NCBI RefSeq assembly: GCF_042242105.1
Contig: NC_092020.1
Coordinates: 17,700,788 to 17,764,787, forward strand
Direction of reading: 5' to 3'
Length of the DNA stretch: 64,000 bases
Origin: Pempheris klunzingeri
Taxonomy: Eukaryota > Chordata > Actinopteri > Acropomatiformes > Pempheridae
A program made the position numbers and the translations under genes. Positions 1 to 64,000 of the stretch are shown here, piece by piece. The notes beneath the pieces are model-generated. The model worked only from the letters and a program-made list of their open reading frames with translations. It was not told the origin of the DNA and made no database searches. How positions within the stretch are numbered: position 1 is the stretch's first letter; every line of letters begins with the position of its first letter.

Positions 1-920
1 CGCTGCCAGCTTCCATACGGTTTCTTTTAGGTCCTCAACCTCAACAAAAAAAAAAAGAGGAAAAAACTTGACAAAAGCAGATGCAGACGATGTGTTGCAA
101 ACTCATCTGTGGTGCACTACACGATGCTGTAACTGGAGTAATCACAGAAACTCTGCTGCTACATACTGTCAGAGCCCCTGGAACAAATGAACTTCCTTTA
201 AATTTTGACAAAAAGCGTATATCTGCATTACTCAGTTTTTCAAGTCTCACTTTTAAATTTTTCTTTGAATTGCCCATCATTTCTGCTATTCTGTTTTTGA
301 GAGGTGTTATACTATTATACAGTAAAAAGTGCTACATTGTTGTTTTCTTAGGTGTACAGACACTTAGATTATCAGCCTTACCATGTTGGCAAATTTATCT
401 TGTGGTGCTGAATCTTTAGCCCCTTCAAAAAAAAAAAACACATTATAGTCAATAAAAATTCATTATGTGATTTAACGGCTGATTTAACATGATGTTTTGA
501 ATTGTTTTTACCTTTATTCCAGGAGTCTCCCCCTCCGTTGTGCTGCATCAGTAGAGGATACAGATTATTCACTTCTCTCTGCTCAGCTTCAACAGTGTTG
601 GGTCCATCCTCCACTTCTGAAACTAACTTCTGAATGAAATCTGTTGAGATTGAATAGCTTCCTCTCATCATCCTGTCGTTACGACATTAATACTCCTGCA
701 TTGAATAACTTTTGAACCATATCTTGAAGTTCAAAAATAAGTTTTCAAGAAAGGATATAATATTTTAGTAAAAAAAAAAAAAGGAATATTGAAGAAAAGT
801 ATTAAAAAGAGTCTTACCTGCCTGTGGTTCCAGGTTGGTGTCAGGGTACAGGGGCAGAGCATGTGTCTGTCTTGCAGAACAAATCACAGCTACGAGGTAA
901 AACAGAGCTACAGAGAGCAT
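1..920 (-). CDS. Partial secreted peptide precursor, possibly urotensin-II-related
   Basis: Exon 1 (920-818) starts with a good Kozak ATG and encodes a hydrophobic signal peptide (MLSVALFYLVAVICSA) followed by a short LPLYPDTNLEPQA segment. It ends at a CAG|GTAAGA donor in phase 1. A second coding block (about 661-512) reads FIQKLVSEVEDG and NNLYPLLMQ and ends at a GTAAAA donor. A third block at the window edge (about 35-1) reads EDLKETVWKLAA or, in another frame, contains a KR dibasic pair. A TATA box lies 62 bp upstream. The layout of signal peptide, acidic spacer and small exons fits a neuropeptide or hormone precursor. The wording recalls fish urotensin-II-related precursors, but the mature cyclic peptide would lie outside the window. 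The acceptor before block two is weak, and the phase into block three is unclear, so the model is tentative. The gene continues beyond base 1. Confidence 0.45.
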
Positions 921-981
921 GGTGCCTTTATCTCTGGATGGCCAGATCTGGACTATAGCTCTGCTTGGCAAAGAACTTCAC

Positions 982-988
982 TTTTATA
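982..988 (-). promoter_or_regulatory. TATA box of the peptide gene
   Basis: On the minus strand the sequence reads TATAAAA, 62 bp upstream of the ATG at 920. This would give a 5' UTR of roughly 30-40 bases. A strong TATA box fits a tissue-restricted hormone gene. Confidence 0.6.
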
Positions 989-2379
989 TCCTCAGAGGCC
1001 ATCCATCACAATCTGATCAATACATTATCATCACACCCAGTCTCCGTCTTAATGGTTTTGACGCGATGGATCAGGCGTCATAGACACAATTTAGGGGACC
1101 CTGTCAATTGAGCCGCAGCCTATCTGTGCTTGTTCAGAGAGGCCTAACAAATGTTTACTCTGCAGCAGTAATCAGCGGCTGTCCAGCAGAGCTCTGATGG
1201 TTTATGTCTGACAACATTTCAGTGTGATGGGACGTTCAAACGCATCATTGCTCATGTCTGAGATCACGGGGACACAGAGCTGGTGGAGCAAAGGCACCGC
1301 ACGTTGCTACGTCATGTTGTCTTGAATGGAATTCAAACAAAACATTTCTGAAGCAGTTAATTATGACTGCCTGATGGGGCAAATAGGTCAAATTGTGTTA
1401 AAGCTGTTGCACATTCTGTTAACCATGTGTTAAAGGTACAAAGAGTCATATGCTTTGTTTTTGTGCTGAGCCTTTTGTTGTGTGTGGAGCATCATAACTC
1501 TGTGTAGACAATGAAATGTCTGCTTGAAATTTTATTGTATAAATGTATTATTTTATTATATTTTATCATTTTATTCTATATTCTCTTCTTTTTTTCTACA
1601 TGTTGAATCATTTAACTATTTATTGTTATTATCTCTTTTAGTGCAATATTTGTCCTTTGTAAGATTTCTTTAGTGCAATATTGCTCCAACTAAGCTGCTC
1701 TGCTGGCTCCACTGGTTCCCAGCACCAGACATTTTAGTCTAGTATTCTGTGTATGTGCAGTATTAATTCATCATAGTATCTTATTATATATAAATTATAT
1801 CTTACACTCTATAGTGTCTAGTTTTTATCCTCCAAACCGCATTTTACTGTACTTTACTGAGTGACAATAAAGTATCTTATATCTCCCCTATCATGTGTAT
1901 ATTTATGTAGCCTTCACTGTACTCTGGCAGTATTAATGTTGTACTTCGTCCAACTGAATCCAGTATGAGAAACGTGACATTTTCTTTCTTCTGTACTGAC
2001 AGCTCTGTACGTACCTACTTTTTGTTTTAGTTCTGCTTATTTTTTCTCTTATGTTGGATATTTGTTTGTAATACTGTAATAGTGTGAATTATTGACCCAG
2101 ATAAGGGATGGGAGGGGGCTCAGTTAAGGGGATGATGTTAGAGGAACAGGTGAAGTAGTAGTGATAGGGTATGTAAAAAATGTTTAAAAAAAAAAAAAAA
2201 AGTTAAAATATTCAAATATGAACCTTCCATTGCTGTGGACATTAGTCCTAAATAAAAATATATTCTCATAAAAGGTTGGTTTAAGACTAGAGTGAAAAAT
2301 AAGGATTAGACAAAAGAAATAAAAAGATTATAAAATTCAATATAATGAAGACTAAGAGTCTGTGACCATACTAGCAGCT

Positions 2380-2720
2380 CTGTTAGGCCACACTTTGAGC
2401 TAAATGCTAACATATCCTAGTTAATGTGTAAGCATGCTAGCAGTGCTAATAAACACTTAACACAACCAACAGTTAAGGATGATTTGGATGTCCTTCTACA
2501 CTTAAACTTTACCTGAAGATGGCGCTAAACTAAAAGTTACAGGACCACCAACGTTTTCATCCTGAGGGAGAAATAAATGACTGAAGAATCAAATTTCATG
2601 GCAATCCATGCAGTTTATCCAAAAAACTACAAATGTCATCCTCATGGGGCACTACAGGAAGATTCACATAAGGAGATAACCAAAGTCAATGTGGGATACA
2701 TTATTTACCACTAGAGCCCT
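2380..2720 (+). repeat. Diverged teleost dispersed repeat
   Basis: The segment contains the phrases GATGGCGCTA, CATCCTGAGGG and AAATTTCATGGCAATCCAT, which I recognise as typical of a very common fish interspersed repeat. A related piece in the opposite orientation is at 35590-35790. The assignment rests on memory of the family, not on an alignment. Confidence 0.5.
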
Positions 2721-3297
2721 AAGAATCCCTAAAAACTATAAAATATATGTTTTAAAGAAAGGTCAAATTTACGAATGTCACAAGTGCAAATAAGCATTGT
2801 AGATGCAAATTTTCTAACATATTTAATAGGAAATATCAAAACAGAGCATGCAGATAATTGTGTTGGCAGCCCTTACATAGAAAATTACAGTGTGAGTTTT
2901 AACAAGTAATTGATTACTTATTTCATAAAGATTTAAAGAGTAAGAGGAATTTTGGAGTAATTGTTACAAAAAAATATCAAAGAGCAAAACACGTTAAGGG
3001 TTTTCAGCTGCTGGAGGAGGCTTTCAGTCAAAGTGAAAGGTCACTAATGCTCTTCAGATGAGTGTACGACGTGATTTATAAGGCTGTCTCGCACGTCTCT
3101 GAAATTGCTGTTGAAAACAACAACATTTGATACATTTGGCTGCTGAGCAGTCAATGAGAGGACGTGAAAGGACGGCAGAGTTTGATTTTGAGGTCAAGCA
3201 GCGACTCTAAAACAGACACATCAGCCACAGAGATTATTCATCTGGAAAAGGAGAGAGACAATAACTATCACAGGATTTATGTTGATGTCCTGCATTC

Positions 3298-3860
3298 AAA
3301 ATTCCACTTAAGTAAAAGTATATGAGTAAAAAGTGCTTAAAGTATCCACAGTAAAAGTGTTCGGCAGGAGGATGGCCCCTGGTTGTGACTGACATATTAT
3401 TGCATTGTTGATCTAGTTTATCTGTTTCATCTACAGCTGGATAGTTTAGCTCCTGACCGCAAGATCACAAGATAAATCTGAGCAGCTGTTACATGATTAA
3501 AGGAGAAATCTTTGTTTTTTTGTGAAATATTAGATAATCTTACCTCTTTAGACTTCAGTTTATTAAAATTAAGCTATCTGGATAGTTTGGACAATGACAT
3601 GTTAATGTTATTTTGCACCAGTGGACATGAACCAACAAATCTTTTCAAACACATAAATTCTTTAAAGCTGCATACATTTATCTACAAACCAAAATCTACC
3701 ATTTGTCTCCTGACTAGTAAATTACAAAATCAGCCCTGTAATGTTCATTAAGTTTCTTTCGACTGGGAGGCAAGAACGGTACATTAATCATAGCGTGTCA
3801 TTTAACAGGTAGATTCAAATGTAAGTAAAGTACTTCACTGTGTCCCCCACCACTCACTGC
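3298..3860 (+). repeat. Teleost AGTAAAAGTA-type dispersed repeat
   Basis: The left end is a run of AAGTAAAAGTA-like words followed by ATGGCCCCTG. The right end reads GTAAGTAAAGTACTTCACTGTG and CCCCCACCACTC, typical of the 3' end of this family. A diverged relative in the other orientation is at about 10690-10920. Both are old copies with no coding capacity. Confidence 0.45.
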
Positions 3861-4589
3861 TCCTTGTCACATTCCTCGGCCAATTTGTGACACTATGAAA
3901 ACTAAAAATGTTCACATTTGATGAGTTTGAACCACTGAATTTTTGCCACCTTTTCTTAAACTACTAATCATTTATGAAAACAGTGGACGATTAGTTTTCT
4001 CCTGACAGTTTCAGCTCTACTGCCAGCAATTGCAGCAGATGGAGCCTACAGTTTTTGATAAATTCTTGTATATTTGTCAAAAACTTGGATGCAATTTAAA
4101 AAAATAACCCACCTGGAGGTGCTTTATTATACGTGTCAACACTTAAGTTGAGTCCTGATTAGGGGGATACAACGATCCCACGTCTGTCTATGAACAAAAT
4201 ACACCATCTTCATCCAAGCAGCAGATTCAGAAAATCTAACTGATGTCTAACATTAGCATTTAAAAAGCATCTGATATTATATATTACATATTACAAATTA
4301 TTTAAAGATGAATGAATAAATAAATAAGTAAATAAATAGAGAGGTTATGAAATAATCATGTGAAGAGATAAAGTTAAATCTAATAAATAGATCAAATGTG
4401 ATATGAAAGAGAAGAGAAAGTATTACTGTGGACAAATTAAAAAAACAAAACTAATTCTATTTGATTCTATAATTGAGTAAAAATAAACCCCTATGAGATT
4501 ACATTGCATACTAATACCATTTATTTATCCACATGATTATTAATTGTTTAATTGATAAAACATAAAACAACAGCAGCTGTTCAGAGTGC

Positions 4590-4803
4590 CCGGACGAGCG
4601 CCGAGCTGAGTCACGTGGTCTCAGAAGGCGGAAGTGCCTGTGTGCTGAGTGTTCGGTTTCAGTCCCTGTGAACCATGAACCTACCTGGTTGTTAATTAAC
4701 TTTCCTGGCTGACGGTGTTAATCTCACCCGACAGGTAAAGCAGGATCTGAAAGACCAGCGAAGACAGGAGCACCATCCGGTACGGCAGCAGGAACCCGGC
4801 TAG
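4590..4803 (+). promoter_or_regulatory. c1galt1c1: c1galt1c1 promoter and 5' UTR exon(s)
   Basis: A GTCACGTGG E-box (4610-4618) and an ETS-like GGCGGAAGTG (4627-4636) sit in a GC-rich island just before two possible donors, ACAG|GTAAAG (exon end 4733) and GCTAG|GTACAG (exon end about 4803). Either can splice to the acceptor at 5684. No TATA box is visible, as expected for a housekeeping gene. Confidence 0.6.
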
Positions 4804-5189
4804 GTACAGTAAATGCCCTTTATTTGTCATAATAACCGTGCAAAGACACGAAGATAGGAAGCTAACAGTTCGCCCTAGCTGAAGGCTGGTAGTTTAGGTG
4901 ACTTCGTCTAGCTGGTTTAGCCTGAATGATGAAGATTAAAATGGGCTCAAACACGCCGATCTACTTCATATTTGATCGTAATCCTCAGCAGACCTTGCCA
5001 GCTGCTTCAAGTTTCATTTCGTGTCTTCTCGCCTAGTATTAATCTACAAATAGGATAATAATGAGTTGGAGTGGATTAAGAGACACACTAAACTAAGAAC
5101 TGCTAGAGGTTTGTCCTGGCTGGCACAGTTATGCTGCAATGTTTAGCTACATTGAAGATGATGAAGTCAGGTTGATAATGGATTTACAT

Positions 5190-5480
5190 GGCATCAGGGC
5201 TGCAAATAATGATTGTTCTCACTATTGATCAACTTGACAACCAAATGTTCCTTAAAATTTCAAATGAATTTAATAGAATAAGCCAAAATCAACCTCTTGA
5301 TTGAAAATATCACTTACATATTATAAAGGTTCTCAGTGCTCTGTGATTGTAAACTCGATCTCTTTGGGTTTTACAAAACAAACTACTGAAGACATCCCCT
5401 TGGACTTGGGGAAAACTGTGATGGACATTTTTGTGATATTTTATGGACCAAATAAGTAAATGAGGAAGTATCAGCTGACT
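5190..5480 (+). repeat. Fragment of a GGGCTGCAA-type fish repeat
   Basis: The segment opens with CAGGGCTGCAAATAATGATT and later reads AAAACTGTGATGGACATTTTTG. Both phrases belong to a large family of short inverted-repeat elements in bony fish. Relatives here are at about 27030-27300 and 48650-48910. This copy lies in the first intron of c1galt1c1 and is strongly diverged. Confidence 0.5.
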
Positions 5481-5698
5481 AGCAATTATAAATACAATTG
5501 TACACACACTTTTGGTGTACAGATATTAATCTCCAGCCAAATAAAAGATAAAATCAGCCAGTAAAGAGCAAAATAGTGTACATAAAAAATTACATAAACA
5601 ACGAATTGGTCAACAGAATACCTGTCAGATAACACTGTGTAGAGTTTCTTGACACTACATTGATGCATTTTCTCTTTCATCCAGTGTCTGCTGCCAAA

Positions 5699-6658
5699 AT
5701 GTTGTCTGAAGGAGGCTCTTTCATGAAGGGGATGGTCATGGGAGGCCTTTTCTGCTTGGTGCTGTCGCTCCTAGGTAGTTTCAGCCCCAGCATGGAGTCC
5801 AAGACTGAGGACCACCACCATCATCACCATCATGTCAAGGCCCCGAGTAAAGATGAGCTGACGCGCCTCTCTGACAGTCAGATGCAGGAGTTGAGCAATC
5901 ATGTCCGGGTCTCTTGTGTCATCATGGTTCAGCCCAAGATCCTGATTTATTGGGCCACTGCGGTCGACACCTGGAGCAAACACTGTGACAAGGCTGTGTT
6001 TTACACCTCTGAGTCCTCCAAGGCGCTCGACGCGATAGACCTGAATGAAAAAGACGACTGGGCAAGGCTACGTAAAGCTCTGAAGCACGCTTATGATAAC
6101 GCTGGAGACCTGCGCTGGTTCTTTGTGGCACAACCCACCACGTTTGCCATCATCGAGAACCTCAAATACCTGGTGCTCGCAAAGGATCCCAGCGAGCCCT
6201 TCTACCTGGGCAACGCTATGAAGTCAGGGGAGCTTGAGTATGTGTCGTATGATAGTGGCATTGTTCTGAGCTACGAAGCGCTGAAAAGGCTAGTGCACGT
6301 GTTCGAGGATGAAGACAAATGTCCAGACAGAGGACGTTCCCTGTGGAAGCTGAGCGAGGACAAGCAGCTGGCCGTGTGTCTCAAATATACAGGTGTTTTC
6401 GCAGAGAATGGAGAGGATGCACACGGAAAGGGCCTGTTCAACAGCAAGAGTGTGGACAGCCTGATAAAGGACAGCATGAAGGACAACCCCACTAATGTGG
6501 TGGAGGGCTGCTGCTCCGACATGGCAGTCACATTCAACGGGATGTCGCCCAATCAAATGCAGGTTATGATGTTCGGAGTTTACAGACTTCGTCCTTACGG
6601 ACACGATTTTCATGACTCGTTAGTATTTTACGCGCCTGAAGGTTCAGATAATGACTAA
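5699..6658 (+). CDS. c1galt1c1: C1GALT1-specific chaperone 1 (Cosmc)
   Basis: This single-exon coding region gives 319 aa, against 318 in human. It is a type II ER membrane protein that folds core-1 beta-1,3-galactosyltransferase (T-synthase), so it is needed for mucin-type O-glycan extension. A short cytoplasmic start is followed by a membrane anchor at about residues 9-27, then an unbroken run of seven histidines near residue 40. The lumenal glycosyltransferase-31-like domain has the family blocks PTTFAIIENLKYL, WKLSEDKQLAVCLKY, GVFAENGEDA and EGCCSDMAVTFNG. The ATG at 5699 aligns with the human MLSE start. An upstream in-frame ATG at 5660 lies before the CAG acceptor at 5684, so it is intronic. 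The gene is tail to tail with mcts1. Confidence 0.97.
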   Translation: MLSEGGSFMKGMVMGGLFCLVLSLLGSFSPSMESKTEDHHHHHHHVKAPSKDELTRLSDSQMQELSNHVRVSCVIMVQPKILIYWATAVDTWSKHCDKAVFYTSESSKALDAIDLNEKDDWARLRKALKHAYDNAGDLRWFFVAQPTTFAIIENLKYLVLAKDPSEPFYLGNAMKSGELEYVSYDSGIVLSYEALKRLVHVFEDEDKCPDRGRSLWKLSEDKQLAVCLKYTGVFAENGEDAHGKGLFNSKSVDSLIKDSMKDNPTNVVEGCCSDMAVTFNGMSPNQMQVMMFGVYRLRPYGHDFHDSLVFYAPEGSDND

Positions 6659-7231
6659 AGACTGCTGGATGTGGCATTTTATTTCATTTTCTTGCTTCTA
6701 TGATGGCAAACCTAACTTTGGGGAGACTTGTTTTATAAAACTGGATCCTGAAACATAAAACAACAATTTTATGTACATTTGTACCTTTTGCACAATCAGC
6801 ACCCCGTTCTTTTGTGGTGAAATTAAACACAGTTGATGGGTGCATCGTCCTTTTCAATGAAGAGAGCTGGGAAATCTATTAAACCTGTGACATGGGAGTA
6901 AACTATCTGAAAGTTTAGGTTTTTATGATATTATGTATCTTAAATGTTTGTCTTTTTGTGGTCTTAAAGCTGCATTAGCATTATGACATGTTGCTGTTTT
7001 GTGAAAGGTTTCTGAAGTGATTTAACTGTTCAAAGTGTTTGCCTGTCTTAACCACATTATGAACAACTTTTTGTGATTTATCTCTGCGTTTACCTCCCTG
7101 TACTGTGTGCTGTACTACAAATGGCCTTGCTGAGGACAGTAAAGTTCTCTAAACAAAACTAAAAACTGAATTAAAGATTGTATGGAAGCACCAATAATGT
7201 TTAATCAAACACATGGCCCAGCCCAGCTCTA

Positions 7232-7237
7232 AATAAA
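7232..7237 (+). terminator. c1galt1c1: Poly(A) signal, c1galt1c1
   Basis: This AATAAA lies 570 bases after the stop codon. An ATTAAA variant is present at about 7171. The mcts1 3' end approaches from the other side at about 8000. Confidence 0.5.
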
Positions 7238-8007
7238 GTGCTGTTAAGTTCAGTTATTTCCACATATGAAGAACTGGCCTTCACTGCTAAATGAAAAATA
7301 AGACAACTCAGCTGACATTTTGGGTAATATTTGGGTAATGTGGATTTTTAAGTAAATACAATTGATTTCAGATTTAATCCGAATTTAATTCTGCCTTGAT
7401 TATTAAAAACTATGTTGTCATTTCTAAACACATAATGTCTGTTAAAGTTTTCCTGCTGTTGGGTAAAAAATAATAAAATATTGTAGCTGTCATTGATGCC
7501 CTGGTACTACTGAAATATGTAGTCACGTAACAGATTATTAACACTATAGAACATGAGGGGCAGATAACATTACCCTCATTGTTATAAATGGGGTGGACAA
7601 AATAATAGAAATACTTCTTGGTGTGATGCAATACAATTCAAGGGCATTTGTATTAGATATTTTCTAAATAAACGTACCTAATGAACAAGAAGCACAGGGT
7701 TGAGCCTCGCTCACTAAAGAGAGGAGCAGAATAACAGGTTTGACAGCTGGAAACCTGTGCTAGTCTGTCACTCCTTCACTCATTGTGAAGGAAAATGAAG
7801 AGAATACAAGTTACATTATTACTCCAACTATACAGAACATGGAAACCAGATAATAAAGGTGAGCCTGTATTAATTAATACTACAATTTTGTCATGTTTGC
7901 TATTTGATTCCATTTTCAAATCTCTGGCAAAACAACACTGTGGGCATCTCTGATTGAATCCAAAGCAATATACCAATTGAGATCAAGGTTTAAAGCGAGA
8001 TCTTTCT

Positions 8008-8013
8008 TTTATT
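8008..8013 (-). terminator. mcts1: Poly(A) signal, mcts1
   Basis: On the minus strand this reads AATAAA, about 150 bases past the mcts1 stop codon. Confidence 0.5.
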
Positions 8014-8163
8014 TGTGCATAATGTCAATTGAGTCAAAGCCTCCAGCAGGTTACACAGCTAAGTCCATAGGTGTAAACAGTTGACTGGCCACTCGCTGTC
8101 AAGAGCTCCACACTTTCCGGGGGGTAGGAATGGGGAGGGGTGGCGTTTCAGGTGTCGAAGTCA

Positions 8164-9851
8164 TCATTTATACGTCTTCATGTGCCACAATCCATCATTC
8201 AGATAGTGAACGTTCTCAATTCCAATTCCCTTGTTGACTTTTTCTCTGTTTGCAAAAGACACATTCAGATGAGGCGTCATAAGAGCAGCAACAGAACAGA
8301 ACTTTCTACCTGAAGGAAAAAAGTCTTACATGCTTTCTGCAGACATCTTCATGACGCCAACACAAAGTGCATGTTGTTTCCCCTCTGCCATTATAGCCTG
8401 CATCCACTAGTTAAAGACAAACTTGGTGGTAAGTGATTTAAAATGGAGAAGGAACATTTTTTAAATAGATGTATTCAATCAAACAGCTGCCATGTACAGC
8501 CTCAAGTACAAAAGGATACAACTACTGTGTCTGCTCCAGCTGGGTAGAGTTTAGCGCCTGGTGACGTCAGCCCGGGGCACATGATGTTGGCACCACTTAA
8601 GACAAACTTGATGGCCCCTTTGTCCACTTGCTGGTGTGGAAGAATGAAAGGATCTATGAAAAGACAAGGAGTTTGTGATCAGCGTGAGGAAATTCAAACA
8701 CAACTATCAAACCACTAGCATTAGGAGATCTTACATTTATGCAACAGTCTGAGGGTTGGGTAAAATGGTCCTTCTCTCTGTCTGAAGAAGAGCAGCTCTC
8801 CATTCACTGTCAGGATTTCGATGTGCTCGTGGCTGTGGAAAGAATAACAAAAATACAAAAACTGCAGAGTAAAATCCACTGCACTGAAAACACCCTGCAT
8901 GCAAGAGTCGGGTTGCGTCTTACCATCTCACTATCTTGACAGGGTCCTTTTTTGGCATTATGTGATTGAGCCATGACTCGATTTCGGGAAACTGCTCAAT
9001 CAGCTGGTTTTTGATGCCTTTGATCACTGATGTTTTCAGCTGGATACAGTTTGATACATTTTCCTTCTCATCAAATCTGAAAGAGAAAACAGAAATTATT
9101 TGTTGTATAATGTGTTGATAGAAAACAGAGTGAGCTTTACTTCTATGGTTACAATTTTATTGTTTTTTTTACAAAAGATTAATTCTATTTTTGGGCTTCG
9201 TCAGGTGTATTAACCAATAAACTGAGGCCTAAACATATGACAAACACACAGTACGTATTCCACAATGAAGCACACTGCATGTTGGCTTTGTTCCATTACA
9301 TCATCAATAAAATATATAATACTCAATTTCAACAAATATGCACACTTTTCAAATCTCATCTACTCAATCAAATTAGTTTTATGGAAAATACAATTCTCAA
9401 TTTCATTTCAATACACATACATTAAAAAAAGGGAAGTCTTTGTAGAAAAAAGGTACCTTTAAATAATGTGATTACAAATCTAAATATGCGACTCTAATTT
9501 AAAGTGAATATATGTTTAGATGGGGTGAGATGTGCCTGGATGTTCCCGATCAAGATGACACGACATGATTTTTGGATTCAAGGTAGTATTGCCTTGTTCA
9601 GAGGTGTGAATGATTATCTTTAGCCCACACAAAAGTGACATGTTTAAACAGAATGATCTCTGGTCGGACAAAGGCCTGATCTAATATTACAACGAACAAT
9701 ATGTCATAACTAATTTCTGCTTGTCTCATTAACTGAACATGAACACAACAAACTCGAAGACGCGATGGCTAATCAGTTAGCCTTAGCTACCTAGCTGTGG
9801 TTAGCCACAGTTACAACAAGGAAAGTGATCAGAAACGTACTTTTTAAACAT
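8164..9851 (-). CDS. mcts1: Malignant T-cell-amplified sequence 1 (MCT-1), PUA-domain translation factor
   Basis: Six coding exons: 9851-9841, 9076-8924, 8832-8735, 8653-8520, 8397-8330 and 8245-8164. All phases match and the sum is 546 nt, or 181 aa, the same length as human. The protein starts [18 protein letters not shown], continues with the N-terminal MCT domain, and carries a C-terminal PUA domain ([34 protein letters not shown]). It ends in KTYK. With DENR it removes deacylated tRNA from post-termination 40S ribosomes and supports re-initiation after upstream ORFs. It is cytosolic. The intron between exons 4 and 5 carries U12-type signals. The ATG lies in an 11-nt first coding exon. 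Confidence 0.97.
8398..8519 (-). other. mcts1: U12-type (GT-AG) intron in mcts1
   Basis: The donor reads GTATCCTTTT, matching the U12 consensus. A branch-site-like GTCTTTAAC lies about 13 nt before the CAG acceptor, the short spacing typical of minor-spliceosome introns. The flanking exons join in phase 0 as ...DTVV|AIMAEG, which matches human MCTS1. Confidence 0.75.
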
Positions 9852-10060
9852 CCTCGTTGGTCGCCGTTACCGTGTTCCTCAATTGTGAGTGCTTGTCTGT
9901 ATTTACTGTGCCAGACCGAGTACGGTAAACACAAGAAAACAACAAAGCACAGCTCAACTATCAAGTAATGGTGCAGCAGATCCACGCCTGTTTCGCAGCA
10001 TAGGGCCAACGGTTTAAGAGTTGCGTCACTTTACGACAGTTGTGTGAGTTACACGGCAGG
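9852..10060 (-). promoter_or_regulatory. mcts1: mcts1 promoter region
   Basis: This is the stretch directly upstream of the mcts1 ATG on the minus strand. No TATA box is evident. The start site cannot be placed exactly. Confidence 0.35.
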
Positions 10061-12060
10061 TCAGGTCGAATTCGACTACAACATGTAACCTAGGTAACTT
10101 CTGTCACTGAAATAGTAAGGCGCATAAAAGAAAGAATCGGCCACTGAAGCTGTTTATGTTTCATAGACAGTAAAACAAACGATAAGTCAATAAATGCTCT
10201 CATGTAGCACTTGTTTAATAATGTCAAGGGCCGTTTCCATAGTGACAAAGCAGTTTTAGGCGCGTGACGTGTTCATCCTTTATTTCCTGAATCGATACTT
10301 ATGAACAATACATACTTAACTTGAATGTTTCCACTCAGTGCTACGTTAAACTTCAGTTCCACTACATGTCAGCGGCAAATATTGTACTCTATCTATCTAT
10401 CAGTATCAATTTTGAATCTTATGGTACATTTTATGTGCCAATCTCTGTCAATCTTGGTGTGTTTGTACCACCATGTGTCACAAGTCTTTATGCCATTGTA
10501 TTTCACAGACCACACCTTTATTTATCACATCATACATATTACAGTAAAATGTACAGTGTAAAATCAGAGTAATAATAGCTTTAAAATAGAGATATTTCAG
10601 AAAGGAAATCTGGGCAATAGAAAAAATAATTCAAAATCGATTCATTATCTATTCATATACAGTAACTAATACTAATAACTTAAGTAATTTTTAGTAATAT
10701 AACTAAGACCATCAACTCTAGGCCTATAGCACCTAAGTACAAATTTGAGGAATTTGTACTTTTATAGACTTTGTACTTCTATTCCATTACATTTCAGAGG
10801 CAAATGTTATATTTCTTACTCCAATACAATTATTTGACAGCTTTAGTTACACATTAAGATTTTTGCATACAAAATGTTTGACAAACTTACAAATTTATGA
10901 TGTATTGTAATATAAAAAATCTACTGGAACGATTCATAGATAAATCATTAGTCAATTGATAGAAAATTAATTAGCTGTTATTTTAGTAATGATCTAAGTA
11001 ATTTTTCATGCAAAAATGTCACGATCCAAGCTTCACAAATACGAGGATCTGCTTTTCCTTTGAAATTATTTCACTAGTTTTAATCTATTTTTGATCATGT
11101 TGAGGTTGAACTATTGTTTGGACAAAACAGAAAATTGTGACAAAGAATTTGAGCTCTGGATAATTGTGACAGCATTCCCCACTAACTCTAGAATTGCTAC
11201 AAACCAAACAACTGATCCATTCATGGAGAGAATAAACTGCAGATTAATCCATGGTGCAATATTTATCTAACATAGGCCTATATTTAAATTTTCAGATTTT
11301 CACATAATACATATTTTCTTGTATAAGCTTCTGTATTATATATAGTATATTCAATATTTTGTCATAGTATATATTGCTTTTTTTTGTATTACATCAAGAA
11401 CCACAGTGGACGCAGCAACAATTCAGTTCATTGCACAGTGAAGAGATTTGTTGAGTATGTGACAAATAAACTAAAAAGTTGAAAAATGAGCTCCACTTCA
11501 GCCAACTACAACAGTAAAATCCTGCAATGCTATGACTGTTACTACTAGTAGTGCTACTACCACTACTACTCCTAATAGGAAGAAGAAGAAGAAGAAGAAG
11601 AGAAGAATGTAAGGACAGCCTGTATAAGGTATCATATACAGTACATTATATAATGTATCACACACACGGGGGACATTTTAATGCATTGCATACTTTAACT
11701 TTCCTTACTTTAGGTACATTTTCCTGATTATACTTACATACTTTTATTTAGGTAACACTTTGTGGTATTTCTACTATAGGATCACCTCCTGGTAATCGGG
11801 CGGCTGTTACCATCGTTACCATAAAATAATGACATCAACGATCGAACGGCGCCATCTTGTGTCCGGAACCGTTACAACATCTTAGTCGGTATAAAAAAAA
11901 AACACGCTTGGGCAAAAAGTACTTTTGTACAAAGTACTTCCGGTGGGGTCACAGACGAGCTTTTTATGAGCGGATTTTTTCCCGTGTTTACCGACGGATG
12001 TTTTACTATGATGTGAGCCTATTTTTCTGCCGTAGCCACATTTTTTTCTGTAAATAATCT
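10060..12060. other. Spacer between mcts1 and cul4b, mostly old repeats
   Basis: There is no coding signal. The sequence holds fragments of the AGTACAA/ACATTTCAGAGG-type repeat (10330-10390, 10690-10920, 11690-11770), a diverged 'GATTAGTCAATTGA' segment (10920-11250) and an (AGA)n tract at 11578-11607. The right end (about 11830-12060) turns GC-richer, with a GCGCCATCTTG YY1-like word at 11849-11859 that may mark the cul4b promoter. Confidence 0.5.
11578..11607 (+). repeat. (AGA)n microsatellite
   Basis: A near-perfect run of GAA/AGA triplets of about 30 bases in the spacer upstream of cul4b. Confidence 0.8.
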
Positions 12061-12377
12061 TCGTTAACGGGCGCCTCGGTGAACCGCTCCCACAGAAGTG
12101 AAGGCACAGCGCGGGTTAGACGAGCGAGGCGAAAAGAGGAAGCAATAGCCAACCATCTTTCTTCTTCTGCCAGCAATAACAAGAAAGAGACAAGGCTGGA
12201 TTCAAGTGGAGCTGTGTAGTTTACAATTTATTGTCTGTTTAATGCCGGATAGACTTGGGTAAAGCCTTCCCGTGTTAACATAGATAAAAGCTGTCGGACG
12301 CTGAGTTCATCCCCCGGCAAGCCTGGAAGTTTCGGATCAGAAGACTGGCTGTTAAGAATTAGTATTCCCGTTTTTTC

Positions 12378-21887
<9,510 letters not shown>

Positions 21888-22977
21888 AGGAAGAAAAAGT
21901 GACAGATGAAAAGAGATGCAGATGGTCCAGTCAGGCTGAGGTGATCGGTCTCTAAATCTTTAGCTCCAGTGGACGTTAACCATTATCATCTTCAACCCAG
22001 CGACCGACGAGTGAATGGATACTGCTCCACAGGATTTTTGTCAGGGGTCTTGTGATCCTGTGGACTGCATGCCCATTAAAAAGAGAATATTGTCCATGTT
22101 TCTCAGTGCCTCTGAGAGAGTTGGGCTACCGTGGACAGACAAAGAAGACACACAGATGTTGTTCAGTTTGCTCTTTTTTTTTTATCGGAGAGGAAAAATA
22201 TTTATTTTCAAACTTAGATTCTTCTTTGTCCATAGTTTGAATCAATACGCTCTTTGTTATCAAGTCACTTTTTTTTCTTTTTGTTCACTCACTATCCCAG
22301 GCAAATGCTGACACACTTTAACAATGCTCTAAATGTACCACATGTTGGAGAGAGAGAGGATCAAAAAAATTAAACTGATGCTTGTTTCTTCAGTCCGTGT
22401 CAAATGTGGGACTATTGGACTAACATTCATAGTAGTGAATTGGCAATTTGGGGAATATCTGTGTCAAATGTGTGATCCTGCAGCAAAGTTTCCTAATTTT
22501 TAAGGCCATGTTGCCATCTGATAAAGCTGTGATCATGAACACACAAAGCGTTCAAAGCGGAGTTTGTGCCAAAAAAAGGAGCACTTCTTTTGTTATAGGG
22601 TGTATTCAAGCTGCTAAAACAGTTCAGTTGTACAAGTATATGCATTTAAGTTTCTCATTTGTTTTGTCCTTGTGTGTTTTTGTACATACTTCACAAAAGT
22701 TACATTTTAAATGATCTCATCAGACAGTCAACTGCTTTTTAGGCTTTTTGTTAACCCTTAGAAAATATACTAAAAGCACAACAACATCAGAGCCCATCCT
22801 CCCCGGTGTCATACCACATCCATTCACTATAATTCTTTTGTATGTCTCCCTGTGGGGCTTGCAGGCCTTGCTGAAAAGTGGGGGAGTGGGAGTGGATTTC
22901 CTCAACACACGAGGAGAAATAAGTTGATGATTACACATGCCCTTGTTTGTATGAGTCTGTTAGATTTATTGCTTCAG

Positions 22978-22983
22978 ATTAAA
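22978..22983 (+). terminator. cul4b: Poly(A) signal, cul4b
   Basis: ATTAAA about 1.1 kb after the stop. The stretch 21888-22990 looks like the cul4b 3' UTR and has no other feature. An earlier ATTAAA near 22366 is an alternative. Confidence 0.4.
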
Positions 22984-23217
22984 ATAACTGTTTCAATCGG
23001 GTTTTCCTTTATTAATCATTGATTCCCCAACACATTTCAGTGTCTTGTATGAAACCAGACCATTAGTAAGTATTTTATATCTGAAGCCAGTAAACATTCA
23101 CATTCTCGTGAGCCTCGGAAATGCATAAAGCACAATAACTAACTCTGTAAAAGGGGAAAGAGATTTAGATCTTCTGTGTGGTCCACACCTCTCTCCGGTT
23201 TGACACATTGGTCCCTG

Positions 23218-23227
23218 TCATATGACT
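23218..23227 (+). promoter_or_regulatory. lamp2: GTCATATGAC palindrome upstream of lamp2
   Basis: This 10-bp palindromic E-box variant lies about 120 bases before the lamp2 ATG. It differs from the TFEB/TFE3 CLEAR consensus (GTCACGTGAC) only at the two central bases. A role in lysosomal gene control is inference. Confidence 0.35.
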
Positions 23228-23347
23228 TCCATTTCCTGGTACAGTCGGCGGCTGCACAGACACTCAAACACCGCTGACTGAGCGTTCCCGTCGGGCTTCT
23301 TCTTGATCTTCTCTCCGGTGGCTGACACTCCAAACGACTGGGCGATC

Positions 23348-26300
23348 ATGTCCCGATATGCTGCATTTGTTTTATTCCTCGCTTCTGGAATCGGTACGTA
23401 TCCTCACCTGAAATAGTCTTTGAAATCAGTTGTGGGAAAAAGAAATGCTATCTGTTTCTGCGAAGTGACGTGATTAAACTTATGGGACACCCCGGGCCTG
23501 GTGTCTCAGGCTCAGGCTAAATGCTGCCATAGAAAAGAGATTTTAACAACATATGTTTGTTTGAAAATTGATTTTGTTGGCATGAATGCGCGTTTACTGT
23601 ACGGGCCTTAAAATTAAACCATGGTTGGCGGATCAGCCCAGTCGTGATGTTGTGCTAATGAAGCTAGCTCGATGGCTAATTGTTACCTACGTCAACAACA
23701 CTAGACTGGTACACCGCCAAGTTACCGTGTGCTGTGAAGAAACTACATGTGTCCACATAACTGTGATTTTTCTTTTCATTGCAATGTATAAAAACCAAAC
23801 TATACCCTTAAAGTTAGCTGCTAAGCTAGCGTTGACATTAGACTGCCGTTCCGCAGTGTGTTACGAAGTTATTGTTAGCTAACTTAGCATTTAGCACACT
23901 TGTTTTGAAGCTACAGTTGGAGTTGATGATAAAACCTCAGGCCGCCTGAGTCATGCCTGCTGCTAATCAAAATTAGCCAGACACATACGAAGGGACAGAA
24001 CAGGACAGAAAACAAAAATAAGAAACCCCGTTCACATTATGCTAAAATTGTTAGCATTAGCCACATTTAGCAGTTTACAGTAACTCATCACGTGACAGAA
24101 CGAATTACCGTTAAGATAACGTTTGTGATTTAGCATATTAGCCAAACTGACTGGCAGCTCTACAGAAAACATTAATTGATTAAAAGACATTAAAATGTGT
24201 CGAGTTAAAATTGCGAGTTAGCCTGGTCAGTTTTGTTAAAGATTAGCTATCAGTGTGCTCATAGTGCGGTAGTTTTTCTGGAAAGTTCATATCTAATACT
24301 GTCACATACGGTGTTACAGCTAATTCTGTCACCCATCATATTCTGTGACCCTGTCAGGAATTTCAGCTATGTTCCCACTGCAAATGTTTTTATCATACAC
24401 TATCGCACTCTCTATTTTGATAAGCTTTGCCAATGATGGTGCTCCCATAGTCTGGGTCACATAATTTGATAGCCATGATATCAAAAAAATGTTTATAGCT
24501 GGGTCACAAACATCTGTGTGAGTTTGAGTGACTTTATGTCAGGTGCTCTATACGTTTATATTCCACGGAGATTATGGCAGGTAGCTGATTTTGAGTTCAT
24601 GACAATGCATCGTCCAATACCATACAATAAATCTGAGAAGACCTTGGCCTCTCCTTTGAGGTGTGTATAAGAGTCAGTGGGAAGGTGCAGGCCTTTGTTG
24701 CAAGTGTGACTGAAATGTGACTGAAGTGAGTGCAGTGATTTTGAAATGTTTTCTTGTTTGCTTAAGTCAACGTGGGGTCATGTGATTCTTGCTCTCATAA
24801 CAAGTAGCTCATAAACACATTTATGTGACAGGTTAACTAGGATATCTCCAGCTGCGTGGGATATTATAATAAGCCTGAAACAACTGATGAACATTGAATT
24901 AGATGCATGAAATTAAGGTCTTGTGCAAACATGCGTACCATCTGGAGTTTGGAAAATTGTTGTATTGTATGAGGTTGTATTTCACTACATGGCATTGGCT
25001 GTGGATTTATTTTGTTACATTCCAGCTGGGCTAATAATTAGTAAAGATAGAAAAACAAAGTGTTTTTCTTTTTCTTTTCAGTGCTCCAGCTGTCACATGG
25101 CACAGAGGTGTCTGTCAACGACAAAGACAACAAGTTATGTCTCTACGCCAATCTGATGGTCAACTTCTCAGTCTCATATGAAATCGCTGACAATAAGGTG
25201 AGTATCTAACCGTGTTTAGTACACTTAGCACATCAAACTACACTCTATACTAATGAAATTCCTTTGCTAGTATAGCAAAGCAGTTCCACTGTCATCAGGT
25301 GACCTCAACAGCGTGACTATCAGACAGCTGTTGTGAAAGCACATGTCATCGTTCAAAAGGGAAAAGAAGGAAGTCACTACAAAGAAGATAGATAGATAGC
25401 TTCTTGCTATTCAGCATTTTCTCTTTGTGAGTTTTCCTGGTGCATATCCTGTGAATGGTATGTCCTGTCTTTTCACCAGTGAGTTGTTGTGCTGTAGAAA
25501 TCAACTCACAAAGATGTTTTAAGAAATCTTCTAACCTGTTTTTCTTATTCTTGCTAAGTGTAATTCACATTTAATATTAGCCATCTACATAATATAATAT
25601 AATAATCTTAATGCCATGTTTACAGGGGAAATGTTTCAAGTAATGAGAAACATTATTTTAAGAGTTAGACATGGATGTTTGAATCATCATTTTTCTCAAG
25701 CAAAGATGAACACTTTAAGTGCTAAAGTACACTGCCCCTTACTTGCTTAGTGGCAGATGCTTTTGCATAAATCAAAATTATGTTCCTTTAGTGTATCTGT
25801 TTGCTTTTACAGTTTGTAATCGTTAAACGAGGCTACACTCTGCTCTCTTTTAGAGTGCAACAGTCGAGTTTGAACTTCCTGCGGACGTCAAAACAGATGG
25901 AAGTGAATGTAATGCCACAAGCTCAATGTTGAAGCTTAATTTTGGAGAGGGACACTCTTGGAGCATGAACTTCGCCGTGAATGGAGAAAAGTACGAGGCT
26001 GACACCATCACCTTTTCCTACCAGCTCAGTGACGCAACCCTCTTCCCTAAATCTGTATCAAATGGTAACTTTTACACCTCAACGTGCAAACAGAAAATAC
26101 ACAAGTGGACAAGAAGTGCCTCATGCTGACACTGATGTGTTTTTGAATTTCTTTTAGACACTAAAACTGTCGCAGTGAAGCCTCACATTACGGATGTAGG
26201 CGTGGGCACCTGCTACTCGTGCAAGAGTAGAGACGTGATCGAGGCTGATTCGGTCAATCAAACACTGTGGAACGTGCTCATACAGGCCTTTGTCATCAAC

Positions 26301-29300
26301 GGCAACAAGAGTGAGCAGAGTAAGTGCACATGTAGCGTCACGTCTCATCCTGCCTGTAATATTTCTCTCCTGGTGGCGCTGATTGTCTGCTCACTCGTGT
26401 TTTCTCCTCACACAGTTACCTCCTGTGCTGCCGACCTGCCCGTGACCACTGTCGCCCCCACCACTCATTCCACCAGTACCACGACTGCCGCTCCTGTCAC
26501 AAACACCACTTCCTCTGCACCACCCACCACCCCCACCCCCACCCCCACCCTCCCCACACCCGCCGTTGGGAAGTACAGCTTCAAGTCTGATGAAAACGGC
26601 ACAGCCTGTCTATTGGCAAACTTTGGCCTGCGGATCGGCTTGAAACAAGCAGAGGTACGTTCCTAAACACAGACTTCAGGCCTTTTCTCTCCAGATGATG
26701 CACAGATGAACTCCGGTGGACCATCTAATCCTTCTCTTTTCCCTCTGGCACAGAAATATGAGGAGATGAACTTTGACCCTAATGGGACCATAGTCTCTGG
26801 ATTGTGTGGAGTCAACAGCAGCGAGCTGGTGTTGGTGTCCAGCACAATGACCATCATCTTAACCTTCACCAATGTAAGTCTGCAACAATCCAGTATGTTC
26901 TGCCATTTTTAATCAGCTCGTGGTGACTCAGCACCGTGTGAATCTAAGGTCTAGTTTAAAGGTTACTGGTTATTGTGACAATAAAAATACTAACCAAGCA
27001 ATAATTTTACTTTTAAGCACAAATATGAGTTGCAACAATTAGCTGATTAATCAATCCACATAAAATTAATTGGCAACTGTTTTGACAGTCAATATAATAT
27101 TTTACAGTTTCATCCCCTTAGATGTGTGAATTAGCTACTTTTCTTTGACTGGTATTTTAGTGGTTACTTTTGGTTTTGGACTCTTGTTAGGATAAAATAT
27201 GGCATTTGATGGGCTAAAGAAAAATTGTGATGGACATTTATCACTATTTTCTGATATTTTAGACCAAAGGATTCATCGAAAAAGACGATCTTGCTGCCCA
27301 AATATTCAGTTTTTTTTATCAAATGATTTGCATTACTGTGTTCCCATGTTTGTTATTGTTTCATACCTGTGGTAGGCAAACACAGAATTCGATGGTTTAA
27401 AAATGCTGTAACATGGTTACTAACATTATATAACTTAATAGACAGGATGCAACAAAATGTGAAATGTTCACTGACAGTCTCACTCACCGCTGAAAAGAGA
27501 GAAGGGAAATATTTGTATCCTGGATGTTCCAGGTGCTGAGTCTGTTTTAGCCTAATTCAGAGAGCTGCTGGGGTGGGATTTTGTTAAATTGCTCATAATA
27601 AATTATTTGGATTCTCTGTTTCTGAATCTTGTATTTTTCCATCTAACAGGACACAAAGAATTTCCGTCTGCATGCTGTGAACGTCACCGGGAAGACGAGC
27701 GCTGGTAATTAGAAGAATCACATCTACCCACGTAGACCAGGCACCACACTGGGCAGCGAGCTGAGGGTGACTTTTTCATTACATCTTTATGTTTCTTTCA
27801 AGGTGTTGTGTTTTCTGAGGCGAACACCAACCTGAGTCTGTGGCAGGCGGCGATCAGCAGCTCCTACATGTGTAACAAGGAGCAGAACTACACCATCACC
27901 AGCGTGCTCTCCTTCTACACCTTCAACCTTCAAGTACAGCCTTTTGCAGTCAAGAAGGGTGTTTTCAGTACAGGTAGGTTGCTTTCAATGCCCCTTAAAG
28001 CAGACTCTGTTCATCAGACCAAACAGTTTCATATTTACAGTGTGGAGGAAATGGCCAAGTCAGAGCCGATGACTCTAGAGGTCGTAATGAGGAAGAAGAT
28101 TTTTGTTGTGTTTGAAGCAACCAAATTGATTGTATGGTTAGTTTGTACCGGTACAAGGGCTGGGTGGACAATATCTTAGATAAAAGATTTTTTGTCACAA
28201 TAGCTGTAGTCCACTACAGTATGATCATATAACGTTCTTAATGCAATTTATTTTCCCATCCGCCCCTTTAAATGAAGTAGTACCTTTTGACATTTGAAAG
28301 ATTTTTAGAGGCATAAAGAGGTGAAAGAATTCAGTATTTCACAATGTGGAAAAAAAGAAATTGGAGTAAAAATGTTTTAAAAAGTAGACATACTCACTTG
28401 GGACTCCTTGAAGGGTCGTGACCCTCAGTTTTGGAACCTTGGCTTTAAAGGTGCGGTGTGTCGTAATGAGTTGCATCGAGCAGTGACGTTGCAGAATACA
28501 ACCAGCTGAATACTCCTTTCCTTTGCCTACTTTAGGGCAAATTGGTGGCCTACATACATGATAAGTATGATCATCTATTTGTCCAAATTAGGGTTTTCAA
28601 ACTTCTAAGAACAAATAATGGTTTGCTAGTACCAGCAACCACTTGTTCCTCCTCCTCTTCGTCATCCAATCAGTGCATTCACACCGCCAAATTTAAGCTT
28701 CCACTTCTACGTGAAAATGTGAATGGCCCGGTTTGTCCATTCTGGGCTCCTGTAGAAATATGGCGGACACTGTGGAAGAGGACAAGCTCTGTATGTAGAT
28801 GTAAAGAGCTCATTCTGAGCTAACAAACACACGAGTCTTAGTGCTTTAGTTCTACTGAAAACATAATAATGAATATTCTGCCAAAACACCCCCCTAAATC
28901 CTGCACACTGTACCTTTAAATCCTTTAAAGAGACAACGCCATTTCTGATCAAGTCCATTCGAGGCTCAACTTCCTGATGAGTGTAATTTATGTTCATCTT
29001 CCTGAGTACTTCAAAGACGGCCAAATTACTTTTGTAATTGTGTTAAGTGGTTCTGCGATGTCCGATATTCATTCATATGAGCACTGTGTTATGTGGCAGC
29101 TTTAAACTTTTTGGGTATTTTGTCACACTTGCGCAGCTCGACTGTTTTTAAAGATTGCAATTAATCTGAAGTGCAGTCCTGCTGCTTCGTTCTTGTCTCT
29201 CAGGATGTGCTGTTAATCACAAAATCACTGTTGCACCTGTTGACTGACTCTCTCTTTATCTGCAGCCCATGAATGTTCATTGGATGACGCCAACATCTTA

Positions 29301-32300
29301 ATCCCAATCATTGTTGGCGCTGCTCTGGCTGGCTTGATTCTCATTGTAGTGATCGCTTACGTGATTGGTCGAAGAAAGACTTACGTTGGATATCAGACCC
29401 TTTAAATCCAGTTAACGGGGTTCCCAAGCCTGGTCCATGGGGTTCATCTTCATGTTTAATTGGCCAATTATTTAAGAATTCAAGAGTCCAAACTCAACAC
29501 TAAAGTCGCAGCTAGGAAAACATGAGATGCACTTTTATAAAATGACTGCACTCAGAAAAATACATTTCACTATCAGCTGGTATTGAGGTTATTATGAGAC
29601 AACATAAACTGCACATAGAGCATTTTGAATTGCAGTTACCTCTTTAATGATACCATAATAACAAGAATAAAACCCATGTAAAGATGGAAGGTTTGGTGTT
29701 TTTCTCAAGGACCAAACTTGTTTACCCCCAACGTTTGTGTTTCATTTTTGTTATTTTCTGGATGTCTTGTTTTTCCTTTTTCGTTGTGTTTTTGTGTAAA
29801 TGAGCAAGTGCACAATCCACACAGCCTTTTTAAAAGAAAATAATGAATTATAATTGCATCCTGTATACAGTATATAGAGTTCTTGGAGCTGTCCAGGTAC
29901 ATTGGGACTTCTGCATTTACAAAAGATACAAAAGATTTTTTTTGCCCATGTTTAGCACAAGATGTTCAACAGCAACAGTTTGTCGCTGCGGGATCCTGCA
30001 CTTGCTCTGACGACATTCCCTTTTTGTTTTCATTTTGACATTATTTAAGCTTTGTGCACATTTTAGATTTTACTTTCTTTTATGGTTTGACTTTTCATCC
30101 CCATAATTAGTTGCACAAGAACGATAATTTTCTCAGCATTTTAACAGCATTTCCCCCACAAATCAAAGGAAGACGGTCACGCAGCTTTCTTTCTTTGCTC
30201 CCAGAAATCCATTAACAAGGATGAAGGTCGACTGCGTTTCCAAGTTTTGTCAAAGGAAATATGCTTTAGCCCATGTTTGCCCCTGTAGAGCAGGAGAAAC
30301 ATTGGAATTGTTGCCCAGTCATATTGAGGATGTGAAGTCAAAGTGTTTGTTGTTTAAACATTAATAAACCTTATTTTTTGCAGACATTTCAACATGTCAG
30401 GCAGTAAAAGTCCACGTGGAACTAATGACATTAACAATGGCTCATTTACATGGAACTGTAAAGGCCCTCGTTGGTGTTATTAACTACACCTGTTTGTTTC
30501 CTGCAGTACTGTGTCAAAATGTCTGCAGTTTAAAAGGTTTTCCTGATTTGCACATGTTCCAGTCAGAGAACACACCTGAAAATAAACTCAACCGCTTTTT
30601 TTTTTTTCTCACAGAATACCTTTTGGCATTAGGTTTAGAAAAGGGAAGAGTTTCATTGTGTAAATATTCACTTTCAGCACAGACAATTCTGAAACGAGGA
30701 TATACACACACGTAAATGCACTAAAGCTCTCTTTATGTTTTTGCTTTATTTGAGACTGTTGTCACGTTAACTCACCTGTGTGAAGGCCTGGGCTTAGCCT
30801 GAGCTCTGTAGGGTACGTTAAAGCTCCTGAAAACTATTTGTATAACATGAACAAGAAACAAACAACTTTAAAGGTGAGGAAAAAATGTACTGCAGCATTT
30901 TTTAATGCACAGTTTGAAGGCAGAAAGAGAGACACTTTGACTGTTACAACTCATTTCTGTCGGTCAGATACCAAGCTACAGCCAGAAGACCCTTAGCTTA
31001 GCTTAGCTTAGCACAAAAACAAGAGGAAAACCATATGCTATGCTACTTATGCTAAGCTGAAGGTCTGCTAGGTCTCGCTTCCTGTTTACAGTACAGACAC
31101 GAGCGTGGTTTTGACTTTCTCATCTAACTCTGTGTAAGAAAGCCAAAATGTAGAACTATTCCTTTAAAAGCTCACCGTAGCTGCTTGTGTGGTTTTAAGG
31201 CAAACAACCCCACACCTGTCTTCAAATTTTGATTATGAAGTTGCTGAAAAAGACAGAATTATTCACCTTGCCGCTCAAAGTGAGCAGCTGAGAGTACGTT
31301 TTCAGGAGCTTTTACATCCAATAATTAGCGCTGGTTGCAGCGATGGAGGTTCAGGGATGGAGGCGCGGCCCAGGATGTGTATTTCTATGATAGAAAGCCA
31401 ATGGTCGTAGCTGTGTATTGTTGCTTAATTCTAGCAGAGTGCTGTGTGCTGCTAGCCTTGTTCCAGCTCTTCAGGAGTGGAGCAATGCGGGCAGTAAACT
31501 ACACTGAATATGAGAATCACTAGAAATATTTGCATTTTTAAGTTGCTTATTAAACTTGCTTTCCCAGGACATTGTACGTGTGTATGAACAATGGCTCTAA
31601 AGACAGACATGAGCTTTGATTTTGCTTGTGATTGTTGCTGTCTTGTGCATTTCAGCTTTGTAAGAACTCCTTGTAAGAAAGCCTTAATTATTGAGATGGT
31701 TTTGCAGCACTGGTATAAACGTTCATGTTTTCTCTAGGTTGATCTCTGTGGTTCTCAGTAAATCATCTCACAGGTTTATCATCACAACAGCTGTGCCTTA
31801 GCCCAGAGATACCTTCCTGTACATTCAATAACTCACTAATACTGTTAAGATGATTCGGCTCATTATTTAATTTCCCTTCACAAGTTGAGAACACTTGCAC
31901 ACACACAAAAATTCAGTGTTCAGCAAAGGGAATTTGAACTGCAAAACCATCTTGTTAAAGATCAATTGATGTGTGTTATGTGGTTACAAACGACTGCGGA
32001 GTTCATCTCCACTCTCATGATGTTCGCTGTGATGAATCAAAATTCAAATTGTGTGTTAGTCTGAAGTGAAGCTTTTTAGTATTTTAAGATTTATGGAAAT
32101 AAAAGTGCATTGCTGCCCTGGACACTTGAGTAAATTTGAGTTTATTCCTTTTTGTAAAACTGTTCATGCTTTAAATAGTAATTAAAGCGAGTTAGAAGGC
32201 TTCTTCTTCCTTCCAGGCCTTCATGCATTAACCATTCTGTTTTTTTGGGGGGTTTTTTTGACTGCTCTGTTCAACCTATGAGACATTCACCTCTCTGCTC

Positions 32301-33885
32301 TCTTCACTCTTGTCTAGCTGAGGAATGCCAGGCTGATGCAGAGAGCTTCCTTGTTCCCATAGCTGTCGGAGTTGCCCTTCTTGTTCTCATTCTTATCGTT
32401 CTGCTGGCCTATTTCATCGGGAGAAAGAGAAACATGGCCGCCGGCTACGAGTCGTTCTAGAAACTTCATTTAGATCTTTGTGCAAACAGTCAGTGAACTG
32501 CTGCCTTTCTGTCTTGCTGCCTCTGACTAATGGTGAAAAGTGACCAACATGTTGTATTATTGTTGTTTCCATGTAGTGCTTCATGCTGTCGACTGCCTGA
32601 CTGTACTCACAAATGTCATTTTGGGAAAAGTGCTCATTTGTTCTCTTAACGAGAGCTCGATGAGAAGATTGATACCACTTTCATTCGTAGGGTTCGTACA
32701 AAATGCTTACATTTAACATATATGTTTTCAAGGTTAGTAATATCTTTGAGCTTGAATATACTCCTTGAAAAAATGTTTGATTTTCAGTTTAATCTGGTGT
32801 TTCATCTATACAGTCACTCATGTAAATCAAAAATCTTTTGATATTTGAAATGAAACGAGCCCATCATATTTGTTTGTGTGATGATATACACTGATTACAG
32901 TGGGTATAAAGGAATTCCGTAAACTTCTTTATTCGTAGTTGCATTTATAGTTACAGTTTAGAAGTGACATGGCATTTTTGGTTTAGGTACCTTCAAATTG
33001 CTTGAATTTTTACTCTTAAAAAGTTGTACGAACCCTGTCTCATGTCTGTAGGGTAAATAAGAAGCTACAGCTAGCAGCCTTTTAGTTTAGCTTTGCATGA
33101 AAACTGGAAACCAAGGGAAGCGGCTAGCCTGGCTCTGTCCGAAGGTAGCAAAAATCTGCCTCCCAGCACTTCCTGTTGGCTTTCTGCACACACGTGACAT
33201 TAAATAATGAAGTTAAAAAGCTCCTCTACACAGACTGATTCGATTAAAATCTTCTAATACGTGTTTTTTTGTCCAGATTAAACAAAGGAGATCTAAATCC
33301 TGGTAACTTTAGAGGAGCCATCAGGCAGAGCCAGGCTAGCTGTTTCGCTAATCAGCTGCTGGCTGTAGCTTCATGGTGACATGAGTGATGTTGATCTTCT
33401 CATCTTATTTGACTGACTCATTTAGCATATTTTCCAAAATGACAGACTACTCCTTTAAGAATTTCCTCTGATCATTCTGTCTGAAATTAATATTCATCTA
33501 TAAAAATGATTAATAACCACTTAAGTGATTTCTATTCTGTGCCTTTTGAGTATTTAACAACCCTTTCCTGTAATCTGCTCCACATTTATGTTGTTTATTC
33601 CACTTTTTTGTAGGTTCTGATTTCCGTCTCTCTTTAAGCCTCTGTGGACTGTAAATATCTTAAATCCTTCTCCTAGTTGTATTTTCTGCTGACTAAAACA
33701 CTAACCTGCTGTCTGTCTGCTCTCTGTCTGTCTTTCTGTCAGCTGAGGAATGCTTCCTGGACTCTGATTTGAGCTTTTTGGTGCCCATCGCAGTGGGCGT
33801 GGCGCTCAGCTTCCTAATCATCCTTGTGCTTATCTCTTACCTGATTGGCCGAAGGAAGAGTCGCACCGGCTACCAGTCTGTATAA
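23348..33885 (+). CDS. lamp2: Lysosome-associated membrane protein 2, with alternative last exons
   Basis: Shared exons: 23348-23393, 25082-25197, 25854-26064, 26158-26319, 26416-26654, 26754-26873, 27650-27704 and 27803-27973 (1120 nt, ending in phase 1). One of three last exons is then used: 29266-29405 (B), 32318-32460 (A) or 33743-33885 (C). The totals are 419, 420 and 420 aa. The precursor has a signal peptide ([16 protein letters not shown]), a first lumenal domain with many N-x-S/T sites, a Thr/Pro-rich hinge (coded at about 26436-26565), a second lumenal domain, one membrane span and a short tail with a GYxx-phi lysosomal sorting signal. The protein lines the lysosome membrane and supports autophagosome fusion; the A form is the receptor for chaperone-mediated autophagy. 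Confidence 0.96.
24087..24096 (+). promoter_or_regulatory. lamp2: CLEAR-like E-box in lamp2 intron 1
   Basis: ATCACGTGAC matches the CLEAR element GTCACGTGAC at nine of ten positions. It lies about 0.7 kb past the start codon. TFEB-family control of lysosomal genes is established knowledge; use of this site is inference. Confidence 0.45.
27030..27310 (-). repeat. GCTGCAA-type repeat fragment in lamp2 intron 6
   Basis: It contains GCAACAATTAGCTGATTAATCA and AAAATTGTGATGGACATTTATCA, the same family as at 5190-5480 and 48650-48910. It is an old diverged copy. Confidence 0.5.
28445..28919 (+). mobile_element. MITE with TTAAAGGTGC termini in lamp2 intron 8
   Basis: The left end TTAAAGGTGCGGTGTG pairs with the right end CACACTGTACCTTTAA, and both borders are TTAA. 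Inner words such as ACAACCAGCTGAATACTCC and TTCTGGGCTCCTGTAGAAAT match a very abundant fish element as I recall it. It has no transposase. Confidence 0.75.
29266..29405 (+). CDS. lamp2: lamp2 last exon B
   Basis: A CTGCAG acceptor is followed in phase 1 by an Ala codon and [17 protein letters not shown], a membrane span, then the tail [12 protein letters not shown] and a stop. The span and the GYQTL end match human LAMP2B, the muscle-rich form linked to autophagosome-lysosome fusion. Confidence 0.95.
30363..30368 (+). terminator. lamp2: Poly(A) signal for the lamp2 B form
   Basis: AATAAA nearly 1 kb after the exon B stop and before exon A, as needed for a separate transcript end. The stretch 29406-30390 is then the B 3' UTR. 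Confidence 0.5.
30930..31166 (+). mobile_element. Short copy of the 'TTAGCTTAGC' fish MITE
   Basis: It contains CTACAGCCAGAAG, a TAGCT tandem (TTAGCTTAGCTTAGCTTAGC) and an end reading AGAACTATTCCTTTAA. It is the same family as the longer copy at 32637-33460, but with internal loss. It lies between lamp2 exons B and A. Confidence 0.65.
32318..32460 (+). CDS. lamp2: lamp2 last exon A
   Basis: A GTCTAG acceptor leads in phase 1 to [18 protein letters not shown], a membrane span, and the tail [13 protein letters not shown] with stop. FLVPIAVG and AYFIG match human LAMP2A. The tail is basic (RKR), as the human tail is (KHHH), which is what substrate docking in chaperone-mediated autophagy needs. 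It ends GYESF, where human has GYEQF. Confidence 0.92.
32637..33460 (+). mobile_element. 'TTAGCTTAGC' MITE carrying a nested element
   Basis: The left part reads GAGAAGATTGATACCACTTT. The right part has GCTACAGCTAGCAGCC, GCTAGCCTGGCTCTGTCC and a mirror copy (GCCAGGCTAGCTGTTTC, TGCTGGCTGTAGCTTCAT), and ends near CTACTCCTTTAA. This is the inverted-repeat layout of a common fish element. A second element (32689-33036) interrupts the left arm. It lies between lamp2 exons A and C. Confidence 0.7.
32689..33036 (+). mobile_element. Nested MITE with AGGGTTCGTACAA termini
   Basis: The left end AGGGTTCGTACAA is the exact complement of the right end TTGTACGAACCCT. The 348-bp insert splits the left arm of the surrounding element. 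The flanks TCATTCGT and TCATGTCT look like a diverged 8-bp target duplication, which would suggest the hAT group. There is no ORF of note. Confidence 0.75.
33743..33885 (+). CDS. lamp2: lamp2 last exon C
   Basis: A CTGTCAG acceptor leads in phase 1 to [19 protein letters not shown], a membrane span and the tail [12 protein letters not shown] with stop. The tail matches the human LAMP2C tail over its last twelve residues. LAMP2C has been linked to RNA and DNA uptake by lysosomes through its arginine-rich tail. Confidence 0.94.
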
Positions 33886-34998
33886 TCCTACCCAGCCGCT
33901 TCTGCCTCTCACACCCGCCCTCAACCCTCACAGCTCCTAAAACCCGACCACTTCGCTGCCCATTAGGTGCATCCAAAGCATCCCGAAATTTCCGCTTTTT
34001 TCTGTCTACCTAAAAATAACCTTCTCGTACACTTTAAAAAATTTATCCCAGCAACCACCCCAACTGTTTCCTTTGATGCCAATGACTGAATCAAGCACCA
34101 AAATGTTTATCATCAATATTGCATCGTTTGATTGTAGATTGCATGTTTCAAGATCTAAATTTCTGGCTGTGAGTAGCCGTCCACCTCCTCCCCAAAGAGC
34201 CCTCCCTGCTCCCACCCCAGAGAGGCTTTTCCCTCTCGGTTTCTGTGCTGTACAGTAGTATACGTGTAAATTACTCTCTTGTATAGAATGAATGACATTG
34301 ATTTTTGATGACGCGAATGTACGAGCAAGCTAATAATAGAGACACTGTTGTCATTCATATCCCCGTTCGACGCCACCGGTTCCACATTTCTTTAACCATC
34401 ATGTAACACAAGTTAACAGCTTAATGAAACACTACCTGTTGCATATAGTCACATAATTGTAGCGTGATGAAAGGGAATATAATTTATCACTTTACCAGCA
34501 TTGAGACTATTTTTTTTTGTGTGTGTAATGTTAGGTTTTTATGTTTCCGTCACTCTTAAGATTTAAGACTTATTTTCCTAAAATGTACCCATCTCTTAAA
34601 AGATTCACATTTGAGTATTTGGTGAATTAATTATAATGTTGTTCTCTGTGTAATCCTGTGTTATTTCAGAGGTTAAACAAGTGGATGTTTTGGCAAATGG
34701 GAATTTAAACCTTAGAAAGGTCACCAGGATTAAATGTGGTTGAATGTAGGTTAATTTCTCCCTCCATGTGATAGTGCAGTAACACCAACAGCATGAGCAG
34801 ATGAAAACCATGAGTAAGATTTCTAAAGTCAGTCCATGTCATTGATCTGATCCTCAGTTAATACATTCGATCACTCCCCCCTCGACAGTTTCGTGCCTTT
34901 CTGTTGTGCACCTTTTGAGTTGCTTGGTTGAAGCTTGTCTCCATCTGATGAAGAATGTGATACGATGAGCTTGTTTAACACAAGTGGGGAACAAATTA

Positions 34999-35004
34999 AA
35001 TAAA
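34999..35004 (+). terminator. lamp2: Poly(A) signal for the lamp2 C form
   Basis: AATAAA about 1.1 kb after the exon C stop, followed by a T-rich stretch. The stretch 33886-35020 is the likely 3' UTR. Confidence 0.6.
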
Positions 35005-35019
35005 GTTTCGTTCTTGTTT

Positions 35020-36250
35020 TGTATCACTGTCATTCTTTTAACAGTTCATTTTACGCTTTCAGTGCGAAGCTGCACAACAGGAGCTCGTGGGTCTCGTGAC
35101 AAAACTGAATTCAAAGTTTAGCGGTTTTAACCTGAATATCCAAACACTGCTGCGATTGCTCAAACTGCCCAGTCGACTTTGATCAGCGACATGCCTTTAT
35201 GACCTGTAATGCTGAACAGAGGCGTGACAATCACTCCAGCTGTTACTGGGGTTCTGAGGTCACAGCACTCGATGAAGGTTTAACTTCCTACTCAGACTAG
35301 TTTGGAGGTAAACTTTTCCTCCACATTGTTTGGGGTCCCTCAGACTCCACTGTTTCGGGGCCCACAGCAGTGTTAAATTCACATACCACTTAATTCAATA
35401 CAGTGTACACGTTTCTTCTGAGACAACATTTTAGGCTCGCAAATATTTCTTGCTTGAGCCCCTGCTGTTTGTATAAATAAGGATTGCACTGCAAAATCCA
35501 CCAGTGGTTTTCCTTGATTTGTTTTTTTAGATTTCTTCTGACCTTTAAAAAAACAACTTGGAGAAAAGTTTTGAAACTCAGCCTGTTGGTCAGTCCACCG
35601 CTTTACTCCACTAAAATATCTCAACAATTATTGGAGGGATTGAAATCTGGAGCAAATATTCGTGCTGCCCTGAGGATAAACCCTGGGGTCTTTGACTTTT
35701 CCTCTTCCACCATCTTGAGATTCTGCATTTATGGTTTTGAGTGAAATATTACGACAAATGTTGGTCTGATTTCTGTGACATTTGGAACAGACTTTTGCTT
35801 TCCTCCTCACAGAGCTGCATTCATGGCTGTAGATTCTTAGTCTTGTTACACCAAATCATTCATATTTCATGTTTTTTTAATATGTTGCACGAGCAAAATA
35901 TATGTTCCCTTTGTTAGCCCAAAAGGATTTTTTGGCCTCTAATTGACCACTAACACTTGTTTGAAAGCTACAGCGCTGTGTAAAAACTAAAGAGGACATG
36001 AAAATCTATTGTATTTAATAATACTTTACAGCTGTGGCCTGTGAGACTCCAAACAGAAGTTATGTGTAATTTTCTGTCGCAGACCTCTGAATCAGTTCAA
36101 AATTGTCATCAAAGTAGTGAAACAGAGGCTGTTCCTATTCCTATAGTATTACTAAACTACTGTTTGTAGAGAGTTAAGATGTGTTGAGAGCTTTAAAAAA
36201 ATGTTGATGCAGACTATTAGTCCCACGGGGAAGAAAACTTACAGTACATA
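35020..36250. other. Spacer between lamp2 and atp1b4 with repeat pieces
   Basis: No exon was recognised. A repeat piece at 35372-35450 (TGTACACGTTTC, GAGACAACATTTTAGGCTC) has a relative at 52960-53035. Another at 35590-35790 is a reversed copy of the family at 2380-2720. The remainder is AT-rich and may include the distal 3' UTR of atp1b4. Confidence 0.5.
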
Positions 36251-37145
36251 CCAGAACATTGTATTTATTATAATAACTAAAATAGGAATAAATACAACAT
36301 TGATACCAAGTTTAGTAGCACAGTTCAGGCAGGATTAATACTATCACAAAAATAGTTATATTTTTAAAATGGTACAGACCTTTGACAAACTATTTCACAG
36401 TACAGTATGTCTCTTTATTGATCAGTCTTGTGTAGTATTTCATTTTTCAAAAGCAAATGTTTTTACAAAAGAAGGCAAGAAGTGGCTTGTGATGCTTTAT
36501 CATAAATGTATAATACTGCTCTATTCAACAAAAATATAGTAATAGTGTATTTGCAGTCATTTATTATGTCTTTTTTTTTTACTGTGTAAGTACAGTACAA
36601 GTCCTGCTTTCAGTGTTTGCATGATAGTTCTTTGAATTCTTACAATATACATGTTTGAAAAATATAATGCAAAACAAATTAGTACACTTTATCACACAAA
36701 AATGTTCACACGAAACCATAATCTAACCTGATAAAACAATATTTCTAATTGCCTATTAATGTTTTAAGTCATAATTGGATTTGCATAGCCAGAAATGCTA
36801 ACTATTGGGCAGAGTGTAATTTAGTTTGATTAATTTTGCTAATCATTACAAATTATCAGGAATTGAATTGTATCTCAACTCTATGCACTTGTCCTGTGCT
36901 CAGCACTGTTTGTTGTGGGTGCAGGTGGCGGTGGCACGCTCAAGGTACAAAGATACGACAAAAGAGTAAATATCTACTTCTTGAGGAATTCGTTTCACAG
37001 CAGAAGACGTGGATGTTTAAGTGAAAGATGAGGAGAGGGAAATTACATATTTCATGGAAAGTAATGTTTCAACATCATTTTTTTTCTTGTACATTTTCCT
37101 GCCTCGTTGTCGCGGGAGCATCCTGCTGGTGGCGCTATCTTTACG
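36250..37145 (-). other. atp1b4: Likely 3' UTR of atp1b4
   Basis: This AT-rich stretch follows the atp1b4 stop on the minus strand. It contains several TTTATT words (AATAAA on the minus strand), for example near 36265 and 36415, that could serve as poly(A) signals. No other feature was seen. Confidence 0.35.
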
Positions 37146-40100
37146 TTACGCTCCGATATCCAAGGAGAAGGTCACACTGCCCAGGTAGCGGTCAGTGGGT
37201 GAATCATTGATGATGCCCTTTCCATTCAATTTGCATTGTACCTGGATGTGAGTGTCATACTGCACTCCCGCGAAACGCACGGCCACCACTGGTGAAGAAT
37301 AGTTTACCTGAGACAGAGGAGGTCAACACATGACAGGCGTTACTTCAGACTTCAATAATAACTGACTACATGCCGCAGCCGTTATCCACAGAGGTGAAAC
37401 TGTCACTCACATGTCTGAGCTTCCCATAGTACGGGTAGTACTTCATGTCGAAAATGCTCTTAGGAAAAAACTGGATTTCTCCCAGAGCTTCTGGAGGTCC
37501 TTTCTAAAAGAGAAAAAGGTTGTTGTTTCTTGACTCTTATTGGCTGATATAAATTTACAATAAAGAGTGTTGATGGTTACTTTACCTTAACTCCACATGT
37601 CACATTTATTGGTTTGCCCTGGCCAGGTAAGTAACCAAGAATCTATTGAAAAGGAAGAATGGTGAGAAAAAAAGTGTCATTGTGCAAAGAAAAACAGTAA
37701 AACGTATTATTCAATCCTGTTTTGGTTCTATATTCTGTCTGTATACATAAATAATAAAACACTTGAATGCAAAAGTTTAATTCTAACTTTTATGAAAAAT
37801 ATATAAGAAGTGGCTTAACTTTCCACAATGTTAGTCTACATCAGTTAACCTAGACAAAAAGAAGTGCACCTCAGTGGCTCCATCCTCTCCCTGAAGTGGC
37901 CACAAGATGTCACTCACTGAGAAAACTATGTGCAGTAACACACTGTGTCCCTGCTGTTTTATGTTCCCTCTTCTGATGTACATTTTTCTACTTTTTAAGG
38001 CGCACTGTTTTGCAGGCTGTGGTGACAGACACTCATCTTACCCGGTTCATTCGGAGGAGGACGCATGGCCTTCCCTGAGAATAGCCATAGTGGGGGTCCT
38101 GCAGCCCCGAACAGTCCCCCAGCCAGGACCTCTTAAACTGACACGCTTTACGCTCTGCGCTCTCCTCCAAGTGGTCCTGCACAAAGTATCTGTCCTGTGC
38201 GCAGCGAATATTCTTCCTCTCCTGAGCGGCATCGTTGTACGCTGAAAATGGAGAGCAGGGAGAAAGAGGCAGGAAGGGAGGCGAGGAGGGAGAATGAGAG
38301 AGGAGGGCATAAATAAACTCTTGCAACAGCAAAGCCCTGCCAGACTCAGGCCTCTGATTAAGGAAGCTTGACAAAAGCTGGGCGTGAAAAAAAAACCACA
38401 TTGAATGGCTGCACTCTGCCCACAAAGAGGCTTCCCTTCCCAGCATGCCCCGCAAGAACCAAATGGAAAAAGGGGACAAAGGTAGTGAAGATGAGGATTA
38501 ACTCATTGCATGCCTGCTTCATTTTAAACTCAACAACCTCATCAGCCCCCCCCCTCCAGCTTCAACACTATCCCCCCACAACCACTTCCGACTCACATCT
38601 TAGATATTCATCCATAGACCTCGCGTACTTCTTCCAGGACTTGCGATCAGAGGCGTTAAAGGCGATCTCGTGGCCTTCTAGGTGTGGGGCCATCGTCATA
38701 CCTGCCAGTGGAGACGCAGAGACAGTCAACTGTGCTGAGACTCAAGTAGAAGCAACAGGCGGAAGGACAGTCGAGCGGAGAGACGAGAGGACAGTGACAG
38801 TGGGGGAGGACGCTGTGGAGTGGTGTGAGTTTGAGGTTATATTTACCTGGTGGCATCACTCTATCATTGAAGGTGGGATGGTAGGGACTAATAGACCACA
38901 TGAGGCAAAACAAACAGCCGCCAAACATGGCTGCCAGAAACATATAAAGTGCAGCGTAGAAGAGAAGGATGAGGCCTAAAAGAGGAGTGAAAATACAAGT
39001 TATCAGGGAGAGTATTTCGAATGTAGTATTTGCACTAAAGTGTCTTATATAACAGGCAGCTCTCCATAAATCATTTCTCTTATCTGAGTGGACAAACACA
39101 GTGAACCATAAAGAATTCCCAGCATGTGTGGTCTGTCTGGACTCCAGCTACTGTCCTTGATCAGGATGGTCACTAATTTGTTTACTCATACAAAATCACT
39201 GTCCTTCACTCATGTCTGCAATAGTTATGGTATAAAATCCACTGCTAATGTGAGAACCCCATAATAAAGAATCCCAGAGAACTATCATTGTTCTGCAATT
39301 TTCAATTAATGGTCCATTAGCAACTAATCAAGCCAAACGTGTCCTAAATTAAATGGCTTTTGCTGTGCAGGCAATTTCACAGGGGACTAGCTGCAGCCAG
39401 CCTTGCGTCCCCGGAGCCACAAAGGCCTTTCTGTTTGAGCTCAGTGAGAATTCTCCCAGCTGTCCTTTCACTCAGGAACACAGTGAACCTCCGGTTGCCA
39501 TCGTAGTGAAGGTCTTTTGCAGCCATAGAGGCCCGGCCAGCTCCAAGGAGCCCCAATCACCCCACTCTGGTATTGTGTCCTCTCTTACACACTCGTCTCA
39601 CAGGACACACAGCACAGACTTCAACTCAGGGCCTTTCTTCATCAGACACATGGGCCCCACTCCTCCACAAGTGTGCACACACTGGTTATGTAGCTGAAAT
39701 GAGCTCTCAGTTCTGCCTGGGATCCAGCATTTCAGCTTATGCAAGGAACACACACTTTCCTTGTAGATATTCTCTCTACTCTCAGATGGATCATGTTTGC
39801 CATTGTGCACAGTGGAGCTGAGGGAGGGGGGCTCAACGGCGTCACATATCAGCTACCCTGGAGGACCAAGAGGCTGCTCCATCATCATTGACTCAACAAA
39901 TTTGTCCGGTCTGTCGCTTCTGCCAAAAAAGTTCCCCTTGTACCAAATGTGGCAGTGAGCTCTGTGGATTTAAAAAAAAAGAAAGAGTCGAGCATCTCTA
40001 CGTGTTTTACTGCAACTAAGGGGCCATAAGCATGTTAAGTTCAGCGATGAGGTCGCCAAGGCTTTGGGAAAGAGGCTGTGGAGAGCATGGTAAGATGGAG

Positions 40101-41408
40101 AGGAATGTGATTCCTGGCCAATGCGAGGCCCGGAACAGTGCGCTCCCGCTGGGGATACGTCCCCAGGCAGTCTGTTTTTGTCGGGACACTCTGAATTGTC
40201 CATGCACCTATGTAAACATTGAGCATAAGGACACACACACTCGCAGCACAGTGAGCAGAGTCACTGGACTGCAGAGACATTTCTCACCCCCTACACTGTC
40301 GCTGAGTGCGTCTTTTAAAGACATTCAAACACCGTGTCTGTTCTTCAGCTTGTTTAAGATGATTCTACTGTAACACACTCAACATTAGATCTGTGATTAT
40401 TTGACACATGCATTAAAAAAAATAAAGTACTTGAGCATTAATCCAATCCCCCCCTCACATCCCAACAACATAGAACCTATTGTTCTTCATCAACTCACTC
40501 CAGCTCTTCCCGGAGCGACCCATGAATTCGTTGGTCTCTGCATTCCACAGGTACGTCTTCAGGTCGTCTATTTTCTGGTGGAGCGTCCTCTTGGGTAACG
40601 GCCTGCGCTTCCATCTCTCAAAGTTCAGGTCTTCCTGCTCTAGAGGCTGGTGCTCGGCCAACTCCTCCTGCTCTTCCTCCAGCTCTTGGCCGTGTTTGAG
40701 GATCACTTTGTGAGGCTGGTGGAAAGAGGAAGAAGAGAAAAAGCCCTCACCACACATATTCTCAACTGCTAAGCTGTGCAGTCGACCTATTTTCTTTTCA
40801 AATCACTGCCAGAAAAAAATGGCATGCCTTCTGCTCCGAGTATGACCGGCGATATAAACTGCCAGAGAGTGCTCTGCATATTAATGAACATCGCACTGCT
40901 GGTCCTGTCCCCTGTTTCTGCAAATTATAAACCCGCTGGTGACCTTTGTGGCACTCGTTGGGAGAGCTGACCTCCTCTGAGTGGACCCTCCTGCTTGGAG
41001 CAGCAGCTGCAGACAGCAGAGCTGGAGGGTCACTTCGACAGCCAGATGTTACTCACTGACTCTCAGCATCCGCGGGGCCAGGACACACAGATCCCAGAGC
41101 AACCACAGGACACAAGTCACTTCGCTTGTGAGAGTCTGACCTTTACAAGAATCCACTGCTAAATGTTTAAAGTGCTGTTATGAGCGTCGAATCTTGTGCA
41201 ACCTAGAGCAGCTTGACTGATGGATAGCTGTGCTGTTTATTAAATGTAACCTTTATTTCTGGTGGAAAATGTGCTTTAATTGCTGCATGAGTAAAGTGAT
41301 CTTAATGCTGTTGTGTGTTTTCTATTTAATTTCAGCACTTACAAGACCTGGTGGATGGTTTTTAAGGAGCTTCTCTTCAGCTCCTCCCTCTGTGGAACTG
41401 GGCTCCAT
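37146..41408 (-). CDS. atp1b4: Na+/K+-ATPase beta-4 subunit (BetaM)
   Basis: Eight coding exons: 41408-41343, 40715-40499, 38975-38847, 38701-38597, 38241-38042, 37642-37586, 37503-37411 and 37307-37146. They sum to 1029 nt (342 aa), with all phases consistent. It is a type II membrane protein. The cytosolic N-terminus has an acidic stretch (ELEEEQEELAEH), then TYLWNAETNEFMGRSGKSW and one membrane span (LILLFYAALYMFLAAMFGG). The lumenal domain has the beta-subunit blocks KACQFKRSWL, YYPYYGKL and VQCKLNGKG, with conserved cysteines. In fish and other non-placental vertebrates this gene is reported to act as a true pump beta subunit; in placental mammals it moved to the inner nuclear membrane of muscle. 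The acidic stretch here is far shorter than in human. Confidence 0.95.
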
Positions 41409-41975
41409 GTTCTTCACAGAAAGAGAAAAGGTACTTGTTAAACCAATCACATCTCCCATGCCTCTGAATTAAAGCAAAGCATCTTTACATGTGCAACACC
41501 TGCCAAAGTCCAGCAACATTTTCAAAACTTTTCACCACAACTTTAATCTATCTGAAAAAATGAATCCAGCAGCAGACTCAAGAGATAATTTCTGCAATTC
41601 TAACAAATAGAACTTCAATGAAAAATCGGACATACCTGAGGTTTTCTTCTCAATAAAAACGTGGATTAATAAGTCGAAAACCCTCTTGACCCCCAGAGAA
41701 AAAAACAGTGTTTGTCAAAAAGTGTTTGGGGATTTCATTAGAAAGTTTTAGGCACGCAGAGGGGACCTGGTGTGGAGAACCTCCTTCAACTAGGCGCGCA
41801 TCATAGTGAATGAACGCTGGACGGAGAAAAACTGGGGGTGGGATACAAAGTGCTTTTTTTTGGTTGCAGAGACGTTTTGGCAGCGGCCTGGACCACAGGG
41901 CTGCATTCTGCACACGCACACCATCAACCATTGTCTGCTAAGCTGGGCTAAGACTGAAGCAGAGCCTGAATACAA

Positions 41976-41983
41976 TATTTATA
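41976..41983 (-). promoter_or_regulatory. atp1b4: TATA box, candidate atp1b4 promoter
   Basis: On the minus strand the sequence reads TATAAATA, about 570 bases upstream of the atp1b4 ATG. A start there would give a long leader, or a leader intron ending at the pyrimidine-rich acceptor CTGTGAAG just before AACATGG. Confidence 0.4.
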
Positions 41984-42245
41984 GCTTATCCCAACACAAG
42001 ACACTGTTGTCAATCACCGCCTGGCTGCATACTGTACATGCACAAAGACGCTCATTCGGCAATCAACGTTACCTTCTAAAATTATTTCCAAACTTTTAGA
42101 ATTATTCTTATTGGGCACTCTGTCCATTTAACATGTAACAAAAGCATCATAAATTAAACATCTGTCATTGGGTATTGTCCCTGCACATGCATGCATACTA
42201 ATCCAGTTGCCAGCACCTCCACAGAGTCCCGCAGTAACTGCTTAC

Positions 42246-42407
42246 CAGAAGCTTCCCCCTGGAGAAGTTCAAGTAGTCCTCATCCCTGACCTGATCTGCA
42301 CTCCGGTCACGTAAACCTCTGTTGCCCCATGTAAAAGTGGGAGAGGGGGACTTTTCACAGTGTGTTTTTTTTCTTCTTCTTTTACATGAAAAGAGAAATT
42401 GCGTCAT
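42246..42407 (-). other. Candidate upstream 5' exon of atp1b4
   Basis: On the minus strand an open frame (ATG at 42407) ends at a strong CTG|GTAAGC donor (exon end 42246). Spliced to the acceptor just before AACATGG at 41411, it would stay in frame with atp1b4 and add about 55 residues, including RDEDYLNFSRGKLL. No homology is recognised, so it may equally be a leader exon or chance. Confidence 0.3.
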
Positions 42408-42461
42408 GGAAAATATCTGTTCTCTGAGATTTGCGCGGCAAAAACGTGCACGTGTTCCTCT

Positions 42462-42463
<2 letters not shown>

Positions 42464-42495
<32 letters not shown>
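42464..42495 (+). repeat. (TG)n microsatellite
   Basis: An almost pure TG run of about 32 bases, followed by a shorter TG run near 42507-42517. Confidence 0.9.
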
Positions 42496-42497
<2 letters not shown>

Positions 42498-42519
42498 ATG
42501 AGTTTATGTGTGTGTGTAT

Positions 42520-44300
42520 CACCACATGAAGACATTTGCAGAAAAGATTTTTAAGCACCTCCATGCAAAGTAGTGAAAACTTTATTTAAAACTGTCCTGT
42601 CTGCATTACAGGCTACATATTCTATGCATTGGCCCTTTATGGGACTGCCAACCCCATGTTCATCCCACTCTGTCCAGTGTCCAATTTTGTTTATGTCTAA
42701 TGGCCACCCAGCTACAGATTAGATGTGATTTTACATTAATTCAGGAATATACAACATGTAAGCATAAATCTGTGACAAACACAAAGAGCTAAGATCACTA
42801 GATCAGGAGGCCTTATCATGTCAGGGCATATGGCAATTTAAGTTCATTCCAGTTTTTTGAAAAATGTTCCTGTCATATAAATGGGATTATTTTGGGCAGC
42901 CATGACACTGTGTGAAGATGTCGTCCTAAAAATGAAAATGAAAAATGAAGTTGGGTTGTGTAATCAGGAAACTGTGTGCACCACAATAGCAGAAAGAGGA
43001 CGTTTTGATGTTTTAATTATCAGGCAAGCTGTGTGTGAGTATACACAAAGCTTCCAGGATATTTGTTTAAATGTTTTGTTTATTCAGTTAACTAAATACT
43101 TTTGTATTTTTAATGACTTGAATAAAAATAATAGGTCAAATACAACAAATAACAGTTTCTGTAGAGTGAATTTCCCTATATGACAGTCTAAATAGTGTTA
43201 CATGTACTTTTTAAAAAGGGCCAGGAATAAAGTTCCAGATGGGAAAAACTAAATCTTATTTATTTAGTCAGCTATTTTGTTATTTAATAATATAACATAA
43301 GTATGTCTAAATGATTCTTTAGGTAGTGCTGAATGATTATTTTGTCCCTAATTATTCCAGTCTCATATCTGACTTTGAAATTCTCCTTTAAATCCTGCCA
43401 CTGCAGATTAAATGCACTTTAATGGCTTTTCAAAATTAAAATATAAGATCACAAACAATTTATTTCATACCAGAAGGAATTCTGTACAAAAAAGTAACTT
43501 TTAAGAGTTACGAGACGTACATGAAGGCATCATGTGTCATTGCTCATAGACTGTAGAAATAAAACCCTGATTCTACACAGTCTATGCTCCTTGAATGCAA
43601 CGCCGTGTTTGTGTCAGAAGATGGCGCTCGGTCTCTTCATGGAACCCTCTGACTCCTCGCTGAAACCATAAGTACCAACACACCTGTGTAGCAAACACAC
43701 ACATGGAGGACATTTAACACATTAAATCTACTTTTTAATGACTATGTGATGTAAAACAGACTGTCAGTCTGAACATTTTACCACTATTTAGCTTTTAGTG
43801 ACAAACCTCCAGGTAGTAACCATGGATACTCGTTACTGATACAGTTACTTCCCTCTCAGTCACGGTTTTTAACTGAGACGTTTTTTTAAAAATCTATTAT
43901 TATAATTACTCGCATTTGCAATTAACTTAAAGCAGTATTTAAACAGCAAAGTCTTCGTTTTACACCCTAAACCAATTTTTCCAAGTGTTCAGATAAAGTA
44001 AAGTTACCTGCCTCAAACGTTAACCGTTAAAGTTACTTCATTAGCTAGCTAGCTAATTAACCTAAAAATGGCGAACGACTCATCTGTCGGTTAATGTATA
44101 CATGTATCTTGAATTTTATCAACAGATATCGCAGTATTAGGATAATATCGATCGTATTAAATTATCTGCATTTAATTTGTAAGTTAGGGTGCCTTCGTGC
44201 CGGTGTAACGTGAGATAACAATCACGTACTTCGGAGGAAACTGATAATAATTGACTGATAATTAGCTGAGTATCGTTACACCGCTTTGAGACACAAGTAA
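42520..44300. other. Spacer between atp1b4 and tmem255a
   Basis: These two genes are head to head, so this stretch may hold control elements for both. No exon was recognised. A small hairpin (ATAGACTGTAGAA and TTCTACACAGTCTAT, 43546-43586) is probably a repeat remnant. The rest is AT-rich. Confidence 0.45.
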
Positions 44301-44349
44301 CGACCGTAGGAGTACTTGTTGTTTTTGAGTACGTGTGTGACATGCGCAC

Positions 44350-44567
44350 ACACAGCCAGCAGCAGCAGCGACCCACCGTCCGACACCGACACACCGTGAG
44401 GACGGAGACCGACAGACGTCTCAGCAGCCGTGGGGATGTAAATGAGCCGGACTCGGGCCCGGCGGGTTACGGAGGGCTGTTGTCGGAGAATGCCACAACA
44501 GGCGGCCACACCGTCTGCTTCAGCTCTCGATTGCACACGGTCAGCCCTCAAATATACAGCGAATAAC
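44350..44567 (+). other. tmem255a: Probable tmem255a 5' UTR exon
   Basis: A GC-rich stretch ends at AACA|GTGAGT. It is followed by a pyrimidine-rich acceptor (TTTTGCACAG, ending at 44605) that opens the exon holding the ATG at 44648. The exon start is not determined. Confidence 0.45.
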
Positions 44568-44647
44568 AGTGAGTCGTGATTATTGTTTTTCTTAATTTTG
44601 CACAGAGGATCGCCCGGGCGGACTGCGTTAGACATCCTCCGGCCAGC

Positions 44648-47600
44648 ATGCCTCCTGCCCAGAGCCTCCAATCCAGCGGACTGACCCTCTCTGAGACAAG
44701 CATGGGTGGGTGGGTGTGTGTGTGTGTGTGCAAGGTCAACGGCGTGTCTGCAGCAGGTTTTATCAATTAAATAACATCCTCGTTTAATCAGAATGCATTG
44801 ATTTGTATGAGCGCAGCATTGCTTATACACAACAATATTAATATCCTGATATTCATGTTTGTATTTTTTGTATTCAAAAGGCAACCACGGTGCTTTTTTT
44901 TGCCTGCAAAATGAGACAAAAACACTCGTTGCATCACCAGACCGTGTGTGTTTTTTCTGGTCCAGGCCGCAGCGCGTCACTGCAGGTGCGGTATGTTGAG
45001 TAACCAGAGCAAGCCTGGGTGTCTGGCTCTGATGGGTAACATGCCCGACAGTGATTTTAGCAGGATGCTCGGCTGCTGCCATGAAAATTAAAGCTATAAC
45101 ACGGGAATTAGTGTAAGGAGAAAATCAGTGTGTGTTTTGTTAGTGCAGCCTAAAACAGGTAATTCTCAGCATGTAGTAGTAGCTATATTGTTGATTGTTG
45201 TGCTCATGCTACGCTGTTCTGCTGCTGGTTAACAAACAGTAGGAGCATCCTTATGAGTTTGCTCTAGACTTCCTGTTTCCTTAAAGGCAAGGTTTGAGAA
45301 AGAAAAGTAATCACTTATTAGAGCACTATTAAAATGTCCATATGTGACTCTATTACATGGGGGGGTTACTTTGAGTATTGTTAAACTTCTTCTGGTCCCC
45401 TGGTCTCAGACCTCTTTTAAATCTTCTTTTAAAGAAATGCATAGAATAAACACATCTAACCTAGAGCCAGAGGACACTGATTAAATCAAATATCAACAAT
45501 GGTTTTATATTGACTATCAGGAATATACATAAAGTAGTGAAATTGTTTGTATTTCATATGAAATTTGATCTAAGATAGGATTGGATGACATGGTCTGTTA
45601 GACATTACAGCAGAGGGGATGTATATTACGGAAAAACAATTACACTGATGCTAAACAGCCACGTGTGTTGTGTCAGTCAACTGCAAATTAGCATTCAAGG
45701 CCAGGACCAGCTGTGCAAGATTGTACATATCTTTCTAGATCAATAATCTCAGAGGTTGTGTCCCTCGTTTTGCAGGCACCATAAAAATTTGACTGAATCC
45801 ATATACGTCACCCTGCTTGGCATATCGGTGGGCACTGATGTATTTCATATTGATCTCCAGTTTGGAGCATCAGCAGTCAGTAGCAGTAACGTCTGTCAAC
45901 TCTGGGTTTCCAGAAATTGATAAAACAGAATTTAGAGGTGACCTGGATGATCTGTTATTCTCTGATGAGCTCTCTGAACACTGGAGAAAAACCGAACAGG
46001 AAGATGCAAACACAACCAGAGGCAGACGGACCCTCCTCAATCATGATTTGGTTCATTAGTCTGACAACTGCTGAAACAAATGCATTCAAGCAAATAGTTA
46101 AGATCTAAGATTACGGGTCACTCCCTCCCATTTCTGTCCTCAGTTTATTATGATGGACCTCAGCAAAAGACGAGGTTCAGACAACTTTGTTTTAAGTCTG
46201 ACCGGTTTAAAAGATGTAAGTTTCCTGAGGCTATACAACTCCTGAAATGAACTTTTAGTTTCTATTTTATGGTTCAAGTTACATTGAATGAAAATGCGGA
46301 TTTATAAATGTAACCCCTATTTGGACCTTTTGAAAAAGCATCTTTATGTCTTTATTAGACACTGTACAGAGAGCTGAGAAGAGATGAAGGCAGAGAGTAA
46401 TAGAATAACAGGGATGACCTCGGACAGCAAGATTTGTGTTGCGATTATACGATCAACATCTCAAACCCACGGACCACTAGGATTAATTGAATTAATAGAA
46501 TTAAACTATTCGTCACAGATCAACTGTAAAAAGTCTCTTTAATGTAAACATTACATAACCAGTTTGTTACTGGTAAATGTAATTCTTTTATGTGCTCTTT
46601 TATGAGCCATTTTCACTGTAAATGGCTCAAATCAAACAGACATTTTGAGTATGACAGGAGGTTTTCTCACTTAACCAAGCCACCTGTGATTTAAAAAAAA
46701 AAGTAAGAAAGTATGAATATGTGAAGCTGAAAGTGGGTATTTTGTTTTATTTTGTTTACTGTTGGTGTTTCAATCATGAGCAACGTAAAAATAAGCTAAC
46801 TGGTAATGTAGTTTCTCAAACACAAACAAACTGAGCCTCATCATGGAAGTTACTTTCCCTTTATACAATGAATTGGCTTTGTTGAGTACTAAATTAAAGA
46901 TTGTATTTCAAGTAAGCCAAAGCCATAATTCATCATGTCTACAGTTTTACTGATAGAGGATGACTCTAAAAGTGTTTCACAGATGCCTTTTTAAAGTTGA
47001 TTTCTTAGCATATTTCCTCTACAGATGCACATAAAGCACAAATAGGATCAGAGTGTCAAAGCACTTTGGTGCCTTGCTCGTAGACACTTCAGCAGAGTTG
47101 GCCGCTGATTGTTGATGTGACAGAGCCAGAGAAACTCCAGTCCAGTCACGACTGTCTTTAACTACTTCCCATTACATCAGCACTCACAGTGGAGTCAAGC
47201 TGAGCCCCATCCTTGACATCACTTTACTGATTAGCAGTAATGTTCACTTATTTGCTGCCTTATAGGTTCCTTTAAGAGGAGGAAGAGGAAATCCATAATC
47301 GTGACGGTGATGCTGCTCATCGTATCTGTGCTCATCCTCATCTTTGGCCTGGCAGCGACGACCAGGACGCAGAACATCACCGTGGGCGGCTACTACCCAG
47401 GAGTCATCGTGAGCGCACATTTACACCAGCAGGCACAAACACAGCAGACCTGTTCGCTGTCAGAGAGTTCATTATCAGTGAGGTGTGAGTGTTTCCAGCG
47501 AGCTCTTCCCACTCCTGGATGAACCTAATTATTGGAAGTCTCCAAGGGGTGAATTTTCCCCACATTCATTATTTAGCATCACTGTCATTAGAGGCTGAGT

Positions 47601-50600
47601 GAGGCAAAGTATCTTAGCCCATAATTGTGTTTTCTTCACAGGACTCAGCTTTTAGCTTTCTGCCCACCAGGAAAGCAGTTGCTGTGTGTCAGTTATATTT
47701 CTATAAATGTTTCTCCTAACTTCAACCTCACATACAAGATTCATAGATTCATAACGTAAATTAGTAAAATGTAACGGAATTACTATTTATAAATAGTATA
47801 AATAAATTAGTCTTGAATTACAACATGTGATTGAGAGAAGCTTTTATCTCACTAATCCTCACATTATGTACTGTGCTTATCTAATAGTTAATAGCACTGT
47901 AAACATGCCTCTCCAGAGCATGAGAGAAACACTGATTTATCCCCCTGCACTATGAAATCAAAGCTTTGTAGTCTAATTAGATAGATGCCCTAACAGCTAT
48001 TTTCTCTCTTCTCAGCTGGGCTTTGGTTCTTTTCTGGGAATTATCGGCGCTCATTTGATTGAGAACAAGAGGCAGATGGTAAGAGGATCTATGTTACCTC
48101 TGTGCATTGAGATCACTTTCAGCTCTTGGTGGCTCCATAGTCGCAGAACACTGTCGGCAAACTGTGTCCCTCAGTCCCAATTACCCTTACGTCAGTCTAC
48201 TGCTTGATTATGTTGTTAATGTGACAATAGACACAGCAGACCTGACCCAGGCTGTGAGTCCCACTTGGTCTGAGGAGATTTGCGTATCAGAGCAAAGTAT
48301 CCTGAGCTTTGAGGGAGATGCAGCCAGAAATAGAAATAGGGTGTAAGTGGAGGAGGACAGAGGTCCACACAGGAATGTGGGGAAGGAGACTGCAGATGAG
48401 CGGAGCAGGTGGGGAGTGCAGGGCAGTGACTGTCAGGACTGATATGAAGAATGAGTTTGTACCGTGACAACTTTTCCCATAATGCAGCAGAGTCAGAGGG
48501 GGCAGCCAGCGTGTGAGTTACAACATGCTGACTTTGGTTTGTGTGCCATAAAATGTTATGGCAAAGTAAGAAAGATAGAAAACATAGAACATGTGTTGAT
48601 GTTATTTATGGTTTGGTGAATTAAGGACATGTTTGTGTTGTTACATTGTCAGGAGAGCTGAAATTTTCCACGGAAAATTAATTGGCATCTATTTTGATAA
48701 TCGATAAATAGTTACTTCATGAAGCAGGATTCACTGCTTCCAGCCTCTTAAATGTAAATATTTACAAGCTTTATTTGGATTTTGGACTTTTGGTTGTACA
48801 AAACAATCTCTAATGAATCTTATCTTCTAATAGATCCCAAGCAAAAATGGATTCATTTGGATTATAATCAGCAGATTAATTAATATCAAAGTAATTGCTT
48901 GTTGTAATCCTAATTTTCAGTAAAATAAATTAAGTTAAGATAAATTTGATATATTTCATACTTGTAAATAGGTTAAAAAAAAGTGGATTTTAATTGATGG
49001 GGAATGATACTGTGGTTCAGCCTCAATAACAAAGAGAGTAAGTTTGGAATTATTGGTCATAATAAAGGCTCATGATTTAAGTGCACACTGATGTAGAAAC
49101 AGACACACGTAGATGCTGTTTTTAGCATTCTGCCCAATGTAGTAAAGGGTTTGTTACTCCTGAAAGTCACACAAAACCTGGATTTTCTTATATGACATAT
49201 GCCAGTGGTGGTCATAAATTATCGTCTATCGTCTTGAGCATTTTGACGTTTAAAACCCCTGAAAATTTGGTTCCAAATCTTAAGTATTCATCCATGACAT
49301 GCTGGTTGTATTCTTGTTAGCAACGTAGAAATCTGGGCACAGGAATAAATCCTTGTTACCTCTAGCTGTTGAATCGGCTGCGTCACTCGCCCAGCCTCCC
49401 TCCTGCGAGCAGGGGTGGCTGCAGACAGGGTGGGGTGATGTGTAATTGAATACATGCTGGCTTTCATTGAGGAGTGAAAGGAGGAGAGTTAGGCGAATGT
49501 GGCGGGTGGTGAGGGAGGTGGGGTGTTTCACTGCCTATAAAGTAAAGAGCTGGGCGCCTTGCCAGAACCGAACACTACTGGAGCGAGGTGACAACCACAG
49601 CGTTCTGTCACTGTTGTCCTTTAGCCAGTCAACAGCCCCCTCCACCCTCATCCAGCTCAGAGGTATTCATACTTGGAGGGAAGCACACATGCACGATAAC
49701 ACGCATTAGTGTTCAATATGTAACCCAATACAGGTGTGGTGAGAGGAAGCAATAAAAATCAAAGAGTTTGAAGTCATGTGTAAAAACATAGCGACGAAGC
49801 TGATGCTGCTGTGCCTCATTCCACAGTTAGTGGCATCCATCGTCTTCATCAGTTTTGGAGTGGTGGCTGCCTTCTGCTGTGCTATTGTCGATGGAGTTTT
49901 TGCTGCAAGGCACATTGTAAGTAACACTGAAGCTTCTACTTATTTAACCAAACTAATAAATTATGAATATGCATAATAAGTACAACTCATGAGAAGCTTA
50001 TTAATCAATGCCACCCCCATTAACGCTGCATCAGACATATATCAAAGCATATGCCCTTGTGCAAGGGCACTGCCCACACGTGGCAGGCTGTAGCAGCTGC
50101 TGCTCCCCTCTCAGTGAGATGAATCTATGTTTTGTGGTAGAGGGAGATTGTTACCAATTACATAAAGCACATAAAACATTAAATAACCACTAATGCACAA
50201 TTTCAACAGTTGTGCTATGATAGGTTATGGCTTGGAGAAAAGGGAGATCAGCACCATTGGCAGGTTTCTATTTGCCAGTGGTGACAGTGAAATGGAAAAA
50301 AAACATTTTGAAGAGAAATCTTCTCTTCAAAATGTTTTTTGTTCACTAAACTACAAAGCGGCACACTGTTGAATGAAAGAGAATTAGGAAAAGAAATATG
50401 AGGAAGTGTCAGATGGACAGTTATACAGCGTCATCTTTCTCACTATTTGTTGCATTTATCTACATTTTTGTTCACTCGTAAATATTTCAGAATTTTTCAC
50501 CTCGATTTAGTCGATCTAAGGACCTTTTATGGTCTAAGGACCAAAACAATGTATCTCTAATATAAAGCTTATTGCAAATAAAAGGACAGTGTGTGGAAGT

Positions 50601-53598
50601 TCTCTCTTGTAGAGGACATTTCCTCCCATGCACCTGTATATATGAAACTGAAGATATGCATGAGCCTTTACAGAAAAGATTTTTTCTCAAACTAAGTCAC
50701 GTTTAGGACGCGATCCTTTATTGCTTTACCTCAACCTCACATTAACCTCCAATCATGATTTTTATAGTTGATAGTTAAACGTCCCATATTGTGCTCATTT
50801 TCAGGTTCATACTTGTATTTGGAGGTCAGAAGTTTACATGGTTTGAATGCTCAAAAAAACTCAATATTTTCCTCATAGCAGACATGGCTACAGCTGAAAA
50901 CAGTTTGCTGCTTTGTTCTAGCCTGCGGCATCTTTGTGTTCCCTGGTAGCTGATTCAGGAGGTTTTCAGTGGGCGAAAACAGTCCGTTTGCTGAAGACCT
51001 TAAGAATGTCACATGTTAAAGAGATCCCATAACAACATCATAATCTAAACAGAGCGTTTTCACACATTTACTGAAAAATGGAGCAGGAAAAAAAAGAGAG
51101 AGGATGGTCTTCTCTCATTGTTTCAAGGTCTGCTGACACATCAAACACACTTTTTTATGTTGAAAATACAGAAAAAATATGGGACCTTTAAATGTCATTA
51201 TGTGCAATGTTGATTATTTGTATCTAAAGCGCTTGCATCCAGTCAAATGCGTCCTATTCACAGGTAAAGTGTCTGACCCTTCATAGGTGTTTGATCGCAG
51301 CCCCCTGTGATTAACAGGCAACATTTTCAAGTTTTTATTTCAAAAAGAAAGTAATTTTCTCCCAAACACTAATGAATATTCTTGATCTCAATATTGACCA
51401 AAACAATATAAGTTTATTGTATCATAATAGAGTTCAGGTTGCTGCTATTTGCACTGGCACAGTCCAGCTTAGTGTTTGTTTGTTAGTACACAAGTGATGA
51501 ATTGTGCAATGAAATATATAAAAATGTTGTTTATTGTCCTGCAGGACCTGAGGCCTTTGTACGCTGGCCGCTGTGAGTATCACTCCGGTGAGACTGCGTC
51601 CGAGCGCGATGTAAGAGACACAGATTTCACTTCCTGTTTACAGAATAATCCTCATTGCATGTGTTTGACCTGAACTGTCAGCACAAGCATTAGTTATTGT
51701 TTAGCCAGAAGAAGTGAAGAGACTGTAAAGTAATGTTTGACCTTCAGGTGCCCTGTCAGACATCGTCGCGCACATCCTGTAACCTGCGCGTAAAGAGCAA
51801 CACCTGTTACTGCTGTGACCTCTACAACTGTGGGAAGTGAGTACGCTTAGCGGCCGAACGCCTCACAATCCTCTGAATAACTGGCCACTCGCTTTGCTGT
51901 GCTGTTTTGATTGCTTGGATTTTTGACGTGTACCATTGTGCCATTTTTGTGGGAGAATTTTTTTGCAGTGCAACGTTGATTGTATTAGAAGAAGAATGTT
52001 TATTTTCTTTTAACTTTTGTTTCAGAGAACATCCTCTTATGGGACTTCAGAATAAAGATGTTTTGAAAAAGTTTAGGAAATCATCCATGATTTGGAAGTA
52101 GGTCCCTTTTATTTCTAGAACCATATTGGCCATTAATTATCAACTCATTTTTATGACGTAACCCATCATAGAAATATGTCTTTTAGGGTGCCATTTCCTG
52201 TGCATGTCCTTTTTGTGTCCCATGTCCTCTGTGTCTCTAGCAGCTCTCCTTAATGGTTTCTCCTCTCAGATTTTAATGAAAACCATCAGAACTTTTACAG
52301 ACACACACTCATTTATTTCTGTAAATCAACTCCTGCTGTACGTCTCTCATTGTGTCCTGAATACAAATGCACAGAGCCTGTTGGAGAGCATCGTACTTTA
52401 TTAGTGACTTTTGTGGCTTGACTATAGGCTGTTTCCCCTCTCTGTCCCACCCACTGGGCTAGCCGAGTTGAGGTGATTGGAGGCTACCATGAATACACCG
52501 ACGTGAAGAGCTGCCAGGACGTGGTGCACCTCTACCACCTGTTGTGGTCCGCTACCATCCTCAACATCGTGGCCCTCTTTCTGGGCATCATTACTGCCGC
52601 AGTGCTGGGAGGCTTCAAAGACATGGTACGTCTCAGACCACACGATGATCTTTAAGCATTTATTTTTTTGGTCATACTCTGGTGTTTGAATTGCTAGAAG
52701 CTGATCAATATTCTTCGTGTCCTTGTCAGACTCCCTCTGCAGCTTCAGAGAGTACATCTGAACCAGAGGCCATCACAGCCCCAGTCCCCTCAGAGCCTCC
52801 TCCACCCACCACATCCCTCAACTCCTGTTACAACACTGCCCCCTGCCTGCCTCCTTACACTGCCTACGACCTGCAGGTACAAAGCCACGTCTCACCTGCA
52901 GTGCTGCATGGTTCATTGATTATTGGCAGTCGTACGTTTCCTTAAAGTTTGCGGGCACCAAATTTTAAGCTTAATTCAATTCATTGTACACGTTTCCTCC
53001 TGGACAACTTTTCAGGCTCACAAATATTTCATTTGCCAATAGCAGAAGTTAATAGTCAGTTCTTAAATAAATTATACTCATCAGAAAAGTCTGTTCTGTA
53101 TAACAAACACAGAGTTTCAGAGCTTGTATTAGCCAAAACTAACAGATATTAAGACTTTCACACACTCTGCTGTTTCTATAAACTGTATGAGGAGCACATA
53201 AACCCATCCAGGACCCAAATTCTAAATATCTTAACATCTTTAGTTTTACCCATAATTTAACTTATTTTTAAATGTTGCTGTCTGAGCTCTTGGTTTTAAA
53301 TATATTTATGTGCTTTGTGTTTTTTGTCATTTTATGTTTCCCTTTGGGGACAAATAAAGTGCTGAACTGAACATAATTAAGTAGCAGTGATGAGTGATTC
53401 TGAAACCAAACTTGTTAACATGTCAATCTAATAAATGTTTTGCCTTCCCTGTAGGGCTCCTACATGTTCCCCGACTCCTCTGGCCTGTCAGATGACTCCC
53501 AGTCTGGAGCCAGCCACCTGTGGCCCACTATGATCCCCCCACGCTACTCTCCTCCTCACAACCACCCTGACGAGAAGCCCCCGCCGTACAGCCCGTAA
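44648..53598 (+). CDS. tmem255a: Transmembrane protein 255A (FAM70A)
   Basis: Nine coding exons: 44648-44705, 47266-47408, 48016-48078, 49827-49916, 51545-51610, 51748-51836, 52463-52625, 52730-52876 and 53455-53598. They sum to 963 nt (320 aa). Four membrane spans are visible: [57 protein letters not shown] and [20 protein letters not shown]. The loop between spans three and four is cysteine-rich ([12 protein letters not shown]). The cytosolic tail is proline-rich with PPRYSPP and ends KPPPYSP, so it has PY motifs of the type that bind WW domains of NEDD4-like ligases. The function is poorly known. The first exon donor lies in a GT microsatellite. Exon 5 is shorter than its human counterpart. 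Confidence 0.95.
48650..48910 (+). repeat. GATAATCGATAAAT-type repeat in tmem255a intron 3
   Basis: It contains ATTTTGATAATCGATAAATAG and GGATTTTGGACTTTTGGTT, of the same family as at 5190-5480 and 27030-27310. Confidence 0.5.
50298..50340. repeat. Perfect 20-bp hairpin in tmem255a intron 4
   Basis: The left arm (50298-50317) contains CATTTTGAAGAGAA. The right arm (50321-50340) is its exact complement, and the loop is three bases (ATC). No mature miRNA was recognised, and the stem is shorter than a usual pre-miRNA stem. Confidence 0.9.
50775..51191 (+). mobile_element. MITE with CCCATATTGTGCTC left end
   Basis: The left end is TTAAACGTCCCATATT and the right end is AATATGGGACCTTTAA, near-complements with TTAA at both borders. 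Inner words (CAGGTTCATACTTGTATTTG) match a very common fish element as I recall it. It lies in tmem255a intron 4. Confidence 0.75.
52960..53035 (+). repeat. Repeat fragment related to 35372-35450
   Basis: TTGTACACGTTTCCTCCTGG and CAGGCTCACAAATATTTC align by eye with the piece at 35372-35450. It lies in the last tmem255a intron. Confidence 0.6.
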
Positions 53599-55100
53599 CG
53601 TGGCGTCGAGCGCAGGAGGCACCTGAGATGTCATCGGGTGCCGTCAGATGCTGATCGAGCAGTTTGAATGCACGGTTCCTCTGGGCTCTTCCTCACTGTC
53701 GTCGACAGCTGTGCTGAAGGAAAGGTGGTGAGGAGGAGGAGGAGGAGGAGGATGGCCACAGAGCACACTAACTTTGAGTTCAGCCCAACACATGGGAGCG
53801 ACTGTATTGTCTCCCTGGGCATCACTCTCACTCCTGTTTGCACCGTGTGTGTGTGTGCATATACACATCAACAGAGACACAACCGGTCCAAAGCCAGGAC
53901 TGTTTACACATCTATCTGCCTTAATGCAAACGGACTTTCAGTGTCGCGACACTCTGTCACCTGGACTTACTCTGTACAAAGGTCAAAAACTCTCCCCCCC
54001 CAGCTCATGCTTTATGTTCACCTCTCTTTATTACATATTGTAAATGATTCCCGCCTCGAGTGGTACGGGCAATAATGTCCTCACTGTTCGCACTTCGAGG
54101 GTCTGGACCGATTAGCACAGCTTGTGTGAGATTAATGCAGAATCCCAAATCTGGATCAGCTAGAAAACTAAAAACTATAGCATTGTAGGCACACGCAGTC
54201 GTTTCTTTAGCGGTTAATAGTGTCACCGTGCATTATTAAAAGGCAAAGTTAACAGTATTGGAGGTATTACATGCTCATAATGTATGTACAGTAGTATGAT
54301 ATACAGATGCTCCCGTAGCAGTTAAGCCTAAAGTATACAAACAGATCATAATGGCTATTTATCCGCTCTTTGGTTCATGTTCAGGAATATCTTGATCAAT
54401 GTGTGGTGAAATTTGCAGAGCAGTGTTGAAATAATGAACAAATGAGCTATTCTGCAGTAGTTGTTACGTCAGGGTGGTTGACAATAACACTCCAAACCCT
54501 ATTTATTCTATTTTCACTAAAAGCAGGTAAGCATATGTGGGCTCTCTCTTTGTGAGTAGTATTATCACATCTATGAGTTATGAAATGTGTTGGCTTTGTC
54601 AGGAGTAATTATTAGCAGGGCCGAGTGTGAGCAGTTGGTGCTGGATTCACTGACATGAGGTGGGAGGTCATGAGAAGTCGAAGAACAAGAGCTGCTGTTC
54701 ACTGAGGAAGAGCGTGTAAACTTGGTCCAAGTCCATGACTCCGGTCTCTGTCAGCTTCATTCACTGCTTTTTATAATTTAAACAACACATTCTCAGGGGG
54801 GCTGACTGACGCTTCCTTTTAGTCTTGCCATTAAAAAAATGCTTTGTTGTATTTCAAATAGTGTGCGCTTCTTTTCAGCCAAGCGAGCCGCGTGCTGCTC
54901 CGGATGGTGTTAGTCCGTTCGCCACTTTGGTCCAGACAAAAAAACCTCTATCAAGTGGATTGTCATGTCGACTTTCATGGTTCCCAGAGGATGAATTCGT
55001 CTGACTTGAGTGATCCCCAGACTACATCACAATGGCACAACACAGTAAATAGAATAGCAAATGTTTACATGTTGGTAGTGCAAGACAATTGAGTTAAAAT
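53599..55100 (+). other. tmem255a: tmem255a 3' UTR and tail
   Basis: No ORF of note. A GAG/GGA triplet run is at 53727-53752. An ATTAAA at about 54830 is the best plus-strand poly(A) signal. Confidence 0.4.
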
Positions 55101-55113
55101 AGTAAAAGAATAA

Positions 55114-55119
55114 TTTATT
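55114..55119 (-). terminator. zbtb33: Candidate poly(A) signal, zbtb33
   Basis: AATAAA on the minus strand, about 1.7 kb past the zbtb33 stop. The stretch 55120-56834 would be a long AT-rich 3' UTR; human ZBTB33 also has a long one. Other signals occur in between. Confidence 0.35.
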
Positions 55120-56834
55120 TTCCGTTATTGAACTCTCGTTGCTAATTGACAGAAAAGGGACATTTTGTACAACAGAACCAAGTATTTAATAACTTTCATT
55201 TAGTCTACCGCTATAAACCTAATAAATACATCTGAAACAGTAAAAAAATCAACACAAATGTACACTGTACATCACATACCAATGTTATTCTGTTAATTAA
55301 AATACAAAACCTGCATGATTTTATTGAAGGACATGAAGTAGAATAGATTCCCATGTTAGTACTACTTTGTTTTACTCATTCTGACCCATCACTACATTTT
55401 GACACAATGGAAAACAGAGTGAAAAAGTACAAAACAAAACTTTCTGCCTGATCCAACGTTAAGTGCTCTATGTATGGACTGAAATAATCCTCAGTTTATG
55501 TCAGTCCCATCATCACATTTGTATGCAAAATCTCTAGCCTAGGCGAGGCAGATTTTGACATTAAAAAAAGAACATGGCAATACTATGAAATAAAAATGTA
55601 CAGGTGTATCAAAATAAAACAGAGGGTGTTTAATGAACAAAAAATATATATACGGTATAAATGTTTTTCCAGCCACTAAAAAATTAAATAACCATGTACA
55701 TCTTCCCTGCCACAAAACCCAGATGTGGGATCACCATTAATCACATGATGAAAAAATATATTTCAGGTCATAGTTAACATTCTTTTGTACAGAATTGGGC
55801 TTAAAATGGTATCAAATGGAAACCAGGAATAATCAGTCCATAGACTCGTCTCTGTTAAAAATTAAATTTCCATCTGATCCTCAAAAACAGGCTGAATTTC
55901 ATGACTGATGGATTTAAAATTCAAGCAACCTTGTTTTATTTCATTAAGGGACACATCCTGTCACATCCTACACAATTCTCTTGATGGAATAAAAGTATAA
56001 ATAACCTGGCCGAAGACAAAAAAGGTCACCTGATTACACACAAAATAAATTCTTAAACATTCTTAAATAGGTAACCCCATTTCCATTTAATAAAATGGAG
56101 CTCAGCGGAGTGTTTGTCATCATTTTATTTAGGCAACATGGCCTCAAAGTAAAAAGCGTTGGCTGAAACAACAGCAAACGCCATTCAGACATGTCACTTC
56201 ACTGCTGTGTGCTTCAGATCCTTTAGCTGAAATCTTCTGGCTCTTACAGAACATGAAGACTAAAAGGAAATCCGACATGAACAGTAGTCCGCACCATGAC
56301 AGCTATAACTTGTCATACAGTGAAAATTTAAACGTACATGACTATTTGCCTTTTTATTACAGCGACTGAGTTTTGCCTAAACCACCCCTTATTTTTCTAG
56401 GGCACTTCTTGATTCTTGCATGGACATTTCATCACTCAATCTATTTTCTTTAGGATTTCACTGTGTGTGAACCACTTCTGTGTTTGTTTGCTAATGTGAT
56501 TATTATTTATTTCAATGATACAAAAGATCAAGGCTATTACACAAGCAGAGTAATATGAGTAAAAGCTACGGTCACATTACGTCCATCTCACTTCCACTTT
56601 GATTGAAAATAAAAAGCATTCATTTCCTGTTTCGGTGCAATCTCCAGCTGGCTCTGACATTATTCTAGCATGCATCATCACACCACTAATTTCATTAAAC
56701 AGAACGACTAATGTGACCGTACCTTACACTGACACTATTAAAAATTACAGAAGAATATTGTTGACATGGAACCAAAGAGGAAATAAGGGCGGGGGGCACC
56801 TAAAAGGCACAGATAATGGAGCGTCCAGCATTGC

Positions 56835-58709
56835 TCAGTAGGTCTCTGGTATAACAAAGTCAAACTCTGTGGCTCCCTGAGGAGGACTGTTCACGGATGG
56901 CGTCGGTCGGGCAGCCGGCAAATTGGCATCAGGCTCAACAAAGATGTCGTCCCAGTTCAACATCCTGCTCTGGGTGGAAGAGTGGACGTCCTCATCGACG
57001 CTGGTTATGTGATGTACGCTGCCGTCCTCAGACATGACAGGGACCCCCTGCCCGTCAGTAGTCCACGAGTACGGCTTCATCTGCACCGTTTTGCATGGCA
57101 GCAGTCGGTACAAGTTGTTGTCAGCGTCATCTTTCTCTTTCCTCCCACTGGGGTCCTGGTTGTGGACCTGCTTGCAGTGGGTGGACAGCACCTGATAGTT
57201 CATGAACATTTCATTGCACAACAAACACTGGTACCTCCTCTCTCCTGTGTGGTGGATTTCATGTTTAGTTCTATACTCGGCCAGAGCAAAGACCTTGTTA
57301 CAGTAGCGACACGGGTACTTCTTTTCCCACGAATGGGTGTTGAAGTGACGGCGGAGACTCGTTAGGCAGACGTAGGGACGCTTGCAGACGATGCACACAT
57401 AGAAAGTCTTTCCATCCATGATCAGCTCGTAGTGATCTTCAAGCTCCGTTTTGGTCCTCTTCTTGTTTGGGCTGGTTTTCGGTGATGTGGGTGCTTTATC
57501 TAAGGGTTTCAAAGGCGTTGCCATTAATGCCCTCTTCCCTTTATTGGCTTTGGAGCCTCCCTCGTCTGGATCTTCCTTCACTGGGACAATGTCGTAAGTA
57601 TTTTCGCCAATATTGGCATACACTTTACAGCCTGATGAAATTGAATCAATCTCTGTGGTCGTATTGAGTGTCACTGTCTTTTTTGCTGCCACAGCTGATT
57701 TAGGAATGTTAGTTTGATTTGCAGGGCTGTCTGTCACATCCATGAGCCTTATTTTCAAATCCCCTTGCTGAGATGAAGTGGAGACTTGCTTCTTGTGGAC
57801 TCCCATTATATCACTGCTTTCAGAGGACAGAGAGGCACTCGAGGGCTCAGGGGTGAAAGTGCTTGACCTGGCTGGTGTTGTGGGAGCGCTTCCTGAGGAA
57901 ACTCTGGCAGGGGAAGACGAATTATTGGAGCTGCTGTCTGGACTGCGCAGAGGGCTACTGTTGGGCAAACTGGGGTTTGGACAGCTGATGGTGAGAGGCT
58001 TTGGAGTGTTTGTTTTCACCGGGGCTCTGGCTTTCTCTTTATTTTTTGCATCTGCATGATTTGATTCTTCACTTTTCTTTGATCCTGCTTTTTCGGAACC
58101 AGCTAAATCCAAATCAATGACCTCACTAGAGCTGTCTTTCTGACTGGATGCTCTGGTTTGAACATCTGTTTGAGAGACAAACATGACGTCATTGTCCGAG
58201 TCCCCATCATTACCTGCAGGTCGGCTTGTCTGATTGAATTCCTCTGCAGATATTGAGAAAGACTCTGTGATGATGGGCATCATCTCTGTGGATGTGTCAC
58301 TTTTGTTTTCCGTCTCCTTTGACAGACCAGGCAGACCCTTAACTTGTGATAATGGTGACCCCAAGTTTGCAATGAACTTGACTCCCAGTATCTGTCCAGC
58401 ATTTATGAGCTCCTCAAGCATGTCAGAGCGAACACGGACAATCTTGGAGCTGTAAATGTAATTGAGAATCTCCTCAAAGATTTCTGCTCTGATGAAATTT
58501 AACTCAATCACTTGTCCAGCTACAGTGAAGAGCTGGTGGAAATATGTACTCGAGGCGGACAGGATTGTTTTGTGAGCTCTGAATTTCTTGTCCTGTATGA
58601 TAATGGTGACATCACAAAATAATCCATGATTTCGCTGCTCATTCATTGACTTCAGCACAGCCGCTGAATACTGTGTGTCGGTCGCAGATATCAGCTTTAG
58701 ACTTGGCAT
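56835..58709 (-). CDS. zbtb33: Transcriptional regulator Kaiso (ZBTB33)
   Basis: The main coding exon gives 624 aa from MPSLKLISATDTQYS. Residues about 1-120 are the BTB/POZ domain (GLFCDVTIIIQDKKFRAHK, YIYSSKIVRVRSDMLEEL), which dimerises and recruits NCoR. A long Ser/Pro-rich linker follows. Three C2H2 zinc fingers lie at about residues 434-520 (CIVCKRPYVCLTSLRRHFNTH, then CRYCNKVF, then CLLCNEMF), nearly identical to human in the part that reads methyl-CpG or the TCCTGCNA site. The end is FDFVIPETY, against FEFIIPESY in human. The start matches the ATG two bases after an acceptor (exon start 58711). Upstream in-frame Met 58748 lies in the intron. Two upstream exons could be spliced in, one of them coding (see 60395-60710). 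Confidence 0.97.
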   Translation of the reverse strand: MPSLKLISATDTQYSAAVLKSMNEQRNHGLFCDVTIIIQDKKFRAHKTILSASSTYFHQLFTVAGQVIELNFIRAEIFEEILNYIYSSKIVRVRSDMLEELINAGQILGVKFIANLGSPLSQVKGLPGLSKETENKSDTSTEMMPIITESFSISAEEFNQTSRPAGNDGDSDNDVMFVSQTDVQTRASSQKDSSSEVIDLDLAGSEKAGSKKSEESNHADAKNKEKARAPVKTNTPKPLTISCPNPSLPNSSPLRSPDSSSNNSSSPARVSSGSAPTTPARSSTFTPEPSSASLSSESSDIMGVHKKQVSTSSQQGDLKIRLMDVTDSPANQTNIPKSAVAAKKTVTLNTTTEIDSISSGCKVYANIGENTYDIVPVKEDPDEGGSKANKGKRALMATPLKPLDKAPTSPKTSPNKKRTKTELEDHYELIMDGKTFYVCIVCKRPYVCLTSLRRHFNTHSWEKKYPCRYCNKVFALAEYRTKHEIHHTGERRYQCLLCNEMFMNYQVLSTHCKQVHNQDPSGRKEKDDADNNLYRLLPCKTVQMKPYSWTTDGQGVPVMSEDGSVHHITSVDEDVHSSTQSRMLNWDDIFVEPDANLPAARPTPSVNSPPQGATEFDFVIPETY

Positions 58710-59964
58710 GGCTGTAGAGAGAGAAAAAAAAAAAAAAATCAGAATCACACTACTGAATGCCTAAAGTCAGTTTATTACACTATGGTGCAAAAACAGGAGA
58801 AATTGTTGTTAAAAGCTAAAATTCTGATTTATCCTGCTTTTCCAGTTCTAACGATCAATTATCACACACACGTCAGCATGCAATGGGTGAAGAATGCATA
58901 AACTTTGTTAAAGGAAGTTTATGCCTCCAAAACCTGTTTTCTTTGGGTTGTGCAATACTGCAGGTTACATATATCCAGTTTCCAGTGTATCAGCTGGCTA
59001 AAACTTTGGCAGTCTAATAAGTCCTGCATCCACGAGGTTTACAATGTCTGTTTCTCCTGGAAAATGGTCATTTAGGTTGTAGTTTGAGGTCTTGTTGCTT
59101 TGTGCGTTATACTGAGACCAATAGAAGATATATTTAGGCCAATATTGATGAATGAGAATAAAAAATATCAGTGTTCACTGGTGGACAAACTATGCAAGGA
59201 TGACACAGTTATCTCAAACACGTATTTGACATTTTTCTGTTAAAATTAGTTGCTAAACTACAGCCTCCAAAATGACCATAGAGTTGAATCAAAAGAGCTT
59301 TAACAAAAAATGATCATTCAAACCTTCATGATGGCCTGATTTATAGCAGGGCTGTTGTTGGTTGCATTAACTTAAGCTGCTTGTGCCTAATATTAATAAG
59401 CTGGCTGTTGTTGAGGTGTAATTGCTAATGTATAATTTATATACACATTATTTCATCCTCTCGAAAAGTCTGACCCAGGTTTAGTCTACGATGCAAACAG
59501 ACACAGTGAGAGTATGAATGTGTACATCAGTGTTTGTACTCACGCTAACAAATGTTGGACATAGTTGTGTTAGGCAAACAAAAACAGTAAAGATACCTTA
59601 GCTGACATTAGCTATCGTCAAACGTAGTTTGTCAAAGTTGAAACTTAGCTGAAATTTCAGTCTCGCATGACATTATAAGACTCAAGAACAGCGTATATTG
59701 GACTTTAACGGGGTCAATGCCTAATTTTATATGTGTATTATCACTGTTGTCGCTGTATTTAAGTTAATACTGACAGGCTGTTGTTAGCTAGCTAACAAAG
59801 GTAACGCTAGCTTCCTCTTTAATGAAAAGGGGACAGCGCGGCCTCCCATATAGCATCTTGTTAGCATGCTAGCTCCAGACAAACCACACACACACACAAT
59901 GGGCACACGCTACTGTGAAATCCTGCCACTTTAAATGGCTGTGCATAAAACGAGCTCAGTTTAC

Positions 59965-60130
59965 CTGCAACCCTTGTGATTTCTGCCAAGACTAAGCAGG
60001 ACCACCGACGGTAGTAGTAAACTTAGCTGGCTACAGACAATGGCTAACAACAGACAGCTTCCCCAGCCGATAGCGCTAACCTGCCCACAGCTCATTGATT
60101 GAACAGCCACAAGGAGTCGCCGTCGTGTAG
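59965..60130 (-). other. zbtb33: Candidate noncoding 5' exon of zbtb33
   Basis: On the minus strand GGTTGCAG|GTAAAC is a strong donor at 59965. Spliced to 58711 it would give a plain leader for the standard Kaiso start. The upstream end of the exon is approximate. Confidence 0.45.
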
Positions 60131-60394
60131 GAGCAATGAAACAACAAATTTAAAACGATATAACATTACAAAACATTTTAGAAATAACCGGTTCACTCCA
60201 CGCTGGACTGTAAACATTAATAAAATAGAGTGTTGACGTTTTCTCGGATAAAAATTATTTAGTTTTTCCTGGTTGCGTTTAGCGCCTAGACTGTAGGTTT
60301 AGCGTTACCATAACTACCGGTTCATTGGTTTCGCCTTCAAAATAAAAGCACAGAGTATTACACTATCTCAAAAACATCAGACAAATTAAAATAC

Positions 60395-60710
60395 CTGAGG
60401 ATTTCTGTTCAGGTTTAGAGTCTCCATTCAATCCAGGGCCTCCTGAGGTCCCTTTGGAGCGGTTGAAATCTGCATGCAGCTGGTCGGACATGGCCTTCCT
60501 CTCCTCGGCATTGTATTTACTATACTTCTCCGCGTGTTTGCAGTTGTAATGCCGCCTCATGTTGAATTCCTTAAATAATACTTTATACCTGCAGATGAGG
60601 CACGTAGCTGTCGTGTTCAGCTCCGTGAAAAACAACTCCTTTGCTATTTTCTCCTCCACATGCTTGCTCACGGGCTCTGCTTTCTTTAGTTTAACAACAG
60701 ACGCAGACAT
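60395..60710 (-). CDS. Coding exon with transposase-type C2H2 finger, in frame with zbtb33
   Basis: An ATG at 60710 opens 105 codons that end at a TCCTCAG|GTATTT donor in phase 1. The Kaiso acceptor (exon start 58711) is CC ATG CCA, so splicing gives an Ala codon and then runs straight into Met 1 of Kaiso in frame, for a product of about 730 aa. The exon encodes C37-x2-C40-x13-H54-x4-H59 (TCLICRYKVLFKEFNMRRHY), followed by KHAEKYSKY. This matches the single finger of the SPIN-DOC / GTF2IRD2 / EPM2AIP1 group, which is common at the N-terminus of hAT-derived proteins. No other minus-strand exon is seen between here and Kaiso. It could also be a separate small gene whose other exons I missed. 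Confidence 0.6.
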
Positions 60711-60849
60711 CTTGCTTCACTTGGGTGTTGCTACAAAAAACATACAAGCTACTTCACAGCGAGGACCACTGCTGCAGCACAGAGTCCCAAACTAATTAAA
60801 AGTCCACAGCCACATGGTTTCTTTGTTCCGGTGTTGGGTTGTGAGCGCG

Positions 60850-62240
60850 GAACTGAAATCGGAAGTTGAGTTTTTACCATTACAACTATGTTATATTGTT
60901 TGATAAAGGCATTATAATATTGATAATTGTGCACGTTGAAAATTTAATGTTTTCGTTATTATTTATTAAGTGAGAATACATTTAATTTCCCCCACTGTTA
61001 CCACTGTTCCTCGCACAGTTATATTATTTCTTGCACAGTTATATTTCTATTATATTTATTTTTTCACATGCTGCCTTTTCCTATTTATTTGTATTTGCAT
61101 TTATTTTTATATCTTTTAACTGGTATATTTAAATGTGGGCATTCATTGCGGACAGCAATGAAAGAATTTCATTGGACATGGAAACCTGTTTCCTTACTGT
61201 GCATATGATAATAAACACTTTGGATCCTTGAATCCTTGAATCCTGTTGCACAGGACACATTCACCACCATCAACTGGCAAACAAACAACTGGCATGCAAA
61301 CAAAAATGCTGAAAAACGACTCACCTGCACCTTTTCAGTGCAGAAATGTCATCTTAGACACATGCCATTTAAGGAGCAACTCCTTCTCTATTCACTTTTT
61401 AGTAACCATTTCTTCTCAGAGAATTTATTTATAAGTGATTGGTGTATATTGTATTTTGCACCTTTTACTGTTTTGGTTTCATGCTTAATTCAGTATATTT
61501 AAGACTCTTCACCCACACAGTCTATCTTTGTACTTCTCCCTGCATGAGATCAATCAAATGTATATATGAGTCATTTATAAATGACTTTTAATTATACATC
61601 AGGTAGATTCTGTTCTTTTCTTTTGTTCTTGAACTCATCCTTCATGCATGTATCAGTTTGCAATTTGTGTGCAAGCATTGGAAATGGATGACTCAGTAAA
61701 GACTGAAACACTGAACCAGACATCTTTAATTTACAGTAACATTACAAAACATGTTTATAAAGGGCTTTATCCACTTTATTTATATCCTTTCTTTTTCTAT
61801 TTATCTTCATCACATAGTAGTCGAAGACAGTCTTGCAATTAAAGAATAAAAATAATGATAAAATGATAGTAATATTATAACGTTATGATATAAAGTCAAT
61901 GGTATTTTAAACTTATTCAGTCAAATAAATGAAATAGTGACAACCATTAACAGTCAAGATAAACTAGTTGCTAAATTATATGTTTAGCATTTTGCAGGGT
62001 CCTAAATAAATAATTTAAGTATCAGATTCTTTCTTTATTCTCTCTGTATTTAGTTGTTATAGTTTGATGTACAATTTCACATTTAAAGATTAAGCGGAAC
62101 TATGTGCTTTACATTGTCCGGCAGACCGGTGTCTTTTAGAGAACGGACACATCAGGACTTCCTGTTATTAGACGCTTCTGTTGCGTATTAACGATACGGA
62201 ACAGTGAGCGTGTGGTAACTTGTCCGTTAATTTCCCACTA
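60850..62240. other. Spacer between zbtb33 and nkap with a LINE-like 3' tail
   Basis: Bases 61000-61245 read like the 3' end of a fish non-LTR element: TTGCACAGTTATATTTCTAT, AAAGAATTTCATTGGAC, ATAATAAACACTTTGGATCC, then a tandem TTGAATCC tail. The remainder to about 62100 is AT-rich, with no exon recognised. The GC rise from about 62110 marks the nkap promoter. Confidence 0.5.
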
Positions 62241-62305
62241 AATACTAACTTTTTCTTTTTATTGTGTCCCGTGGTGTCGGACTCAGTCTAACGCCGTACG
62301 CAGAT

Positions 62306-64000
<1,695 letters not shown>

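Follow-up and report, generated by a model that had tools for sequence, protein, structure and literature searches.

A candidate alternative first exon with a hAT-type zinc finger upstream of the Kaiso gene (zbtb33) in the fish Pempheris klunzingeri

In ZBTB11, an integrase-like HHCC zinc finger lies N-terminal to the BTB domain and the C2H2 fingers, according to excerpts of two published accounts (PMC5384227, PMC12062965), and an excerpt of the first reports conservation of the HHCC domain across more than 22 species of vertebrates (PMC5384227). In a rescue assay excerpted from the same account, HHCC point mutants failed, whereas a protein with the N-terminus deleted still rescued (PMC5384227), so the role of the domain does not appear to be simple. 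A model for the capture of such domains, attributed to Cosby et al. 2021 in an excerpt of PMC12062965, holds that a transposon inserts near a host transcript and is then exonised via alternative splicing.

Here we describe a possible fusion of this general kind in a window of 64,000 nucleotides from Pempheris klunzingeri (the whole stretch of NC_092020.1 that was analyzed, positions 17,700,788 to 17,764,787; coordinates below are those of the window), where a zinc finger exon lies upstream of the gene for Kaiso. Kaiso ties DNA methylation to repression. The genes of the window were read as, presumably, C1GALT1C1, CUL4B, LAMP2, ATP1B4, TMEM255A, ZBTB33 and NKAP, in the gene order of human Xq24; among the neighbors, Pfam matches to the FAM70 profile (TMEM255A) and to the Na/K-ATPase beta chain back this reading. 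The features that matter for the analysis are given one per line.

56835..58711, minus strand: coding exon of Kaiso (zbtb33), beginning at the acceptor and ending with the stop; encodes BTB and Kaiso-type C2H2 fingers, 624 aa counted from the Kaiso Met
58712..58730, minus strand: Kaiso acceptor, polypyrimidine tract plus AG; score 8.3, among the best 0.17% of the strand's AG sites
59750..60999, no strand: raised CpG observed/expected ratio (o/e) over both candidate first exons, 0.71-0.83 in 500-base windows
59965..60060, minus strand: possible non-coding leader exon for standard Kaiso; donor 59964 scores 3.5, and the 60060 limit is arbitrary
60279..60334, minus strand: competing partner exon behind a 60-nt intron, acceptor 60334, tail GETNEPVVMVTLNLQSRR and stop
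60389..60394, minus strand: finger exon donor, GTATTT after CAG, mediocre; 1.6 bits
60395..60710, minus strand: candidate alternative coding first exon with hAT-type zinc finger; 105 codons plus 1 nt
60534..60602, minus strand: C-x2-C-x13-H-x4-H finger CLICRYKVLFKEFNMRRHYNCKH, motif start 60602; below the Pfam zf-C2H2_12 cutoff

The identity of the Kaiso exon is secure from its matches to known proteins: the best PDB hits were the Kaiso fingers (5vmu, 2.2e-60) and the Kaiso BTB domain (3m4t, 1.6e-58), and BTB was found in Pfam at 4.7e-23. By eye, we take it to carry three C2H2 fingers. In the genome of the fish, where a first look gave 1852 candidates of which 71 were scored, Kaiso had a single full-length match, the next reaching 55% identity over the fingers, and no ohnolog or retrocopy showing the mature 5´ end was found among these 71.

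The finger exon, as read from the sequence, runs from an ATG at 60710 to 60395 (316 nt) and ends in phase 1 at CAG/GTATTT. A sequence-only reading of this DNA had proposed an exon of 105 codons with one C-x2-C-x13-H-x4-H finger ending in phase 1, continued in frame into Met 1 of Kaiso for a protein of about 730 aa, and both parts of that proposal held on re-reading. The Kaiso acceptor reads CTCTCTCTACAG/CCATG at 58711, placing the Kaiso ATG 2 nt after the acceptor, and the computed join of 60710..60395 to 58711 is in frame and without a stop over 730 aa, a fit that chance alone would give in 1 of 3 cases. No ATG precedes that of the finger in its frame, and an A stands at position -3. Two short upstream frames seen by eye, out of frame with the finger, start at 60815 and 60743 and could reduce translation of the finger exon if transcription starts further up.

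Several observations support the coding nature of this exon, which in composition, intact zinc ligands and uniqueness resembles coding sequence. Translated in all six frames, the window contains a single instance of this exact finger pattern, against none in 20 first-order Markov windows. The codon model was trained on just two frames of the window, Kaiso and the C1GALT1C1-like one, and the background stretches were chosen by hand; of 3554 overlapping background windows, one scored as high as the exon when stop codons were left out, and none did when they were counted. An open reading frame due to chance only was rejected based on the codon score, the rarity of the motif and the matches in the genome, and we are confident that a real hAT-related coding exon lies upstream of Kaiso.

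Against Pfam, the finger peptide matched zf-C2H2_12, the "Spin-doc zinc-finger" (E = 2.4e-4), at 21.2 bits, under the gathering score of 27.3, and so is better regarded as a diverged relative than as a member at the curated level. GAGA factor was matched at E = 0.0057, also below its cutoff, and the reversed peptide matched 0 families. By sequence, the best PDB match was only E = 0.39 (GAGA factor), and the single NCBIfam match (E = 0.051) fell far under its cutoff. As expected, no relative of the finger exon was found in the viral, bacterial or archaeal contigs scanned, and the one weak match in the phages scanned (E = 0.05) was taken as chance. An uninformative AlphaFold model from single-sequence input gave two long helices running through the finger and no finger fold (pTM 0.35).

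The relationship of the finger is instead seen in the genome of the fish. A search of its 645.9 Mb (439 contigs) with the finger peptide at E ≤ 0.001 gave at least 67 scored matches including the exon itself, the other loci, at least 66, showing 28-48% identity. We fetched 40 of the 66 (20 + 20) for alignment and a tree, and all 40 aligned with the exon. For three chosen copies, all three open frames scored above the zf-C2H2_12 cutoff, one of them with an additional sub-threshold DUF4371 match (E = 0.022). Downstream of the finger, Dimer_Tnp_hAT exceeded its Pfam cutoff in two of the three frames scanned (L009 and L027); the downstream frame of L019, cut at 330 residues, had no Pfam match at 0.01. 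Since relatives in the genome carry both the Spin-doc finger and the hAT dimerization domain, the finger belongs with those of hAT transposases, in line with the transposase-type finger of the sequence-only reading, and the data support its kinship with the finger at the N-terminus of these enzymes. The exon has in common with hAT transposases of the Spin-doc type its finger spacing, flanking residues and alignment, but past the finger it has just an unrelated tail (TSGGPGLNGDSKPEQKSS) that leads to a donor, and it lacks the catalytic and dimerization regions.

Two observations concern the copies themselves. The open frames of L011, L013, L014, L026 and L054, on different chromosomes, end alike (...EDVSSDIKSDI* or nearly so), which suggests a repeat family limited to the N-terminal portion of the transposase. 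In L042, read by eye, the frame passes from the finger almost straight into a stretch like the hAT C-terminus, and this copy looks like an internally deleted hAT element.

The DNA of the finger exon was found at one place in the fish's own genome, with no near-identical copy. In a tree of 40 of the 66 other matches plus the exon, built on about 84 residues with ungapped extension past the BLAST match, such that the edges of frameshifted copies may have been misread, the exon is the sequence furthest from its nearest neighbor (1.55; the next is L050 at 1.34) and is placed beside L050 with modest support (0.80). At columns conserved in at least 85% of the 40 copies, excluding columns with fewer than 25 letters, the exon keeps 12 of 18, all four zinc ligands included, and has lost six; at columns invariant in five hAT subfamilies it keeps 11 of 19 and has lost eight. 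Several conserved hAT residues are thus missing from the exon, including a tryptophan and the QQ..F stretch. In a neutral-drift simulation of 3000 runs that started from the present exon and assumed 10% indels, the frame stayed open in 14.6%, 2.3% and 0.07% of runs at 0.05, 0.1 and 0.2 substitutions per site. The analysis suggests that selection acted on the exon after capture, short of proof because a large share of the divergence may be older than the capture and have arisen inside the transposon.

The intron was searched by tblastn with five N-terminal open frames only and by tblastx with whole fetched loci; no hAT remnant was found (tblastx against 20 fetched loci, 1e-4). The three inverted-repeat pairs in 60200-61300 do not frame an element. 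A recent hAT insertion was rejected given the single-copy exon DNA, the intron free of hAT sequence in these searches and the inverted repeats that frame nothing. An old captured domain fits better, because the DNA is single, codon use is coding-like, the ligands are kept and the exon is distant in the tree. Further upstream of the exon, the segment 61088-61267 is repeat-like and probably a dispersed repeat; it has a tblastx match in L020 (1.2e-10), located there directly after the hAT finger. An inverted-repeat pair lies across 61022-61213.

We consider it fairly probable, on the arrangement of exon, frame and signals, that zbtb33 uses the finger exon as an alternative coding first exon, joined in frame to Kaiso. 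The likely splicing to Kaiso rests on anatomy: a strong shared acceptor, a matching frame, a common strand and no other gene seen between them. TMEM255A runs toward Kaiso from the opposite side, and by eye, without gene prediction, no other downstream gene able to own the exon was seen in the window. Scored with approximate position weight matrices, the finger exon donor, at 1.6 bits, is in the top 4.5% of the 3719 GT sites on the strand and is missing the +5 G; its score falls below that of the leader donor (59964), so the sequence-only reading had overstated it as a good donor. An acceptor-like site at 60730 (3.1) lies 20 bases before the finger ATG, and given this site the exon might be internal, with a non-coding exon upstream. 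The CpG o/e is 0.31-0.49 in 500-base windows over 58500-59749 and 1.0-1.25 around the NKAP-like exon at 62-62.7 kb, the latter above both candidate first exons; the moderately raised ratio over these exons is consistent with, but not strong evidence for, a promoter region with two first exons. The second promoter that the sequence-only reading placed near 60720 is putative.

Other readings of the exon are less probable. The exon could belong to a small gene of its own that lies upstream of Kaiso in head-to-tail orientation and makes an independent hAT-type finger protein of 115 or 123 aa, a reading that we hold to be unlikely while giving it some weight. The claim of the sequence-only reading that no other partner exon lies between was not strictly right: acceptor 60334, the next best in the intron after that of Kaiso (score 4.05, top 2.3% of AG sites), would add an 18-codon tail (GETNEPVVMVTLNLQSRR*) for 123 aa in all, and unspliced read-through stops shortly past the donor (GILICLMFLR*) to give 115 aa. 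In a search for AATAAA and ATTAAA only, poly(A)-type signals were found at 58776 (AATAAA) and 59823 (ATTAAA) and could terminate a separate transcript, but the nearest lies about 450 bases beyond the stop. The Kaiso acceptor is also far stronger than 60334, and an intron of 60 nt is at or under the usual lower limit for teleosts.

Finger copies of hAT type are common in this genome (at least 67 matches), and the losses at conserved hAT positions, among them the tryptophan and the QQ..F stretch, are what a degenerating fragment without a role, its frame open by chance, might show. This we regard as quite unlikely, as the frame is open, the ligands are intact and the codons are coding-like despite the lack of a near-identical copy in the genome, and the rest of a hAT element was not seen in the intron. 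We would put very little weight on a role mainly as an alternative 5´ leader, serving dosage or tissue control, with protein made mostly from Kaiso's own Met. The Kaiso ATG, 2 nt past the acceptor, would stay in any such RNA, but the finger ATG comes first in frame, and A at -3 favors the use of an ATG as start, such that a fused product is expected; the composition of the exon, again, is coding-like.

In the fusion that we favor, an old single-copy exon with its origin in the zinc finger at the N-terminus of a hAT transposase would be transcribed from upstream of 60710, or be joined to an upstream leader spliced near 60730. This first coding exon would end at 60395 and be joined to the common acceptor at 58711, for a predicted long product of 730 aa in the order finger, BTB, Kaiso fingers, whereas transcripts that begin near 60000 and use the leader donor (59964) would give the ordinary 624-aa Kaiso. 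The BTB domain may dimerize the added fingers, and the long form would thereby gain an extra DNA or protein contact beside the repressive BTB. That the finger of this isoform still recognizes hAT ends, sending BTB-dimerized Kaiso and its corepressors not just to methylated DNA but also to hAT copies, is a long shot; if true, it would be a transposon-derived silencer built upon a methyl-DNA reader.

No Kaiso-hAT fusion was seen among the papers listed in literature searches. In the fusions surveyed by Cosby et al. 2021, as excerpted in PMC12062965, splicing likewise brings the DNA-binding domain of a transposase together with a regulatory domain of the host; that survey is described as covering tetrapods, whereas the present case would be one in a fish, with Kaiso as the host gene. 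By analogy, the closest precedent appears to be ZBTB11. According to the excerpts cited above, this ZBTB repressor has its BTB preceded by a zinc-binding domain like those of mobile elements, as would the predicted Kaiso fusion, but that domain is an integrase-type HHCC, whereas a hAT-type C2H2 finger, apparently on an alternative first exon, is found here. If the fusion is real, it would add a lineage-specific case to the host-transposase fusions, with a methyl-DNA reader as the host protein and ZBTB11 as a parallel.
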